A stretch of 64,000 nt of DNA from positions 62,001 through 126,000 of the IMG/VR virus record IMGVR_UViG_3300005856_000023, one strand, 5' to 3'. This stretch comes from a virus. The position numbers were made by a program, and so were the translations under genes. Below the pieces are notes generated by a model, which had not been told where the DNA came from, made no database searches, and was given only the letters and a program-made list of their open reading frames with translations. Numbering within the stretch: the stretch's first letter is position 1; each line of letters opens with the position of its first letter. Of this stretch, positions 1 through 64,000 are shown piece by piece.

Positions 1-432
1 AATGGAATATTATCTTTTGCTGTCATGGATTTACTTATTAAAATTATAAAGGAACAAAAAAGAAAATCTATTGTTTTAAAAAAGAGGAAACCGATCATAC
101 ATTTATTAAATTACGTTGATATACTCAATTTCAATCTCAATAGTAACAAAGTTGACATTACCCTTTTCTCAAAAAATAACTACAAAACAAAATTAGTATA
201 TAACTTGTATTTATACCGAACAAGACCCTTTAAGGACTTTGTTTATAAAGATAGTCTAAAAGTTATTGAACGTGAAAACTTATGCATCATTAGATTTGAA
301 TATGATTATACTACTATAGTACAGCTAAAGAATGTAAATTTAGCCGCTATGGTAATGCATATACTTGAGAAGAAAAAGAGTCGTGTGATAGATGAAAGTG
401 GTATAATATTTTATTGTGTATTTCTAATGTGA
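1..432 (+). CDS. Paralogue of the next gene, 5' end cut by window
   Basis: The frame is open from base 1, and its first residues (NGILSFAV) match residues 32-39 of the following gene, so the true start lies before the window. The visible part is about 143 residues, Lys/Ile/Leu-rich, with the shared stretches KKRKPI.HLLNY, FSKN.YK..L.YNLY and NLAAMVMHIL. No known domain was recognised. With the gene at 494 it forms a tandem duplication separated by about 60 bp. The base composition is the AT-rich type of the core genome. A small regulatory or host-takeover protein is possible, but nothing shows this. Confidence 0.7.
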   Translation, partial: NGILSFAVMDLLIKIIKEQKRKSIVLKKRKPIIHLLNYVDILNFNLNSNKVDITLFSKNNYKTKLVYNLYLYRTRPFKDFVYKDSLKVIERENLCIIRFEYDYTTIVQLKNVNLAAMVMHILEKKKSRVIDESGIIFYCVFLM

Positions 433-479
433 TAAACATCACTGATAAGTTGTCGTTAGCTTACGTAGCTTAAAACAAT

Positions 480-493
480 CTAAATTTTTTTTT
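480..493 (+). promoter_or_regulatory. CTAAATTT start-linked box
   Basis: CTAAATTTTTTTTT ends directly at the ATG at 494. There is no Shine-Dalgarno site. This is one of 19 boxes with 14-15 nt spacing (see findings). Confidence 0.6.
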
Positions 494-1012
494 ATGAAAT
501 GTTTGTTATACGACTATAAATTAACCTTTACATTTAGAAACGATCATGTTACATTTTGTATTCATGTTTATGGTGATTATCAAGCCAATGAAATATTATC
601 TTTTGCTGTCATAGATTTATTTATTAAAATTATAAAGCAACAAAAAAGAAAACTTATTATTTTAAAAAAGAGAAAACCGATCTTACATTTGTTAAATTAC
701 ATTGATATGCTCAATTTCATTAGTAATGAATTTAACATTACCTTTTTCTCAAAAAATAAATACAAAGCAGAATTATTATATAACTTGTATTCATACCGAA
801 CAAAACCCTTTAAGGACTTTGGTCGTAAAAATGGTCTAAAAGTTATTGAAAACGAAAACTTTTGTGTCATTAGATTTGAATATGATTATGTTAATATAGT
901 AAAGCCAAAGAATGTAGATTTAGCCGCTATGGTAATGCATATACTTAAGAAGGAAGAGAGTGATGAGATAGATGTAAGTAGTATAATATTTTATTGTGTA
1001 CTTCTAATGTGA
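494..1012 (+). CDS. Hypothetical protein, tandem paralogue
   Basis: 172 residues. It is the full-length version of the family whose other copy ends at 432. The N-terminal 30 residues look beta-rich (MKCLLYDYKLTFTFRND), followed by a basic segment (KQQKRKLIILKKRKPI) and a helical C-terminus. No transmembrane segment or recognised motif. The ATG follows a start-linked box with no Shine-Dalgarno site. Function unknown; the gene itself is supported by the paralogue. Confidence 0.75.
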   Translation: MKCLLYDYKLTFTFRNDHVTFCIHVYGDYQANEILSFAVIDLFIKIIKQQKRKLIILKKRKPILHLLNYIDMLNFISNEFNITFFSKNKYKAELLYNLYSYRTKPFKDFGRKNGLKVIENENFCVIRFEYDYVNIVKPKNVDLAAMVMHILKKEESDEIDVSSIIFYCVLLM

Positions 1013-1043
1013 TAAGCATTTTTTTATACGTTTTACAATCTGT

Positions 1044-1057
1044 CTAAATTTAGTGAT
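1044..1057 (+). promoter_or_regulatory. CTAAATTT start-linked box
   Basis: CTAAATTTAGTGAT immediately precedes the ATG at 1058, and there is no ribosome site between. It probably heads the 1058-3728 virion-type gene run. Confidence 0.65.
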
Positions 1058-1786
1058 ATGATTATAATCCCTTTTAGAAAGAACATTTCCGTTATCAATT
1101 TAATTCCATCACCAAAATATGGTTCTGCAATATTGTTTTATATTATTCCATTAAACAAAGAATTGAGTAGTATAACTGAAAGACAGTACGAAGAAAAAAT
1201 CGTCGATTCGGTTAATGCAAAAATAAGAGAATTCAGGCCAATAAATTTCATCGGAGCAAATATAATCAAGAAACCGATAAGAGATGTGTTCATTGAATTA
1301 GCTGAATTCATGAATAAAGAAGCAGGAACATTTGAACTACCAATTACAATTAAAAACATTATGTTTAAAATGATTAAAAGTGGAAACACATTCACTATAA
1401 TAACAACAGATAAAGATGGTAATGTAAAAGATTTTACTGATCAGATAGTTGTTGACACATCAGTAATTGTCAATAAAATAAATCAGTTGCTAGCAAATCT
1501 TGATAGTGATCAATCAAATAACAATATGTCAGCAAATCAATTGGATACAATTATAAAATTGTTGGAAAGGTTAAACTTAACTATGGAAAAGATAAACAAT
1601 AATCTAGAAAAGATTTTAGCTAATAAGGAAACAATTGGATATGAGATTGCGAAAGAGACATCACCTATTGAACTTGTTACAAATGTAGAGAAAGATAATC
1701 AAAAAGATATTGCTCAAGATGATATTAGTTTATTCCAAGATCAATTAGATTTACAAAACATTAGTGTTAATGATCTACTATCATAA
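1058..1786 (+). CDS. Hypothetical protein with helical C-terminal half
   Basis: 242 residues. The N-terminal 130 residues look mixed alpha/beta. Residues about 130-200 are Asn/Leu/Lys-rich and probably coiled-coil (repeated ..LLANL..., LLERLNLTMEKINNNLEKIL). The tail is acidic and ends in NDLLS. First gene after a start-linked box, followed at close spacing by two probable virion genes, so a structural or assembly role is plausible by context only. No family recognised. Confidence 0.7.
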   Translation: MIIIPFRKNISVINLIPSPKYGSAILFYIIPLNKELSSITERQYEEKIVDSVNAKIREFRPINFIGANIIKKPIRDVFIELAEFMNKEAGTFELPITIKNIMFKMIKSGNTFTIITTDKDGNVKDFTDQIVVDTSVIVNKINQLLANLDSDQSNNNMSANQLDTIIKLLERLNLTMEKINNNLEKILANKETIGYEIAKETSPIELVTNVEKDNQKDIAQDDISLFQDQLDLQNISVNDLLS

Positions 1787-1821
1787 TTTTTTTATAGAAT
1801 GTTAGCTGTTATGACAGCACT

Positions 1822-3000
1822 TTGAGAATGCTTAAGAGATTAAGATTACACGATGATAAGATTATTGCTCACAGATACTATCAGAATTACTATGAGCTAT
1901 TACTCTCTTACTTACCCTATGTTAAAAGAGTATTTGCAAGACTTTATATGCCTTACATACAAGCAGCATCTTCTAACAGAGCCTATTTAAATCTTAATTT
2001 ACCAACTGTTGCAGATATTTTGGAAAATAGTTTATATAATACTGTTGTAGATAATTCAACAGAAATAAAAACTGGAATGGTTCAATCTCCATATGCATTA
2101 ACAGGTATACAATACCTAACTATAGATGATTTTCCAATCTATTTAATTGATACAAATATTGCTGCAAATCCTTTACGTATTTCTGATTCAACTGTATCCT
2201 ATGATAATAATTCAACAATGATGCTGTTACGCAAATTCCCTAAAGATGATTATACCTTCAATATATTTCCTGGTATCAAATCCTTTCTTGATTGTGTGAT
2301 AGAATTTTATGATGATACAAGCAACATTAGAAGATATAAAATCGTTGCCGAAAGTAAATATAATGCTCTCGGAGATAAGATTGATACGCTATACCAATGT
2401 ACAACAACTCTGCTAACCGATGAATTCTCACCTAGCATATATACCACAAGATATTTATATAATCAGAATGTAGATCGCATATTGGACACAGATACAAATC
2501 AGTTACTAGAGAATGCACTAACAATAATAAACAATGTTGATAAAGATTTCAAAACAGGCACTAGATTGTTTGGATATAAAAATGAAAGTATAGTTCTTGA
2601 TGCTTATGTTTTAACTCGTTTATTGGACTTAAGCTACAACAGTTATAATTTTAGTTCTTGGCCATATATTGATCAACCAACTATAGATGTTTTAATATCT
2701 ACGGCCAATGTCAAGTATGCAAACTTAGCTAATACAATTAGAAACTTAAATATAGACTTAGATAGCATAACATTATCGACATATTATATTTATCCTGTAA
2801 AACAGCATTATAGAAACTTTGTTGGAAACAGAATTAGTTTTGTTGAATCAATAATAGTACCTGATTTGATAAAATTAACTAGTTTATCTGTTTTGTTGAA
2901 TGTAGATGATCATGTGTCAGGTACAGATGCTATAACACCAAACATGAAGTATTGGTTCAAATTCATTCGTAGCATATACATAACAAAACTACTACAATAA
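1822..3000 (+). CDS. Hypothetical, probably virion-associated
   Basis: 392 residues, no family recognised. Starts with a basic stretch (MRMLKRLRLHDDK) and is rich in Tyr, Asn, Asp and Thr like many phage structural proteins, with no transmembrane segment. No start-linked box or clear Shine-Dalgarno site, consistent with an internal operon gene 35 bp after the previous stop. It lies just before a tail-tube-like gene, so a neck or tail role is a context guess. Confidence 0.65.
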   Translation: MRMLKRLRLHDDKIIAHRYYQNYYELLLSYLPYVKRVFARLYMPYIQAASSNRAYLNLNLPTVADILENSLYNTVVDNSTEIKTGMVQSPYALTGIQYLTIDDFPIYLIDTNIAANPLRISDSTVSYDNNSTMMLLRKFPKDDYTFNIFPGIKSFLDCVIEFYDDTSNIRRYKIVAESKYNALGDKIDTLYQCTTTLLTDEFSPSIYTTRYLYNQNVDRILDTDTNQLLENALTIINNVDKDFKTGTRLFGYKNESIVLDAYVLTRLLDLSYNSYNFSSWPYIDQPTIDVLISTANVKYANLANTIRNLNIDLDSITLSTYYIYPVKQHYRNFVGNRISFVESIIVPDLIKLTSLSVLLNVDDHVSGTDAITPNMKYWFKFIRSIYITKLLQ

Positions 3001-3020
3001 CATGTGAGCATGTTATTTAT

Positions 3021-3728
3021 ATGGTTAGCTGGCTTATTGGTGTTGGAGACATAGGAGATGAAACAGATTTTGCAAAAATCAGGCAATACGGATTTGTTTA
3101 TGTTTTTAAATTGGGTTCAGGTAATAATCCAGTAGCAACAGAAATAAAAAACAATCTAAACGAGGTTTTATTCAAAACATTTCAGAGAATAACATTACCG
3201 GAATGGCCGCAACAATTTGCTACACAAGATGTATATACACTTAGAATAGAACAACCAGTTATAACTGGTATTGGTGAGCAATTTACTGTTGAATATTTAT
3301 CTGTTTTCAAAAAAGTAGGAGCGGATACAGCATACAATTTTGTAGTTAATAGTTTGCTAAAATGGAAGTATTATTTGGATACATCTATTGAGAAAGGTTG
3401 GATGCCACATACAATAGATCCCAGAGAGCGAACTGCTGTAATAGGATATGTTTTATTATCTCCTGATCTGAGTGAGATATGGGGCGGAGAAATATTCGGT
3501 GGATGTAATTTAACTGAAATTGATACAGGACATAGATATACGGCGGGACAAGTAGAGTTAGCTGTAGCAAGAGCTACATTTGAATTCACTGAGAGAATTC
3601 CATTATTAACTGCGATAAGAGGACAATTAAGAGACACTCTATTTAATCCTGATATAGATTATTTAGCAGATATCCAAAGAGTTATTGAGAAAGCAAAGTC
3701 TATATTCACATTTGCAGATCAGGGATAG
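3021..3728 (+). CDS. Tail-tube-like protein
   Basis: 235 residues. The layout resembles tail tube proteins of the T4 gp19 / beta-sandwich family. An N-terminal strand (YGFVYVFKLGSG) and RITLPEWP are followed by a central helix (ADTAYNFVVNSLLKWKYYL). The second half ends with an outer strand (VELAVARATFEFTERI) after WGGEIFGGCNLTEID, which recalls the 'GLWP..V' and final beta-strand layout of tubes. The call rests on pattern rather than a signature motif. A palindromic AACATG..CATGTT sits just before the start. Confidence 0.4.
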   Translation: MVSWLIGVGDIGDETDFAKIRQYGFVYVFKLGSGNNPVATEIKNNLNEVLFKTFQRITLPEWPQQFATQDVYTLRIEQPVITGIGEQFTVEYLSVFKKVGADTAYNFVVNSLLKWKYYLDTSIEKGWMPHTIDPRERTAVIGYVLLSPDLSEIWGGEIFGGCNLTEIDTGHRYTAGQVELAVARATFEFTERIPLLTAIRGQLRDTLFNPDIDYLADIQRVIEKAKSIFTFADQG

Positions 3729-3738
3729 TTTTTTTGCC

Positions 3739-3760
3739 AAAAAAAGCCCCGCGAGGGGGG
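3739..3760 (-). terminator. GC-rich hairpin terminator
   Basis: On the minus strand CCCC-TCGC-GGGG is followed by C and seven T, directly after the stop of the 3762-4064 gene. A T run also follows on the plus strand, so it may also stop the 1058-3728 transcript. It is much GC-richer than the surroundings and probably came with the accessory gene. Confidence 0.7.
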
Positions 3761-3761
3761 A

Positions 3762-4064
3762 TCAAGCTTTTTTGTGCTTAGCAATCAATTCACTCAATGT
3801 AAAACCATGTTGCGTGGGCTCTTGCTTGGCTTGCTTGAGTTCTTCCTTGGAGTCTTCCTTCTTGGAACCTTCTTGTTTGGAACCTTGACCAGGAATTGTT
3901 AAGATGATGATTTCTCCAACAAGCTCTAGAATCAGCTTTCTTCCCCTGGGTGGTCTTGGCGAAAATACAAACGTCTGCCCTGGATAAAGCCTACGCAATT
4001 CATCGATAATTTGCTTTGCTCTTTCCTTGCTAACTTTGTTGGCAAAGGTAATAAAGTATACCAT
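3762..4064 (-). CDS. Small accessory protein (moron-like)
   Basis: 100 residues. The first 60 form a compact alpha/beta-looking unit (MVYFITFANKVSKERAKQII...), and the tail is a highly charged Lys/Glu/Gln linker (about residues 58-85). GC content and codon use are higher than in neighbours. It has a strong AAGGAGGTGTAAC site before the ATG, its own promoter-leader (shared repeat) and its own terminator, making a self-contained unit on the opposite strand to its neighbours. Family not recognised. Confidence 0.7.
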   Translation of the reverse strand: MVYFITFANKVSKERAKQIIDELRRLYPGQTFVFSPRPPRGRKLILELVGEIIILTIPGQGSKQEGSKKEDSKEELKQAKQEPTQHGFTLSELIAKHKKA

Positions 4065-4183
4065 GTTACACCTCCTTAAAAGTTTTTCTTGTATATAAAT
4101 TTAGGCAGTTTTTTAACACATTCTTAAAGTGGATTATAAGCAAAAATTTCATGAATGAACTACAACATATAATAAACTACATT
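4062..4183. repeat. Cassette A, copy 1 (promoter-leader repeat, intact locus)
   Basis: On the minus strand it gives a CTAAATTTATATAC box (4091-4104), a short leader and AAGGAGGTGTAAC. On the plus strand it runs through TATAAG and into the first 33 bases of the gene at 4151. The same block recurs at 17397-17509 and 21071-21190, where the gene start is broken, so this is probably the source copy. Confidence 0.8.
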
Positions 4184-4564
4184 AACGAAGCAAAACAAGA
4201 CCTCGGTAAAACAAAAAAGATTATTGAACAACTACAAAATCGTATAGAGCAAATTCTCAACAAAGAGAAACTATCTACATTTGATTTACATCAACTTAGA
4301 ATATTTAGTGAATTGCTTGATAGCATAAACAATAGAGAAAACAACATAAACAATGCTATCATAAAGAAGATTGAAGTATTGGTTAAATACTCAGAGCAAC
4401 TTGGCATATCTGCTTCCAGCTTGGATTTGAATGAATTGTTAAAAACAGAAAAGATTAATTTGTTTGTTGATAAGGATATAACAGATCCTAAAACTTTTAC
4501 TGAAGAGAGAATAAAGAACACAATCTTTGTGAATGATGATAATGAGGAAAATTTTACTGGCTAG
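4151..4564 (+). CDS. Coiled-coil hypothetical protein
   Basis: 137 residues, strongly helical and probably coiled-coil over residues 1-85 (INEAKQDLGKTKKIIEQLQNRIEQIL...), with an acidic C-terminus (NDDNEENFTG). A small terminase or scaffold-like role cannot be excluded, but no signature is seen. Upstream is TATAAG about 17 nt before the ATG, facing away from the accessory gene at 4064. Truncated copies of its 5' end occur in the island at about 17.5 and 21.2 kb. Confidence 0.65.
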   Translation: MNELQHIINYINEAKQDLGKTKKIIEQLQNRIEQILNKEKLSTFDLHQLRIFSELLDSINNRENNINNAIIKKIEVLVKYSEQLGISASSLDLNELLKTEKINLFVDKDITDPKTFTEERIKNTIFVNDDNEENFTG

Positions 4565-4572
4565 CAACATGA

Positions 4573-4587
4573 CTAAAATTATAGATT
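4573..4587 (+). promoter_or_regulatory. CTAAAATT start-linked box
   Basis: CTAAAATTATAGATT lies directly before the ATG at 4588, a 15-nt spacing variant. Confidence 0.55.
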
Positions 4588-5805
4588 ATGGATTTGTTAA
4601 ACAGCTTTGTAAACAATTGGAATACGAAAATATTTTATGCTCACAATATGAGTTCATTTGACAAGTATGTTCCTGAGAATGTATTCAAAGAATTGGGAAT
4701 TGGTTATCTCATATCATTGGGAACATATCTATCAAGTAAAGTGGATTTAAACACCTTCATAACAATTATTAAAAATCTTGAGAAATTACCGTATGCAGCT
4801 ATTTATATTGACAGTGGCGGATTTCAGTACATAAAAGGTAAACTAACAAAAAAAGATATTGATAGCCATATTAAAGTTTATTTTGAGTTAATTGACTATA
4901 TAGATGCTCAATACAAGCAACAAAACATATCCAAACCAATCTTCATATTCAGCTTGGATATTCCTGCATGCAGAGCTAACAATACAGATGATGTTGTAGA
5001 TGAACAAACAAGTATTAGCGCATCATATGATGTCTACTCAGAAATTGCTAGAAGATTTAAGGAATATGAAACTCAAAGACAATTTATAATAACCGTATTA
5101 CATTTTTCACCAAGTATAGTCTATCAAAATTGGAAGCAAATATATCAACTTCCAAATTTGAATATGGCTCAGTATGTAGCAACTGGATCATCATGGTGGA
5201 TGCACAAAAAGCCAATTTCAGTCGGAGCATATAATGTCTTACATTACTGTTTATTAAGAGCAAACGGATTTAAAAACATAAAATTATACCATATACTAGG
5301 AACAAAAAGCTTGGATAGGTTATATCCTTCTTATGATGTGCTAACAATGTATAACATAAGTATAACACATGATACAACACCATATACTTATTACAGACCA
5401 TTACTAGTTCCCATCTACAATAAAAAGACGAATAGATATAATGTAACAAAATTGGATATACGTAGCAATAAACTACAGTTAATCAAAATTGTCGATGAAT
5501 TGCTCGGAGATAATGTTGCAAAATGGGTTGAAAGTATGTTTGATGAGTTAAATGATTTGAGCAATGTCAAGCATATAACCAAAACAAAAAACATAAAAGT
5601 AAGTAAAATGATGTATGTATCTTTGCTTGATATTTTATCAACGTTATTGATAAACAAGGTTATTGATAAGATTGATAGAAGCATATACACAGAATTTAAA
5701 ATCAACAGAGATTATCAATTTAAATTATTGGAGTTAGCAGATCAGGACCCAGAGAAATTAGAACAATTATTATTGCCATATCTGGATAAGTTTATTGAGG
5801 ATTAG
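4588..5805 (+). CDS. dpdA: DpdA-like DNA guanine transglycosylase
   Basis: 405 residues. It has the tRNA-guanine transglycosylase hallmark IDSGGFQ (Asp75), which holds the base in TGT enzymes. A second conserved acidic site, FSLDIP (Asp124), and later HILGTKSLDRLYPSYDVL fit the TIM-barrel fold. Phage relatives without tRNA-binding domains (DpdA) exchange guanine in DNA for a 7-deazaguanine such as preQ0. QueE, QueC and a class II amidotransferase in this window would supply and tailor the base, supporting DNA rather than tRNA as substrate. The C-terminal 120 residues are lineage-specific. Start fixed by the box just upstream. Confidence 0.75.
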   Translation: MDLLNSFVNNWNTKIFYAHNMSSFDKYVPENVFKELGIGYLISLGTYLSSKVDLNTFITIIKNLEKLPYAAIYIDSGGFQYIKGKLTKKDIDSHIKVYFELIDYIDAQYKQQNISKPIFIFSLDIPACRANNTDDVVDEQTSISASYDVYSEIARRFKEYETQRQFIITVLHFSPSIVYQNWKQIYQLPNLNMAQYVATGSSWWMHKKPISVGAYNVLHYCLLRANGFKNIKLYHILGTKSLDRLYPSYDVLTMYNISITHDTTPYTYYRPLLVPIYNKKTNRYNVTKLDIRSNKLQLIKIVDELLGDNVAKWVESMFDELNDLSNVKHITKTKNIKVSKMMYVSLLDILSTLLINKVIDKIDRSIYTEFKINRDYQFKLLELADQDPEKLEQLLLPYLDKFIED

Positions 5806-5837
5806 TTTTTTTACTTTAAGATCAAAATAAAATCTGT

Positions 5838-5851
5838 CTAAATTTATATTA
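5838..5851 (+). promoter_or_regulatory. CTAAATTT start-linked box before a micro-ORF
   Basis: CTAAATTTATATTA precedes an ATG at the standard 14 nt although no long gene follows. The next 15 codons form a tiny basic ORF. Confidence 0.6.
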
Positions 5852-5896
5852 ATGAGAGTAAGGCTTAAAGTTCGCAAAGGTAAATGCTCGAAGTAA
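5852..5896 (+). CDS. Polybasic 14-residue micro-ORF
   Basis: ATG to TAA encodes MRVRLKVRKGKCSK, with seven Lys/Arg in 14 residues. It sits alone between the end of the DpdA-like gene and the convergent beta' gene, directly under a start-linked box. A real micropeptide, a leader, or a non-coding transcript start are all possible. The box position is the main evidence for translation. Confidence 0.4.
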   Translation: MRVRLKVRKGKCSK

Positions 5897-5953
5897 TCGG
5901 TTTGATCACTATTTTGACTATTTATATTTCTTATTTTTTTGCAAAAAACTAGC

Positions 5954-7321
5954 TTACGTTGCTATAACATATCCTGCTAGTGAATCATACAATATGTTAA
6001 CATTTAAACCTCCATGTGGAACAAATAAATGTTTTGTTACATCAAACTTATCATTTTTGCTATCAAGATAGAATAAGACAACTGTATCACCATCAGCATC
6101 TGCATTGTATCCTTCCCATACCAGTTGATTCATTTGTATTGCAAATCCATCGTATGCTCCAGCTATTTTGAATTGCATTGTAGAAGGCAAATGTAATACA
6201 GGTTGTCTCATAAGCAATACATAAACATCTTCTTTGTTTATTATCTCATCAATTATTTTTTTGATTGTTTCATCTACCTTTAAAGTTTGGTAGACATAAT
6301 CAATTCTTTCAGTTATATTACTTTGTTTCTGCTCAATTAGTTTGGATATGATTTTGTCCTCTAGCAACATGAAAGCACAAATATAAGGAACAACTACTTC
6401 ATTTGGTTTGATAGCAGGATTTCCAACCAAAACAGCCCTAGTGCTTAAATCAATTCTTCTACCTAGCGTTTTACCTCTAATTGGACCTGTTTTCTTTTTT
6501 ATGAAGGATGATATTATTTTATGCTCTATTTTGTATAGTTTATGTAACATATTACCATATATAAAGTATTTTGTAGATGTTTCATCTATATCAAGTTTCT
6601 TGTTTGCAGATAAGAGATCAAGATAATCTCTGTTGATCTCATGCAAATTTAAAACGGTTAGATTTTTACCAAATGCAATATTAATATCTCTGACTCCAGC
6701 AGGTAATACATTAATATATTCCACAAAAGCATTGTCAAAGCTAACATTGTTTCTGATGGCTTGTACTAGTTGTATGTTATCATTCAGTTTATTATAAATG
6801 AGCGATGAAACTTGTTCATATAAATCCAAATCCTGATCCAAATATAAACCTTTCTCCAAAGCAATTGAACCAAATTTATCAATCATTGTTTGTATGGACG
6901 CATTATATATCTTAGCAAGTAAATGAAGCCATATACCAAAAGGAGATAAAACCTTCTTCTCAATATACAAACCAAGTGATTTATCCTGTATACCATTATT
7001 CTCATCATAAGCATACATTCCAAATAAACTTTCATACCTATGAAGTATTAACAATATTAATGGATGTGGAACAGGAACATTCAATTTAATTTTACCGATT
7101 GTGTATGCTCTCATGTATGCAGGTTTAGATTCAACATTGCAAACAGGACAAATATATTTTGGTGGGCGAATTATATTGCAAGCACAAGTATAATCATATA
7201 CTGGACCAAATATAGTCTCACTAAATATACCTAATGGATGAAATCTCCACGTTAATCCATAATTTTCTGGCTTAATATTTGATCCCTCAAATATAAGTGG
7301 TTCTGTGATAAATAAACTCAT
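5954..7321 (-). CDS. RNA polymerase beta' subunit, N-terminal part
   Basis: About 455 residues. It carries the catalytic magnesium loop NADADGD near the C-terminus (the NADFDGD motif of all multisubunit RNA polymerases). Upstream are a four-Cys cluster (CACN..PPKYICPVC, zipper/zinc region) and GKTLGRRIDLSTRAVLVGNP, the R...D.S.R.VI...P switch-like motif. It ends just after the segment matching 'NNILSPANG...VLGLYYMT'. The rest of beta' is probably the 45594 gene, which starts where this one stops. The start at 7321 is preferred over 7339 because the box ends directly before it. Confidence 0.85.
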   Translation of the reverse strand: MSLFITEPLIFEGSNIKPENYGLTWRFHPLGIFSETIFGPVYDYTCACNIIRPPKYICPVCNVESKPAYMRAYTIGKIKLNVPVPHPLILLILHRYESLFGMYAYDENNGIQDKSLGLYIEKKVLSPFGIWLHLLAKIYNASIQTMIDKFGSIALEKGLYLDQDLDLYEQVSSLIYNKLNDNIQLVQAIRNNVSFDNAFVEYINVLPAGVRDINIAFGKNLTVLNLHEINRDYLDLLSANKKLDIDETSTKYFIYGNMLHKLYKIEHKIISSFIKKKTGPIRGKTLGRRIDLSTRAVLVGNPAIKPNEVVVPYICAFMLLEDKIISKLIEQKQSNITERIDYVYQTLKVDETIKKIIDEIINKEDVYVLLMRQPVLHLPSTMQFKIAGAYDGFAIQMNQLVWEGYNADADGDTVVLFYLDSKNDKFDVTKHLFVPHGGLNVNILYDSLAGYVIAT

Positions 7322-7336
7322 AACAAAAAAATTTAG
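7322..7336 (-). promoter_or_regulatory. CTAAATTT start-linked box
   Basis: CTAAATTTTTTTGTT ends at the ATG at 7321 (15 nt). The longer reading frame starting at 7339 would begin inside the box. Confidence 0.6.
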
Positions 7337-7427
7337 CATACGTGCAAATAACTACTATCTCAGTAGCAGACTATATAATAACAATTTTTGTTTAGTTTTT
7401 GATCATAGTTTTTGTTTATATAAGTAT

Positions 7428-7441
7428 ACAAAAAAATTTAG
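7428..7441 (-). promoter_or_regulatory. Orphan CTAAATTT box
   Basis: CTAAATTTTTTTGT is identical to the box before 60421 but is followed by ATA CTT ATA TAA rather than ATG. It may make a leader RNA for the beta' gene 100 bp downstream, or it may be the relic of a lost gene. Confidence 0.4.
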
Positions 7442-7453
7442 ATGATTTGTTCG

Positions 7454-8020
7454 TTATCTCAAGAGCAAATTATATATCACCGTAAATATAAGTTCTTTCT
7501 CTATTCTATTCCATTGAGCTATCTCGTAAACCATATTTATCAAATCCTGATTTGCAAAATCTATGATTTTACGTTCTTTGTTATAGTGATCGTGAACATC
7601 AATACACACTCTATCTAACCCAATAAAACTAACCCCGATATTGCAGTTAAAATTGTAATTCCATATCAGAATATCATAAATACAATCTAATATAAGCTTG
7701 TTTTGTTTCTCGTGACGCCAGGTTTTGTTACTATCAAAATAACTTAAACCGAATTCTGTGGGATTGTAGTACAAACAATTATGATAATTTAAAAGAGCGA
7801 TAATACTATTTACATTTTTTGGGAAATTATCTACAATCAATGACATAAGATGCAAACTGAAAGAATCTTTGAATTGATAATTATATTGCAATTTATACGC
7901 TGATTTATTACTGGATGTTATGTAAGTGTTGTAAAATACGCCGAACTTATAAACTCGATTTTGAAAATTACCAACAGTAAAATATCTTAATTGATTTGTT
8001 CTTGTGTGAATGAGTTTCAT
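7454..8020 (-). CDS. Hypothetical protein
   Basis: 188 residues from the ATG at 8020, which follows a start-linked box exactly; the longer frame from 8053 would be translated through the box. Rich in Asn, Tyr, Phe and Ile, with no transmembrane segment and no known motif. GVSFIGLDRVCIDVHDHYNKE is the most distinctive stretch. Its opening (MKLIHTRTNQLRYFTVGN) loosely recalls the starts of other small single genes here (MRLNLWSRKG, MKCLLYDYKL). Function unknown. Confidence 0.65.
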   Translation of the reverse strand: MKLIHTRTNQLRYFTVGNFQNRVYKFGVFYNTYITSSNKSAYKLQYNYQFKDSFSLHLMSLIVDNFPKNVNSIIALLNYHNCLYYNPTEFGLSYFDSNKTWRHEKQNKLILDCIYDILIWNYNFNCNIGVSFIGLDRVCIDVHDHYNKERKIIDFANQDLINMVYEIAQWNRIEKELIFTVIYNLLLR

Positions 8021-8034
8021 GCAAAAAAATTTAG
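8021..8034 (-). promoter_or_regulatory. CTAAATTT start-linked box
   Basis: CTAAATTTTTTTGC ends at the ATG at 8020. Confidence 0.6.
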
Positions 8035-8322
8035 ATATGTTTTTTTTGCTCATAACAATAACATAAGATAAAGTAGCAACGACTGCGGCAAATGCTTTTC
8101 ATTTGGACGATTCTCTATCATAGGCGGAAGTGAGTTAAATTTATAATTTCGATGTAACAATTGAAATCAACACACGTAGCAAAAAATTAGACTATTTTTT
8201 GTTACTTAATCAAAATACAAATAATCTCACTGATCAATAACATACTCGCTTTTCTTCTATCCAAACCAGATTGTTATTGCTATAGTAACGAACTTTTACT
8301 AATTTACTTAGACAGTTTTTGT
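8035..8322. other. Non-coding gap before nrdA 3' end
   Basis: About 290 bp, AT-rich, with no reading frame, tRNA shape or strong hairpin recognised. It separates the RNR gene from the gene ending at 7454, both leftward. Confidence 0.4.
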
Positions 8323-10623
8323 TTATACGCTACAGCTTTCACATTCCTCTATCTCTGTTAAGCTTTTACTTCTGCAGTAATACACGGTTTTTAACCCAAG
8401 TTCCCAAGCAAGTTCATAAAGTCTTGAGAGCTTAGGTCCATCAATCTGCTCTGGGTCTATAAACAAGTTCAAAGATTGGGCTTGGTCTATCCATTTTTGC
8501 CTTTCGGCAGCAGCCCTTATTACCCACTCTTGGTCTATATTGTATGCAGACTTATAATGCCAGAAGTATTTGTCTATTTCTGGTGGAACTTGTGGGAGAA
8601 TGCCAGACATATTTTCTTCCTTGTAGTATTTGGCAAAGATAGGATCAATGGACGGAGTGGCTCCTATTATCAGAGATGTGGAGCCTGTGGGCATCAAGGC
8701 AAGCAAGTAGGCATTTCTCAGTCCATATCTCTTGACATCCTCCGCAAGTCCTATCCAGTCTAAGTTATTGCCATTTTCTTCAGATATTTTTTGGTTTTCT
8801 TCTGGCTCTCTTCCAAAGAATATGCCTTTGCTCCAATCTGAACCTTCAAATAAAGGATAAGCTCCTCTTTCTTTTGCCAATTGCATAGAGCCTTTTATAG
8901 CATAGTAAGCTATCCTTTCAAACAAGGCATTGGCAAACCTGAGGTGTTCCTCTGACTCCCATTGGATGCCATTTTTGACCAGACAGTAGTGGTAGTTGCT
9001 TACTCCTATGCCTATGGCTCTGTAGCGTTTGTTGGTATATTCCGCTTCCTTTATGGCATAGTAGTTCATCTCTATCACATTGTCCAGCATCCTCACAAGG
9101 ATAGGAACTACCCTTTCCAAGTCCTCTTTTGTCCAAATCTTGCCAAGGTTTATAGAACCCAGATTACAAACCACCACATCTCCGGACTTTTTCACATGAG
9201 TTATAGTGCCATCTTCTGCTACAGTTTCTGAAATATGCGTTGATACACTTTGATTTTGCACTATCTCGTGGCAAAGATTGGACGAGTAGATCATACCACA
9301 ATGCTTGTTAGGGTTTAACCTGTTGGCGGTGTCCCTAAAGAATATGTAAGGCTCTCCCGTTTCAAAAATCACAGTAAGCAGTCTCTTCCATAGCTCAAAG
9401 GCATCCACTTCTTTTTTGGTGTTTGGCGGAAGTTCTCTCTCAAGCCTTTCATAAAGCTCTTCAAACTCTTGACCGTAGAAGTCCTCCAGGTTTTTGCCAT
9501 CTTTTACATTCTTGCAGTAGTAGGGATCAAAGAGCGTCCACTTTTGTCTGTTTTTCAGTCTTTTCATAAACAGATCTGGTATGGATATGGCAGGATGTAT
9601 GTCGTGAGCCTTCTTTCTCTCGTCTCCTACATTGGTTTTGACCTCCAGAAAGTCCAATACATCCTTATGCCATATGTCAAGGGTTATGGATGCGGAGCCT
9701 TTCCTCATGCCAAGCTGGTCCACATACACCATCACATCGTTGAGAATTTTAACCACAGGTAAAACACCAGAGCTTGCTCCTTTGAATTTCCTTATAGGAG
9801 AACCTGCAGCTCTAATTTTGCCAAGGTATATACCAAGACCTCCTGCAAACTTGGATATTTGTCCTGCCTTTTGCACATTGTCAAAGATATCATAAAGGTC
9901 ATCATCTACTGTTAAAACAAAACAAGAAGAAAGTTGACTATGTGGTCTTCTTGCATTCATAAGTGTAGGAGTTGCCAGAGAGATTTCATGGTTTGATATA
10001 AGGTCATAAAAGAGTTTTGCATATTTTAGCCTTTCCTCCTTCTTTTCAGGAATAGCCAAAGTCATAGCAATAAGCATATACATCTCTTGTGGAAGCTCTA
10101 TAACATTTCCATTCTCATCCCTTACTAAATACCTATCGTAGAGTACTTTTATACCCGTATAGTTGAAAAGAAGGTCTCTGTCTGGATTTATGTAGCTGGC
10201 AAGAGTATCAAACTCTTCTTTGGAGTATTCCCTTAGCAAATACTCGCCGTATATACCTCTGTCTGTGTAGGTCTTCACAAGAGTGTAAAAGCTTTCTGTG
10301 TTGTAAGGCTTGTATTTACCATTTATCTTGTCTTTTATCTTGTAGCCTCTTATATACGCCACATCCTTATAAAGATCGTAAAGAAGAAGTCTTGCTGCCA
10401 CATACTGCCAATCTGGATTTTCTGGAGATACCTTTTCCGCGGCAGTTCTTATGAGCAGCTGCTGTATTTCTTTGGTGGTGATGTCCTCTCTGAATTGTAT
10501 GCGAGCATCCATCTCAAGCTCATAAGGATCAACTCTAAGCCCATTGCAAGCAAAATTGACAATAGATCTGATTTTATTAATTGATAATGGTTCTGTATAA
10601 CCAGTTCGTTTTACAACTCTCAT
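8323..10623 (-). CDS. nrdA: Ribonucleotide reductase class I, alpha subunit
   Basis: 766 residues; reduces ribonucleotides to deoxyribonucleotides. One ATP-cone lies at about residues 3-90 ([16 protein letters not shown]...). Active-site elements seen are SSCFVL (first redox Cys), NLCHE (thiyl-radical Cys between Asn and Glu), [10 protein letters not shown] (second redox Cys), LKTVYYCRS (radical-transfer Tyr pair) and the C-terminal CESC shuttle. No beta subunit is in the window. GC content and codon use are visibly richer than in neighbours except for the first about 20 codons, suggesting the body came recently from a host gene. No start-linked box is seen. Confidence 0.93.
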
Positions 10624-10663
10624 TCTTAGTTTTGCTCAAAGCGTTCAGTAAGAACAAAAAAAG

Positions 10664-11632
10664 TTAAAGCTTTAAATTATAGCATTCTTTATATCCGATT
10701 ATTTGTTCGATAGCTTCAGCAAATTCTCTTATCTCAAATTGAGCGTGTTTATGTTTACGTAACTTTATAAAATTGTCTACAGATATTCTTGGAACTGTCC
10801 AGTAAAATCTTGTTTTCATAAATTGTGGCAAAACACCACGAGCTATCTCTTTAGCAACATCTAATTCTCTTAATAAATTGTAAGTAACTTTCATAGTTTT
10901 AACACTTGTTTGTAATAAGCTAACTAGCAAAGTATTTTGTTCATCGTCTAGATAATTATCATCTGAAGCTTGCTTATTGTTTTTTGATTGCAGTCTCAAC
11001 TTTTCTGGAATATAGAAATCCAAATCAACATCCGTATATCTTCTGCTGACTTCATTAAAAGAACCAAATCTATGTCTGAACCATTGTCTTGCAACAAACA
11101 ATGGACATTCTACAATAAATGTATAGTGATCTAAGCATGTTCCAAGTTCTAGTTTGTCCAATAATTTTATCCAACCACTGCTTGTTGTTATAATTTGATC
11201 GTTTTGATCTTTATCTATTGTGTAATTATTTACATTACTTTTGTGTAAAACAAAGCTCATCGTAGTCGGTATTATTTGCTGGGCGTATTCAACTAACTTA
11301 TAAGGCAATTGATCAATAAAATTAATTAATGTGCGAGCATTAAGCCATATATAACTTCCATCATAATAGATGTTAACAACAGGATAAGATATTTTTGATA
11401 TGAGATTTATATATTCTTTTTTATTTGCTTTGAATGCAAATATAACATGTTCAAAAGGAGAAGCGTGCTTATTATCAAGCAAATATTTTATCAATTTTTT
11501 GTCTCTTTCAACATCAATAACAGATGATAAATCTTTAGCAAATGATACTCTTGCAGCTTTAACAATACGTTGATCGCTACCCATTGAAAATAGTTGACTC
11601 ATTTGATCTTTTACGCTAATAAAAAAGCTCAA
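10664..11632 (-). CDS. thyX: Flavin-dependent thymidylate synthase
   Basis: Makes dTMP from dUMP using FAD and methylene-folate. The ThyX motif appears as RQWFRHRFGSFNEVSRRY (family RHRxxSxNExSxRY). KAARVSFAKDL is near the N-terminus, HASPFEHVIF matches the family H.SPFEH, and REIARGVLPQFMKTRFYWT matches the substrate region. 322 residues from a TTG at 11632. An ATG at 11602 is also possible, but the TTG version aligns better with family N-termini. AT-rich core composition. Works with NrdA and dUTPase to feed thymidine to replication. Confidence 0.9.
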   Translation of the reverse strand: MSFFISVKDQMSQLFSMGSDQRIVKAARVSFAKDLSSVIDVERDKKLIKYLLDNKHASPFEHVIFAFKANKKEYINLISKISYPVVNIYYDGSYIWLNARTLINFIDQLPYKLVEYAQQIIPTTMSFVLHKSNVNNYTIDKDQNDQIITTSSGWIKLLDKLELGTCLDHYTFIVECPLFVARQWFRHRFGSFNEVSRRYTDVDLDFYIPEKLRLQSKNNKQASDDNYLDDEQNTLLVSLLQTSVKTMKVTYNLLRELDVAKEIARGVLPQFMKTRFYWTVPRISVDNFIKLRKHKHAQFEIREFAEAIEQIIGYKECYNLKL

Positions 11633-11645
11633 AAAATAAAAACTT

Positions 11646-13334
11646 TTATATTTTCAGCTGGCTTAATGTTAGCAATATATCTTTATCGTTTATTGTTCCT
11701 GCTATTTTAGCTAAATCCTCTAATAATTGTTCTTCTGTTTGGTGAACATTCTGAGCAACCTTTTGATAGATCAATAATTGACTGAATGCTGCTACTTCAT
11801 TTACTGTTGTTTGTTCATTATCCTGATTAATATTTTCTAGCATACTATCATTCTTTATTGCATATAGAGCAATACAGTAAGCCATTAATAAGTCATCATG
11901 TTCAAGTTCAGATACAATTTTTCCTTTTCTCTTTTTAAGTGATAGTATTTGTATGGCTAGGTTTTTGCTTTTGATTGCATCTGGATTTTGATTAACAACA
12001 TCATATAAAATAGAGAACATTTTCTCTTTACTTTTTTGTGTAGTGTAGACACCCGGTTTTTGATCATTTAGATTATCTATATAAATTTTCTCTGCATATG
12101 TTTGCTGCAAAATTTCAATAATATGTGAGCCTAGATTCCTCTCTATAACCAATTTACAGTTACGAAACTGTTTAGCTATTTCTGATAATATTCTCAAAAC
12201 AAATGTTACGTCTATGTTACTAGCTTGCCATTCAAATACTAAATCACCATTCTGTGGATCAACACCAACAATAGCATAGCTATCCTTACCATAAGCAGTG
12301 GCTATGTCAACTCCAATATAAATTGGTTTTTGAAACATATACAATTCTATATCACTATACACATTTAAAGCAGTTATAACTTCTCCAAAATCATCTTTCA
12401 AAAAGTATGTTTTTTGTTTAATATTATTGTTAATCCTAACTAATTTGTTCAAAACCTCATCATCATCAATGAAACTATCGCTATCAGGTAAGAACATACA
12501 TTCATAGTTTATTAAAATCTGCCTGAGGTTTCTTGTTCTCTTATATTCCTCTTCAATGTGTTTGTTAGCTTGTTCGTCATCTAGTAAGTCTCTATAGTAG
12601 AATAGTATAGGAGTATATGCTGTTAGACCTTGTGTGCTATCATACCATAATTTGAATGCAAATCTAGCTTCATCATTAATCAAAGCAGCAGCATTAGACA
12701 ATAATATTAATGATGTTGGAAATATATTGCGCATCATACTACGTGTAGCAGCTAATCTTGTTGTTGCTAATTCCAACATTCTCCAATTATTCTTAATGTT
12801 AGCAAACTCATCTATAATCAATATTTGAACAGTTAATTGTTTGAATAGATAGCTTGGATCTTTGTAGTGTTTATTGATACCACTAACTCTGAAAACTGAA
12901 TTATTCTCAAACAATATAACTTTGTTTTGAAACGGTTGTCTTTTGTACTCAACCTTTATAGCGGGAAACATATTATCAATGATACGCAAAACTCTGCTCT
13001 GGAAGTCCATAGCCAATTCATCTTTTAACGATAGATAGTAGACGTGTATTCCTGGATATGCAACTAAAACATATGCTGTTAGTAAAGCAGCAGCTGTAGT
13101 TTTGCCAGCTATCTGAGTTGAACCTAGTGCATATATATCATTAGATTGTAGTGCATTAGTTATTAACAATTTTTGAGGAACGTTTAATGTTATACGAACT
13201 TTTTTGTTATCATCTGTTGGAGCAGGCATTAAAAACAAATTCTCTATGGTCTCAATAGGATGCTGCCTAATATATTGTAACAACAAATCTTTGTTTTGTA
13301 TGTAGTTTTTTAATCCATCTATAAAATTCATCAA
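11646..13334 (-). CDS. terL: Terminase large subunit (packaging ATPase/nuclease)
   Basis: 562 residues, T4 gp17 type. ATPase: Walker A-like STQIAGKTT (about residues 72-80), Walker B ILIIDEFA, and a coupling motif around LILLSNAA. Nuclease: VDIATAYGKDSYAIVGVD, VIERNLGSH and HDDLLMAYCIALYAI give the RNase H-like acidic triad. It docks on the portal to pump and cut DNA. The portal gene is divergent with only 4 bp between the two longest frames, so their promoters lie inside one another's 5' ends. Confidence 0.9.
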   Translation of the reverse strand: MMNFIDGLKNYIQNKDLLLQYIRQHPIETIENLFLMPAPTDDNKKVRITLNVPQKLLITNALQSNDIYALGSTQIAGKTTAAALLTAYVLVAYPGIHVYYLSLKDELAMDFQSRVLRIIDNMFPAIKVEYKRQPFQNKVILFENNSVFRVSGINKHYKDPSYLFKQLTVQILIIDEFANIKNNWRMLELATTRLAATRSMMRNIFPTSLILLSNAAALINDEARFAFKLWYDSTQGLTAYTPILFYYRDLLDDEQANKHIEEEYKRTRNLRQILINYECMFLPDSDSFIDDDEVLNKLVRINNNIKQKTYFLKDDFGEVITALNVYSDIELYMFQKPIYIGVDIATAYGKDSYAIVGVDPQNGDLVFEWQASNIDVTFVLRILSEIAKQFRNCKLVIERNLGSHIIEILQQTYAEKIYIDNLNDQKPGVYTTQKSKEKMFSILYDVVNQNPDAIKSKNLAIQILSLKKRKGKIVSELEHDDLLMAYCIALYAIKNDSMLENINQDNEQTTVNEVAAFSQLLIYQKVAQNVHQTEEQLLEDLAKIAGTINDKDILLTLSQLKI

Positions 13335-13338
13335 TTAT

Positions 13339-15081
13339 GTGTGCTATGATATATTTTCCTTACTTCAAGCTGCTGTAAAAATGCAACCTAGCAATAAGGA
13401 TTTTGAAAAGCTATCCAATGTTGAAAGATTGCTTAAAGGTTTAGTTCAAAATAAGTTAGAACAACAAGACGCTGGTATATCAGAAAGATTGTTAAGAGTT
13501 TTAGAAGAAATAGCTCCCACTCTGAAATCTGATTTGAGCAATATATTAAGAAGCACAAATCAAACAAGCATAACAATTGAAACACTAAATGGAAATCCTA
13601 TATTGCAAAGAATATTTGAAATATATATGACCAATTTAGCACCTCAACTATATAATGGCGATAGATATATCATAACTCTTGATATGGAAGTAGACAAAGA
13701 TATAGTATTTAACTTAGCAAAATCACTAGACTTAAACAATATAATCTATGAAGTACTATCTACACTTATAGTAGATGGAAAATGTTATGTTTGGCTAGTT
13801 GACTACAGTAACATTGAGAAACTACTAAATGTAAACAAAGAAAGTTATGTTTATATAGAGAATACACAAGATTATGATTTTGCCTTCATGCAATTGCGAA
13901 ATCTACAGAATAGTAGCAAAAAAAACGAAAACATTAAAGTCACAATAAGCAATAATAAGTTTCACAGACACACAATGCTATATAAAGCACATATTGTTAA
14001 CAAAACAAGAGTTAAAGCTCTTACTTTAGGTAAATTAACAATTGCTTATCTTGTTGTGGGTAATCCATTTACTCAAGATTTGCATACACCTATTAACAGA
14101 GAACAAAATAATCCAGAAAGAGAGCAATTACTAAGGAATATAACAAATGCTCTTGCGAATGCTATATTTGAACACAATGAAGAAATGCTAAGGAAAATTA
14201 AACAAGATTTAGCAGATCATTTTAGTGAGAGCATCTTTTTAGTTCCTGTAAATAAGATTGTTGAGTTTAAATTTCCTAAACCTTATGATGAAGGTTTAAT
14301 AAAAGACATTATTAGTCTGAGTAACTTGTATAATTTATTGTTACAGAAGATAGCTACAGACATTGTCAACGAAAGAAAGGTATTAAATGTTACTGTGGAA
14401 GTTTCTAATCTATCTAATGCTCATGTATCACATTATCTGCAACAAGCACTCACAATGTTTAAAAGCGAATTAATTCCAGTTAATGATATTATACCAGCTC
14501 AGACATTTCCCAAATTCTTAACACCATACAACATACTTATCATACCAACAAAGAATGGACAAAAATATTTTAACATTGAAGGTTTTACACCTATGGGAGA
14601 ATATAATCCAAACTTACAATCTTTATTCGATATGCTACAAAGTATTATAGGCAAGGTAGCTGGCTTACCAGCTTCACATCTAATACAAGAAACAGAAACG
14701 GCTCTATTAGGAATAGTGTCTAGCTACTTTCTAGAGAAAATAATAATGTTACAAGAACCAATTAATCAAGCACTAACAAAACTTATGTTGTACTATATGT
14801 ATTTGCTAGATAAAGATCTTTACTATATGTATGCAGAACTACTCAAAATTGAATTAACGAAACCTGTAAGTCTGATATTTAGCACACTGTCTGAGATATT
14901 TTCATCTCTATCTACAATGCAGTCTATACAATTGCAAAAGAATGTTAATTTTGATAATCTCATAAAGCAAATACTCGGAGAAAAGTTTTATGAGATGTTA
15001 ACAAAAGAAAGCATAAACCTTAATACAAATAATACTGAAGTAGACGAAACTTTTACAACTGAACAATTTCCTTATTCCTAA
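13339..15081 (+). CDS. Portal protein
   Basis: 580 residues, T4 gp20-like. The order is alpha/beta wing, long helical stem region with a central loop (about residues 300-370), then FTPMGEYNPNLQSLFDMLQSIIGKVAGLPASHLIQETETALLG, matching the conserved portal crown/wing segment. The C-terminus is helical. It forms the dodecameric DNA entry ring and pairs with the divergent TerL. The start could also be the ATG at 13381 (MQPSNKDF), which would leave about 45 bp to TerL. Confidence 0.75.
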   Translation: MCYDIFSLLQAAVKMQPSNKDFEKLSNVERLLKGLVQNKLEQQDAGISERLLRVLEEIAPTLKSDLSNILRSTNQTSITIETLNGNPILQRIFEIYMTNLAPQLYNGDRYIITLDMEVDKDIVFNLAKSLDLNNIIYEVLSTLIVDGKCYVWLVDYSNIEKLLNVNKESYVYIENTQDYDFAFMQLRNLQNSSKKNENIKVTISNNKFHRHTMLYKAHIVNKTRVKALTLGKLTIAYLVVGNPFTQDLHTPINREQNNPEREQLLRNITNALANAIFEHNEEMLRKIKQDLADHFSESIFLVPVNKIVEFKFPKPYDEGLIKDIISLSNLYNLLLQKIATDIVNERKVLNVTVEVSNLSNAHVSHYLQQALTMFKSELIPVNDIIPAQTFPKFLTPYNILIIPTKNGQKYFNIEGFTPMGEYNPNLQSLFDMLQSIIGKVAGLPASHLIQETETALLGIVSSYFLEKIIMLQEPINQALTKLMLYYMYLLDKDLYYMYAELLKIELTKPVSLIFSTLSEIFSSLSTMQSIQLQKNVNFDNLIKQILGEKFYEMLTKESINLNTNNTEVDETFTTEQFPYS

Positions 15082-15099
15082 TTATTTTTTTGCAAAAAA

Positions 15100-15669
15100 T
15101 TATGGATACAACTCAGCTGTCAGTGGAATATTAACAGATGCATTATATATAGTTGTAGAAGTGTCTATATCTAGTGCTAGTATAGGTATTCTACAATTTG
15201 GAGTATTACTTAAGTTAAATATTTTACTTTCAGATCCAGTAGATAGAACCCATTCCATGTTCGTTGTTTTGATACCATCATTACATCTTATTATATTTGT
15301 TTGTACACAGAGATAAGTTCTAAATAGAGTTGCTGTTATATTGTTTGCTGTTTTGTAACTATCTATCTCACTTTTTGTTATTGTAATTGCTTTTGGTTTA
15401 GATATTATTAGTCCAAAACTTTCACATTGTGCTAGCCCAGGTTGTATTGTAACAACAATATCATTTGGAGAAGATGTCACAACCGCAGGTAGAAATCCTT
15501 TTAATGGTCCTATGAAGTCAAAACGACCTGTAATAGCAAAACCTGGAAAGAGATACTTTATTCTATCAGGTGTATATTTATAAACCTCATCAAAGACAAA
15601 TAAATAATCTTCATTATTCATTAGTTGATCTAGCGTTCTTATATCCTGTTGAACAATTGCCACAGACAT
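15100..15669 (-). CDS. Hypothetical virion-type protein
   Basis: 189 residues, beta-rich, with many Thr, Ile and Asn. FDFIGPLKGFLPAVVTSSPNDIVVTIQPGLAQCESFGLIIS resembles the beta-sandwich modules of fibre or baseplate proteins, but no family is recognised. Convergent with the portal gene. No Shine-Dalgarno site, and a weak CAAAAATTTGAT precedes the ATG. A receptor-binding or baseplate accessory role is a guess. Confidence 0.55.
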   Translation of the reverse strand: MSVAIVQQDIRTLDQLMNNEDYLFVFDEVYKYTPDRIKYLFPGFAITGRFDFIGPLKGFLPAVVTSSPNDIVVTIQPGLAQCESFGLIISKPKAITITKSEIDSYKTANNITATLFRTYLCVQTNIIRCNDGIKTTNMEWVLSTGSESKIFNLSNTPNCRIPILALDIDTSTTIYNASVNIPLTAELYP

Positions 15670-15703
15670 ATCAAATTTTTGTGCTTACAATAAACAAAAA
15701 ATT

Positions 15704-16465
15704 TTATCCTATGAATTCTTTCTCTTTAAAATCCTGTAAAATATGTAATCTGGGACTGAATATCAAATTATGTTTTGCGCAGAATAATAGTGTCTCATAA
15801 CTATTGTTTAATTGTTTTTCTCTTGTTGCTCCTTCTGGCATAACAAATATGCCAATTGCTTTATTTCTTACTTTTTCTACCAATGACAATATAAATTCCT
15901 GGGTTTGTGAACTTTCATAAACAAATTTAAGGGAAAAGCTTATGTTGTTTACATTCATATTGTTTAACTGATCTACGAGTTTTGGATACGTATCTACATA
16001 TTTATGTTGATATCTCGTTTCTTTTGGTGATATGCTAAAATGAAATTTTATGTTATTACAATGAACAAAGTCATCTATTATAGGGTTTGTTCCATTTGTT
16101 TCTATTATGACAAAATCTTTTCCACTATATTCATTCCATAGTTTTGATACTTCAATTATAAATGCTTGTCTATCTTCTGTCATTAAAGGTTCTCCACCAG
16201 TAAACATAAGCAAATAATCTTTTAGCTCATAACTAACATTCTGAACAGAATCAACTATATAGTTTGCTAATATGTAGTTTATCAGTTCCTCTGGACTAAA
16301 ATCTTTACCTGGATTTGACCAATTCTCATAGCTATCACAAAATTTACATCTTAGATTACAACTAGCAAATCTGATTAACAATACAGGTAACCCTATATAT
16401 GCTCCTTCTCCTTGCAATGTCTTGAAAATTTGATAAATACGCTGTTTATTAACTTTGGTTGTCAT
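15704..16465 (-). CDS. queE: 7-carboxy-7-deazaguanine synthase
   Basis: 253 residues, radical SAM enzyme converting carboxy-tetrahydropterin to 7-carboxy-7-deazaguanine on the preQ0 pathway. Features seen: QIFKTLQGEGAYIGLP (substrate loop), the CxxxCxxC cluster (Cys36, 40, 43; CNLRCKFC), FTGGEPLM (SAM-binding GGE) and IETNGTNP. Length fits the family. It pairs with QueC and the DpdA-like gene elsewhere in the window. The earlier pathway enzymes FolE and QueD were not found here and may lie outside or in the host. Preceded by a start-linked box. Confidence 0.88.
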   Translation of the reverse strand: MTTKVNKQRIYQIFKTLQGEGAYIGLPVLLIRFASCNLRCKFCDSYENWSNPGKDFSPEELINYILANYIVDSVQNVSYELKDYLLMFTGGEPLMTEDRQAFIIEVSKLWNEYSGKDFVIIETNGTNPIIDDFVHCNNIKFHFSISPKETRYQHKYVDTYPKLVDQLNNMNVNNISFSLKFVYESSQTQEFILSLVEKVRNKAIGIFVMPEGATREKQLNNSYETLLFCAKHNLIFSPRLHILQDFKEKEFIG

Positions 16466-16479
16466 GCTAATAAATTTAG
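16466..16479 (-). promoter_or_regulatory. CTAAATTT start-linked box
   Basis: CTAAATTTATTAGC ends at the queE ATG. Confidence 0.65.
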
Positions 16480-16511
16480 GTATATTGTAGCAAAAAAAAC
16501 TAATCTAAAAG

Positions 16512-16874
16512 TTAATCTTTGTAGATGTTGTAATACGAGAGCAAGTCAATAAACATTAGAAAATCATTTTCGTACGCTTGGAGTTTGTAAATATACTCTC
16601 TGTGAACATAATCATAATCGTTATACACTAGCTCTATACCTATCAAAATCCAAACACTTTCACCACTTTCCTCCGTTTTTCTATGTAAGAATTGTTCGTT
16701 ACTTAGTATATACAGCTCAGAGTATCCTCTCATGTAATCGTCATTTCTCTTAACCAGAGACGGTTCAGGTAAAAGCATCTCTTCTTCTGTTAATTCTCTA
16801 TCAAGCACTTCCATAAACCAGAAAAACTTCTTTCTAAGCTCACTATAAAACTTTCCTTTTTTTGCTAAAGGCAT
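16512..16874 (-). CDS. Accessory hypothetical protein
   Basis: 120 residues, acidic and Tyr-rich. MPLAKKGKFYSELRKKFFWFMEVLDRELTEEE is followed by a strand-rich middle (SVWILIGIELVYNDYDYV). It begins with AAAAAGGAGGTGGTGCT before the ATG, the ribosome-site style of the island. Last gene of the leftward island series; not recognised. Confidence 0.6.
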   Translation of the reverse strand: MPLAKKGKFYSELRKKFFWFMEVLDRELTEEEMLLPEPSLVKRNDDYMRGYSELYILSNEQFLHRKTEESGESVWILIGIELVYNDYDYVHREYIYKLQAYENDFLMFIDLLSYYNIYKD

Positions 16875-16889
16875 AGCACCACCTCCTTT

Positions 16890-17390
16890 TTAGGTTTGAT
16901 TATGATTTTTTTCTCTTTGGATATGCGTGTAGAATAGAGAACTTAGTGTTATGTCTTCGTATCTTTTCCAAACGAGTTTCAAAAACTCCCGTTTTGGCTT
17001 TATTGCAGACCACGTGGGTGATCTATCTACAGCCCTTAGTACTTTTTCTATAGTTTCTTGCCTGACCATTGCAATAGGATAACTTTCTTGTTCCAGTAGT
17101 TCTCTTCTAAGATACACAATAAAAGGCAAAGGTGCAAAGGTGTAATGTCTTATGTGTATCCTAATAGAACACGTAGTAAGACTTACCCACTCCGTTAGAG
17201 GAACTGCATGAACAAGTCCCTCGTCTTCTATATGGAAAATTAGCACGTATTCTTCGGGCATCCAGAAAAGAACTCTAATTTGTCCAACCTGAACAGGGAC
17301 CCTTGCTTCTTCCTTTACTTTAAGCCTTTCTGTCCCCAAACTGTCTTTATAGAATTTCAGAGAAGCCTTAAGCTCTTTTATATCCCTCAT
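16890..17390 (-). CDS. Accessory protein, paralogue of 19838-20350
   Basis: 166 residues from the ATG at 17390 (AAAGGAGGTGGTTGGAT precedes it; a TTG at 17396 is too close to the ribosome site). It shares with the 19838 gene the order SLG.ERL.VKE, VQ(E)IGQ.R.LFWMP.EYVL.FH, DGLVHAVPLT.WVSLTTCSI and SPTWSAIKP.R.FLKLVWKRYEDI. The conserved Trp/Pro-rich pattern suggests a folded binding domain; function unknown. It resembles toxin-neutralising accessory families only in size, which is no evidence. Confidence 0.7.
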   Translation of the reverse strand: MRDIKELKASLKFYKDSLGTERLKVKEEARVPVQVGQIRVLFWMPEEYVLIFHIEDEGLVHAVPLTEWVSLTTCSIRIHIRHYTFAPLPFIVYLRRELLEQESYPIAMVRQETIEKVLRAVDRSPTWSAIKPKREFLKLVWKRYEDITLSSLFYTHIQREKNHNQT

Positions 17391-17396
17391 ATCCAA

Positions 17397-17509
17397 CCAC
17401 CTCCTTTAAAAGTTTTTCTTGTATACAAATTTAGATAGTTTTTTAACACATTCTTAAAGTGGATTATAAGCAAAAATTTCATGAACTACAACATATAATA
17501 AACTACATT
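17397..17509. repeat. Cassette A, copy 2
   Basis: Same promoter-leader block as at 4062, with box CTAAATTTGTATAC at 17421-17434 (minus strand), leader and AAAGGAGGTG for the 16890 gene. Its right end carries the first bases of the 4151 gene with ATGA lost after the initiator, which breaks that frame (ATG AAC TAC AAC ATA TAA). Confidence 0.8.
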
Positions 17510-17710
17510 TTACCAAAGATTTAAAGGTTCAACAACTAAAATGTAATAGTCATAGCGAAAGAAAAAGAAAAATCTATCCTTTCTGTTGCAAGGTATTACA
17601 TATTTGCAATCTACATAATCTATCAAGTAAAGTAAAGCGTTCTTCTCATCATTAGGTTTAGTCAATCTTCTCAAAAATACGTCTCCACCAAATCTCCCTG
17701 TCATCAACAT
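17510..17710 (-). pseudogene. 3' part of a frameshifted accessory gene (copy 1)
   Basis: Open frame of 66 codons (TKPNDEKNALLYLIDYVD...), identical in protein sequence to the copy at 21191. It has no ribosome site of its own. The ribosome-site start 75 bp upstream (17783) reads MKELQTRGEAQ... in another frame that ends inside this one, so the two are best read as one gene of about 100 codons split by a shift near the ATTTTTG run at about 17672. Confidence 0.5.
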
Positions 17711-17783
17711 GTTCTACCACGACCTTGCCTCCTTGCTTGTTTTCAATTTGCTGGGCTTCGCCCCTGGTTTGTAACTCTTTCAT
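17658..17783 (-). CDS. Short MKELQ ORF, 5' part of the split gene (copy 1)
   Basis: 41 residues, beginning MKELQTRGEAQQIENK and ending REIWWRRIFEKID. Strong ACAGGAGGTGAAATC site, and the ATG overlaps the stop of the 17780 gene (TCATGA), so it is translated by coupling. It shares the MKELQ opening with the genes at 21073 and 23729. Probably the truncated first part of a frameshifted gene. Confidence 0.55.
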   Translation of the reverse strand: MKELQTRGEAQQIENKQGGKVVVEHVDDREIWWRRIFEKID

Positions 17784-18394
17784 GATTTCACCTCCTGTAA
17801 TTTTTCTTTTATGAGATTTATTACCTCCTCAGCCAACTCCTTTCTTTCTCTCCTTGGCATCCAATCCCAGTCTGGGTTCCCTTTAAATACAATGTTTAGG
17901 ATTTCATCAGGTTCCAGCCTATCAATGTAATATTTCAACCAGTTTTTCCACAAGTCCAAAACCCACTGATCTGTATCTTTTATCTCCTTCCTTGCAATCA
18001 GTTCTTTCTTAAGAAGGTCTAACCACTCCTCCACACTTAGCCCTGCCCATTTCTCCTCCTTTCCTGCTAACTCTTCAATTCTTTCATAAATTTCCCAAGC
18101 TAACTCCTTCCTTTCCTCAGCCTCTAAATTGTTCCACTCGTCCATTCCACTCAAGAATGTGTCCATAATGGAAGCCAAACTCCACCCCCAACTCCTTTCA
18201 GGAGTAGTATCTAACCAAATCAGTAGTCCTTTTGCCCAGTTTCTTGGCTTTCTAAGATAGTCATAGTAAAGACTGTCCCTTAGAAATTCAATAAATTGAT
18301 TGACCAAAGCTTCCCTATCCATATCACCACCTCCTTTTTGGCTTTGCTGGGATACCCTCCCAGCGGGGGTTTGAACTTGCTCCTTCTTTTCCAT
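17780..18394 (-). CDS. Accessory protein, duplicated (copy 1)
   Basis: 204 residues from the ATG at 18394 (AAAAGGAGGTGAAGCC precedes it). A disordered Gln/Gly/Ser-rich start is followed by a helical, Trp-rich, Glu/Lys-rich domain (FLRDSLYYDYLRKPRNWAKGLLIWLDTTPERSWGWSLASI...). The second copy at 21461 is nearly identical apart from the linker and one short segment. No family recognised. An in-frame upstream ATG at 18421 also exists (MKTLKGGEA). Confidence 0.7.
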   Translation of the reverse strand: MEKKEQVQTPAGRVSQQSQKGGGDMDREALVNQFIEFLRDSLYYDYLRKPRNWAKGLLIWLDTTPERSWGWSLASIMDTFLSGMDEWNNLEAEERKELAWEIYERIEELAGKEEKWAGLSVEEWLDLLKKELIARKEIKDTDQWVLDLWKNWLKYYIDRLEPDEILNIVFKGNPDWDWMPRRERKELAEEVINLIKEKLQEVKS

Positions 18395-18483
18395 GGCTTC
18401 ACCTCCTTTTAAAGTTTTCATAGTTTTAATTATATACTTAGTCTAAAACTCTGTCAAGGACTTTTTTATGATTTCCATCATAA

Positions 18484-19242
18484 TTAAAGATTAAAGATAG
18501 CTTGCAAGTATGCAAGGTAGATGCTGTCTCCTAAACCTGCCCCCACCATGAGGTTAGCCAAAAAGGACAAAAGCCCAGCCTTTGAAACCTTGACTTCCCT
18601 CCATCTTTCATTTTCCAAGTCTATAAAAAGCTCTCCCGGAATTTCCGCCCCCATCCCTATAGTTCCAGCGTAAAGCTGATAAGCGTAGATGTGCGGGGAC
18701 ACGGGCAGGTTCAGCTTTGAAAGTTTTCTCACAATCTCTTCTGCCACCTCTTCCACTTGCCCCTGCAAAACCTTCCTCAACCATGAGTGATACTGAAAAA
18801 TTGCAAGTTCGTTCAAGGGTAAATCGTTTCTAATGATCAGCCAGAACAAAGCTTCTCCACCGCCATATGAAGCATTCCATATCTGATCTGGTTCTCGGAA
18901 ATAACAATGCCCTACTTCATGAATGATTATGTGCTCTGCCGGGTTTTCATCTCTGAATGACACCACCCCCTCTTCTATGAAAGCCACCCCGCCCGTCCTG
19001 CTGGCATAGGCGGGGAGCTTAGCAGTCTCTCTTTCAAACTCTTCTTTTGTAATAGCCTTCATCTCAAAAAGCATCTCAAGGAATGCAAGATGATCTACCG
19101 CTTCAGGATTGCGGTCTGCCACGGCAAACTCCTCTTTCCACGGGATGACTTCTACGCTTTTAGAAAATTCAACGAAGTCTTGAAATTTCCTCTTGATAAG
19201 AGGAAAGCTTGGGCATCTCACGAGGTAGTCGTAAGCTTTCAT
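18484..19242 (-). CDS. Zincin-type metallopeptidase-like accessory protein
   Basis: 252 residues with IIIHEVGHCYF (about residues 106-116), the HExxH zinc site of gluzincin/metzincin peptidases, followed by EALFWLIIRND as a candidate third-ligand helix. The C-terminus (LANLMVGAGLGDSIYLAYLQAIF) is hydrophobic. Ribosome site AAGGAGGGGACAAG. GC-rich accessory type. A broken copy of its last 26 codons lies at 22174. Role unknown: host-protein cleavage or toxin-like activity are possibilities. Confidence 0.6.
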   Translation of the reverse strand: MKAYDYLVRCPSFPLIKRKFQDFVEFSKSVEVIPWKEEFAVADRNPEAVDHLAFLEMLFEMKAITKEEFERETAKLPAYASRTGGVAFIEEGVVSFRDENPAEHIIIHEVGHCYFREPDQIWNASYGGGEALFWLIIRNDLPLNELAIFQYHSWLRKVLQGQVEEVAEEIVRKLSKLNLPVSPHIYAYQLYAGTIGMGAEIPGELFIDLENERWREVKVSKAGLLSFLANLMVGAGLGDSIYLAYLQAIFNL

Positions 19243-19254
19243 CTTGTCCCCTCC

Positions 19255-19776
19255 TTATTCAAGTTCTTTCAAAAGTTCTTCATCTTCAACGGGCAATTCT
19301 TCTACTCTACCGTCTATATGAAGTATAGTTATGCCTCTTGGCGGTGCTCCATATAGCCTCCCCGTTCTGCTCCATTTAATTTTTATTGCTTCGCTTGATG
19401 TTTCTACCAACACGCCCTCACTCACTCCCAAAGATCCTCTTGGTGACGAATATTCCCAAAACTTATACACTTTACAGTCTTCACAATCATACACTTCTAA
19501 GCTACTATCTCCCCTATAACCACACCCTTTGATGTAATAAAAAACATTTTTATTCGTGTCGGGTTTGAGTATAAGGGTTCTATCGCTCTTTCCCTGTTCT
19601 ATTCTTGCACCTTTGGCTGGAAAGATGAACCTTCTCGCTTCAATAAGTTCTTCGCTCAGAAGCTTTCTATTGATCCATAGCAGATAAGTAGGTCTGCCGT
19701 GAGTTTCTGCACCGATTTCCACATAATAAAACACCTTACCGTCCGCTTCCTTCTCATAAAGATATAGCTTTACCAT
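19255..19776 (-). CDS. Accessory hypothetical protein
   Basis: 173 residues, beta-rich (MVKLYLYEKEADGKVFYYVEIGAETHG...), with CGYRGDSSLEVYDCEDCKVY containing three close Cys that could bind metal. Acidic C-terminus. Ribosome site AAAGGAGGTGATGCA. 12 bp before the metallopeptidase gene, so probably co-transcribed with it. Not recognised. Confidence 0.6.
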   Translation of the reverse strand: MVKLYLYEKEADGKVFYYVEIGAETHGRPTYLLWINRKLLSEELIEARRFIFPAKGARIEQGKSDRTLILKPDTNKNVFYYIKGCGYRGDSSLEVYDCEDCKVYKFWEYSSPRGSLGVSEGVLVETSSEAIKIKWSRTGRLYGAPPRGITILHIDGRVEELPVEDEELLKELE

Positions 19777-19837
19777 TGCATCACCTCCTTTCCCTTGTTT
19801 TAATCATCTACTAAGTTATATATAACCCCCCCTTCCC

Positions 19838-20350
19838 TCATTTCCTGACACTCTCCCTAAGGCTATACGTGTAGAATAGAGAATTTAGTATTATGTCTTC
19901 GTATCTTTTCCAGACGAGCTTTAGAAAGTCCCTTATGGGTTTTATGGCGGACCAGGTGGGAGAGGTCTCTACGTCCTTTAAAACCTTTTCTATTGTGTCT
20001 GGACGGACTTTGTAGACGGGGACTCCCTCTTCTTCCAGAATTTCCTTTCTGATATAGACCACAAAGGGCAAGGGTGCATAGAGTTTGGGAAAGCCCACCA
20101 CATACTCGGGAAGATGAATTTTGATGGAACAGGTGGTGAGGCTGACCCACACAGTCAAGGGCACCGCATGGACAAGGCCATCCTCTTCCACATGGAACAC
20201 AAGGACATATTCATTGGGCATCCAGAAGAGGTTTCTGAGCTGGCCTATCTCAACGGGTTGTCTTTTATCTTCCTTGACCCTTAACCTTTCCTCTCCTAAG
20301 CTCTCCTTGTACAGTTTCAGAAACATTCTCAGTTCTTCCTTGTCTAACAT
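19838..20350 (-). CDS. Accessory protein, paralogue of 16890-17390
   Basis: 170 residues (MLDKEELRMFLKLYKESLG...). Same conserved core as the 16890 gene (LFWMPNEYVLVFHVEEDGLVHAVPL; SPTWSAIKPIRDFLKLVWKRYEDI). Ribosome site AAAAGGAGGTGAAGCC. The two paralogues are diverged in DNA, unlike the near-identical duplication around them, so this is an older family expansion. Confidence 0.7.
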   Translation of the reverse strand: MLDKEELRMFLKLYKESLGEERLRVKEDKRQPVEIGQLRNLFWMPNEYVLVFHVEEDGLVHAVPLTVWVSLTTCSIKIHLPEYVVGFPKLYAPLPFVVYIRKEILEEEGVPVYKVRPDTIEKVLKDVETSPTWSAIKPIRDFLKLVWKRYEDIILNSLFYTYSLRESVRK

Positions 20351-20390
20351 GGCTTCACCTCCTTTTAAGTTTTTTTGCTAGGCTTAAATA

Positions 20391-20412
20391 ACCCACCCCA
20401 CTGCGGCGGTGG
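20391..20412 (-). terminator. Hairpin after the 20420 gene
   Basis: Minus strand CCCAC-CGCCGCA-GTGGG just past the stop of the 20420 gene, followed by a weak T-rich stretch. GC-rich against its surroundings; a probable but not strong terminator. Confidence 0.45.
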
Positions 20413-20419
20413 GATAAAA

Positions 20420-21073
20420 TTAAGGGTAATAGACATACATGTCATAGCCTTCCTCAAAACCTTCTTTCTCTAAATTCACCTTTAAATCCTCCAATAGTCC
20501 TTTTCTCTCCTGTGGTTTCAGCGTTGCAAGTTTCTCAAAGAGGTCGCCAAACTCCTTCAACCACTTCTGATAATATCTTTCTATGTATGCCCTGAAAGCC
20601 CTTTCTCCGCTCTCTAAAACATCTTCATCCTTTAGAAGCATTCTTATCACCCAAACCAACTTGTGCCATTTCTCCGCCTTTTCTTTTTCCTCCTGAGTCC
20701 AGTTCTCCTCTACCGCTACACCCGACAGTCTTCTGTCTCTCACATCTTTAAAGAGGGATAAGACCGATTCCTTGTTCCAAATCTGGATAACCTCATTGTT
20801 CCATTCGGGTTCCACATAAACCAAGTTCCCTCCTATTTCAACTCCAATATAATCCAATCTTTCTAATGCATAAGGATTATCTGGACTTACCCTTTTTACT
20901 AACCAAACATTCCTAGCATCATCAAGTGGACAAAGCCACCAACGGATTGGCCAATACCAGTCCAAGTTTTGAATGGTAAATTTCCAGGGTACAGAAGGAA
21001 CTTGTGGCTTCTCATCATACAAACGGACAAGCATAACATCTACTTCAAATTGGATTTGTTGCAACTCTTTCAT
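20420..21073 (-). CDS. Accessory hypothetical protein (MKELQ family)
   Basis: 217 residues, Trp-rich N-terminal half (WYWPIRWWLCPLDDARNVWLVKRV), then a helical Lys/Glu-rich half ending EKEGFEEGYDMYVYYP. Ribosome site AAAGGAGGTGTAAC from cassette A copy 3. A stray fragment similar to its last 25 residues lies at 23368. Family unknown. Confidence 0.65.
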   Translation of the reverse strand: MKELQQIQFEVDVMLVRLYDEKPQVPSVPWKFTIQNLDWYWPIRWWLCPLDDARNVWLVKRVSPDNPYALERLDYIGVEIGGNLVYVEPEWNNEVIQIWNKESVLSLFKDVRDRRLSGVAVEENWTQEEKEKAEKWHKLVWVIRMLLKDEDVLESGERAFRAYIERYYQKWLKEFGDLFEKLATLKPQERKGLLEDLKVNLEKEGFEEGYDMYVYYP

Positions 21074-21190
21074 GTTACACCTCCTTTAAAAGTTTTTCTT
21101 GTATACAAATTTAGACAGTTTTTTTAACACATTCTTAAAGTGGATTATAAGTAAAAATTTCATGAACTACAACATATAATAAACTACATT
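21071..21190. repeat. Cassette A, copy 3
   Basis: Box CTAAATTTGTATAC at 21101-21114 (minus strand), leader and AAAGGAGGTGTAAC driving the 20420 gene. The right end holds the same broken start of the 4151 gene as copy 2. Confidence 0.8.
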
Positions 21191-21391
21191 TTACCAAAGA
21201 TTTAAAGGTTCAACAACTAAAATGTAATAGTCATAGCGAAAGAAAAAGAAAAATCTATCCTTTCTGTTGCAAGGTATTACATATTTGCAATCTACATAAT
21301 CTATCAAGTAAAGTAAAGCGTTCTTCTCATCATTAGGTTTAGTCAATCTTCTCAAAAATACGTCTCCACCAAATCTCCCTGTCATCAACAT
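21191..21391 (-). pseudogene. 3' part of a frameshifted accessory gene (copy 2)
   Basis: Same 66-codon open frame as at 17510, with no difference in protein sequence. The frame break is in the same place, so it predates the duplication or is tolerated or used. Confidence 0.5.
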
Positions 21392-21464
21392 GTTCTACCA
21401 CGACCTTGCCTCCTTGCTTGTTTTCAATTTGCTGGGCTTCGCCCCTGGTTTGTAACTCTTTCAT
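21339..21464 (-). CDS. Short MKELQ ORF (copy 2)
   Basis: 41 codons, same sequence and same overlap with the preceding stop as the 17658 copy; ribosome site ACAGGAGGTGAAATC. Confidence 0.5.
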   Translation of the reverse strand: MKELQTRGEAQQIENKQGGKVVVEHVDDREIWWRRIFEKID

Positions 21465-22081
21465 GATTTCACCTCCTGTAATTTTTCTTTTATGAGATTT
21501 ATTACCTCCTCAGCCAACTCCTTTCTTTCTCTCCTTGGCATCCAATCCCAGTCTGGGTTCCCTTTAAATACAATGTTTAGGATTTCATCAGGTTCCAGCC
21601 TATCAATGTAATATTTCAACCAGTTTTTCCATAGGTCCCTAACCCACTCTTCCGAATCTCTTATCTCCTTCCTTGCAATCAGTTCCTTCTTCAGAAGGTC
21701 TACCCACTCCTCCACACTTAGCCCTGCCCATTTCTCCTCCTTTCCTGCTAACTCTTCAATTCTTTCATAAATTTCCCAAGCTAACTCCTTCCTTTCCTCA
21801 GCCTCTAAATTGTTCCACTCGTCCATTCCACTCAAGAATGTGTCCATAATGGAAGCCAAACTCCACCCCCAACTCCTTTCAGGAGTAGTATCTAACCAAA
21901 TCAGTAGTCCTTTTGCCCAGTTTCTTGGCTTTCTAAGATAGTCATAGTAAAGACTGTCCCTTAGAAACTCAATAAATTGATTGAGTAGGGCTTCCCTATC
22001 CATATCAACATCTCCTTCATCGGTTTGGCTTTGCTGGGATACACTCCCAGCGGGGGTTTGAACTTGCTCCTTCCTTTCCAT
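21461..22081 (-). CDS. Accessory protein, duplicated (copy 2)
   Basis: 206 residues from the ATG at 22081. Differs from copy 1 mainly in the N-terminal linker and around residues 155-165 (RDSEEWVRDLW against KDTDQWVLDLW). Ribosome site AGAGGAGGTAAAGTC. An upstream in-frame ATG at 22108 sits exactly 14 nt after a CTAAAATT box, so a second, leaderless start with nine extra residues is possible. Confidence 0.7.
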   Translation of the reverse strand: MERKEQVQTPAGSVSQQSQTDEGDVDMDREALLNQFIEFLRDSLYYDYLRKPRNWAKGLLIWLDTTPERSWGWSLASIMDTFLSGMDEWNNLEAEERKELAWEIYERIEELAGKEEKWAGLSVEEWVDLLKKELIARKEIRDSEEWVRDLWKNWLKYYIDRLEPDEILNIVFKGNPDWDWMPRRERKELAEEVINLIKEKLQEVKS

Positions 22082-22108
22082 GACTTTACCTCCTCTTAAG
22101 GTTTTCAT

Positions 22109-22122
22109 AATTTTAATTTTAG
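22109..22122 (-). promoter_or_regulatory. CTAAAATT box of cassette B
   Basis: CTAAAATTAAAATT ends at an ATG at 22108, which is followed nine codons later by AGAGGAGGT and the main ATG at 22081. The same arrangement occurs at 23757. Confidence 0.55.
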
Positions 22123-22173
22123 ACAAGTTTAGACGTAGTCAAGGTTTTTTTATGATTTTTATCATGTTTCCTT

Positions 22174-22258
22174 TCATGGTAGAAAAATAGCCTGCAAGTA
22201 TGCAGAATATATGCCGTCTCCCAAGCCCGCCCCAACTATGAGATTAGCAAAGAAGGAA
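22174..22258 (-). pseudogene. 3' remnant of the metallopeptidase gene
   Basis: Encodes SFFANLIVGAGLGDGIYSAY then LQAIFLP and stop, clearly related to the end of the 18484 gene. The rest is missing. Sequence upstream switches abruptly to an unrelated fragment. Confidence 0.75.
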
Positions 22259-22563
22259 CATACTATGCGGGCAAGCAACTTCTGAAAGAGATTGAAGATG
22301 CACTGCGAGAAGGGAAAACGGAACTTGTGAATAAAGCGGTCAAATGGTGGGTCTACGATAAGCAGCTATACAGGCTAAAAACGATTGCATGGACGGAGAC
22401 TGCACATGCTTATATGAAAGCAACGGTGGAACTCATAAAGGATGAAGAAGAGATAGTGGGCTATCAGTGGAGGCTGTCAAAAAGCCATCCGAGGGCAGAT
22501 ATCTGCGATGTTTATGCAAACGTGGATTATGGGCTTGGTAGAGGCGTGCATCCAAAAAAAACA
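22255..22563 (+). pseudogene. Fragment of a Mu gpF-like head morphogenesis gene
   Basis: About 100 open codons with no start or stop of its own. It reads TYYAGKQLLKEIEDALREGK, then LKTIAWTETAHAYMKATVEL, then WRLSKSHPRADICDVYANVD. TETAHAY and 'W.LS.SHPR.DICD' are characteristic of the minor head protein family of Mu gpF / SPP1 gp7. It is on the opposite strand to the island genes and bounded by the metallopeptidase remnant and the end of the 22583 gene. Probably a recombination scar from a different phage or prophage. Confidence 0.65.
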
Positions 22564-22582
22564 GTAACCCTTTCCTTCTTCT

Positions 22583-23347
22583 TCATACTAACTCTTCAGC
22601 TGATCTTTCAATACATGATTTATCATACTTTAGACGGCTTCTTATGGTATCGCTCGCTGAAATTAGACATACTTCCCTGCTCCACCATGCTTCTTCTACG
22701 CAATTCTTCAATTTCTTGTGAAGGTAGATATACCCCCACCGCTCAGGTTCATCCTCATCTATCTCCACCTTTTCTATATATTTCTTTAAAAGCAACGGGC
22801 TTATTTCATACAGCATATTCAAAAACTCTTCTATTCTACCGCTTGAGCTTTCTATTAACTTGCTATTAATATTCTTGTTCCTGTAATCAAACCAGAAAGG
22901 ATTATAAAATGTAGTATGAGGATGGAACATTCTCGGTTCTCTTTTTACCATTAAACTTTTCCATCCATCTTGTCCATCTTGATTCTTGTGTTCTGGATGC
23001 AGTAGTTTTATGAAATCTTCTAAATTCATCGCTTCATCTAGCTCTACACTTCTTAGCCTTATGTGATAATCATCAGGGAAAATATAAGAGGCAAGAGTGA
23101 TGAAATCTTCTATACGCAGATGTCCAACGCCTTTCCAGTTGCTTTTTGTGAAATTTAGACTTAGCAACCAATCCAACAAATATTCGCGATTTAATTTCCA
23201 TTTGTAAGGGTTCTTGCGCAGACTATTCCTCATAAATGTTATTTCAACATGTTTTTCTGTTAAATTAAGCTCATAATCTGGGTATTTATATTCACAGTTT
23301 GGGTCTCCACATCTGTGTGTTAGCAAAGATATGTTTACTTTTTTCAT
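22583..23347 (-). CDS. Accessory hypothetical protein
   Basis: 254 residues from the ATG at 23347, eight bases after AAGGAGG (a GTG at 23356 overlaps the ribosome site). It opens with an HRCGDPNCEY pair of Cys (about residues 11-16) that may bind metal. Charged, Tyr/Trp-containing, no membrane segment. The N-terminal half is beta-like and the rest helical. Family unknown. Confidence 0.65.
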   Translation of the reverse strand: MKKVNISLLTHRCGDPNCEYKYPDYELNLTEKHVEITFMRNSLRKNPYKWKLNREYLLDWLLSLNFTKSNWKGVGHLRIEDFITLASYIFPDDYHIRLRSVELDEAMNLEDFIKLLHPEHKNQDGQDGWKSLMVKREPRMFHPHTTFYNPFWFDYRNKNINSKLIESSSGRIEEFLNMLYEISPLLLKKYIEKVEIDEDEPERWGYIYLHKKLKNCVEEAWWSREVCLISASDTIRSRLKYDKSCIERSAEELV

Positions 23348-23367
23348 CTCTGACACCTCCTTGTCTG

Positions 23368-23445
23368 TTAAGCTTCTTGGTAGTGAATGCTATAGCCCTC
23401 CTCTTCATAGCCTTTCAGAAAGCCCTCCATTTCCTCTCTTTTCAG
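23368..23445 (-). pseudogene. C-terminal remnant similar to the 20420 product
   Basis: Encodes LKREEMEGFLKGYEEEGYSI then HYQEA and stop, resembling the EKEGFEEGYDMYVYY end of the 20420 gene. No start is available. It overlaps the last bases of the 23442 ORF in another frame, suggesting that gene was fused or frameshifted. Confidence 0.45.
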
Positions 23446-23729
23446 CAGATGGCATGGGTAATCTCATAAACCCTAATCCTTGAGTGATAATTCCCACCAT
23501 CATTATGCATAATCCGGTCGTATTTCCAACAATCACACGGTTCTTCTACTATCACACACTCCTCTAATACTTGTAGGTTGTCTATCAACTCCGCCAAGCC
23601 CTCATCACCATTTATCCCATACACCTCATCATACCCAAAGCTTTCCACAACCACATTGCCAAGCACTCCGCGGTCGCAATACTCTCTCATGTCCCTTTCG
23701 TATTTGCACATGGTTTGCAACTCTTTCAT
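23442..23729 (-). CDS. Accessory hypothetical protein (MKELQ start)
   Basis: 95 residues from the ATG at 23729 (AGAGGAGGTGAAGTC). Acidic, six Cys (CKYERDMREYCDRG; EEPCDCWKYD). The first five residues match the 21073 and 17783 genes, as expected if different coding parts were joined to one leader. An upstream in-frame ATG at 23756 follows a CTAAAATT box by 14 nt. Confidence 0.55.
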   Translation of the reverse strand: MKELQTMCKYERDMREYCDRGVLGNVVVESFGYDEVYGINGDEGLAELIDNLQVLEECVIVEEPCDCWKYDRIMHNDGGNYHSRIRVYEITHAIC

Positions 23730-23756
23730 GACTTCACCTCCTCTTAAGGTTTTCAT

Positions 23757-23770
23757 AATTTTAATTTTAG
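23757..23770 (-). promoter_or_regulatory. CTAAAATT box of cassette B
   Basis: CTAAAATTAAAATT, with a second CTAAAACTT just upstream. Leader as at 22109. Confidence 0.55.
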
Positions 23771-23813
23771 ACAAGTTTTAGACTTATCATGTGTAGTATG
23801 CTTAAAGTATATT

Positions 23814-24371
23814 TTACTCAACCTGTATAGCATAAAGATCTTTTAAGTTGCGATACATGCCCATGTAATCCAAGCCATATCCGATAATCCAGATGTTTTC
23901 ATTGTCTATGGTGAACAGACTGAAATCTGGCTTGTAGACATTATCTTTAGTTACGTTTGCCAGCAATGTAGCTGTTATTATTTGTTTAGCTCCTTTATTT
24001 TGTAAATGTTCTGTTACAAAATACAATGTTTTGCCCGTTGCCACTATATCATCAAGCAATAATACAACTTGATCTTTTATATTGTGATTTATGTCTTTAA
24101 TGAATTTAATGTTTCCGGATGTGAATGAGTTTCCATAACTGCTTACTTGGATGAAATCCAAAACAACAGGTATTTTGCTGAAAGCAGATGCTACATCTAT
24201 TGTGAAATAAATTGCTCCAGTTAGTATACCGATAATGAATAGTTTATTGATATTGTTTGTAATTAATTCTCTTTCTAAGTCGTTTACAAATTCGTTAATA
24301 CTTGATGTTATTTGTTTGTTATCAATAAACAAATGAGCTAATTTACCATCAGGTAAATGTATATATGACAT
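23814..24371 (-). CDS. Hypoxanthine/guanine phosphoribosyltransferase
   Basis: 185 residues, type I PRTase that joins a purine base to PRPP. VVLLLDDIVATGKTL is the PRPP-binding loop (usual LIVDDIIDTGxT), QVSSYGNS the flexible loop, and FIIGILTGAIYFTIDVA the first loop (usual GVLKGGxxF). DYMGMYRNL matches the C-terminal hood (usual D.....YRNLP). ATG at 24371, from AGGAGGTGGACT. The ribosome site lies in a helicase-like remnant that continues in frame upstream. It is two genes after queC and could recycle guanine freed by DpdA. Confidence 0.8.
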   Translation of the reverse strand: MSYIHLPDGKLAHLFIDNKQITSSINEFVNDLERELITNNINKLFIIGILTGAIYFTIDVASAFSKIPVVLDFIQVSSYGNSFTSGNIKFIKDINHNIKDQVVLLLDDIVATGKTLYFVTEHLQNKGAKQIITATLLANVTKDNVYKPDFSLFTIDNENIWIIGYGLDYMGMYRNLKDLYAIQVE

Positions 24372-24521
24372 AGTCCACCTCCTAATGCGTTTTGTAGCAA
24401 TAACAATTTGTATATAACCTTCTCTAGCCAATCTCTCTATAAATCTTCTTTCTGTGAATGTTAATTTGGAGTGATATCTTGCAATACCGCAACGTACTTC
24501 AGGGAATTTGTACTTAGATTT
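24372..24521 (-). pseudogene. SF2 helicase-like remnant
   Basis: 50 open codons between the amidotransferase stop and the PRTase start, with no ATG of their own. It reads FPEVRCGIARYHSKLTFTER, then RFIERLAREGYIQIVIATKR. This resembles SF2 helicase motifs IV-V (H..L...R..IE..FR.G.I.VLVAT). It continues in frame into the PRTase, and its IRRW codons create the ribosome site AGGAGGTGG. Confidence 0.4.
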
Positions 24522-24530
24522 CTAGCAAAT

Positions 24531-25154
24531 CTACTTGTAAACTAAAATCTCTTTGAGATCAATAACTTTAACACTATATGGTTGCATACTACAGAATCTA
24601 TCATCAGGTTTATATGCAACATATATATACATATCATCAATAATGGTGTAATATAGAGGCATAAATGTATTTGCAATAACTAGCTTATCATTTTCTACGT
24701 CATAAACTATTTCTACACTTGATCTTGGATATTTTTTTACTGATTGCATAAACCATTTGTTAATGTTCTCATAATCAATAGTCTCATATATATCAAGCAA
24801 AGCCTGACTATCAATCTTAATGTTTTTGTTTATTTGTTCTGCATTTGGTATTATTCCATGATGTGCTACATAAAATCTATTGTTTGTGTAAATATTCGGT
24901 CCATTGTATGTATTTGTTTCTGTTTCTGGTATTGCTCTACTATGTAGTAATAACAACTTAGTTGGCATATATAAATCAACTAGTGTTTTGAATGTATCAT
25001 AATCTTTGTTATGTATTAAGCGAACATTAAAATCATCATCAACAATCAATGCACTGTAATTATCTCTACCTTTTGTTGGCAATATATCAAGCATATAATC
25101 AACTAAATCAGGCTCCAAATAATTCTTGCTGTAGGATAAAACTATGTTACACAT
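24531..25154 (-). CDS. Class II glutamine amidotransferase, stand-alone (Gat of Gat-QueC type)
   Basis: 207 residues. MCN gives the N-terminal Cys nucleophile after Met removal. LLLLHSRAIPETE and VAHHGIIPN match the substrate-binding Arg and the N-G loop of Ntn-type glutaminase domains (usual H.R..T and HNG.I.N). Its start overlaps the queC stop by 8 bp, with a weak AGGAG, so translation is coupled. In archaea and some phages this domain is fused to QueC and supplies ammonia to turn the preQ0 nitrile into the amidine of archaeosine. The same step on DNA is inferred here. Confidence 0.7.
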   Translation of the reverse strand: MCNIVLSYSKNYLEPDLVDYMLDILPTKGRDNYSALIVDDDFNVRLIHNKDYDTFKTLVDLYMPTKLLLLHSRAIPETETNTYNGPNIYTNNRFYVAHHGIIPNAEQINKNIKIDSQALLDIYETIDYENINKWFMQSVKKYPRSSVEIVYDVENDKLVIANTFMPLYYTIIDDMYIYVAYKPDDRFCSMQPYSVKVIDLKEILVYK

Positions 25155-25965
25155 GGCTTGCTCCTAAGGTAAGTCCAAATTTCTCAAGTTTTTGTTCTAG
25201 TTTCTGTTTATCCTGTAATGCTACATCCAAGAGCATTTTAACATCTTCATAACTTACCGGTTGAGAATCAAAATCTATTTCAATAGCATAATCTATTTGA
25301 TCTTTAACTTTGGCTCTTTTGAATGCTTCTATTCTAAATCTACATGAGTTACATACTCCACATGCTAAGTTGTTAACAGGATAATAGCAAGATGTTGAAT
25401 TTTTGAAATCTGCTCCAAGATATGCTCCAATCTTTACCAATTCTGTTTTTGTGAATCTTATTGTTGGACTTATGAAGAAGATTGGTTGCTCATAGGGATA
25501 GTATGTAGTAGCAAGAAACATTTCATTCAAATTCTCAAGAAATCTATCTGTGTTATCTGGGTATGCTCCCATTTCACTAATATTGAATGCAAATGATACT
25601 ATGTTAATGTTTAATTTGCGAGCATATTGTGCTCCTATCAGTGCAAACTGTAAATTCCTGTATGGAACTAAATCTACAGGAGCCTCTCTGCCATCAGATA
25701 CATCTACATCAATATCACTATTTCCATCTGTCAATTTTGAACCAAGTATTCTATCACTAATTTTATGCGTGATTAATTTTAATCCATTTGCAGAAGCAAA
25801 TCTTTTTGTAGATTGTAATTCAGCTTCTAATGCTTTTTGTCCATAATCAATAAACAACAATATAGGTTCAATCTTGTAAATATGTTGTAATATGCTAACA
25901 TTAACAACAGAATCTAATCCTGAACTGAATAGTACAATTGCTTTTTGGTTAGTTACGTTTGTCAT
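25147..25965 (-). CDS. queC: 7-cyano-7-deazaguanine (preQ0) synthase
   Basis: 272 residues. ATP-pyrophosphatase loop SSGLDS (residues 14-19), IDYGQKALEAE, VPYRNLQF, and a zinc site ending CGVCNSCRFR plus an upstream Cys (TSCYYP). FNISEMGAYPDNTDRFLENLN is the substrate-recognition region (usual YPDCRPEF). Converts carboxy-deazaguanine to preQ0 with ammonia and ATP. First gene of a leftward operon with the amidotransferase and PRTase, headed by a start-linked box. Confidence 0.92.
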   Translation of the reverse strand: MTNVTNQKAIVLFSSGLDSVVNVSILQHIYKIEPILLFIDYGQKALEAELQSTKRFASANGLKLITHKISDRILGSKLTDGNSDIDVDVSDGREAPVDLVPYRNLQFALIGAQYARKLNINIVSFAFNISEMGAYPDNTDRFLENLNEMFLATTYYPYEQPIFFISPTIRFTKTELVKIGAYLGADFKNSTSCYYPVNNLACGVCNSCRFRIEAFKRAKVKDQIDYAIEIDFDSQPVSYEDVKMLLDVALQDKQKLEQKLEKFGLTLGASHV

Positions 25966-25979
25966 AATGATAAATTTAG
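25966..25979 (-). promoter_or_regulatory. CTAAATTT start-linked box
   Basis: CTAAATTTATCATT ends at the queC ATG; identical to the box before 53927. Confidence 0.7.
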
Positions 25980-27314
25980 TTTACCTGCTAACTATCTTAA
26001 TCCAGTAAGCAATAACATTACAATAGATGTTTCAGAGTTTTGTACAATAAAATTGCTAACGATACTAGCTATGTCTTTTCTTATGATATCCTCCCTCTTT
26101 GTTTTCTTTACAGTGAACAGAATCTAGACATGCAAACAGTATAAAACTAAATGTAAACTGCAAACGATAAGTTGTCAAAATAAATTCTCCCTCTTTTTTT
26201 GTTTGGTTTTCTAAGACTATGGACTATAAATTTAAGCACGAATGCAATCAAACTATATCATAATTGTAATAATGTAAAATGCAACTAATGATATAGAACT
26301 GCAAAAGGAAACTTGAAGATTTCCTCCCTCTTTTTGTTTTACTGAACAGTCTATAAGTAAGTTTAGGCATAGTGAATAAAACTTTTACTACACTATAGCT
26401 AAACTATATAGTAAGTATATAGACGATATTTACTATGTATGATACACATATAAAATCAGCATACATTCATAAGCAATATTCAAAATACAGAATACAAAAT
26501 ATAGACAATAAGTCAAATAAGTATATAACATACTAACAGATATTATATAACTGATTTAACAATAGTATTTCTTTGTTTTGTAATACAGTATCTATATTCT
26601 GTATTCTGTTTAATTGTTACATTGTTATCTTCTTTTTCTGATAATCTATCTGTTTTACAATAACGTTATAGATAATATGTATACTGTATTGTTATTATTC
26701 CGTTCCGATATAGTAACAATATTTATAGCTTATTTATCCTCTATACGTTATGTGTACAACATATACCAAATATATAATTTAGCATTGCATGACAAACAGT
26801 GAAATAGAAAGACAAAACAATTAACAGATCAGATACAAAACGATACAATAGTTTCTATGCAATCAAATTTTACTTTTTGTTCTTTGCAGTAGAAATTTAG
26901 CTATTGTGATTACAGATTATAAAGAAAACTATTTTCTGTTTTTTGCAAACATATAATACCGTATTCTGTTATGCTATAGATCATAATCTGTTTACAGAGA
27001 AATATTTCTTTTTTTGTCTATTGCAATAGAATTCATTTTATTTCGATACAACTGTATTTGCAATCGGATTTAAAGAATCTTTCTGCTAACAGATATTTAG
27101 AAACAGTGTATCATATACATTTAAAATGTTTTCTGCAAACAAATATATTAGACTTACATCTATTGTTTAGAAGTTTTAATGCAATGCAATTCAAAAACAG
27201 TAGATAAGAAAGCAATAAGATTTAAGAAATGTATTGCATACAAAAAAAGCAAAATATTCACTAAGTCCACTTTTATAGTATGTGTTATCAAATGTATATT
27301 GTAGCTATCATTTT
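25980..27314. other. 1.3-kb AT-rich non-coding divergent region
   Basis: It lies between leftward queC and the rightward gene at 27315. No credible long gene. The left part holds three tandem promoter-like units. The rest is very AT-rich with many short variants of TTTGCA, CTGTTT and TATAGT and small inverted repeats. It is the best place in the window for a replication origin or small RNAs, but no defined origin signature is recognised. Confidence 0.5.
26087..26370 (-). repeat. Three tandem promoter-leader-like units
   Basis: Minus-strand AGAGGGAG(G) appears at about 26090, 26187 and 26324. Each follows, 29-41 nt earlier, a box-like sequence (CTAGATTCTG, TTAAATTTATAG, CTAAACTTACTTAT). After the purine tract two units continue to TTTGCAGTT. 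No ATG follows any of them. Confidence 0.55.
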
Positions 27315-27845
27315 ATGTTTTCATATGAAAGTTTTGATAGCAGCATAAAAAAGATAGATAACATCATAATCTTTTTGGAGTCTAAAGGAAATAAAACAGA
27401 AAGCACAAATTTAAACAATAATGAAAACAGTTTGAAAAACAATGATTTAAGTTTAACGGATTTTAGTTTGAATGAACAAGAAAACAGTTTAAAAAACAAC
27501 GATGATAGTTTAATAGATTTGGATGCAGAGTTAGATATAAATAAAGTTCAATCCAATATAGATGATATAAGTGCTATCAATGTAAATGATATAGATGAAC
27601 AACTATATAAAGAGACATTGCTCTCAAAAATAGATTATATTGTAACTCTGATACAGATATTACATAGGAAACTAATAAATGATCTAGAGAAAAAGTATAT
27701 GTTAAAATTCTTGCAAAAAGAGTTAAGTAAAATTGCAACTGCTATGAACAGCGAAACCAGTATAAACAATGTTGATGAATATCTTGATGCTATCATTCAG
27801 AAATTGGAAGCATTTATTGCAGAGCAAATAACAAAAAAAATCTAA
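27315..27845 (+). CDS. Asn/Ser-rich helical hypothetical protein
   Basis: 176 residues from the ATG at 27315 (a start at 27282 adds 11 residues). Low-complexity Asn/Leu/Ser segment at about residues 30-65 with imperfect repeats (NENSLKNNDLSLTDFSLNEQENSLKNNDDSL), then a helical domain. No family recognised. First gene right of the non-coding region. Confidence 0.6.
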   Translation: MFSYESFDSSIKKIDNIIIFLESKGNKTESTNLNNNENSLKNNDLSLTDFSLNEQENSLKNNDDSLIDLDAELDINKVQSNIDDISAINVNDIDEQLYKETLLSKIDYIVTLIQILHRKLINDLEKKYMLKFLQKELSKIATAMNSETSINNVDEYLDAIIQKLEAFIAEQITKKI

Positions 27846-27854
27846 TAGTACTGG

Positions 27855-28550
27855 TTAGGTTTTATTTTTGTATACGAGTTTAACTCCATCTAGTTTCTTT
27901 ATATCTTCTGCGGTTAAATATTTGTTGTTTTTGGCTTGCTTTCTATCAACACCAAGATACATAGAACCGTTATTGAACTCTATTATTTTGTAGCGGTATA
28001 ATAAAGGTTTTAGTTTACTTAGTTTTGCTACTAATTCTTTGTCTTGCTGTAAAGCTTTAATTTTTTGTTCTGTAGCAATAACATCAAATGATATATTGTT
28101 ATTCTTTTTAGTGTTTGTTTCTGCATCCACTTTTGGTGTTTCTTCATTATTATTATTAGCAGACTCTAGGTTCAATTGTACTTGTTTGTTTTCTGTATTA
28201 CTCAATATGTAAGCAATTATACTTGGTAAAACAAGGTTAGCAAAAGGAACAAATATAGTTATTGATACTGAGAGTAAAGAGACATCTGTCCATAGTTTTG
28301 TAGTTGCAGTCATAACTAAAAACCAAACAAATGCTCCAAATGATAAAGCAATAATCTTTAGAATTAATTTACGATAATAGATAGCTACAAACGAAAAGTA
28401 TGCTGCTAATAATTCTACACCTAACGATAATGGTATTGTCTGTAACGTATGCACAGCAAAATATCTATAGACATAAACCAGATCTACAAATATGAACATG
28501 AGTATTAGTGTGTATATAGTTAAGCCAGAAATCATAAAGAATTTCTGCAT
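27855..28550 (-). CDS. Membrane protein with cytosolic tail
   Basis: 231 residues. About four predicted membrane helices in residues 5-125 (ISGLTIYTLILMFIFVDLVY; LGVELLAAYFSFVAIYY; IIALSFGAFVWFLVM; FANLVLPSIIAYIL). A linker (NNNNEETPKVDAETNTKKNNN) and a charged soluble domain follow. GCTAAACTAA precedes the ATG but not at the usual spacing. Possible envelope or exclusion function, not identifiable. Confidence 0.65.
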   Translation of the reverse strand: MQKFFMISGLTIYTLILMFIFVDLVYVYRYFAVHTLQTIPLSLGVELLAAYFSFVAIYYRKLILKIIALSFGAFVWFLVMTATTKLWTDVSLLSVSITIFVPFANLVLPSIIAYILSNTENKQVQLNLESANNNNEETPKVDAETNTKKNNNISFDVIATEQKIKALQQDKELVAKLSKLKPLLYRYKIIEFNNGSMYLGVDRKQAKNNKYLTAEDIKKLDGVKLVYKNKT

Positions 28551-28576
28551 TTAGTTTAGCTAATAAAAACAAAAAA

Positions 28577-29368
28577 TTATTTGTTAAATAAACTGCATTT
28601 GCTTTGATATTTACAAAACCTACATAGAGGGTTTTTTCTTGGTTCGTATTCTGATCTTAATACTTTATCTGTAAGCTCATTAATAGTCTCTAATACCTCC
28701 GTCTTACTTTTTTGTTCAGTATTATTCACTATCCTTACATCCATATCAGCAAATGATACATAGATAAAATATGATTTCTCTACATCAAATAGAGAGGTAT
28801 AAATACTTAGTTGCCAGTTATAATCATCGTAAATATATAGATTTGATAATGGTTTGCTAGTTGTTTTTAAATCAACAATTGCATTTGATAAAATAAGATC
28901 TGGTGTTAACTTGAGTATGAATTTATCATTTTCAAACAGATAAACACTTTCAACTTCTATTATTTTTTGATTAAAACTTAGTATGGCTTGAAATGCTTTC
29001 TTAGCTAAATATCCATACTCTATAGAGTCTTTAAATAACTTTTTATTCTCTATATTGTTTGTTTCTTCTAATATCTCAGCTATCGTATTATCAATAACTT
29101 CAAGCAGTAATTGATTTGTTCTTCCATTTAAACCAAATAGATATGATCTCAATAAGAATTCAACTGCCCTATGAATAATAATTCCATGTGCTAAAGCTAT
29201 ATTCCTGGGTAAGTCTAGTTTTTGTTCCTTCTGATCCATGATAAATAGTTTGAAATATAATGGACATCTCTTATACGTAAGCAATGAGTTTGTTCTCCAA
29301 AATACCTTGTTATTTTCCAATATGCTAAATCCATTACTTTTTCTATCCAGCAATCTAGAGATATTCAT
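28577..29368 (-). CDS. RecB/Cas4-like PD-(D/E)XK nuclease
   Basis: 263 residues from the ATG at 29368, set by a start-linked box. RRCP-like YKRCPLYFKL, HGIIIHRAVE, EVESVYLFEN, LTPDLIL..AIVDLKTTSKP (motif II/III, D..DLKT) and WQLSIYTSLF (QxxxY) match the AddB/Cas4 nuclease core. Cys in YKRC and LCRFCKYQSKC give the four ligands of an Fe-S cluster. Likely a DNA end-processing exonuclease for replication or recombination, divergent from the clamp loader. Confidence 0.8.
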   Translation of the reverse strand: MNISRLLDRKSNGFSILENNKVFWRTNSLLTYKRCPLYFKLFIMDQKEQKLDLPRNIALAHGIIIHRAVEFLLRSYLFGLNGRTNQLLLEVIDNTIAEILEETNNIENKKLFKDSIEYGYLAKKAFQAILSFNQKIIEVESVYLFENDKFILKLTPDLILSNAIVDLKTTSKPLSNLYIYDDYNWQLSIYTSLFDVEKSYFIYVSFADMDVRIVNNTEQKSKTEVLETINELTDKVLRSEYEPRKNPLCRFCKYQSKCSLFNK

Positions 29369-29382
29369 AATCTCAAATTTAG
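29369..29382 (-). promoter_or_regulatory. CTAAATTT start-linked box
   Basis: CTAAATTTGAGATT ends at the ATG at 29368. The reading frame that starts at 29422 would cross it. Confidence 0.6.
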
Positions 29383-29427
29383 CTGTGATGTCTAAACATT
29401 CATAATCAAACAATTTATACAACTAAA

Positions 29428-29441
29428 CTAAAATTATAGTT
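29428..29441 (+). promoter_or_regulatory. CTAAAATT start-linked box
   Basis: CTAAAATTATAGTT ends at the clamp-loader ATG; 45 bp from the opposing nuclease box. Confidence 0.6.
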
Positions 29442-30380
29442 ATGGGTTTGCTTGTTGAGAAATACAGACCAGATTCACTCGAACATGTTGTACTCCCTTA
29501 TTATGTAAAGGAGAAAATAAAACAAATGATTGATAGCAAGGATATACCAAATTTGCTTTTGTATGGTCCACCAGGAACAGGTAAAACAACCATAGCCAGA
29601 ATAATAATCAAAAACATTCTAACCAATGAGAAGAATGCTCTAATATTGAATGCTTCTGATGACAGAGGCATAGATGTTATACGTAACAAAATTACTCCTT
29701 TTATATCTGTTAAACCTGCAAATGATAATTTTAGGATTGTATTCATGGAAGAAGTAGGTGCACCACAGGGTGGCTTAACAATGGCAGCACAATCAGCATT
29801 ATTGAATATAATTGAAGATAAGCATACTTATGCTAGATTTATAATGACAACAAATTTTCCTGAAAGATTATTGCCATCCTTAAGATCTAGATTTGTTCAA
29901 ATAAAAATAGAAGAAATGCAAAAAAATGATATGCTTGATAGATTGAGATATATATGCGAACAAGAACAAATACAATATGATGATCAACAATTAATGAGAA
30001 TAATAAACACTACATATCCGAATATGAGAAATGCTCTACAACTATTAGAAGGATGTATTGTGCAGAGAGCAAATGTTAAGTTAATTGATGATAATCTGTT
30101 AACAAAAGCAATAGCCGAAATTTATAGTATTAATAGAATTGAACTCAGCAAACAATTCATAGTTGCATTATGGAAAAACAGAAAGAATTTCACGAAAGAA
30201 ACAATCAAAACTTTACCGTTTGTTATTGATAAAATTGAGGATATTCCTATTGAAACTGTTATGCAATTACTAGACAAGAAGGATGAACTTGAATTGATTG
30301 AGATGATGATAGATTTAAGAAAAAAGAATAAAGATGCTAGCTTGATAGATTTGATTGCTCAGATACTTAATAGTGATTAG
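29442..30380 (+). CDS. Sliding-clamp loader ATPase (RFC small / T4 gp44 type)
   Basis: 312 residues. Walker A GPPGTGKTT (42-50), NASDDRGIDVIRNKI (RFC box), Walker B-like IVFMEEVG where the usual DEAD is EE(V), sensor 1 MTTNFPERL, and LRSRFVQIKI (SRC/SRF motif carrying the arginine finger). The C-terminal collar helix region is shorter than in RFC. It would load the replication clamp; the clamp itself was not recognised in the window. Followed by a clean terminator. Confidence 0.88.
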   Translation: MGLLVEKYRPDSLEHVVLPYYVKEKIKQMIDSKDIPNLLLYGPPGTGKTTIARIIIKNILTNEKNALILNASDDRGIDVIRNKITPFISVKPANDNFRIVFMEEVGAPQGGLTMAAQSALLNIIEDKHTYARFIMTTNFPERLLPSLRSRFVQIKIEEMQKNDMLDRLRYICEQEQIQYDDQQLMRIINTTYPNMRNALQLLEGCIVQRANVKLIDDNLLTKAIAEIYSINRIELSKQFIVALWKNRKNFTKETIKTLPFVIDKIEDIPIETVMQLLDKKDELELIEMMIDLRKKNKDASLIDLIAQILNSD

Positions 30381-30439
30381 TTGATGCATTTAAAAATATT
30401 AGACTTTTTGAACCTTAAATCGTCAAGCTATAACTTCAG

Positions 30440-30465
30440 GCATGGCTTTATGCCATGCGGTTTTT
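30440..30465 (+). terminator. Perfect 7-bp hairpin terminator
   Basis: GCATGGC-TTTAT-GCCATGC followed by GG and TTTTT, about 60 bp after the clamp-loader stop. Confidence 0.8.
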
Positions 30466-30479
30466 ACCTCTGTGTTAAC

Positions 30480-30551
30480 TAACTCTTTACAAAAACTTCT
30501 TTACTTAGTTAACTCCCTCTTAACAATTTAGTTTAGAAGGAGGTGGCTGGC
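30480..30551 (+). promoter_or_regulatory. Leader of the KH gene
   Basis: TTAACTAACT and TTAGTTAAC form a spaced inverted repeat, followed by TTTAGTTTAGAAGGAGGTGGCTGGC and the ATG at 30552. Strong ribosome site; possible operator. Confidence 0.4.
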
Positions 30552-31715
30552 ATGGATGCTAAGAACTTGCAAGTTAGAGATGTAATTGATAGCAAGACCG
30601 TATTTGAAACTAAAGATGGCAAAATTGTGGAAACCTCTGCTTTTCCTTTCTGGAGGCTGGCGTTCAATGTAAAACATGAACTTTCAGATAAGACTTGGCG
30701 GTATGCTGCGGGCTGGAGTGAAGAATACCCTCTAAAGTTTGCACAGGTTCATGTGGAAAGGGACTTGGAAAAGGATGAATTTGCAAATGGCAAAGAGTTT
30801 CAGGAGTTTGTGGAAAAACTGACGAACGGGACTTTTTACGATATGAGTTTCACTTGGGCTGGGTCTGAATGGCTAAAAGGCTACTTTAAGATGGACGAAC
30901 CTTTCAAAATGGAAGTGTGGTCTTATTGGATAAAGGGAGTGCTGATAGGCTTGAGGTTCATTCGCTGGGGCAACTCCACTTACGCATCCAACATCAAAAA
31001 ATTCACAATAGAAACTCCAAGCGGTGTTCTCTTTGAAAAGGAAAGACCGATGCTTAAGGCTTCTCCATATCCTCATAAAGACTGGTATATCATCCACGAG
31101 GTCTCTCAGAAAGACCTTGTAAGAAGTGCAAGGCTGAAAATGGCACATGAATACGGCAGTGCAGTGGGCTATCACACCGCAGGCTTGGCCTCAAGGCTTC
31201 TAAGGGACAAGGGCGTGCTTGGAAAGGTTCTACCTCTAAAGCCCATTGACTTTCAACCTTCTGAAAAGGGAGGCTATATTGTCAAAGGCTACGGCAAATA
31301 CATAATCACAGATGCAAACAAGTTTGGCTATTACCTCATCACAGAAGAACTTGAGAGGGTAAAGTTTGCTAAACTTGTAAAAGAAGTGGATGATGTGGAA
31401 GAGGAAATAAGAGCTTGGGAGAAGATAAAGGCAGAAAGAGAGGAAGAACTAAAGGAGAAACTTCTAAAAGGAGAAGCTTATGTGGTGAGTGTTTCTTATG
31501 TGATGAATGAGAAGAAAATCACAAAATTCTACTACTTAGAAAGGGAAAACGGAAAGCTGGTTCTCAGAGTTCCCAAATGGATGGCAGGACATGTGATAGG
31601 AAAAGGAGGGCAAAGGATAAAGAGATTGCAGGAGGTCTTGGGAGAAAAGGTGTACATAGAGACTTATGATGATGGTGTGATGCCCGAAAAAATTGAGTTG
31701 AGTTTTGGGTGGTAG
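30552..31715 (+). CDS. Accessory protein with C-terminal KH domain
   Basis: 387 residues from the ATG at 30552 (a GTG at 30543 lies inside the ribosome site). Residues about 335-385 form a KH RNA-binding unit: LRVPKWMAGHVIGKGGQRIKRLQEVLG with the GKGG loop. The large N-terminal part is Trp/Lys-rich with HEYGSAVGYHTAGLASRLLRDKG, and a coiled segment (EEEIRAWEKIKAEREEELKEKLL) joins the two. Family not recognised. GC-rich accessory codon use, single-gene unit between a terminator and a convergent fibre operon. Possible RNA-binding host-control protein. Confidence 0.7.
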   Translation: MDAKNLQVRDVIDSKTVFETKDGKIVETSAFPFWRLAFNVKHELSDKTWRYAAGWSEEYPLKFAQVHVERDLEKDEFANGKEFQEFVEKLTNGTFYDMSFTWAGSEWLKGYFKMDEPFKMEVWSYWIKGVLIGLRFIRWGNSTYASNIKKFTIETPSGVLFEKERPMLKASPYPHKDWYIIHEVSQKDLVRSARLKMAHEYGSAVGYHTAGLASRLLRDKGVLGKVLPLKPIDFQPSEKGGYIVKGYGKYIITDANKFGYYLITEELERVKFAKLVKEVDDVEEEIRAWEKIKAEREEELKEKLLKGEAYVVSVSYVMNEKKITKFYYLERENGKLVLRVPKWMAGHVIGKGGQRIKRLQEVLGEKVYIETYDDGVMPEKIELSFGW

Positions 31716-31719
31716 CAAG

Positions 31720-32316
31720 TTAAACTCCTTCGGGCCAGGGTTCAGTAAATGTTAATGAATCTGGAGCAGGTAAATCTTTTTTACTGGTAGCATTTTCAAT
31801 CTTTTGTTTCATTTGATGATATTGTTGTTTAACTCTGTGAACAAAGTATTGTCTGAAAGCAACCTTCATTAATTGTGTAAGCCAGTGATTAATGTAAGGA
31901 TCTTGTGTTGAGCCATAAACTGCTAGTATATTGTTCAAAGCAGTAGTGAAATCAGGATAATATGCTAAAACTTGAGCTGCTATATCTGCTCTTAATTGTG
32001 TTGTATTGATCTGTTTATATGCTAGGTAAGTTTCTCCTACTTCCTTATCAGATATATCAGATTTCTGTTTCGAATCAGGATAGTATGTATTTATATAAGC
32101 CGTTGCTCTGTTTTGTAATAATTTGATTAAGTCTGCTTTGACTTCTGCGAGTTTTTCTGCTTCTGTTTTTACTCTGATTTGTCCGTTGTCAAGAATTACA
32201 TCATCAGGAGATGATACTTCAAGTTCTATTGCTTGGACGCCTTCAGGAACCGCTTCAGGCAACAAAGCACAACAAAGTATGTTTAATTGTGGATGTATGT
32301 AAGCCCAGACTTTCAT
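31720..32316 (-). CDS. Probable tail fibre assembly/partner protein
   Basis: 198 residues. Starts MKVWAYIHPQLNILCCALLPEAVPEGV, a beta-rich lead typical of proteins encoded after tail fibres, then a helical KTEAEKLAEVKADLIKLLQNRA region. Its ATG overlaps the fibre stop (TAATG) and its ribosome site AGGAGG lies in the last fibre codons. The call is from position and general layout. Confidence 0.5.
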   Translation of the reverse strand: MKVWAYIHPQLNILCCALLPEAVPEGVQAIELEVSSPDDVILDNGQIRVKTEAEKLAEVKADLIKLLQNRATAYINTYYPDSKQKSDISDKEVGETYLAYKQINTTQLRADIAAQVLAYYPDFTTALNNILAVYGSTQDPYINHWLTQLMKVAFRQYFVHRVKQQYHQMKQKIENATSKKDLPAPDSLTFTEPWPEGV

Positions 32317-33320
32317 TATGCTAACCTCCTGACTAAGATATAACCTGAAGTTGGTTGTGGAAAAGTAATAGTTCCGAGCGAAGTCCAGACTGTTGTACTA
32401 TCTTTCCAATCTGTAGAAAAAACTACAATAGTTGGGGTATCAATACTACTTCCATATACATCGTAAACACCCTTCACATTTTTATATTGAGTGAAATTTG
32501 TGATAAAAAACGTACAATTAGAAAAAAGCCATCCGCATCTGAATGCTGAATAAGTAGAATAATGGTGGCCAAGATCAATAGAATTTCTATATATAGTTGC
32601 ATATACAAAAGCATTTGTATATTGTGTATTATTAGGGTTTAGAAAAATTGGGTCAAAATTTGCACTTTCATCATAAGCATTACTACAAATCAAATGACAT
32701 TCATAATAAGTCCCGCTTTGCGTTGCTATTCTTAACGGCACACTCGTTGCGTTGCTAAAACTTATATAAGCCTCTTCTCCAACCTGCAACTCATAATCAC
32801 TCGTCGCATTAGTTAAATCAACTCTACGAAATGTATAAACATCGCTTTTCACATAAGTTGCGCTCAAATCTAAAATTCCATTCGCATTGAGAGGGACTAT
32901 CACATTCGGTGCTGGAGTAAGACTTGCATGAAATCCATCAACTTTGTCCGCATTTAGCTGTGTAAGTATATAGTTTAAGTCTATAGCTGTATCCATTTCA
33001 TACGAACTAATTCTATAAATAATAACCTTATCCATATCGTATTCAGCATTAATCGGCGATGTTACATACACTTTTGAATTGCTAACCCTATAGGTTGGAG
33101 GATCTGTACTTACATTAAATATTCCAGTTTGTAAGTCATATATGACATACAACGAACTATTCGGTGGAGGTGTTGTTGGTAGATTATAAGAGTCAACTAA
33201 AGTTCGAGCTGTAACATGATTCTTATAATACAGGAGTATTCTATTATTTCGAGAATCGTAAAAGCATTTTGCTTCATAAATTTTTGCTAGAATCGGAATA
33301 TCTTTTTGTAACAAGTCCAT
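32316..33320 (-). CDS. Tail fibre / receptor-binding protein
   Basis: 334 residues. VDGFHASLTPAPNVIVPLNANGILDLS (about residues 128-155) is the common 'VDG.HAS..P.PN.IP..N..G.L' fibre shaft signature. The C-terminal half is beta-rich, with Thr/Ser/Tyr/Asn, and likely the receptor-binding head. The N-terminal 100 residues would attach to the tail. Codons are the AT-rich core type in the head and less so around residues 120-200, hinting at exchange. No reverse-transcriptase or variable-repeat pair is seen nearby. Confidence 0.75.
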   Translation of the reverse strand: MDLLQKDIPILAKIYEAKCFYDSRNNRILLYYKNHVTARTLVDSYNLPTTPPPNSSLYVIYDLQTGIFNVSTDPPTYRVSNSKVYVTSPINAEYDMDKVIIYRISSYEMDTAIDLNYILTQLNADKVDGFHASLTPAPNVIVPLNANGILDLSATYVKSDVYTFRRVDLTNATSDYELQVGEEAYISFSNATSVPLRIATQSGTYYECHLICSNAYDESANFDPIFLNPNNTQYTNAFVYATIYRNSIDLGHHYSTYSAFRCGWLFSNCTFFITNFTQYKNVKGVYDVYGSSIDTPTIVVFSTDWKDSTTVWTSLGTITFPQPTSGYILVRRLA

Positions 33321-33392
33321 AAAACGTTTAATTGCTTATTAAAACATAAAATGAAAATAATTTTTGTTTAGTTTATACAGCATTGTCTAAGT

Positions 33393-34430
33393 ATGAACAA
33401 TCTTAAACAAAAACTTGAACTGGAAAAGATTAAAAAGAAGGAAAGAGAAATTAGAAAGATATTTAAACATGCTAATTTGAAAGATTTTAATGTAGACGAT
33501 TTTAGTAAGAACGTAAACAACATTCCTTATCTTCAATATGCTCTCAACTTGGAAATGTATAACGATATGCTTTTTAAAATCAAATATGTAAATAAAGATC
33601 TATCAAATCTTGTATTTACAGTAGATAAGGATTATGAAGTTGAGATTTTAACAATAAACCTTAATGGACAATTAAGATGGTCAAAAATAGTAGAAGTAAG
33701 TGTACATCTAAATTTGGATGGATATAGCATACAACTAAAAGATGAATATGCTAACAATCTAAAAATGAAACAAACTAATTTTAAAGTATCTAGTGATCAT
33801 TCTTTACTTGTTTATGATGTTAGCAAACAGAAAATAATCAAAGCTACACCAAAGAAAATTTCTCGCAATCTAGACAACTATTGTTTTATTGGTTATCCAA
33901 AGAAACTATTCAACAATTATATAGAGATAGAGCGGTACGAAGATTTAGCTTTCATACCTTGTTCTTGGTTTGAATTTAAACCAGAACAAAAGTTAACTTT
34001 GTATGATATCTCAGTTGATGACTCTAATTATTGTTACTTTCATATTTCACCGGGCATATTTGTTGTAGATACTGCAATAGTGTATACACTACATACAGAA
34101 GAAGCAAAGAAAGAAGCCTTAGAAAAAATGTCACTCTCAAAAAATTTGATCTCATCAGAAAATATAAATAATTTCACATATGGTATAGATAAAAATGCTC
34201 TGTTTGGATTAATAGTTGGATCACAAACAAGTCAAGATTTGGGTTATAAATATAATCCAAAGGAATTTAAATTCAATGTTAATAGCATACAAGAGCTTAA
34301 AGAATTGCTAACAACAAAGTTAGCAGGTAAGTACACAATCTTTGATTACGTTTATGTTGATAATAAAAAACTAACTATAGGACAAGCATTCATAGCATTA
34401 ACAATTAAAGAACAGCTTGTTAAGAGATAA
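33393..34430 (+). CDS. Hint (intein-like) domain fused to an RNA polymerase beta' middle segment
   Basis: 345 residues. Residues about 75-225 look like a Hint/intein fold: EVEILTINLNGQLRWSKI (near block A), NFKVSSDHSLLVYD (block B, T/S..H), LTLYDISVDDSN (block F) and SPGIFVVDT (block G, usual VVHN then C/S/T). After that, TAIVYTLHTEEAKKEALEKM and LSKNLISS..FTYGIDKNALFGLIVGS align with the beta' segment right after the catalytic DGD (usual MAVHVPLS.EA..EA..LM). No Cys/Ser1 or upstream extein is present, so it may be a C-terminal split-intein half, a degenerate intein or a domesticated domain. Confidence 0.6.
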   Translation: MNNLKQKLELEKIKKKEREIRKIFKHANLKDFNVDDFSKNVNNIPYLQYALNLEMYNDMLFKIKYVNKDLSNLVFTVDKDYEVEILTINLNGQLRWSKIVEVSVHLNLDGYSIQLKDEYANNLKMKQTNFKVSSDHSLLVYDVSKQKIIKATPKKISRNLDNYCFIGYPKKLFNNYIEIERYEDLAFIPCSWFEFKPEQKLTLYDISVDDSNYCYFHISPGIFVVDTAIVYTLHTEEAKKEALEKMSLSKNLISSENINNFTYGIDKNALFGLIVGSQTSQDLGYKYNPKEFKFNVNSIQELKELLTTKLAGKYTIFDYVYVDNKKLTIGQAFIALTIKEQLVKR

Positions 34431-34434
34431 TTTT

Positions 34435-34965
34435 TCACCATAAAACAACAATAAAGGAACTAAGTTTTTCAAGATACTCATCTAAAACTCTAAGACTTTG
34501 TATACTTGTATTCTCTAACTCTTGTCTAATTTTTACAATAGCCTTAATTAATTCATTTGTAAATGATAAAATATCTGCTGATAATGCTTTAACACCATTT
34601 TTGTCTTGCAGATAATATGATTTTATTGCTCCTTCCAGAAAACCCTCAAGTATAAAATGATAAGTGTCGAAAATAATATCAGGGTCGTATGTTAGCAGAA
34701 AATTAAAGTTTTCATCATAAACACTATCGTTTATCTCTTTTATTATCAAGTTGTAGGAGTTAGCTGCTTTACTGAAGAAAGTTAGTTGTGGTATGTTACT
34801 CACAAAATCTAATTTATTGTAATTCTCTACAAGATATTTGCTTTTGATTTTGTTAAGTAGACTATGACCCATGGCTACAAATAGTGAGATTAGATTAACA
34901 ATATTAGGATCTAAGCCATATATTCTATCTACAGGTGTAAATAAAGGATAATTTTTTGTTTGCAT
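34435..34965 (-). CDS. Hypothetical protein
   Basis: 176 residues, helical, hydrophobic but without clear membrane segments. NIVNLISLFVAMGHSLLNKIKS near the N-terminus. Starts 3 bp after the stop of the 34969 gene, so co-transcribed. Not recognised. Confidence 0.6.
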   Translation of the reverse strand: MQTKNYPLFTPVDRIYGLDPNIVNLISLFVAMGHSLLNKIKSKYLVENYNKLDFVSNIPQLTFFSKAANSYNLIIKEINDSVYDENFNFLLTYDPDIIFDTYHFILEGFLEGAIKSYYLQDKNGVKALSADILSFTNELIKAIVKIRQELENTSIQSLRVLDEYLEKLSSFIVVLW

Positions 34966-34968
34966 AAT

Positions 34969-35523
34969 TTACTGCTTTACGTAAGGCCATAATATAGGTT
35001 TACAAAGTTGTTCAAATTGTTGTAAAGTAAAATTTTCTGCTTGTTTTAGTTTCCAAATAATAAACTCTTCAGGAATTACAAAGTCCTGATCTTCTAACAA
35101 TGACCATGGATTACCAATTACCCATTCACGAGGCAATAATAAATCCTGGTTGTGAACCTTCTCATGTATTGTTTTTGCAATTGGAATTATACCAACTTTC
35201 AAATCAAAATGCATCTTACATACAAGATTTGCTACATCGAATGTTGTCAGTATGTTCTGCTTCTGTTTGAGTAATGTATGTGTAGCAATCAAACATATCT
35301 CATATAATGTAAGTGGATAATGATGTAACTCTACTTCTACATCCATATAATGTTCGTTAGTTATTCTACAATATTCTCCATCATATTCCTGTCTGATCAT
35401 TGTTACAAATTGTTTGTATTCTTTGCTTGCACGAAATATTCTTTCTATGTTTTTAATGTAAGTTGATTCTTGTTTCTCACTGACAAATCCATCTATGGGC
35501 AAACCATATGATGTGACAAACAT
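34969..35523 (-). CDS. HNH-like (His-Me finger) candidate endonuclease
   Basis: 184 residues. VELHHYPLTLYEI followed about 50 residues later by VGIIPIAKTIHEKVHNQ resembles the H-N-H layout of small phage nucleases (DHH or LHH, then ..PL....H...H). No CxxC zinc pairs. The first 60 residues are charged and may bind DNA. Divergent from the 35547 gene with 23 bp between starts. Could also be a non-catalytic structural relative. Confidence 0.45.
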   Translation of the reverse strand: MFVTSYGLPIDGFVSEKQESTYIKNIERIFRASKEYKQFVTMIRQEYDGEYCRITNEHYMDVEVELHHYPLTLYEICLIATHTLLKQKQNILTTFDVANLVCKMHFDLKVGIIPIAKTIHEKVHNQDLLLPREWVIGNPWSLLEDQDFVIPEEFIIWKLKQAENFTLQQFEQLCKPILWPYVKQ

Positions 35524-35546
35524 GACTTTTAAAAGCTCATGGAATT

Positions 35547-35981
35547 ATGGCAAACCAAAGCAGCAGACAAGATCTGAGTCGCATATACGATGATATTGTT
35601 ATACTAAAAGAAAAATACGATGAACAACAACAACATATACAACAACTATTAAGTTTAAATCAAAAAGTTGATTTCTTGATTGAAGAAATGAAAAGAATAT
35701 CAAAAGAACTAACAAAAGTAAGTGACATATTAGTTCAGCAAGCAACAATAAAAAAAGAGATTGAGATGTTAGATTATAGAACGAAGAATGAGATAACTAA
35801 AGATCTACAAATTTTGAATGAGAGAATTAAGTATGTGGAATTACAAACTGAGGAAATAAAAAATAAACTAGCTCAAGGAGAGAATAAGATAAGTGATATG
35901 ATAAAGACTTTGATACTCATGCTACTAGGCTTTATGGTAGGATTGTTTAGCAAAATAATTGAGAAATTTATCTCACAGTAA
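35547..35981 (+). CDS. Coiled-coil protein with C-terminal membrane anchor
   Basis: 144 residues. Residues about 10-115 are coiled-coil (DIVILKEKYDEQQQHIQQLLSL...), then one membrane helix (MIKTLILMLLGFMVGLFSKII). The tail-anchored layout recalls XhlA-like holin partners or accessory lysis proteins, but the lysis group here is 17 kb away, so this is only a resemblance. Confidence 0.6.
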   Translation: MANQSSRQDLSRIYDDIVILKEKYDEQQQHIQQLLSLNQKVDFLIEEMKRISKELTKVSDILVQQATIKKEIEMLDYRTKNEITKDLQILNERIKYVELQTEEIKNKLAQGENKISDMIKTLILMLLGFMVGLFSKIIEKFISQ

Positions 35982-36006
35982 GTTAATGACTACAGCAAAC
36001 AGATAA

Positions 36007-37449
36007 ATGTTTAACTATCCTCAATCTCATTTTAAAGAGAATCTATATCAAACACGAGATTTTATATACAATTTATTTAATGATATTGCTCAGAAGTATT
36101 TAAAGGTTTACAAAGAGATTTTAAAACAAATAAGAGAAAGACAATTAGTTATGGATGACATAAGATCTATGGTTTATGACATAGATAATAATCTAGCATC
36201 AGATGAATTATTTATGTCTGTTTTGGAAAAAATTGTAATAAAGTTTAATGTTGTTAATCTTGTTAACATCGGAGCTGCAGAACAAACTATACAGAAATTC
36301 ATACCTACTCTGAAAGCAAGAGATATTGAGTTGTATGCTCTCATATTTTCAATTTATTCAGCATTCGGATATCTAGAGTATTGGTTTATCAGACATTCTT
36401 TGGATACAACAAAACTCAAAATAATTGAGAATATCTATGGTAATTTTGTTAACATTATATCTTTCAATCCATTTATTGAAAGAGTTATAACAGATCATCT
36501 ATTTAGTGAAACTAAACCAACACCAGAAAAGATAAAACAGCTTATAGAGAAGATATTGGGAAATGAAGTTATACTGTATCCAGTTTACATTATAAAAAAT
36601 GATAGTGGATTGTTTTACTACATAGCTGAAGAAAATGTTTACTTGCTAGCAAACAGTGAAGACAGACTTTTCATACCAAACTTTATTCCAGCTAACAAAA
36701 AGATAAAAACAACGTATTTTGTAACATTAAATCAGGCTTATATTGATTACAACTACTTCATACAAAAAATTAAGCAACTGTTAAATTCAACTGATGTTTA
36801 TAATATTGTGATAGAGAATACAATCATATCTCTTACTCCTGTTCAACTTTTAATTGCTTTCATATGTGCGTATTTAATTATACACAATTATACAGAGACC
36901 GGAATTATAACAACTATAGATGTTCCGAATTCAATTACATTACCTGATCCTAACTATATGGATTTAATTGAAAGTCTCGTTACAGATAACAAGAGTAGGA
37001 TTTGTTTAATTGATTTATCATCTATATTCTGGAAAGCTCTACCTAGGAACTTGGTAAATGTAATTAACAGTAATCCTATTATGAGTTATATAGCTTTACT
37101 TGGTTTTATATCTTTATTAACAGACATAGATATAGATCTTATTAACATAATAAATGTAAGTTGGTTTAACTCCTTTGTTATGTATCCCTATAAATTATTG
37201 CACTCTCTAAACAAATTATATTTGTCAACAGAACATGATTATATCACTATAGAAAGTTTCTATAACATAATGGAAACGACTCACGCTTCTGCTGATTATA
37301 TTAGTCTTGATGGTAATCTAATCAAAAAATATGTTAATAAAAACATCGGCTTTGATTATAGATATGCCATATTAATCAATAGCAATGTACAAACTGTTGG
37401 TGAAATTTTTAATCCGGTTTTGTTAGCTAGAGCTCTACTATCATTATAA
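36007..37449 (+). CDS. Hypothetical protein, possibly structural
   Basis: 480 residues, mostly helical with Ile/Asn/Tyr richness. A hydrophobic region lies at about residues 275-305 (IISLTPVQLLIAFICAYLII). No motif recognised. 25 bp after the coiled-coil gene and convergent with the beta' piece at 37453 (stop codons 3 bp apart). Confidence 0.6.
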   Translation: MFNYPQSHFKENLYQTRDFIYNLFNDIAQKYLKVYKEILKQIRERQLVMDDIRSMVYDIDNNLASDELFMSVLEKIVIKFNVVNLVNIGAAEQTIQKFIPTLKARDIELYALIFSIYSAFGYLEYWFIRHSLDTTKLKIIENIYGNFVNIISFNPFIERVITDHLFSETKPTPEKIKQLIEKILGNEVILYPVYIIKNDSGLFYYIAEENVYLLANSEDRLFIPNFIPANKKIKTTYFVTLNQAYIDYNYFIQKIKQLLNSTDVYNIVIENTIISLTPVQLLIAFICAYLIIHNYTETGIITTIDVPNSITLPDPNYMDLIESLVTDNKSRICLIDLSSIFWKALPRNLVNVINSNPIMSYIALLGFISLLTDIDIDLINIINVSWFNSFVMYPYKLLHSLNKLYLSTEHDYITIESFYNIMETTHASADYISLDGNLIKKYVNKNIGFDYRYAILINSNVQTVGEIFNPVLLARALLSL

Positions 37450-37452
37450 TTT

Positions 37453-38379
37453 TTACATTCCACCTTTTTTGAGTGAACTAATTAAATCTTGAGCTGTTTT
37501 ATGTATTACTTTTGCGCGAGCACCTGTATGCATAGACTTTAGTAGACCTGTGTATGCAAATTCAGATATCGCATGAGCTGATAATACACCAAGTTGTTTT
37601 GAGTTTAGTTTCTCATATATAAGCCCAGCACAACGTTTACAAATTTTGTTATTAGGTAATGTGCAATATATAGGTGAGTACATTTTGACCTCTTTGCCCA
37701 CAAATTTATCTATATTAGTTTCATCCAACAATATATCCACATCCTTTTGCTTTATGAATCTGTATAGGAATCTATGTTTATTTTTGTCTGTTATAGTTAC
37801 ATTTAATAAATCTTTTGGTTCACATATTTTATTTACATCAACTTCAACGTTTAAAGCATAAATGGCTTGTCTTAGAAAGTATCCTGGTTTTTGAGTAAAC
37901 ATAACTCTATCCAATATACCTTTTCTAGCAGCATTAGCATAATCAAAGAATTCACGTTGATTGATACCTTTTGCTAGAGAGTTTACTACAGGCCTGGGTA
38001 TAACCTTATTTCTAACATCTACAAAGTATCCTCTGCTTATGGCTAGTTGTTTGATGTTGTTTCTTGCAGCGCCAATCTTCATAGCATACACACTTGGATT
38101 ATTAAACGTAGCATATTTATCAAAATACTGTTTGCTATATTCCTCTAATTTTTTATCATAGGTATCCGGATCAACTTTATCACTTAAATCCTTTACTTCC
38201 ATTATAACATAATCCTTATAACTAGTTGTCATACCTAGCATTGTTGCTAGCTCAAATCCGATTTTTTGTAATGCAGCAATTAATTTAGCAGTTGTTTCTG
38301 GTCCATATTCATTAAATACTTGTCTTAAAAATGTATTTAGATCTTTTTTTGATTTAAAAGTGATTTTGTTAATATCCAT
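37453..38379 (-). CDS. RNA polymerase beta' C-terminal-type piece (set X)
   Basis: 308 residues aligning to the beta' region from just before the bridge helix to the trigger loop. GAARNNIKQLAISRG corresponds to SGARG..QI.QL. NSLAKGINQREFFDYANAARKGILDR then PGYFLRQAI is the bridge helix. CTLPNNKICKRCAG gives zinc Cys. LSAHAISEFAYTGLLKSMHTGARAK stands where [23 protein letters not shown] is expected, so the trigger loop is strongly altered. It starts about where the Hint-beta' gene ends, suggesting both belong to one enzyme. 12 bp downstream of the ligase stop. Confidence 0.75.
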   Translation of the reverse strand: MDINKITFKSKKDLNTFLRQVFNEYGPETTAKLIAALQKIGFELATMLGMTTSYKDYVIMEVKDLSDKVDPDTYDKKLEEYSKQYFDKYATFNNPSVYAMKIGAARNNIKQLAISRGYFVDVRNKVIPRPVVNSLAKGINQREFFDYANAARKGILDRVMFTQKPGYFLRQAIYALNVEVDVNKICEPKDLLNVTITDKNKHRFLYRFIKQKDVDILLDETNIDKFVGKEVKMYSPIYCTLPNNKICKRCAGLIYEKLNSKQLGVLSAHAISEFAYTGLLKSMHTGARAKVIHKTAQDLISSLKKGGM

Positions 38380-38390
38380 AATTACTCAGC

Positions 38391-39272
38391 TCAAGATAAC
38401 TTCAAGAGTTGTTTTTGTTCTAGTAACTGAGCAAAATCTTTATCAAAATCGGTTGCATAGAAGCCAACAAATATCGGAACTCTAGGAATACCGGCTTCTG
38501 TATAATGCATACTCTTTATGTTTAGCTTTTTGCCAATAAACTTTTGTTTATGTTCTGCCACAAATCTTCTTTGTTCCTCTGTCAAACCAGAACCGACATT
38601 AAATCTATGACCCTTGTACTCACAAACAAAAGCTTTTGCTCTACTGTTTTGAATGATAACGTCCACAACTTTAACATCTATATCTACAAATAGTTTAGCT
38701 TTGATCCAGTTAGATGTTCTGCTTGGAACATAAAAGTGTCCAGCTTTCTTAAACATAGCTCCTTCAAAACCTCTATTGTAATATTGTTTAGCAATTTCCA
38801 TAAAATATTTTCTACTATTTTTTGTAGCTCGTATATGTGGGACATATTTAAATCTCTTATCCTTAGTTGAGATATATTTTAATAACTTTTGTAGTTCTTG
38901 TTTACGTTCTTCATATGGAACTTCATAAACTTTGCCTTTTAGTATTGTATCTTGATCAACTATATCAAAAACATAGATTTTTATATTGTTTTGTATATGC
39001 TTTGATTTTGTTTCTGATCTAATTGACATAGTTTGCCAAACATTATTTGCAAAACTTTCACAATCTAAAACATATCCTCTTGGTATCTGTTTGATTATAT
39101 CTTTGTCAACATCAATATATAGAGTGTTTCCATATCTGCTTATAATATTACCGTCACTAAAAATGAGAGTTCTCAATCCATCTATCTTATATTCGTAAAA
39201 CCAATTGTTATGTTCAATTGTTTTGTCTGACACATCCTGCAACAATTTACCTAATGCTATATGTACTTGCAT
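38391..39272 (-). CDS. ATP-dependent DNA ligase
   Basis: 293 residues. Motif I EYKIDGLR (Lys29 would carry AMP), motif III VLDCES (usual DGE), IIIa YVFDIV, IV EGAMFKK, V WIKAKL, then an OB-fold C-terminus. The compact two-domain form is typical of phage ligases. Seals nicks in replication or repair. The start is the ATG at 39272, with an in-frame TTG before it. It faces the spike gene with about 20 bp between starts. Confidence 0.9.
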   Translation of the reverse strand: MQVHIALGKLLQDVSDKTIEHNNWFYEYKIDGLRTLIFSDGNIISRYGNTLYIDVDKDIIKQIPRGYVLDCESFANNVWQTMSIRSETKSKHIQNNIKIYVFDIVDQDTILKGKVYEVPYEERKQELQKLLKYISTKDKRFKYVPHIRATKNSRKYFMEIAKQYYNRGFEGAMFKKAGHFYVPSRTSNWIKAKLFVDIDVKVVDVIIQNSRAKAFVCEYKGHRFNVGSGLTEEQRRFVAEHKQKFIGKKLNIKSMHYTEAGIPRVPIFVGFYATDFDKDFAQLLEQKQLLKLS

Positions 39273-39294
39273 CAATAACGGAGCTGCTAATCAA

Positions 39295-42168
39295 ATGTTA
39301 GAGTTGGGTATAGTATTGGGATTTGATTTTGATCAACAAGAGGGTAAAACTTTTAAAATTAAAGATTATGATTATCCTACATTTGAACAAGGTTTATACA
39401 AAGTGTTATTACTTAGAGAACCGAAAAGAACTATTAAAGCATTTCCCATATCTACTTCTGTTTATGTGTATGGAAGAAATTTAGCTTATAGCTATCCTTA
39501 CATAGCTATAGGTTCTCTTGTCTTGGTTTATATGTGGCCAGAATCAGATCTAGGTATTATAATAGGTTCTCCACAAATTATAAAAGAAGGAGAATTGCTA
39601 AGAAATATGACAACTTTATACAAATCTATTTTGGGTAATAACATTGTTGTTACAGAACCAAGTTATTTTCACAATCAATACACTAGTGGTTTAGTTGTTG
39701 GACATCCTGATGCTTTGTGTAATATTGGAACATTGTTTGGAGCAAAAACGAATGAATTTATTGATATCAATGTTAGTTTTGATGATTTGATTAAAAACAA
39801 TATTCATTTACTTACAGGTTTATCCAAACATTTAAATGTAGATGAAAAAGCATTGTTTGCACAAACAAGACTAAATGCTGAAATAAATAATGAACAGCCT
39901 TTTCAATTCAAAGTTCCTAACATATCTTTTCCAATAGGTTCGTCATTCTTATTACACAGAAGCAGACCCTTGTTGTTAGATTTGTTAAATCAAGATGATA
40001 AAAATTACAATCAAATCTCTAGTGGAAGAGAATCATATATGGATCACATACTTGTACATAGCAAAGTGCATACATATAATCTGAACAATCTAATCATAAA
40101 TCAGTACAATAATACTGGCTTGTTTAATGCTAGAATTGTAGAATATAAGACTGAAGATAGTAGGATAGTTAATGTAGGTGGATCAAAAGTGGATGAATCA
40201 ATTGCTTACAGCAAAAAATTCTACTACCAACCACTTGTTAGTATCAATAATGACACTATTGTGATTAGAGAAAAAGTAGAAACCTTACCCTTTGAAAAAC
40301 CTTATCTACATAGAAGAGTTAGCAAAACATTTAATTTTGAAAAAAGATTATTTGTGAAGCAGGAAAATTTTGCAAATTATTATCAATTTACAACTAGACT
40401 TGATGCAACGGAAAGGTCAATAGTTCATTCTATAATAACACAACAAACAGCAGATACCCAGTCTATAGTAGGTCTACAAGTTGAAACTAAAAATATTAGT
40501 AACAATAATATCATACGTTCAACAATTGAGATACAAAACAATAGAATATTGCTTGTAGTTGAACAAGGTGCAGATCAATCAATAATTGAAATGACTCCTA
40601 CAAAAATTACAATACATGCAAAGCAAATAGAGATATTAGGTGAAAACATATCGATACTAAGTAGTAATCCTATCAAAGGTTATATACTTAGATCTGTGTA
40701 TGCAGATCAACGCGCACCAGGTCCATCTGTTTCTTATCATCCATATAATGTTAAGGTTTCATCTTACATACAAAATGGTAATAATACTCAAAACATACTT
40801 TCACCAACATACAGTAATTCAGGTACAAATTCTAAACTAAGAATTATAACGGAAACAAAATTAAAAACTATGCTACTTAACACTACAGATCAAACTATTA
40901 GAGAATTAAGTAATTTGTTTGAGTCAATAAAAAGAGAAGTTAAAAGATTAAAACCTAATAATGTAGACAACTTACTTTCGAAAATATGTAATTTATTTTC
41001 CATTTTGTCTATGATACCAGCTGCTATAACACAACTATTGATCAATTTAGCTTCGGCTGCTTTACCTTTGTTAATAAGCCAACTATCAAGTATAGTTAAT
41101 ACAATCTTAAGAGTTATTGATAATGTAATAAGTTCAATTACAAATATTATTCAACGAAGTCCTATATTTCATTTACTAAAACAAATATCTAATGTTTTAG
41201 CTTCCTTTCTAGCTGCAATTTTACAATCTATAAATGCTTTACTTAATGATATTAGTTCATTACTGAGTAACATTGGCTTTAGCATTAATAATATACTAGA
41301 TGTTACTCTACCATTATTAGCACTGGCAGAATGTATTGTAAGTTACATAAGGACAATTCGTAACGAAAATCCTGCTCTTTCTATTGATCCGATAGATGAT
41401 ATAATTAACGATAGCAATCCAAATAAATTAACAGACTACAAAGTCAAAATAAAAGGAAAACGTCTAGAATTAGATTCACAAACATATACCATAAATGGTT
41501 CTCATGCAAACATAGATAGAGAACAAATGATGAGTTTAATAAACAATGAAACTGTTAATAGTTTGAATTTATATGATGGCTTAATAACTTTGCTTGAAGG
41601 TGGTATGTTGCAAATAATCAATGGTAGTTATCTAAATCTGAATGAATATAATATAACTTCTGGTATCATCAAATTTGGTTCTGGTAGAATTGGCAATATA
41701 GCAATTAATCATGGTCATGCTAATGTCAAGTCGGGTAATATAGTTATTGATAACAATAATAGGGAAATTATAATCAATCTTTTGTTACAAGGACAGTTTG
41801 TTACCGGCGGTAGCACTGGTACTACCAGCAGTAGCAATGTTATTGAATTCACAATGGAAATACAAACAACTACAAATACAAGTGATGTTCTAACAGATTT
41901 TGTAAATCCAGATCTCTTAACTTTTAATGAAAAAGCGCTACAAGAACTATCTAGAATGATTGAGAATATTGCTCCATCTGATAAATTCGACAAAAACATA
42001 AATATACAACCAGATGAATTAAATAATGTCTTAAAAGATATACAAAAAACTATTAATGAGTCATATAATCAAACCATAAATAAATTCAACAAAAACATAA
42101 ATATACTAACAAATGAATTAAATAATGTCTTAAAAGATATACAAAAAACTATTTCTCAAATATGTTAA
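39295..42168 (+). CDS. Baseplate central spike/hub protein with OB fold
   Basis: 957 residues from the ATG at 39295. Near the N-terminus, YPYIAIGSLVLVYMWPESDLGIIIGSPQ matches the gp5/VgrG-type OB fold (..G..V.V.F..GD...P.I.G). IEMTPTKITIHAKQIEILGENISIL (about 435-460) is short-strand repeat typical of spike prisms. A hydrophobic helical block (about 560-680, IPAAITQLLINLASAALPLLI...) is unusual for a spike. The C-terminus carries a 33-residue tandem repeat (FDKNINIQPDELNNVLKDI). Its stop overlaps the end of rpoB. Confidence 0.65.
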   Translation: MLELGIVLGFDFDQQEGKTFKIKDYDYPTFEQGLYKVLLLREPKRTIKAFPISTSVYVYGRNLAYSYPYIAIGSLVLVYMWPESDLGIIIGSPQIIKEGELLRNMTTLYKSILGNNIVVTEPSYFHNQYTSGLVVGHPDALCNIGTLFGAKTNEFIDINVSFDDLIKNNIHLLTGLSKHLNVDEKALFAQTRLNAEINNEQPFQFKVPNISFPIGSSFLLHRSRPLLLDLLNQDDKNYNQISSGRESYMDHILVHSKVHTYNLNNLIINQYNNTGLFNARIVEYKTEDSRIVNVGGSKVDESIAYSKKFYYQPLVSINNDTIVIREKVETLPFEKPYLHRRVSKTFNFEKRLFVKQENFANYYQFTTRLDATERSIVHSIITQQTADTQSIVGLQVETKNISNNNIIRSTIEIQNNRILLVVEQGADQSIIEMTPTKITIHAKQIEILGENISILSSNPIKGYILRSVYADQRAPGPSVSYHPYNVKVSSYIQNGNNTQNILSPTYSNSGTNSKLRIITETKLKTMLLNTTDQTIRELSNLFESIKREVKRLKPNNVDNLLSKICNLFSILSMIPAAITQLLINLASAALPLLISQLSSIVNTILRVIDNVISSITNIIQRSPIFHLLKQISNVLASFLAAILQSINALLNDISSLLSNIGFSINNILDVTLPLLALAECIVSYIRTIRNENPALSIDPIDDIINDSNPNKLTDYKVKIKGKRLELDSQTYTINGSHANIDREQMMSLINNETVNSLNLYDGLITLLEGGMLQIINGSYLNLNEYNITSGIIKFGSGRIGNIAINHGHANVKSGNIVIDNNNREIIINLLLQGQFVTGGSTGTTSSSNVIEFTMEIQTTTNTSDVLTDFVNPDLLTFNEKALQELSRMIENIAPSDKFDKNINIQPDELNNVLKDIQKTINESYNQTINKFNKNINILTNELNNVLKDIQKTISQIC
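41981..42165 (+). repeat. In-frame 99-bp tandem repeat in the spike gene
   Basis: Two nearly identical units, starting at 41981 and 42080, encode (KF)(D/N)KNINI....ELNNVLKDIQKTI. The period is 33 codons. Confidence 0.75.
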
Positions 42169-44909
42169 CTTTTTTGCGATTTTATATGAAAGCTATAAAG
42201 TAGTTGTTGTAACAATTGATTTGATTTTATTTTTAACTCTGCTGGCAATGTAGCTTTACCTTGCTGTATTATGTTTGGTATAACACTATCAAGAAAATCA
42301 GAAGATTCAGCATTCAACATGAACAATTCTTTCATCACTGCTGGAGCATCATGAGCTAATATTGCCCAACTATCAAACTCTCCAATTCTATGTCCACCGG
42401 ATATCTTTTTACCTTTCATTGCTTGACCAGTTAGAGCTCTCTTTGGAGCATCTGCTACAGCATGTAATACTTCATCTGTTGTATGCTCCAACCTAAACCA
42501 ATACATGTAGCCAATGCTAACAGGATAGGTAGTGTAGGTTTTAAACTCAGGTAGATATAATTTTTGACTTGTGCTTATACTAAAATGTTTCTCTAGCCTT
42601 TGTATAGCAGCTTGTGTATCATCTCCATGTGATGATGGACTTGCAAATGGTGGTATAATAACAGGAATGGCCTGTATCTGTTTTGCTCTGTTGTATATCC
42701 TATTGAAATCATAGTCGCTTAATGCATGCAATGATTTCATCAGTTTATCCAAAATATTGGAGTTAAAGTATAATACTTCATAGAATTTTATAAAAGTCTC
42801 TTTAAAGGTTTTGAGATCCTTAACAAACTTTTGATAAACATGTTTTGCTATGTAAGATACAGCAAGTTCATATAACTGTCCAATGTTAGCTCTGTTGACT
42901 ACTCCTAATGGATCGCATATAACATGTACTGTTTCACCATATTCTGTTTTGGGCATTAATTCATCTGGTATGATTGCAGCAATAACTCCTTTGTTTCCAT
43001 GTCTATTACATAACTTATCTCCTAATCTAGCATGATTATATTTTGATAGCACAAAACTCAGTATAGCAATTGGTTTCTTATCGTTGTATCTAAAACCTTT
43101 TAGTTTTGATATATCTTCCGGTATTAAATATCTTGATTCAAAGTCACTATAGTATTTTGTATAATTTTGAACATAGGCTTTGTATTTGGTTATAAACTTA
43201 TCATATATTGGTTTAAGTTCCTTTACCCTATCATCATTTATATCAACATTTAGGTAAATAGCAAAATCCAATATATCATTACCTTTGAATCTGTAGTTAA
43301 TAACTCTACCTGCTACTTCTTTGAGTATTGATATTTCAGAATCTGATACAAATTCGCTATCAGATTGTTCTATTAGATGTTCGTCTTCTTCTTCCTCTAC
43401 ATCTTGCTTTTCATTTATTAACATTTCAACTCTGAACATTATCTCACCATCTTTAAATCTCTCACCTTTAAGCAATTTTGGATTTACTGCTACAATCTTT
43501 TGATCTTTCCAAATTGGTATATTAACTATAAAAGTCTTTTTTGTTACACTTAGTTGCTTAGCAAATGATTCAGATACCACAATACCATCTTCATATGTAT
43601 AACCTTTGTAGTGCATAAATGCCGTAAGCACATTCTTTCCTAAAGATAATGTTTCTTGTTTAACATAATCTGATTCAACTAAAATTTGATCTTTTTTGAA
43701 GACATCGTTAGTTTTTATATGCATATTAACATAATATTTACCTTTACCTGTGTTTAGTATTCTTGCTCCAGTATCATAAAATACTTCCCTTCCGTCTTTA
43801 TATTGAACAACTATATATCCGTCTTCTTTCTCTATAATTTTACCATCATCTTCTGCTCGTATGGTAAATAGTCCAGATGTAAGCCTTGGTATTATTGATT
43901 CTATACCTGTTGCAACAATAGGTATTTCGCTATTCTCCAATGGAACAATTGATCTAAGTTGGTTTGTTGCTAGCAAGACTCTATTACCATCATTATGCTC
44001 GATGAAAGGTATCATGCTCTCAAGTGGAGACAATATACTATAATGTCCTTCCAAAGCAGGTAACTCTATTCTTTTTATTTTACCTGATAAATCTGATATG
44101 TATGCTCCGAGTGTTAATCTGTTTGTCTTAGATGTGTTAGCATTCTCTGGAGTATCGTAAGCAGCTATCTTACCATAAACCGATTCATCTAAGTAACCTA
44201 TGTCTGCTACTGATGCTTCCTGTTTAATTCCATCTGGTCCTGTTAGTTTCAAAGTGAAAACTAACGATAGTTCCTCTAGTGGAGATGATGTTTCAGCTAT
44301 TTGTAGCAGCTCGGGTAGACGGTATCCGAATGCTGTACTATCTGACAATTTTTGAACTATAGTTGATGGATTAAAAAATCTTGATAGTTTAGCGTCTGGT
44401 TTATCTTGTATTTTTTGGTATAGTTTTAAGGACTTAACAAACTCTTTGTAGAAGACCTGTATTAGTAATTCTGCCCAACGTAATCTTGTATTATCTGATA
44501 GTCGTGGTTTAGATGCTTGACCAGACGCAGCTAAATACAAAGCATAAGCTACAACATCTTCTGCTTTTGTATCAATGTTATATAATCTTCTTATTAAATC
44601 CATCGTTATACTGTCTGTTTCAAAATCTAAAGCAACTAACAATACACCTTTGTATTTATTAGCATCATGTTCTGATTTTAATAGTTTTATAGTTTCAAAA
44701 GCTGCATCAACTAGTTTGAATTTATCCTTTTCTATACTATGTGAATCAAGTTGTTCAACAAATTTTTGAAATTCATCTGATTCAAGTAAACCTTGTATTA
44801 TATCTGGATCGTATACGAACTCACTTTGTCTCTTGAAGACAAGTTTTTTACCATCAGCTAGAGGAAAACTTATAATGTTTTTTGATGTTATATTTCTCTT
44901 GCTAGACAT
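42165..44909 (-). CDS. RNA polymerase beta subunit, C-terminal part
   Basis: 914 residues. SPLEELSLVFTLKLTGPDG, then VYGKIAAYDTPENANTSK (usual HYGRICPIETPEGPNIG), ESMIPFIEHNDGNRVLLATNQLRSIVPL (usual LIPF.EHDDANRALM.SNM.RQAVPL), YEDGIVVSE, GDKLCNRHGNKGVIAAIIPDELMP, DPLGVVNRANIGQLYE and GGHRIGEFDSWAILAHDA cover the catalytic half of beta. The N-terminal lobe is missing and is supplied by the 62504 gene. An acidic insert (QDVEEEEDEHLIEQSDSE) is lineage-specific. Divergent from the protease gene with 22 bp between ATGs. Confidence 0.92.
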   Translation of the reverse strand: MSSKRNITSKNIISFPLADGKKLVFKRQSEFVYDPDIIQGLLESDEFQKFVEQLDSHSIEKDKFKLVDAAFETIKLLKSEHDANKYKGVLLVALDFETDSITMDLIRRLYNIDTKAEDVVAYALYLAASGQASKPRLSDNTRLRWAELLIQVFYKEFVKSLKLYQKIQDKPDAKLSRFFNPSTIVQKLSDSTAFGYRLPELLQIAETSSPLEELSLVFTLKLTGPDGIKQEASVADIGYLDESVYGKIAAYDTPENANTSKTNRLTLGAYISDLSGKIKRIELPALEGHYSILSPLESMIPFIEHNDGNRVLLATNQLRSIVPLENSEIPIVATGIESIIPRLTSGLFTIRAEDDGKIIEKEDGYIVVQYKDGREVFYDTGARILNTGKGKYYVNMHIKTNDVFKKDQILVESDYVKQETLSLGKNVLTAFMHYKGYTYEDGIVVSESFAKQLSVTKKTFIVNIPIWKDQKIVAVNPKLLKGERFKDGEIMFRVEMLINEKQDVEEEEDEHLIEQSDSEFVSDSEISILKEVAGRVINYRFKGNDILDFAIYLNVDINDDRVKELKPIYDKFITKYKAYVQNYTKYYSDFESRYLIPEDISKLKGFRYNDKKPIAILSFVLSKYNHARLGDKLCNRHGNKGVIAAIIPDELMPKTEYGETVHVICDPLGVVNRANIGQLYELAVSYIAKHVYQKFVKDLKTFKETFIKFYEVLYFNSNILDKLMKSLHALSDYDFNRIYNRAKQIQAIPVIIPPFASPSSHGDDTQAAIQRLEKHFSISTSQKLYLPEFKTYTTYPVSIGYMYWFRLEHTTDEVLHAVADAPKRALTGQAMKGKKISGGHRIGEFDSWAILAHDAPAVMKELFMLNAESSDFLDSVIPNIIQQGKATLPAELKIKSNQLLQQLLYSFHIKSQKS

Positions 44910-44931
44910 ATTTTTGCGAGCTTTAATTTCA

Positions 44932-45591
44932 ATGGAAACAAAACTTATCTATGAGAGTGCTAGTTTTGATGTAGAAATTGAATCTGACAGGGGTAAACCA
45001 ATAATCTATGCTACCTTACAAAGCTTTGATGTTCCAAACATAAATAAAAGAATTTATCCATTTGAAACAATGAAACCTGCAATAGAAAGTTTCAAACAAT
45101 TAGTTGCTAACAGAGAAGCATTTGGTGAATTTGGACATCCCTACTCAAACGATATAGAGAGACTAGTTACAATTCATCCTCAGTTTGTATCTCATATAAT
45201 TAGACATGTAGAAGTTGATGAGAACAAAAAACTACTTAAAGGTGTTATCTATCCAACAGGTCCATATGGAAAGCATTTAATTGAGTTAGCACAAATGGGA
45301 GCAATAGGTTTTTCAGCTAGAGTATTAGCAAGCTGGATCAGAGAAAGTGACTACACAAAGCCAGTTCCACCTATAAGAATTATTTGTTATGATGCTGTTA
45401 TAAGACCATCGCATCGTGAAGCATACATTGAAAGTATAAGATTTGAAAATGCTACAAATATAAATAATGATATGGAAGTAGAAGGAATAGCTTGTGACAT
45501 AGATTGTGCAAAAGTCAAAAAATATGCTTCTCAAAAAGGACTTATAGTTCCTAATGCTAATTTCAATCTGCTCAAGATTTCCAAAAAATAA
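44932..45591 (+). CDS. Prohead core protease (T4 gp21-like, S80)
   Basis: 219 residues from the ATG at 44932 (METKLIYESASF); a longer frame would overlap the rpoB start. NINKRIYPFETMKPAIESF, FGEFGHPYSNDIERL (catalytic His in G(E/F)..HP), SHIIRHVEV..NKKLLKGVIYPTGPYGKHL and GAIGFSARV (catalytic Ser) match the herpes-protease-like prohead peptidase. It cleaves scaffold and capsid during maturation. The major capsid protein was not recognised in this window. Confidence 0.85.
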   Translation: METKLIYESASFDVEIESDRGKPIIYATLQSFDVPNINKRIYPFETMKPAIESFKQLVANREAFGEFGHPYSNDIERLVTIHPQFVSHIIRHVEVDENKKLLKGVIYPTGPYGKHLIELAQMGAIGFSARVLASWIRESDYTKPVPPIRIICYDAVIRPSHREAYIESIRFENATNINNDMEVEGIACDIDCAKVKKYASQKGLIVPNANFNLLKISKK

Positions 45592-45593
45592 TT

Positions 45594-47231
45594 TTACTCT
45601 TCTGCTAATTGTTTAATACGAGATTCTACATTAATATTTTTTGTCTCATATGTAAATGATTGAGATGCTCTTTCAAACAATAATCCTAGACCTAATCTAT
45701 GTGGCATAATTTTAATTGATTCTTTTGTCATTGGAAAATCAAACTTTCTATCAAAGAAGTAAATGTTATTGTCTTTTGTTAATAGTTGAGCCATAACCAA
45801 TAGCTCAATCATAGATAGTGGAATTCTTTCTTTGTATGAGAGCATACTAAACAATACCTCTATTAACTTATAGAGATGCTTTTCATCTTCAATTACAAAC
45901 TTGCTGTTTAATATCTTCTTTAATAGTTTGATAGAGTTTACAATTGAATGATAGTTTATTGTAAACAGAGGTCCTTGATAGTTATCCACGTTCTTATCTA
46001 TGAAGAGTAGATAACCTGGTTGTAAATCAATCTCTATACTTTTATCGTTACATTTTATTATCATTTTTGTTTCATGTAATAATATATGTTTTACAGTTAA
46101 GATTTTTGTGTCAAACCTTATGTCAGCTGGCTTATCAAGTATAATGATATTTCTGTCCATTCTCAATAAATCAGGATAGGATGTTAGTAAGTTAGTAAAT
46201 GTGTTTGCTATGTTAACAGCAGAACCTGTATGAAACACTCTTAATGTTAGTTGTACTCCTCTCTCTCCTAAAGTTTGAGCAGTGATTATTCCTATCTCAT
46301 CGTAATCTCTATAATACCAATCTCCAAAACATCTTCTACAAATACCGTTATCTGTTTTGCAATGTAAAACTGATCTAAAGGGAATACTATGTCCGATTAA
46401 ATGTTTATCCTCTTTTGTCAACATTTTTTCTTTGTTAGTTCTAATGTCATAATAATACCTACCAACAAGATTGTAAAAGTTTGATTCAGTTACTTTGTAG
46501 ACGATATATTGATTGCTATGACAATCTTCCTCTTTGAATCTGATATGCGATAAGTTGTAAATGAATTGTCTTGTTAGATAGCCGGGTTCAAATGTTGAAA
46601 CTGCTTTATCATAGGTTGCTTTTCTAGCTCCTTCTCCAGATCTAACCAAAGATTGTAGAGATAATCCATCTAGATAGTTATCTTCAATAAATATTAGTTT
46701 TCCAGGTGCTGTCTCTATATAACCCCTGGCTAGTAACATTTGTCTTAATTGTATATCTGATGCTCTAACTCCGCTATCAACAATATTGACAAGCAAATTA
46801 TTTCTTTCCTTTAAGGATGTTTTGAATTCATTGTAATACTTTTCGAGTAACAAATTTTTATTTATGATGTTCGTAGTATTTTTAATCTCCTTTATGTATT
46901 GCTTACGTATCTCATTTAAATCTAATAAATCATCTAGTGTTATGGAAAAAGATGCAAAAGTAGATAAACAGTGTCCTAATTTATACATGTAATCTATGCA
47001 TTCCAAAGTTTTATCTGGATTGTTACTATTTAACTCTATTAAATTGGATATAAATTCTGACATAGTTTTTTTGTTAAATTTTGCAGGGATATTATTTTCG
47101 TCTAGTTCTAATCCAAAGTCTTTTATAACGTTTATTAGAAATTGTTTTAAATCAAAATCGTATTGTTCCAATTTTTGCATACATTCATTACAAAATTTTT
47201 TCATTTGCTTTAGGTAATCAACCGGTTGCAT
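45594..47231 (-). CDS. RNA polymerase beta' subunit, C-terminal part (set Y)
   Basis: 545 residues. TMSEFISNLIELNSNNPDKT matches the ..KK.I..L......G..... segment. SGVRASDIQLRQMLLARGYIETAPGKLIFIEDNYLDGL with GEGARKATYDKAVSTFEPGYLTRQFI is the bridge helix. CKTDNGICRRCFG supplies zinc Cys. IGIITAQTLGERGVQLTLRVFHTGSA is a well-conserved trigger loop. It picks up where the 5954 gene ends, so the two probably make one split beta'. Headed by a start-linked box. Confidence 0.9.
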   Translation of the reverse strand: MQPVDYLKQMKKFCNECMQKLEQYDFDLKQFLINVIKDFGLELDENNIPAKFNKKTMSEFISNLIELNSNNPDKTLECIDYMYKLGHCLSTFASFSITLDDLLDLNEIRKQYIKEIKNTTNIINKNLLLEKYYNEFKTSLKERNNLLVNIVDSGVRASDIQLRQMLLARGYIETAPGKLIFIEDNYLDGLSLQSLVRSGEGARKATYDKAVSTFEPGYLTRQFIYNLSHIRFKEEDCHSNQYIVYKVTESNFYNLVGRYYYDIRTNKEKMLTKEDKHLIGHSIPFRSVLHCKTDNGICRRCFGDWYYRDYDEIGIITAQTLGERGVQLTLRVFHTGSAVNIANTFTNLLTSYPDLLRMDRNIIILDKPADIRFDTKILTVKHILLHETKMIIKCNDKSIEIDLQPGYLLFIDKNVDNYQGPLFTINYHSIVNSIKLLKKILNSKFVIEDEKHLYKLIEVLFSMLSYKERIPLSMIELLVMAQLLTKDNNIYFFDRKFDFPMTKESIKIMPHRLGLGLLFERASQSFTYETKNINVESRIKQLAEE

Positions 47232-47245
47232 TGATATAAATTTAG
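47232..47245 (-). promoter_or_regulatory. CTAAATTT start-linked box
   Basis: CTAAATTTATATCA ends at the beta' C-part ATG. Confidence 0.7.
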
Positions 47246-47276
47246 ATTATGTGCATACTACAAAAACAAAAAAATA

Positions 47277-50200
47277 TCATCTTAGATTGAAGTAACTATA
47301 ATTTGGAGACATGGAGAAATTAGGATTTATTAATCCAAACCATGTAGAAAGCAAATTATTATTTACATTTTGATTTACATTAAAAGCAGATGATAGTGTT
47401 GCATTCAAACTATCTAAACTGTTTGATATATTCTGTAGTAAAGATACCATTGTTGATGTATTTGTAGCAATTGTATTAAGTATTTGCGTATTGAGATCTA
47501 CTGATGTTACTTGAGGTGTTTGTATATTTGTAGTATTCTCATCTTTAAATGTTACTTGAGGTGTTTGTATATTTGTAGTATTCTCATCTTTAAAGAATTG
47601 GTCTCTTACGCCTTTGTATAATCCATATAAACCACCTAATATTCCTCCACCGATTGCTCCTACACCAGTTCCGAGACCTGGTATAATAGAACCAACTGCT
47701 CCACCTATTCCTGCACCTAGAGATGCCCATTCTGCTACTGAACCTAGAGTTTTTAGTAGTTTACCAGCTAAGCTATCACCTCCAACTAGATCTGCTAGTT
47801 TATCTGCTCCCCAGGATATTCCCATACCTAATAAAGCCAAAGGAGAAAATCGTCCTATCATTCTTGGTAGCCATTTAATACCACCTTTGATACCTTTTAA
47901 TCCAAAATCCATGATTTTCCCAATACCAAGTTTACGACCGATTGAACGAATGCCTCTTATTATCTTACCCAACAATCCTAGCTTACGAGCAGCTAACACT
48001 CCAGCAGTCGCTCCTACACCAAATGTAAACAAGTCTGAGTTTGATAAGTCACCTAGTATATTTCCTAGTATTGGTAATAAGAAACTACTCAGAAACATAG
48101 GTGAATTAAAACCATAGAAAGATTGTCCTAGATTTCCTGGTTGATTTTGTTTAGAACGATTACAGACACATTCTTGTATTTGATGTAGTATTTTAGGAAT
48201 ATAATCATTGCTATTAGAACCATAAACATTCTCTAGCGTATCTCTTATGCTTCTTAATAACATATAATATGAATTTCTATCAACTTGTTGATCTGTAAAT
48301 AGATGATACATTCTTTCTCCATTTAACATTATTTGATTAAGTTTCAACTCAAGTTCTTCATATAGATTAGATAATATCGTATTTATATTGTTTAGTATGT
48401 TACTTAAGTCTACACCAACCTTAGAGTTAACTTCATATAGAGTAGACAATATCGTATTTATATTGTTTAGTATGTTGCTCAAGTCTGTACCAATCTTAGA
48501 GCTAACATCATGTAGAGTAGACAATATCGTGTTTATACTGTTTAGTATGTTACTCAAGTCTATACCAACCTTAGAGTTAACTTCATGTAGAGTAGACAAT
48601 ATCGCGTTTATATTGTTTAGTATGTTACTTAAGTCTATATCAACCTTAGAGCTAACATCTGTTTGTTGAGTTGCAATCTCTACTTGCTCAAATTCCAAAT
48701 TTTCGTTTCCAACTAAATTAGTTTGTATCGCATTATTCGCTCTTGCAATCTTTCCTTTGCCAGTTAGTGCTCTTATAAAATGTCCAAATGTTGCATTAAT
48801 TAGAGAACTAATTCCTCTTAACAAACCAGTTCCAACTTTAAATCTACCTCCAAAGAAATCATCTATAGTAGCAGCAGTTTCCAATAAAGTCTTAGCAAAT
48901 CTGTTTCTGAAATTAGCTATCTTTTCAATTGCATTTCTTAACCCTAGTGGTTCAATAAAACCTTTATTTACTGTTTCTATGAAGCGTTTGTATACATCTG
49001 TAAATCTACCAGTTAAGTATTCTGTTATTCTTCCACCTGTTATTAGTTTGTCTAGTCCTTTTGCAATTTTGGTGTATGGAGCAAAGAAACTTGTTATTAT
49101 CTCTAAAATGTTTTTACTTGTTAGTTTTCTTAATGCAGATACTCCTCCTAATGCAGCAAATGCATAAATTGCTTTTCCAAGGATTGGACCTACGAAAGGT
49201 ATGAGTGATGCAACAGGAGCCAATATAGTTACTACAGTGGAAGCTAACCATAGGCCGGTTAAGACTTTAAGACTTTGACCTAGGCCGTAGGATATATTGG
49301 CTATAATGTATCTAAATCTATTACCAGCTACTGCTCTAGTTGCTATATCTCTAAGTAATTGATAGTAATCCTTATATCCAAATACATCTGCTAGTAATCC
49401 ACCTGGAGCAGCAAGCTCGATTATCTCACCAATAGAACCACCTGTTAATAGTTTTTGTTGTTGTTCCGCAATCCTACTGAGTTTATGAGACTGAGCTAAA
49501 ACATCTGATACATAATCTATGACAGATTCATAATCTCCTATTGTGAGCATAAACAATATCCTACCATAAACAGTTGATGCAATATTAGGAGGTATAGCTC
49601 CTGCTCTGACCATTCCTATTAATTGTTGTAGATACGGTACTATTTTTGCTCTATGTCCCAGTTGTTCAAATCTATATTGTAACAATTCTTTTTCAAATGT
49701 ATCAAGTAAACCAAAATCAACTGGTTGAAATTCACCAAGAATCTTTTCCAATTCGTTAATGGTATTTTTAAGGTTAATTGCGGAACCAAATCTATAAGAT
49801 ATTGATGTAAGCCAATCTTTAACCAAATCAAAATTAGTTCCTTCTCTTAAAGCTTTTACAACAGTTTCTATTTCTGTTTGCGGTTTAGATGTAAATACTT
49901 CTATCAACTTATTCAATTCAGGTTTTTTGATTTTGCCTTCCATATCAACAATTAATCCTGGATTGATTAACAACATCTGCAGCATAGATTGGAAACGAGG
50001 ATAAAAATTAGCATCTGTTAGGTTAAACCCTCTTTTATTCAACTCCTCTATTAGTGTATTTATTGCAATCTGTCTAGTACTTAAGTAGTCTTTTTCCAAT
50101 AGTTGAGCAAATCTATCGTTAATAAAGAATGATAATATTGGCGTAAGAAATTTAAATCTTGCTAGTCTAAACAATCTGCTTTGTCCAGCTATATTTAATT

Positions 50201-51041
50201 CCTCCATTAAATATTTTTCGATGACTCGTTCTACATTTAATCTTCTAATAATATCTTGTTCTGTTAAACCTATTCCAAGATTAACTTTACTCAAAATATT
50301 TATCGTAGATTTTCGTTGTTCTCTTTTTGTAGACTGATCTTCAGATTCAAGATTAACTTTACTCAAAATATTTATCGTAGATTTTCTTTGTTCTCTTTTT
50401 GTAGACTGATCTTCAGATTGTTGAGCAACAAAACCTGCACATCCACAACCTCTAAATGGTAAGAAATATCTATACATTGCTGATTGTATAGCAGTTATTC
50501 TAGCTACATTTCTGCTAATTGAATCAAGATAAGTTATTGTAGCTTGATAAAAATCTTTACCTTTAAATCTGGTTCTATCTGTTACAGCAAAAACATCATC
50601 CAATTCTTCAATAAACTCATTTAGCATTTTATTTAACTGACTTCTATTTAACTTAAAGAATTGCTCTAGCCAATTACGAGTTTGTGCTTCGTATCTTCTA
50701 CCAAGTTCTGTTGAACTTCTAAGTACTCTAATAATTTCAGTTTGTAAATCACGGGCATTTGGAAATTTTCGTAAGAATATATCTGCTATCTTGGTAGATA
50801 TCTTCCTTGTAATCTTCTCTATAAAGTTATCTTTAAATACCGACTCTTCTAATTTTTGTCGCTCTTCAAAAGTTTTTTGTAATTGTGATACTGCTTGCTG
50901 TAATTTTATTTGTAGTTCTGTTTCTCTTTGTGCCCTTATAAGAGATTGTTCAACAGTTATTCTTGTTTGTCTCTCTATATTTTTAAGTGTCTCTAGAATA
51001 TTTTGTAGTATGTTATTATTGTTATCGTAAACAGTAGCCAT
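47277..51041 (-). CDS. Tape measure protein
   Basis: 1254 residues, the longest gene. Long helical N-terminal region (QSLIRAQRETELQIKLQQAVSQLQ...), several hydrophobic Gly/Ala segments (VVTILAPVASLIPFVGPILGKAIYAFAALGG; GAVGSIIPGLGTGVGAIGGGILGGLYGLYKG) as in tail-length proteins that enter the host membrane, and three sets of in-frame tandem repeats. Sets tail length and would pass through the tail at infection. The neighbouring 51066 gene may be a partner. Confidence 0.85.
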   Translation of the reverse strand: MATVYDNNNNILQNILETLKNIERQTRITVEQSLIRAQRETELQIKLQQAVSQLQKTFEERQKLEESVFKDNFIEKITRKISTKIADIFLRKFPNARDLQTEIIRVLRSSTELGRRYEAQTRNWLEQFFKLNRSQLNKMLNEFIEELDDVFAVTDRTRFKGKDFYQATITYLDSISRNVARITAIQSAMYRYFLPFRGCGCAGFVAQQSEDQSTKREQRKSTINILSKVNLESEDQSTKREQRKSTINILSKVNLGIGLTEQDIIRRLNVERVIEKYLMEELNIAGQSRLFRLARFKFLTPILSFFINDRFAQLLEKDYLSTRQIAINTLIEELNKRGFNLTDANFYPRFQSMLQMLLINPGLIVDMEGKIKKPELNKLIEVFTSKPQTEIETVVKALREGTNFDLVKDWLTSISYRFGSAINLKNTINELEKILGEFQPVDFGLLDTFEKELLQYRFEQLGHRAKIVPYLQQLIGMVRAGAIPPNIASTVYGRILFMLTIGDYESVIDYVSDVLAQSHKLSRIAEQQQKLLTGGSIGEIIELAAPGGLLADVFGYKDYYQLLRDIATRAVAGNRFRYIIANISYGLGQSLKVLTGLWLASTVVTILAPVASLIPFVGPILGKAIYAFAALGGVSALRKLTSKNILEIITSFFAPYTKIAKGLDKLITGGRITEYLTGRFTDVYKRFIETVNKGFIEPLGLRNAIEKIANFRNRFAKTLLETAATIDDFFGGRFKVGTGLLRGISSLINATFGHFIRALTGKGKIARANNAIQTNLVGNENLEFEQVEIATQQTDVSSKVDIDLSNILNNINAILSTLHEVNSKVGIDLSNILNSINTILSTLHDVSSKIGTDLSNILNNINTILSTLYEVNSKVGVDLSNILNNINTILSNLYEELELKLNQIMLNGERMYHLFTDQQVDRNSYYMLLRSIRDTLENVYGSNSNDYIPKILHQIQECVCNRSKQNQPGNLGQSFYGFNSPMFLSSFLLPILGNILGDLSNSDLFTFGVGATAGVLAARKLGLLGKIIRGIRSIGRKLGIGKIMDFGLKGIKGGIKWLPRMIGRFSPLALLGMGISWGADKLADLVGGDSLAGKLLKTLGSVAEWASLGAGIGGAVGSIIPGLGTGVGAIGGGILGGLYGLYKGVRDQFFKDENTTNIQTPQVTFKDENTTNIQTPQVTSVDLNTQILNTIATNTSTMVSLLQNISNSLDSLNATLSSAFNVNQNVNNNLLSTWFGLINPNFSMSPNYSYFNLR
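47505..47594 (-). repeat. 45-bp direct repeat in the tape measure gene
   Basis: Two adjacent units encode (DENTTNIQTPQVT)-type 15-residue repeats. Confidence 0.75.
48360..48660 (-). repeat. Four 75-bp repeats in the tape measure gene
   Basis: Four 25-residue units V(S/N)SK(V/I)..DLSNILN.IN.ILS.L(H/Y). In frame and coil-forming; a protein repeat, not a DNA array. Confidence 0.8.
50278..50421 (-). repeat. 72-bp direct repeat in the tape measure gene
   Basis: Two nearly identical units encode SEDQSTKREQRKSTINILSK plus linker (24 residues each), so the duplication is recent. Confidence 0.8.
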
Positions 51042-51065
51042 ATTTTGCTGATGCTACAAAAAAAG

Positions 51066-52370
51066 TTATACTCTACAGATTTCCTGTACACTAGAACGTA
51101 TAATACGTTGATAGACTTTCATTATGTAATTTAATAACACATCAGTATTGTAATCCTTAAGTAAAACTTTTGAAGCAACATGAAATATAGCAAACACTAG
51201 TAATAAGTATTGCTCTAGATATGTTGACTGAGATATGTATTGTTTCAAGGTAGGATTATTTTTTTGTAGGAATTTTTGTAGTTTACTTATGCCGTATATA
51301 AACTTTCTTCCTCTGAATTGTATGTGGTATTGTATGTATCCTTTAGTTATGATTTTCTCCATAACATATATAACATTCATTTCCTCTACAGTTGGAAGTT
51401 TTTTTGTAAATGTAATTGTGATGTTTTCCTTTAACAGTTTTGTTAACGCTTTACGTAAATCAGCTCTATCAATTTCATTTATTAATGCATATGAGATTAA
51501 TGTTCTTGTTTTATCGTCTAGCAACATTAAAGATTTTGATTCACCATATTTTACACTTAAAACTGGTAATATGAAGTAACGATAAATAAAGTTGTCTTGT
51601 CTAATTACATCTGCTTGATTTATATCTTGTTGTATATCAACATTCTTAACTATTTCCTTTTTAAGGATATTTGCTATAAAGTAGGTTCTAGTATCAGTTG
51701 TGCTAGCAATTTTGTCTATATATCTAACATCATATCTTGCTTTTCTCATTATTAGCAATGACAATGATCTATTAACAACAGCTCCAATTGCTTGCAAACC
51801 AATTAGTTTGTTATCTATAAACCATCTTTTGCTAGTAAATGCAGATATTATAATGTCGTTTATTATATGTAGTATGTCATCATATTCATCAATACTTAAC
51901 ATATCTCTGAGTATACTGAGTATACCCTTATTGTTATAAAGTGTATTTCTCAAATTATTGCTAATGTAAGTCAACAATAATGGATTAACCTGCTTCAAGA
52001 AATTAATAGTGTAACTGTATATCTTTTTTGATTGTTCGTATTTGTCTACATCTTTGATGATTAGTGATAATAACAAAGAAAAGGGTGAAATCATTTTAAG
52101 TGTTTCTGTGTTTAATTTCAATATCAAATTACGTTTTTGCGAAGCTACGTCAATCTTGTTAATATCCTCAATGTAAGGTAGTCTGTTTTTACAGACCTCA
52201 ATAAATCTATCCAAATCATGTTTCATAATAGCATCAACCATATCATTGTCATCAGCAAAGAACATGTTAGTTATGTCAATTGCATCTGGGTAGTGTATTT
52301 TGTGTAGTTTGTTAATAGGTCCAATCAATTGATTGTTAAAATATAGTTTGTCTTCCTGTAATACAAACAT
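51066..52370 (-). CDS. Hypothetical protein beside the tape measure
   Basis: 434 residues, helical, Ile/Leu/Asp/Lys-rich, no motif recognised. Opens MFVLQEDKLYFNNQLIGPINKLHKIHYPDAIDITNMFF. Headed by a start-linked box and ending 24 bp before the tape-measure ATG, so probably made with it. A tail chaperone or baseplate role is a context guess. Confidence 0.65.
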   Translation of the reverse strand: MFVLQEDKLYFNNQLIGPINKLHKIHYPDAIDITNMFFADDNDMVDAIMKHDLDRFIEVCKNRLPYIEDINKIDVASQKRNLILKLNTETLKMISPFSLLLSLIIKDVDKYEQSKKIYSYTINFLKQVNPLLLTYISNNLRNTLYNNKGILSILRDMLSIDEYDDILHIINDIIISAFTSKRWFIDNKLIGLQAIGAVVNRSLSLLIMRKARYDVRYIDKIASTTDTRTYFIANILKKEIVKNVDIQQDINQADVIRQDNFIYRYFILPVLSVKYGESKSLMLLDDKTRTLISYALINEIDRADLRKALTKLLKENITITFTKKLPTVEEMNVIYVMEKIITKGYIQYHIQFRGRKFIYGISKLQKFLQKNNPTLKQYISQSTYLEQYLLLVFAIFHVASKVLLKDYNTDVLLNYIMKVYQRIIRSSVQEICRV

Positions 52371-52384
52371 ACAAAAAATTTTAG
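52371..52384 (-). promoter_or_regulatory. CTAAAATT start-linked box
   Basis: CTAAAATTTTTTGT ends at the ATG at 52370. Confidence 0.6.
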
Positions 52385-52397
52385 TATAGTTGCATAT

Positions 52398-52709
52398 CTA
52401 TTTGTTTGTATTATCATCTTTTGGAGTTGATTCTAACTCAACTTGCTTCTCAAATTCCTTGCAAGCATTTATCACATTCCATAGTTTTAGATTTTCCTCT
52501 TTTAATTGACTGTAATTGTATATTAGTTTATTTAAAACAACATCTAGATCATCTTTTTCTTCAATTTTTACAAGTTTAGCTCTTTCTATTTCAGGTATAG
52601 GGCATGCAACTGGTTTGTATAAATACCTAGTTTGTATAACAGTTTGTCCACAAGATGCTAACATTATAATTGAACCTAATGTTAATATCAAAAACATGAT
52701 TTTACTCAT
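52398..52709 (-). CDS. Outer-membrane spanin-like lipoprotein (Rz1 type)
   Basis: 103 residues from the ATG at 52709. MSKIMFLILTLGSIIMLASC is a lipoprotein signal with LASC lipobox, so the Cys would be lipidated. The mature part is short, with a Pro-containing segment (YKPVACPIPEIE) and a helix. It overlaps the i-spanin gene end by 8 bp in another frame, the classic Rz/Rz1 layout. Implies a host with an outer membrane. Confidence 0.75.
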   Translation of the reverse strand: MSKIMFLILTLGSIIMLASCGQTVIQTRYLYKPVACPIPEIERAKLVKIEEKDDLDVVLNKLIYNYSQLKEENLKLWNVINACKEFEKQVELESTPKDDNTNK

Positions 52710-53106
52710 TTCTAGCTCCCTCCATTTCATTTTGTAGTTTCAATTCAATTTCTTTGAATTTTTGTAACTGAACTTCGATTCTCTTACATCTATCTTTATC
52801 TTTTGGTATCTCTATAACATAATTCTGGGATATGTTATCAAATCTTTGTATTTGTTTCTGCAACTTCTTTAAAGTAACATTATACAGTCTTAAATAATGA
52901 TTGGACTTATTTTCCAACTCCAATATTTGAGATTGTAATTCTATTTGCTTTTGTTGACAATTTATTAAATCTTGTTCAAGTTTCTTTATATACTTATACT
53001 GAGTGTAAAACTTATACACTCCAACTGTTAGCAAAGGTAAAATAACAATTGAAAGAATAAGCATTATAGCTTTTTTTTGCAAGAACTGAACTATAAAACC
53101 AATCAT
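52702..53106 (-). CDS. Inner-membrane spanin-like protein (Rz type)
   Basis: 134 residues. One N-terminal membrane helix (AIMLILSIVILPLLTVGVYKF), then a long periplasmic coiled-coil (KKLEQDLINCQQKQIELQSQILELENK...). With the downstream lipoprotein it would bridge the envelope and disrupt the outer membrane at lysis. Start overlaps the holin-like stop by 4 bp. Confidence 0.75.
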   Translation of the reverse strand: MIGFIVQFLQKKAIMLILSIVILPLLTVGVYKFYTQYKYIKKLEQDLINCQQKQIELQSQILELENKSNHYLRLYNVTLKKLQKQIQRFDNISQNYVIEIPKDKDRCKRIEVQLQKFKEIELKLQNEMEGARNE

Positions 53107-53405
53107 AGCACTAAAGCTCCTGCTATTGTTAGAGCAGCAGTATGTACTGCTCTCAATATATATTGTAATTTGTTATCCTCTACATTTCTATACAATCTGT
53201 ATGAACTAATCCATCCTACATTCATGAATACAAGAACTTTGAGCAATCTCAATATCAAATTCTCTATCTCAGGTAGTAGTAAGTAATCAATATATGGAGT
53301 TATGCTAACATAAACCTGAATAAAAACTACAATTATAATCAATAAAGTCCATTCAAATTTAAGTTCTGTAAAATAGTGTTTTAATAGGTTCCATAAATTC
53401 CTCAT
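53103..53405 (-). CDS. Holin-like small membrane protein
   Basis: 100 residues from the ATG at 53405 (a TTG at 53444 would add 13). Membrane segments WTLLIIIVVFIQVYVSITPYI, LLKVLVFMNVGWISSYRLY and AVHTAALTIAGALVL give about three helices. First of the holin-spanin-spanin run, which fits a pore-forming holin. No family signature; called from size, topology and place. Confidence 0.55.
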   Translation of the reverse strand: MRNLWNLLKHYFTELKFEWTLLIIIVVFIQVYVSITPYIDYLLLPEIENLILRLLKVLVFMNVGWISSYRLYRNVEDNKLQYILRAVHTAALTIAGALVL

Positions 53406-53447
53406 AAAAAAATCGTATGCTAATCCTATAACGAAATATAACAAAAA

Positions 53448-53927
53448 TTAATCTAATCCAATTTCTAGCGTCTTAAATTCCGGTTTATTTGTTACTTCAT
53501 CATTACTATTGTTATTATTATTGTCTACATTAGGTCTTCCTACTTCCATCAATTTTATTTGATTTTTTGCAACATTCAATCCAAACATTAGAAATTCGTA
53601 TAATACAATTGTTTCAATTTTTACTCCTACTTTATTCATGCTAATTAGACAATATGTATCTTCAAACTTGAAATTTATGTTTCTGTTTACATTGTCTCTC
53701 ATGAAATTAATATCACTTTTATTCTTAATAGCGTACAGTAATTTTATTATTTCCTCGAACGATAATTTGGTTGTTACTTTTGTATCAGTTTTCAATGTAG
53801 TTCCTTTGAAATCTCCTTTGTAATCACCTTGAATAGCATTTATGAATACCATAGGTAATTGTGATTCCTTATCAATTACATATTCAAAATTAATTAATCC
53901 TTTCCTAGACCACAGATTTAACCTCAT
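53448..53927 (-). CDS. Hypothetical protein
   Basis: 159 residues from the ATG at 53927, which follows a start-linked box exactly; the frame from 53981 crosses the box. Beta-rich N-terminus (MRLNLWSRKGLINFEYVIDKESQLPMVFINAIQGD), then LSFEEIIKLLYAIKNKSD. The C-terminal Asn/Asp tail (NVDNNNNNSNDE) is acidic, as in single-stranded-DNA-binding proteins, but no SSB motif is clear. Unknown function. Confidence 0.6.
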   Translation of the reverse strand: MRLNLWSRKGLINFEYVIDKESQLPMVFINAIQGDYKGDFKGTTLKTDTKVTTKLSFEEIIKLLYAIKNKSDINFMRDNVNRNINFKFEDTYCLISMNKVGVKIETIVLYEFLMFGLNVAKNQIKLMEVGRPNVDNNNNNSNDEVTNKPEFKTLEIGLD

Positions 53928-53941
53928 AATGATAAATTTAG
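53928..53941 (-). promoter_or_regulatory. CTAAATTT start-linked box
   Basis: CTAAATTTATCATT ends at the ATG at 53927. It faces the box at 53991 on the other strand, a divergent pair 50 bp apart. Confidence 0.7.
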
Positions 53942-53990
53942 AGTAGTCGTAGATATTTCTTCTTATTAGATTCTGGTTCATGAAAGTTGT

Positions 53991-54004
53991 CTAAATTTAT
54001 AGAC
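53991..54004 (+). promoter_or_regulatory. CTAAATTT start-linked box
   Basis: CTAAATTTATAGAC ends at the ATG at 54005. A TTG-started frame at 53987 would translate the box. Confidence 0.7.
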
Positions 54005-54598
54005 ATGTTAGGACTGCAGGAACAGGCTACAAATGTATTGTTTTATTTGATCGTAAAATTTGTTGAGATTGGAAAAGAAGATAGACTATTCAACTATTAC
54101 ATGAAGATATATTTTGAGAACGACGGTGATGATATGACTCATGCTATACTACCATATATCGATTACTCACAAATATCATTTCTCAAAAAATTTGTGAACG
54201 ATACGCATATAGGGCTAGGATTTGTATATGGAAGCCCATATATATTGTTGGCTCATAATTTTGATAGGATAGAAATTGACATAAATTATGAACCGGATTA
54301 CTACAATAAAAATCAATTACATGCAATGGAAGTGGTCAAAGAATTGCTGACAGGATTGAAGGAGTTTAAGTATGAACCAATAAAAGAATCTCTATTGAGA
54401 CCCATGACAATATATTATGAGAAAAACAAGCAAATTATGAGAGCATCAGTATACTCAGATTCATTGATAACTTTATCAAAAGAAATTAAAGAAATTGTCG
54501 AACATAATTTGGATGTAATACAAAAAAGATTTGACTATCTTAAGAACATAGAAAATCTATTGGAAGAGAATTTTAAACAAATGGTTACTCAAAAGTAA
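54005..54598 (+). CDS. Hypothetical protein
   Basis: 197 residues (MLGLQEQATNVLFYLIVKFVE...), alpha/beta, acidic, with no motif recognised. FDRIEIDINYEPDYYNKNQLHAMEVVKELL is the most distinctive part. Single gene under its own box, convergent with the phosphoesterase gene. Confidence 0.65.
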   Translation: MLGLQEQATNVLFYLIVKFVEIGKEDRLFNYYMKIYFENDGDDMTHAILPYIDYSQISFLKKFVNDTHIGLGFVYGSPYILLAHNFDRIEIDINYEPDYYNKNQLHAMEVVKELLTGLKEFKYEPIKESLLRPMTIYYEKNKQIMRASVYSDSLITLSKEIKEIVEHNLDVIQKRFDYLKNIENLLEENFKQMVTQK

Positions 54599-54612
54599 AA
54601 AAAACATGCCAT

Positions 54613-55536
54613 TTACCTAAGTAATTTATCTATCTCTTTTTTTGTTGGTATTTTTAGCTCCTTTTTATTTTCCTCTGAGTTATATTTTTTTGTTTTAACA
54701 ACCATTATTTTGTTATCATCGTCTAGTTTTACGATAGCAAATGTTACTTGACCATATTTTTTGCTTACAGTATCTATTATTAATGTTCCTTTGTCTGTTT
54801 GATAGAATTTAGCATAACCTTTTGTTATAATTTCTATTTTACCTGCTCCATACCCTTCTTTTATCTCTCCTTCAAAGTCAATCCAATATGATTCATGTAT
54901 TGGTTGTGGTATACCTAAGCTTTTGCTTTGCTCAAATGGATTGTATCTGAATGCTATGCTATAAACATAATCCTTAGCATACTCAATTCTAAAATCAAAG
55001 TGTACACCAGCTCTTTTGGCTATATGCTTATGCAGTACAAATCTATATGCAGTTGTATTTGTTTTAGTTTTGCTAATAGTTTTTGTGCTTTCCGTTTCTA
55101 CGTATGATAAAGACAAAGATTCTTGTTTCAATTCTATATTTTCGTAACTAGATTCAAAATCCTCTATAAATAGTTTTGTTATACTATCTACAATATCTTT
55201 ATTTTCCAAATAGAACTGATCTAGGCTTTGCATAACATCTAGTCTATTTGATGATATATCTTCGAGCATATCAATTATTTGTTCTTTGAAATCGTTGTTT
55301 GTAACATAGTAGTTGATTAAAGATTTATCCTCATCAGATAAAGTTATATCCTTAAAAGCTAGATAAATGTAAAAAGATAGTTTATCAAGAAAGATATCAT
55401 CTTCAAGTAAATCATAAACATTGTATCTGTTAACAAAAGGTTGTAACAATAATGTTGCAACATATAGGAGTAGTTGTTCCATATTTGTTATTTGTTGTAG
55501 CATTTTTTCTTTTACTGCTTTTTTTATTTGTCGCAA
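54613..55536 (-). CDS. Protein with LigD-type 3'-phosphoesterase domain
   Basis: 307 residues from a TTG (an ATG at 55503 would shorten it by 11). Residues about 165-285: FVLHKHIAKRAGVHFDFRIE, SLGIPQPIHESYWIDFEGEIKEGYGAGKIEI. This matches the phosphoesterase domain of DNA ligase D (usual FVVQKH.A..LHYDFRLE and ..DFEG.IP.G.YGAG) with the metal-binding His, His and Asp. The N-terminal 150 residues are helical and unrelated. It may clean 3' DNA ends before ligation. Confidence 0.7.
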   Translation of the reverse strand: MRQIKKAVKEKMLQQITNMEQLLLYVATLLLQPFVNRYNVYDLLEDDIFLDKLSFYIYLAFKDITLSDEDKSLINYYVTNNDFKEQIIDMLEDISSNRLDVMQSLDQFYLENKDIVDSITKLFIEDFESSYENIELKQESLSLSYVETESTKTISKTKTNTTAYRFVLHKHIAKRAGVHFDFRIEYAKDYVYSIAFRYNPFEQSKSLGIPQPIHESYWIDFEGEIKEGYGAGKIEIITKGYAKFYQTDKGTLIIDTVSKKYGQVTFAIVKLDDDNKIMVVKTKKYNSEENKKELKIPTKKEIDKLLR

Positions 55537-55545
55537 ATAAAAAAA

Positions 55546-55938
55546 TCAAAACATATTGTAAGCAATCAAAACCTTTTTCACATAAGTTGATTTTCTTGAT
55601 AATTTTTTATTCTCACCCTTATTATAGCAATCCAAAGCTAATAATTTATCCTTAGTTTTCTCGTAGCAATATAAATAAATTTCTGCTCCCAATCTTACAT
55701 TCAAATATGGATTAAAAATTTTCTTTTTTGGTATTTTGTACTTCTTTAACCAATATTGATTGATTTGAACTAATCCATATGATTTGTTACCGACAGCAAA
55801 TGAATTAAATTTTGATTCAACATAAACTATGGATTTAAGCAATTTATAATCCATATTAACCTCATAAGCAACTTTTTTAAATAAGCTATCAAATTCACAG
55901 AAATTTAAAGAGCAAGCCAATATAACATCTATTATCAT
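55546..55938 (-). CDS. Lytic transglycosylase (SLT-type endolysin)
   Basis: 130 residues. Short hydrophobic start (MIIDVILACSL), then VYVESKFNSFAVG (catalytic Glu41), SYGLVQINQYWLKKY, NPYLNVRLGAEIYLY and ALDCYNKGEN, the four goose-lysozyme/SLT motifs. It cleaves peptidoglycan. The ATG overlaps the dUTPase stop (ATGA). It lies 2 kb from the holin/spanin genes. Confidence 0.85.
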   Translation of the reverse strand: MIIDVILACSLNFCEFDSLFKKVAYEVNMDYKLLKSIVYVESKFNSFAVGNKSYGLVQINQYWLKKYKIPKKKIFNPYLNVRLGAEIYLYCYEKTKDKLLALDCYNKGENKKLSRKSTYVKKVLIAYNMF

Positions 55939-56426
55939 ATACCTGTGCTCCCAAATCCTTTATCACTTCTTATTGTCTCACTTAATTCATTGGAAACAAT
56001 AAGATTTGCTCTATATACTCTACTCAATATTGCTTGAGCAATTCTATCACCTCTTTGTATTGTGAATGGTGAATTGCCTAAGTTTATCAATATAACCTTT
56101 ATTTCTCCTCTATAATCCCAATCTATTGTTCCTGGGCTATTTAAAACCGTTACTTTATAGTTTAGTGCCAATCCGCTTCTAGGTCTAATTTGTAATTCAT
56201 AACCTCTAGGCAATTCAATCATAATACCTGTTGGTATTAATCTTGTCTCAAATGGTGGTATTATTATTCGATCTTCTATTGCAGCATACAGATCAAATCC
56301 AGCTGCTCCATCTGTCATGTATCTTGGTATGGGTAATGTTCTAGCATGAGGTAGTACCTTGATTTTAACATCAATAGAAAATAATTTGTCAAATAGTTTG
56401 TTTAGAACTGTGCTTACTATATTCAT
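55935..56426 (-). CDS. dut: dUTPase
   Basis: 163 residues from the ATG at 56426, set by the box just upstream. Trimeric dUTPase motifs: AGFDLYA (1), RPRSGLAL (2), GTIDWDYRGEIKV (3), RGDRIAQAIL (4), RSDKGFGSTG (5). Splits dUTP to dUMP, limiting uracil in DNA and feeding ThyX. Co-occurs with a uracil-DNA glycosylase fused to the replication exonuclease. Confidence 0.93.
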   Translation of the reverse strand: MNIVSTVLNKLFDKLFSIDVKIKVLPHARTLPIPRYMTDGAAGFDLYAAIEDRIIIPPFETRLIPTGIMIELPRGYELQIRPRSGLALNYKVTVLNSPGTIDWDYRGEIKVILINLGNSPFTIQRGDRIAQAILSRVYRANLIVSNELSETIRSDKGFGSTGI

Positions 56427-56440
56427 AGAGTAAATTTTAG
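56427..56440 (-). promoter_or_regulatory. CTAAAATTT start-linked box
   Basis: CTAAAATTTACTCT ends at the dut ATG; the reading frame from 56504 would cross it. Confidence 0.6.
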
Positions 56441-56571
56441 ACTTGGTGAGCAAAAAATATTGTTTATAATGACAACGAATAATCAATACTATCAAAATAC
56501 TCATTGAAAACGAAATTTATTCGTATTTGCAAAAATTATGAGGTAAAAAAAAGAAGAGAGAAAAAGGAGCT

Positions 56572-56751
56572 TTATTGAAACACAACCTCGCCAGTTGACA
56601 AATACCATGTCCACTCTACGCTTTCAATTTTGATTATCTTTTCTTTTTGTTTTAAAATCTTTTGCCAATCATCGTTTACATCGACTAATAATACATTATC
56701 AACGAAATAAATTCTCAAAAATCTTTCATTCCTCAACTTCTCCTTGTCCAT
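56572..56751 (-). CDS. Small 59-residue protein
   Basis: MDKEKLRNERFLRIYFVDNV... ending YLSTGEVVFQ. Compact alpha/beta-looking, charged. Start-linked box directly upstream. Not recognised, but box, composition and tidy fit between neighbours make it a likely gene. Confidence 0.6.
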   Translation of the reverse strand: MDKEKLRNERFLRIYFVDNVLLVDVNDDWQKILKQKEKIIKIESVEWTWYLSTGEVVFQ

Positions 56752-56765
56752 ATTAATAAATTTAG
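56752..56765 (-). promoter_or_regulatory. CTAAATTT start-linked box
   Basis: CTAAATTTATTAAT ends at the ATG at 56751. Confidence 0.65.
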
Positions 56766-56842
56766 GCAGATGTTTATTTTGATCTTAAAGTGATTTTTTT
56801 TGTTATTGTTTTGTGAACTACTCCACCTTAATAAGAACCTTG

Positions 56843-57388
56843 TCAAGTCTTTTGCAAGATAACATCTAGCAAAGAGATTAAACTTATACTCTTGTACTCG
56901 TTATCAAGTTGATCTTTAGCTGATTTTCCGTTTGCTGTAACTAGCAAAGGTTCGTTACGTGTAAAACCTTTAATGATAGCTCTGTTTTCCAAAACAATGG
57001 GAGAAGTTGACCAATTATAAACTGGGATCGGATTTCTTTTCTCTATCTTCAATACCTGAGATAAAGTGAGCATACCAGTACTTTGATAGAGATTAATTTT
57101 AGCCCAGAAACTTTCGTTGTTAAGTAGTTTATGATGTAGTTGTTCAAATGTTAGTGAAGCTATACCATGTGGAACATGTATTGTAATTCGTGTATCAGCA
57201 ACACCTGTTATTAAACAACTATCTTTATTGTTTGCTTCAAAGACTAACAGATATAATTCATTAACAAATTCTACTTCTACATCAGATAACTCTTTTGTAA
57301 TGTAATTTCCATTTACAATAAATATTTTTTTGTCAAAATTCCAATATTTTTGTATGCTTTTTTGTATTTGTTCTCGCAATATCTGCAT
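56843..57388 (-). CDS. Hypothetical protein
   Basis: 181 residues from the ATG at 57388 (MQILREQIQKSIQKYWNF); a TTG at 57430 would add 14. Alpha/beta, with ITGVADTRITIHVPHGIASLTFEQLHHKL as its most conserved-looking stretch. Follows the 57437 gene with about 50 bp between; not recognised. Baseplate context on the right suggests a virion role at most. Confidence 0.55.
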   Translation of the reverse strand: MQILREQIQKSIQKYWNFDKKIFIVNGNYITKELSDVEVEFVNELYLLVFEANNKDSCLITGVADTRITIHVPHGIASLTFEQLHHKLLNNESFWAKINLYQSTGMLTLSQVLKIEKRNPIPVYNWSTSPIVLENRAIIKGFTRNEPLLVTANGKSAKDQLDNEYKSISLISLLDVILQKT

Positions 57389-57436
57389 ATTCTTAGTTGC
57401 TGTTAATTGCTTTATATAACATCTAGACAAAAAATT

Positions 57437-57619
57437 TTAGAATACAAAAGGATGATTAATTTTTTGTTTAGATTGACTAGATAATTTATGTTCTAATTCT
57501 TTTTGTTTCTCTGCAATTTTAGTTGCTTGAACATGAAATATAATCATAAAACTAGCGGGTAAATTAAAAATATCTAAATCCTTAATTTCCAAAACCAGAG
57601 CATTGCTCAAAAATGTCAT
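57437..57619 (-). CDS. Small 60-residue protein
   Basis: MTFLSNALVLEIKDLDIFNL... with a basic, Gln/Lys-rich C-terminal half (KIAEKQKELEHKLSSQSKQK). Begins 11 bp after the stop of the 57631 gene in the same direction, so operon membership supports it. No family recognised. Confidence 0.5.
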   Translation of the reverse strand: MTFLSNALVLEIKDLDIFNLPASFMIIFHVQATKIAEKQKELEHKLSSQSKQKINHPFVF

Positions 57620-57630
57620 TGGACTTAATT

Positions 57631-58515
57631 TTACTGCATGAAGATGCTGAAAAAATGCTGTATAGGTTCAAATGTAATCTCATTTTGATTTCCACATTCC
57701 TGACACGTAAACATATACTTTAAATTAATTCTTTCCTGTCGATAAGGTTCAATAGCTTTGTTGAGTTTTCTTGTTATGATTTTGACTAGACTTTCAGGTA
57801 AATCTCTTAATGCAGATACGTTTCCGCTTGTAGCATTATACATCAGTTTAATTTTCTCCTGAGGTCCAGTTTCAAATATATATAAACTGTGAACATACTC
57901 AAAATTTGCAAAGGGAGCATTTATTACATCCTCAATATTTATACAAGCCAAGGGAAAACCAACTTTTATTCTAATATCTAGATTTTCCACATTTATATTT
58001 ACATCTGTTGGTTCAAGACTCTTTTCTGGTAATTCAAAAATCAGTGGATAGATAGGTTTCTCTATCTCAAATTGCTCTCTTAGGTTTTTTATATGTTCAA
58101 GTATGTCAATATTGGGATTGTTGAATAAATTCAAATCATATGTGAGCACAAAATTATTTTCACTGTTGCATTTGGAGCAATATTCCTTCACTTCAATAAC
58201 AGTTAATGTTGCTAGCAACTCAATTATCGGTAGTATGAGATAATGTTTTTCTTCTAGTGTGATTTTTTTACTAACTTGATCATACTCTTCTACACAATTC
58301 TCAACATAATTATCTATGATTTTATACAGGAACTTTATTCTCTCTAGACTTTGTTCTTCCTTATCTACATTACCAGCTGTTTGCAATGCTAAAAGATTGT
58401 TCATGATATTTATTCTTTGTTTTGCTAGCGGTTCTTTTATTGTTACATATTGATTACTTTGAGGTAGATAAACTCTGACTCTCTTGCGAAGCTCTTCAAA
58501 CTTACTCTTTTGCAT
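57631..58515 (-). CDS. Zinc-ribbon-bearing protein, possibly baseplate hub-like
   Basis: 294 residues from the ATG at 58515 (MQKSKFEELRKRVRVYLPQS); a TTG at 58551 is less likely. Two CxxC pairs about 165 residues apart (EYCSKCNSENNF; FTCQECGNQNEI) could form one zinc site. The layout loosely resembles T4 baseplate hub gp26-like proteins, which carry Cys pairs and short beta segments. Neighbouring 59142 is tube-like, in keeping with baseplate genes. Confidence 0.45.
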   Translation of the reverse strand: MQKSKFEELRKRVRVYLPQSNQYVTIKEPLAKQRINIMNNLLALQTAGNVDKEEQSLERIKFLYKIIDNYVENCVEEYDQVSKKITLEEKHYLILPIIELLATLTVIEVKEYCSKCNSENNFVLTYDLNLFNNPNIDILEHIKNLREQFEIEKPIYPLIFELPEKSLEPTDVNINVENLDIRIKVGFPLACINIEDVINAPFANFEYVHSLYIFETGPQEKIKLMYNATSGNVSALRDLPESLVKIITRKLNKAIEPYRQERINLKYMFTCQECGNQNEITFEPIQHFFSIFMQ

Positions 58516-58560
58516 GTTTGGTATTGCTTTGTATTGTATAAAAAATAGCAAATATTTATT

Positions 58561-58602
58561 ATGAAGGGCAAGAAGAAGAAGCAGAAAGGCGGAAAAAAGT
58601 AA
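58561..58602 (+). CDS. Polylysine 13-residue micro-ORF
   Basis: ATG to TAA encodes MKGKKKKQKGGKK. G-rich codons stand out in an AT-rich gap between two leftward genes. AAATATTTATT precedes the ATG, a weak version of the start-linked box. May be a micropeptide or chance; similar in character to the one at 5852. Confidence 0.3.
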   Translation: MKGKKKKQKGGKK

Positions 58603-58608
58603 TCAATA

Positions 58609-59103
58609 CTATATAACCATAATAGTACTATGACTAATCAATTTTGATAGTATAACCTCATATCTTGTGATGCGAATATGATAATTTTTATTCAATGTTG
58701 TAATATAGTCTTTAATTTTTTGTTCACTGCACAAAACAATTATTGAATCTGTGGTCATATCTTTAATCTCCGTTTGATCAAAATAATCTACTCTCAATAT
58801 TCTTTTGTTTATTTCTGCTATGTAGTTCGTTTTGAATTTTTTGTGAAATTCTATCATCAGTGATTTCTTATCTCTGCTAGCCATGATACCAAAATCACTA
58901 CTCAAAATGTCATTGTATTGATCTGATTTAATGAAGTCAACTAACCTATCAAACTTTCTAACATTTGCTGATAAATATCTCATAGTTTGAAAGAAGCCAT
59001 CAATTAAATCTATCTCATAGAGGTAGGGATCTTTAAATACATACACGGATGGTAAAATACCATTATCGCGGAATATATGTTTAATCAATGTATCTGATAG
59101 CAT
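58609..59103 (-). CDS. Hypothetical protein
   Basis: 164 residues, alpha/beta. MLSDTLIKHIFRDNGILPSVYVFKDPYLYEIDLIDGFFQTMRY at the start. No family recognised. Box before the ATG; divergent from the 59142 gene. Confidence 0.65.
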   Translation of the reverse strand: MLSDTLIKHIFRDNGILPSVYVFKDPYLYEIDLIDGFFQTMRYLSANVRKFDRLVDFIKSDQYNDILSSDFGIMASRDKKSLMIEFHKKFKTNYIAEINKRILRVDYFDQTEIKDMTTDSIIVLCSEQKIKDYITTLNKNYHIRITRYEVILSKLISHSTIMVI

Positions 59104-59117
59104 ATAACTAAGTTTAG
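59104..59117 (-). promoter_or_regulatory. CTAAACTT start-linked box
   Basis: CTAAACTTAGTTAT ends at the ATG at 59103; a one-base variant of the box. Confidence 0.5.
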
Positions 59118-59141
59118 ATATGTTGTATAAGCATCGTAATC

Positions 59142-60410
59142 ATGTTTAAATTGGGTAACTTTGCTTTTGTTGGTAAAGATGTATCAGACAGATATAAAGA
59201 TATTGATTACTTTTTGTATCAACAACATCTTGATGTACTAGCAACATCAAACTGGGTATTATTCAAACCATTTTATCAAAAAGATATTGACACTTCTAGA
59301 TTGTATAATAAAATCAAAATGCTACTAATAGTTATGTTGCTTGCTAATGATCCCAGCTATACAAATTTAGTAAATTGGTTCAAAGGTGTAGACGGATTGC
59401 AAGTAGCTGATTCACTTCCACATCTTATATTACAGCATTTCAAAGTTCTTGAACAATATTTAAGGGAAGGCGTAAATTTTACAGGTGTAACAAAATTTAC
59501 AACAAACGGTTTCAGTAAACAATTAGCTAAGGTAAAAAACAAACTAACAAATGTAAGTAACTTAGTATACTTGGCTAGAGAACTGGATATCAGTCTGCAG
59601 TACAACAATACACTAGAAAATGATGTAGGTATACAATTGTTAAATTTTGGTATAGAGATGGCATCGGGTATTATTGCAAATGTAGCAATATTAGCTGCTA
59701 TTGGTAAATTGCTTACAGATACTATTAAGCAACTGATACCAAATCAAATATTTACTAGCTTAGATAGTGGTTTAAACAAAATAACTGACATTATTAGAAA
59801 TTTAGTGTTAGCTAAACAACCAGCTTATCCTCAAGCATATGAGAGTAGCACATACTTACTATCAGTTAATATTAATATGAGATTTGTTGCAAACAGTTTC
59901 AATGAATTTACTGAGAATATATTAGTACCTCTTATTGGTTTGTATATGATATCTGCTCCTACTTTATGGAGTGATTATTGGTCTAATAATGATGATGCTA
60001 TATCTCAATTTCTTAAATCTGGAACATTTCTAAGCAGATTATTTACTGCTCCACCTTATATGTTTTCATGTCTAGTTCCAGGACAAGTTTTTATACCACT
60101 AGCCGCAGTTCAAAACATTAGTTTTACTCCATCTAAAGAGACTTTTATTTCAGGTCATCCGAAGTATGTTGATGTAAATATGACTGTCATTGATCTCGTA
60201 CCTGTTTTATTGTTTTCATCAACAACAGAAGATGGAACACCATCATTCAATCCTCTAGCAGCAGGTTTCCAAGCTCCAAGTAACTATAGAAAGCGATTCA
60301 TAGAGGAGTTAATGAAACTTGAAAATGAATTTGAAGTTAAAGAGAATGCTCAAAAAATTTTAGTATTAGGTCATCCTATACTTAAAAATATAAAGCAGCA
60401 ACAATACTAA
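59142..60410 (+). CDS. Baseplate/tail tube-initiator-like protein
   Basis: 422 residues. The C-terminal third (MFSCLVPGQVFIPLAAVQNISFTPSKETF, then HPKYVDVNMTVIDLVPVLLF) resembles the tube-like domain of T4 gp48/gp54 baseplate proteins (PG......V..IS.......G.P..V....TF...). The middle has a hydrophobic stretch (MASGIIANVAILAAIGKLL). The stop codon is part of the start-linked box of the next gene. Confidence 0.45.
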   Translation: MFKLGNFAFVGKDVSDRYKDIDYFLYQQHLDVLATSNWVLFKPFYQKDIDTSRLYNKIKMLLIVMLLANDPSYTNLVNWFKGVDGLQVADSLPHLILQHFKVLEQYLREGVNFTGVTKFTTNGFSKQLAKVKNKLTNVSNLVYLARELDISLQYNNTLENDVGIQLLNFGIEMASGIIANVAILAAIGKLLTDTIKQLIPNQIFTSLDSGLNKITDIIRNLVLAKQPAYPQAYESSTYLLSVNINMRFVANSFNEFTENILVPLIGLYMISAPTLWSDYWSNNDDAISQFLKSGTFLSRLFTAPPYMFSCLVPGQVFIPLAAVQNISFTPSKETFISGHPKYVDVNMTVIDLVPVLLFSSTTEDGTPSFNPLAAGFQAPSNYRKRFIEELMKLENEFEVKENAQKILVLGHPILKNIKQQQY

Positions 60411-60420
60411 ATTTTTTTGT
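60407..60420 (+). promoter_or_regulatory. CTAAATTT start-linked box
   Basis: CTAAATTTTTTTGT. Its TAA is the stop codon of the 59142 gene, and it ends at the ATG at 60421. Confidence 0.65.
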
Positions 60421-62241
60421 ATGAAGTTTGATAACTGCGCTTCATGTATGTTAAGAGATCGTCCTATTGTTATGGAGGATTACATAGATAATGGATCAGA
60501 TCAAACTATTATGTTAGTTGGTGAAGCACCAGGCTACACAGAAGCAAAAACCGGTAAGCCATTTACAGGTAAATCAGGCTCCATAATTCGTAACATTATA
60601 AAACAAATCAAAAACTACAATATTGTAATAACAAATAGTGTTTTATGTCATCCAGATAAGAATGAAACTCCAAATGATACTGTGCTAACAAAATGTAGAC
60701 CAAACATCATTAATCAAATACAAAAATATTCACCTGTTAAAATTATTACACTAGGTAATAGAGGCTTGCAACAAATATGTAAAATTTACCAACTTAAGCA
60801 TATTAAAGCATCACAAAAAGGATTTATAGACACTGTTTTGGATAGGAATACTAAACAAAAGATAGAAATTTATGCAACATATCATCCAGCTTACTATTTG
60901 AGAAGTAGAGAAGAGAATATCATAAATCATATTTTGGATACATTTAAGCAAGCAACAAATAATCCAAATCTAGTCTACATAGATACAGCAAGCAAAGTAG
61001 AAGCAGCAAAACAATTAGAGTTCTTACAATCAGAATATGATAGTGCTAAGAATTTAGATTTGGATATTGATTTAGATGGATATGATATAATATCCTGCTT
61101 TGAACATGAAAATTATATGTTGTTATGTTTATACAAACCTGAAGCAGGCAAAAAAATTATCGGATTACCAATTCAAACTTTTGTACATAATTTTGATGCA
61201 GACAAAAAATTCAATTTCGCTACATTTGTAACAGGAGATAAAAAAGAACTCAGAATTGTTAGCAGAAATTACAATAAAATACTTAGTGACTACATAAAAA
61301 ATATAAATGGCAAAAGTTCTTCATTTGGAGTTATAGAGGGCAGTTTAGTTCAGAATTTTGCGTTATTCCTATCAATATCTAGAAATAGATCGTTTCACAA
61401 ACCCAGTTATATATACTTGGATATAGAAGTTTTAAACAATGAAGGAGAATTTCCAGATCCAGTTGTAGCTGATAGACCCATCATATGTTACAGTTATATG
61501 GATAACAATAAGAACAAAATATATAGTTGTTACTTGCAAACAAAACATATAGATTTACAAACAGTAAAAAAATATTTACCAGAACAAGTTAGTCAAGAAA
61601 TTGAATTGATTGCTTTCGAAAATGAAAAGGATTTAGTTGTTCATATAACCAATAAGATAAAAGATGAGTTTGCTTTGTATGTTGGTTGGAATGTTGGCTT
61701 TGACGTATCATACATTATAAACAGATACATAAAGCTAACAAACGATAGTTCCATTATTCCCTGTAAAGTGAATGATGAAAAGAATGTGGGTATAGATTGT
61801 GATTTAGTCTATGGTGCAACAATAGATTTGTTAAAGATGTATCGCAATATAAAACCAGATCTAACATCTTACTCTTTGGATAATGTCTCAAAATTAGAAT
61901 TAAAATCCAGCAAAGTAAAAATAAACAAATCCTTAAAACAAATCTGGGATGAAGATCCAAGCTTAGTTATTGCATACAACATATATGACACTATTCTGGT
62001 TAGCATGATAGATGAAAAATACAAGTTTGTAGACCAATATCACTATTTGAGATCTTTGTATGAATTACCTTTTAACGAGAAATTTGTTAACAGTAAAGTT
62101 TTAGCTACAACTATTAAGTTGATTGCAATTGCTCTGAGACATAATCTAATTCCAACTATGTTAGCTAGCAAAACAATTGATTCATATACAGGAGCATATG
62201 TAAGAGAGTTTATAAAAGGTGTATTTAGAGTAGAATCTTAA
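60421..62241 (+). CDS. Uracil-DNA glycosylase fused to PolB-type 3'-5' exonuclease, no polymerase domain
   Basis: 606 residues. Residues 1-190: family 4 UDG with Cys6/Cys9, GEAPG (34-38), LCHP....KC Cys pair (Fe-S cluster) and YHPAYYL (motif 2). Residues about 325-560: family B DNA polymerase exonuclease with YLDIEV (Exo I), NVGFD (Exo II) and YNIYD (Exo III). It ends at GAYVREFIKGVFRVES, exactly where PolB continues with the D..SLYPS palm motif. The polymerase part must be elsewhere. Probably removes uracil and proofreads at the fork. Confidence 0.82.
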   Translation: MKFDNCASCMLRDRPIVMEDYIDNGSDQTIMLVGEAPGYTEAKTGKPFTGKSGSIIRNIIKQIKNYNIVITNSVLCHPDKNETPNDTVLTKCRPNIINQIQKYSPVKIITLGNRGLQQICKIYQLKHIKASQKGFIDTVLDRNTKQKIEIYATYHPAYYLRSREENIINHILDTFKQATNNPNLVYIDTASKVEAAKQLEFLQSEYDSAKNLDLDIDLDGYDIISCFEHENYMLLCLYKPEAGKKIIGLPIQTFVHNFDADKKFNFATFVTGDKKELRIVSRNYNKILSDYIKNINGKSSSFGVIEGSLVQNFALFLSISRNRSFHKPSYIYLDIEVLNNEGEFPDPVVADRPIICYSYMDNNKNKIYSCYLQTKHIDLQTVKKYLPEQVSQEIELIAFENEKDLVVHITNKIKDEFALYVGWNVGFDVSYIINRYIKLTNDSSIIPCKVNDEKNVGIDCDLVYGATIDLLKMYRNIKPDLTSYSLDNVSKLELKSSKVKINKSLKQIWDEDPSLVIAYNIYDTILVSMIDEKYKFVDQYHYLRSLYELPFNEKFVNSKVLATTIKLIAIALRHNLIPTMLASKTIDSYTGAYVREFIKGVFRVES

Positions 62242-62273
62242 TATTAGGATTTTTTTGTCTAATAACAACTGTA

Positions 62274-62287
62274 CTAAATTTAGAGAT
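62274..62287 (+). promoter_or_regulatory. CTAAATTT start-linked box
   Basis: CTAAATTTAGAGAT ends at the ATG at 62288. Confidence 0.65.
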
Positions 62288-62491
62288 ATGAGTAATTTAT
62301 CTAGGCCGTATTACATCTTACTAAATAATAGTTCAAATGAAGTTGATTTGTCTAGCATTGTACAATTTGTTAGAAGACAACTAGGACCAAATGCTAACAT
62401 AAAAGTTATAAGAAAGCAACCACAACATATTGATCCGCTATTCCGATTGAGATATAAAAGAATTACAATAGATATTTATGAAGAAGCTTAA
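62288..62491 (+). CDS. Small hypothetical protein
   Basis: 67 residues (MSNLSRPYYILLNNSSNEVD...), basic in the second half (VIRKQPQHIDPLFRLRYKRITIDI), with a beta-alpha-beta look. Start set by the box; a TTG at 62255 would add 11 residues through it. Convergent with the beta N-part. Unknown. Confidence 0.6.
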   Translation: MSNLSRPYYILLNNSSNEVDLSSIVQFVRRQLGPNANIKVIRKQPQHIDPLFRLRYKRITIDIYEEA

Positions 62492-62503
62492 CAAAAAAAC
62501 AGC

Positions 62504-63946
62504 TTAAACTATTTCATAATCCCAACCAAATAAATTGAAGAACTTCTTTCTACCATGAACCATAAATAATATAGCAGGATTAAGTTCAACTCCAACTGTG
62601 TATATTTTTGATGTCCGTTTTTTAGGATTATATGTTATTGTTGCAACCTGATACATTGTATGTATCCTAACTGTGTATGGTTTTACAATCGTTATTGGAT
62701 CTGAGAGTAACTGATAAGTCATTATCTTTCTACGACCATTAACATAGAAGTAATAGTTGTCAATTAACTGAGGCAGTTCAACCTCTAATATATCTTCTTG
62801 ACCTCCCGGTAGCTGTATGTGAAATCTAACTTTTGAGACTAATGTAACTCTGTTACTGTTAAATGGTTTAACATGATCAATGTCAACTTTCTTAATCTTT
62901 ATACCTTGATCTTCCATAATTCTAATCATTGCAGGTATTATGGTGCTATATTGTTCAATCCTATCATTTCTTATGATTTTCTCATCTTTCTGAGTTAAAA
63001 ATCTAGAGAATGTTGGTATATGCAATTCTTTTCTCTCGAATGTTATGCTGCTAACATCAGGTATATGTTTTCTCTCTAGTGAGATATTTAATGTATGTGA
63101 AGCAGATATAAACTTTTTGAATTGATATTCTGTTTTGTTAATCGGTTTATAGTTTGTAACATTTTGATCTGCTATTGAATATAATTTGTTTGTAGTAGTT
63201 GTTTGTTTATCTGTCTCCTGGGGAGCAAACTTTCTAAGATATTTATCCAAAATTCCTACAATCAAATAAGGTTGTCTGCTAACATTTACTAGTTTAAGTA
63301 TTTGCATTTTTACATCATTATCGTAGCCTCTACTTGTAACTATTGCTATGTATATCTCCGAAAACAAACTAAGCCAATTGCTTCCATAATAGAGAATTTT
63401 ACCGATAACATCATTTCTGATATTGTTTATGTTTAGTATATTTGCTGCGAACTGAGGATCAAATATCAATACTAAAATGTTATTAGTGTTTTGTTGCAAA
63501 ACAAAATGATTCTCAATTATTTTGGTTAATGTTCTGTTTAGTTGTATGTATCTGGATTGATAATAGTTATGTAAACTGCTAAATATTAGTGTTAAGTCTA
63601 TGAAGTTAGCAACAGTCAAACTAAGTGTGTTATATGCTTTCTCTGGTTCTGACACATCATCATTACTTTGTGATAGCATAGGAATTTTTGTTCTCCAATT
63701 TAAAACTGTAATACCCTGTTGTATTAAGGCTTTACGATATTCTATGTATGCATTCTGATTAGTTATAGTTAGCTTTGGAATAACAACTGTTGGTCTTAGC
63801 CTTGGTTTTATGTAATTGTTTATAAGTGACTTTATTGTATTATAAGTGTTAAAGGTTAAATCAAGTAGAAATATCTTTTGATTGTTAGATCGGATATAGG
63901 GTATTCTTACAATTCTTGGCTTTTGATTACTTTTGGTAGATGGCAT
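62504..63946 (-). CDS. RNA polymerase beta subunit, N-terminal part
   Basis: 480 residues. The C-terminal 110 residues match the beta N-lobe: VELPQLIDNYYFYVNGRRKIMTYQLLSDPI (usual D.PLMT..G.FIINGTERV...QL..SPG), then VATITYNPKKRTSKIYTVG and RKKFFNLFGWD (usual R.K.P.T.LL.ALG). The first 350 residues are divergent. It ends where the 42165 gene begins, so together they give a full split beta. The last 54 bp of the window upstream of it show no gene. Confidence 0.72.
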   Translation of the reverse strand: MPSTKSNQKPRIVRIPYIRSNNQKIFLLDLTFNTYNTIKSLINNYIKPRLRPTVVIPKLTITNQNAYIEYRKALIQQGITVLNWRTKIPMLSQSNDDVSEPEKAYNTLSLTVANFIDLTLIFSSLHNYYQSRYIQLNRTLTKIIENHFVLQQNTNNILVLIFDPQFAANILNINNIRNDVIGKILYYGSNWLSLFSEIYIAIVTSRGYDNDVKMQILKLVNVSRQPYLIVGILDKYLRKFAPQETDKQTTTTNKLYSIADQNVTNYKPINKTEYQFKKFISASHTLNISLERKHIPDVSSITFERKELHIPTFSRFLTQKDEKIIRNDRIEQYSTIIPAMIRIMEDQGIKIKKVDIDHVKPFNSNRVTLVSKVRFHIQLPGGQEDILEVELPQLIDNYYFYVNGRRKIMTYQLLSDPITIVKPYTVRIHTMYQVATITYNPKKRTSKIYTVGVELNPAILFMVHGRKKFFNLFGWDYEIV

Positions 63947-64000
63947 TATACATTGTTGCTGCTTGTGCTCTTGAGATCTGTAGTGTATAAAGGTTGCCCT

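What the first reader, a model, noticed from the sequence alone, without database searches (positions are those of the whole stretch)
33393..34430. Hint/intein-like domain joined to RNA polymerase beta' just after the catalytic loop
Intein-like blocks (SSDHSLLVYD; LTLYDISVDDSN; SPGIFVVD) end exactly before TAIVYTLHTEEAKKEAL, which aligns to the residues following the NADxDGD magnesium loop of beta'. The +1 residue would be Thr, as in active inteins, but the last intein residue is Asp instead of Asn, and no Cys/Ser1 or N-extein is present. It could be the C-half of a split intein joining two beta' pieces in trans, or a decayed intein that left the subunit split at its active site.
Basis: partly seen in the sequence, partly recalled or inferred. 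Interest (0 to 1): 0.85.

Follow-up and report, generated by a model that had tools for sequence, protein, structure and literature searches.

The report
Split intein inside phage RNA polymerase
A large phage encodes the catalytic subunit of one of its RNA polymerases as two genes about 77 kb apart, broken exactly after the metal-binding loop, and each broken end carries what looks like half of a very divergent self-removing protein (a split intein) that would join the pieces, so the active site would exist only after protein trans-splicing.

Summary
The ORF at 33393-34430 is a helical extension (residues 1-60), a Hint-like region (61-226) and a beta' C-extein (227-345). On the same 129-kb virus record (C1:16788-18083, minus strand) an ORF encodes beta' up to GGDFDGD, followed by Ser and 43 more residues and a stop. 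Joining D387 to T227 gives 506 aa, like uninterrupted relatives (503-504 aa). Among 12,306 trial joints, T227 of this ORF was the best continuation. Intein blocks N1, N3, C2 and C1 together beat all 100,000 random segment pairs from the same genome. Two other contigs carry the N-half, and one MAG carries both halves, with the splice-relevant residues unchanged.

Against: the region matches no library HMM. A 14-intein HMM gives only 6.4 bits, where true inteins gave 45-82. The usual C-terminal Asn and penultimate His are Asp and Val. The C-half evolves under weaker constraint than the N-half. Splicing is inferred, not shown.

In related phages the same gene is interrupted at the same motif, in cis, by what are mostly introns. 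Best reading: an atypically split Ser1/Thr+1 intein in virion RNA polymerase beta'.

The parts
33393..34430 (+). C-half gene: Int-C precursor fused to beta' C-extein, 345 aa (P0001)
   Evidence: full-length homologue at 96% aa identity in an independent assembly (L072)
33393..33572 (+). N-terminal extension, residues 1-60, predicted largely helical; possible assembly segment
   Evidence: secondary structure of a low-confidence model and inference; the Int-C of Atu_ph07 TerL also carries an N-terminal extension
33573..34070 (+). Hint-like Int-C, residues 61-226
   Evidence: block analysis; not significant by HMM
33705..33707 (+). His105, candidate motif NX histidine of Ser1 inteins (preceded by Val, not Lys/Arg)
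   Evidence: sequence; motif described in PMC10189870
33789..33800 (+). Block B / N3: Ser133-x-x-His136
   Evidence: S133 and H136 kept in L072
33999..34016 (+). Block F / C2: LYDISV with Asp205
   Evidence: best of 39,992 positions in the genome's ORFs
34053..34070 (+). Block G / C1: GIFVVD, intein C-terminus (Val225-Asp226 in place of His-Asn)
   Evidence: unchanged in L072
34071..34427 (+). C-extein: beta' from the residue after DFDGD (Thr+1) onward, 119 aa
5954..7339 (-). Second beta' N-part (P0003), intact NADADGDTVV; probably non-virion RNA polymerase; context, not part of the split gene
37453..38379 (-). beta' C-part with trigger-loop region, one of two; context
45594..47231 (-). beta' C-part, the other of two; context
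42165..44909 (-). beta subunit C-part, one of two (the other at C1:21644-23236); context

Best explanation
The virion-type RNA polymerase beta' N-subunit of this phage is a fractured gene. The N-precursor is encoded at C1:16788-18083 (minus strand), outside the window: beta' to GGDFDGD, then an Int-N starting at Ser1. The C-precursor is encoded at window 33393-34430 (plus strand): extension, Int-C, then beta' from Thr+1. The two proteins would associate and fold into one class 1 Ser1/Thr+1 intein. Ser1 forms an ester with the last Asp of DFDGD, Thr+1 attacks it, Asp226 is resolved in place of Asn, and the extein peptide bond forms. The result is a continuous DFDGD-TAIVYTLHTEEAKKEA strand, so the catalytic loop is completed only after trans-splicing. 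Shown: the two-gene anatomy, the register of the junction, conservation of both halves in independent assemblies. Inferred: the Hint fold, association, splicing and its chemistry.
For: Complementary halves meet at one register with no missing residues. The joined product is 506 aa against 503-504 in several uninterrupted relatives. Joining raises the vRNAP-family HMM score from 88.4 to 104.5 bits and the score to archaeal Rpo1N in the PDB from 64.3 to 76.0 bits. Relatives often have DGD-T natively, so Thr+1 is the host residue. Intein blocks beat all 100,000 random pairs. Ser1 keeps its residue while its codon changes AGT/AGC. The N-half ends at the same stop in two further contigs at about 96% nt identity, and a MAG holds both halves. 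P0002 evolves under strong purifying selection: dN/dS about 0.05-0.14. Agrobacterium phage Atu_ph07 TerL has the same kind of layout with a short Ser1 Int-N and a separate Int-C ORF. No intron family was detected at either half.
Against: No library HMM recognises the Hint region, alone or joined in silico. A 14-intein HMM gives 6.4 bits, while leave-one-out inteins gave 45-82. The intein C-terminus is Val-Asp, not His-Asn, and block F lacks its usual His. P0001 has 14 nonsynonymous and 6 synonymous changes to its homologue (dN/dS about 0.56; 4 and 1 in the extein), weaker constraint than the N-half. The single-sequence structure model was useless (pLDDT 34). The first tail residues SV also resemble the native continuation, so homology alone does not fix the cut.
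Confidence: 0.66

Rival explanations
1. Decayed split intein: an intein once split this gene, splicing has been lost, and the two unspliced pieces assemble into the polymerase non-covalently with Hint remnants as docking domains.
For: Non-canonical C-terminus (Val-Asp), very low profile score, weak constraint on P0001. Jumbo-phage polymerases are already built from several beta/beta' fragments (PMC7598289).
Against: A 44-aa tail and a 226-aa head would sit at the metal-binding loop. Ser1, Thr+1, S133, H136, H105 and D205 are all present and unchanged between assemblies. Inteins with C-terminal Asp or without the penultimate His are held to splice (PMC4031507).
Confidence: 0.17
2. RNA-level trans-splicing: the interruption is a split group I or II intron like those in related phages, and the extra residues are read-through of intron sequence.
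For: In relatives the same gene is interrupted at the same motif, with group I introns detected in L063 and L068 and group II hits in AR9; literature reports group I and II introns in this gene (PMC12350094).
Against: No intron family at either half in our phage with lax thresholds, although Rfam also missed several of the relatives' inserts. P0001 stays open and in frame for 226 codons before the exon, with its own ATG. The tail scores as an intein N-terminus.
Confidence: 0.07
3. Not an intein: a genome rearrangement broke the gene, residues 1-226 are an unrelated phage domain or junk, and this polymerase is non-functional or works as fragments.
For: Insignificant HMM scores; neutrality of P0001 is not excluded; a second beta' N-part exists.
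Against: Block statistics; N-half under strong purifying selection; persistence of both halves in independent assemblies.
Confidence: 0.1

Closest known systems
Atypically split inteins (PolB16 OarG; Agrobacterium phage Atu_ph07 TerL as found here, L029)
   Same: Short Int-N (15 aa in PolB16; about 42-44 aa with tail here and in Atu_ph07) and long Int-C; Ser1; Atu_ph07 has a separate Int-C ORF with an N-terminal extension and a Thr+1
   Different: Host protein is RNA polymerase beta', the genes are 77 kb apart on opposite strands (adjacent in Atu_ph07), the C-terminus is Val-Asp instead of His-Asn, and sequence similarity is near background
Inteins with atypical C-terminal Asp or Gln (Amitai et al. 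2004, cited in PMC4031507)
   Same: C-terminal Asp in place of Asn
   Different: Here in a trans-split Ser1 intein; the cited examples were not compared by sequence here
Introns in virion RNA polymerase beta' N genes of AR9/PBS1-like phages (PMC12350094)
   Same: Same gene and same catalytic motif interrupted: AR9 at GGDYD^GD, relatives at GAD^FDGD, DFDG^D and near DxDGD
   Different: Those are RNA elements in cis; here the insertion is open reading frame, split over two loci
PhiPA3 gp210 intron in the virion RNA polymerase beta gene (PMC11620839)
   Same: Mobile element at a catalytic aspartate site of a phage virion RNA polymerase
   Different: beta rather than beta', a cis intron with an HNH endonuclease

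Membership tests
Class 1 intein (Hint) | Nucleophile at intein residue 1 (Cys/Ser) | tested here: met
   Ser388 of P0002 directly after DFDGD, kept in all assemblies
Class 1 intein (Hint) | Block B T/S-x-x-H | tested here: met
   S133-x-x-H136, kept in L072; weak on its own and not the top N3 window in the summed score
Class 1 intein (Hint) | Block F with Asp/Cys/Trp at F:4 | tested here: met
   LYDISV, Asp205; best of 39,992 positions
Class 1 intein (Hint) | Nucleophile at +1 (Cys/Ser/Thr) | tested here: met
   Thr227, native in several relatives
Class 1 intein (Hint) | C-terminal Asn (rarely Gln/Asp) with penultimate His common | tested here: inconclusive
   Val225-Asp226; tolerated exceptions are described (PMC4031507)
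Class 1 intein (Hint) | Significant match to an intein profile | tested here: not met
   No library hit; 6.4 bits to a 14-intein HMM against 45-82 for true members
Class 1 intein (Hint) | Hint fold | tested here: inconclusive
   Single-sequence model pLDDT 34, not used for a fold search
Class 1 intein (Hint) | Splicing activity | not testable with these tools
   Needs co-expression or proteomics
Ser1 (cysteine-less) intein subgroup | Motif NX histidine preceded by Lys/Arg | tested here: inconclusive
   EVSVH105 has the His in the right stretch by eye, but Val before it
Split intein | Two genes, each with one extein and one intein half, meeting at one site | tested here: met
Jumbo-phage virion RNA polymerase beta' N-subunit | Homology to AR9 g145 / LPJP1 rpoC1 / S6 and their length | tested here: met
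   a PolB catalytic gene lies upstream here and in AR9
Jumbo-phage virion RNA polymerase beta' N-subunit | Present in the virion | not testable with these tools
   Role inferred from orthology to AR9 g145, annotated as a virion RNAP subunit
Group I/II intron | Covariance-model match at the interruption | tested here: not met
   same tool finds introns in AR9, L063 and L068 but misses other interrupted relatives

The most novel reading that the evidence does not exclude
A multisubunit RNA polymerase whose metal-binding active site is created only by protein trans-splicing of two proteins encoded about 77 kb apart on opposite strands, by a very divergent split intein ending in Val-Asp, at a site where related phages carry self-splicing introns. 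Splicing could act as a maturation switch that keeps the virion polymerase inactive until assembly.
Probability: 0.55. Interest if true: 0.82.

Novelty: new variant of a known kind. Interest (0 to 1): 0.74.

Why it matters
It would be a case, not found in the papers searched, of a multisubunit RNA polymerase split at its catalytic DxDGD loop and rebuilt by a split intein. It would show a protein element occupying the site that group I and II introns occupy in relatives, which makes the idea that mobile elements fragmented jumbo-phage polymerase genes directly testable. It would also add a distant natural split intein with a C-terminal Asp, of use for splicing chemistry.

Tried and rejected
Library HMMs (Pfam, NCBIfam, PHROGs) on P0001, and Pfam and NCBIfam on the joined intein: no intein hit. 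phmmer of P0001 or the joined intein against the PDB: only chance hits to L29. tblastn of P0001 in phage records: none. P0001 patterns in IMG/VR: none; in GTDB genomes: one near-identical copy. HHalign with a 10-intein alignment: P0001 ranked first by score but without significance. AlphaFold2 of P0001 alone: unusable, so no fold search was made. Looking for other Cys1 or Ser1(TCN) inteins after GxDxDGD in IMG/VR: 88 matches translated and the Cys-type, intein-like or short-tailed ones inspected; those look like native continuations, none an obvious intein; AGY serine codons were not scanned broadly. Intron read-through: rejected as main reading. The second beta' N-part as the true partner: rejected, since it has its own intact motif and continuation. 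One script used a gapped P0002 by mistake; its N-tail and junction lines are void and were redone; its P0001 C-extein placement stands.

Full report
What is there. The window is G000:C1:62001-126000 of a 129,010-base virus record. The ORF at 33393-34430 (+) is 345 aa (P0001). It sits on the strand opposite to both neighbours. Its last 119 residues continue beta' after the DxDGD loop; the 226 before them are not beta'.

The partner. A search of the same record for the beta' active-site domain (PF00623) found two N-parts. One is in the window (5954-7339, minus; P0003) and reads NADADGDTVVLFYLD..., an uninterrupted motif. The other lies outside the window at C1:16788-18083 (minus; P0002, 431 aa) and reads ...PLGGDFDGD|SVDANITIRVKSKKTNKITYFRDLPIGLVIAIPKQFVEGSINDE, stop. 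P0002 is the orthologue of AR9 g145, annotated as virion RNAP beta' N-terminus, of LPJP1 rpoC1 and of S6_0550. A PolB gene lies upstream of it in our phage as in AR9. The genome also has two beta' C-parts and two beta C-parts, as expected for two polymerases.

The junction. Uninterrupted relatives run DxDGD-[T/M/Q]-x-S-[IL]-[KR]-...-EAN-x-EA, with small variations. Joining P0002 D387 to P0001 T227 gives DFDGD-TAIVYTLHTEEAKKEALEKM, a 506-aa protein (several relatives 503-504 aa, others 522-532 or longer). Against an HMM of eight uninterrupted relatives the joined protein scores 104.5 bits, P0002 with its tail 88.4 and P0002 cut at DFDGD 84.4. Over 12,306 trial continuations drawn from the genome's ORFs, the best was P0001 from residue 227. 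Varying both cuts fixes the register but not the exact crossing, because the tail's first residues resemble the native strand; among the near-equal cuts only 387/227 gives Ser1 and Thr+1. An archaeal Rpo1N in the PDB rises from 64.3 to 76.0 bits on joining and aligns without a gap across the junction.

Is it an intein? Block matrices built from 13 inteins were scanned over the genome's ORFs. C2 LYDISV in P0001 is the best of 39,992 positions; N1 after DFDGD falls in the top 0.9%, C1 in the top 1.9%, N3 in the top 0.25%. The combined score was not reached by any of 100,000 random segment pairs or 20,000 self-shuffles; the N3 window that the combined score picked was not the SSDH one, so N3 is the softest block. 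Against this, an HMM of 14 inteins ranks the joined intein first among 344 sequences but with only 6.4 bits, where true inteins left out of the model score 45-82, and no curated library recognises it. It is either a very divergent Hint domain or, less likely, a coincidence of motifs.

Residues. Ser1 and Thr+1 put it in the minority Ser1/Thr+1 group. That group has a motif NX His (PMC10189870); His105 (EVSVH) is a candidate, though Val replaces the usual Lys/Arg before it. S133-x-x-H136 and Asp205 are present. The end is Val225-Asp226. A review states that inteins ending in Asp or Gln, or without the penultimate His, can splice (PMC4031507), so the end is unusual but not disqualifying.

Conservation. 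Two IMG/VR contigs at about 96% nt carry P0002 with the same stop. The Ser1 codon changes AGT/AGC without changing the residue. A MAG labelled Candidatus Aenigmatarchaeota Bin S16 carries a full-length P0001 homologue (96% aa) and, on another contig, P0002 from residue 68 (98%), with the splice-relevant residues unchanged; the phage contigs were probably binned there by composition, so this does not name the host. dN/dS is 0.05-0.14 for P0002 but about 0.56 for P0001 (14 nonsynonymous, 6 synonymous), for which neutral evolution is not excluded. This is the main sign that the C-half may be decaying.

Context. In AR9 an intron interrupts the same motif (GGDYD^GD). Among 36 other related viral loci examined, several interrupt the gene at GAD^FDGD, DFDG^D or near DxDGD, with the rest of the gene 0.2-1.4 kb or more downstream on the same strand. 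Rfam recognises group I introns in L063 and L068 and group II in AR9, but nothing in the others tested, and nothing at either half in our phage. Introns in this gene are known (PMC12350094); a split intein there was not found in the papers searched. [quoted passage not shown] Agrobacterium phage Atu_ph07 TerL gives a close layout, with a 42-44-residue Ser1 tail and a separate ORF with an N-terminal extension.

Mechanism. Most likely the two precursors associate, the short Int-N completes the Hint fold, and trans-splicing creates the continuous strand after the metal-binding loop. Anatomy and junction register are shown; association, fold, splicing and any regulatory role are inferred.

Noticed in passing
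window 60421-62241 (+): One 606-aa ORF joins a uracil-DNA glycosylase domain to a family B polymerase exonuclease domain; the polymerase part is a separate gene at C1:18117-19673.
   Followed up: no
window 17439-17738 and 21120-21419: A 300-nt direct repeat, 100% identical, in a GC-richer island (about 17-24 kb, GC 0.39-0.43 against about 0.30) with paralogous small ORFs.
   Followed up: no
C1:60740-63012 (reaches window 494-1012): Four tandem paralogous ORFs of 172-174 aa starting MKCLL.
   Followed up: no
L034-L039, L050-L054, L060-L064, L068-L069: Virion-type beta' N genes of related phages interrupted at the catalytic motif or elsewhere; some inserts are only about 0.2-0.3 kb (L034, L036, L050) and, where tested, are not recognised by Rfam.
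   Followed up: partly
L072 (JAJHRL010000046.1) and L073: Fragments of this phage population sit in a MAG labelled Candidatus Aenigmatarchaeota; contamination or a host link is unresolved.
   Followed up: partly
window 30543-31715 (+): A 390-aa KH-domain protein in a DNA stretch of higher GC than its surroundings.
   Followed up: no
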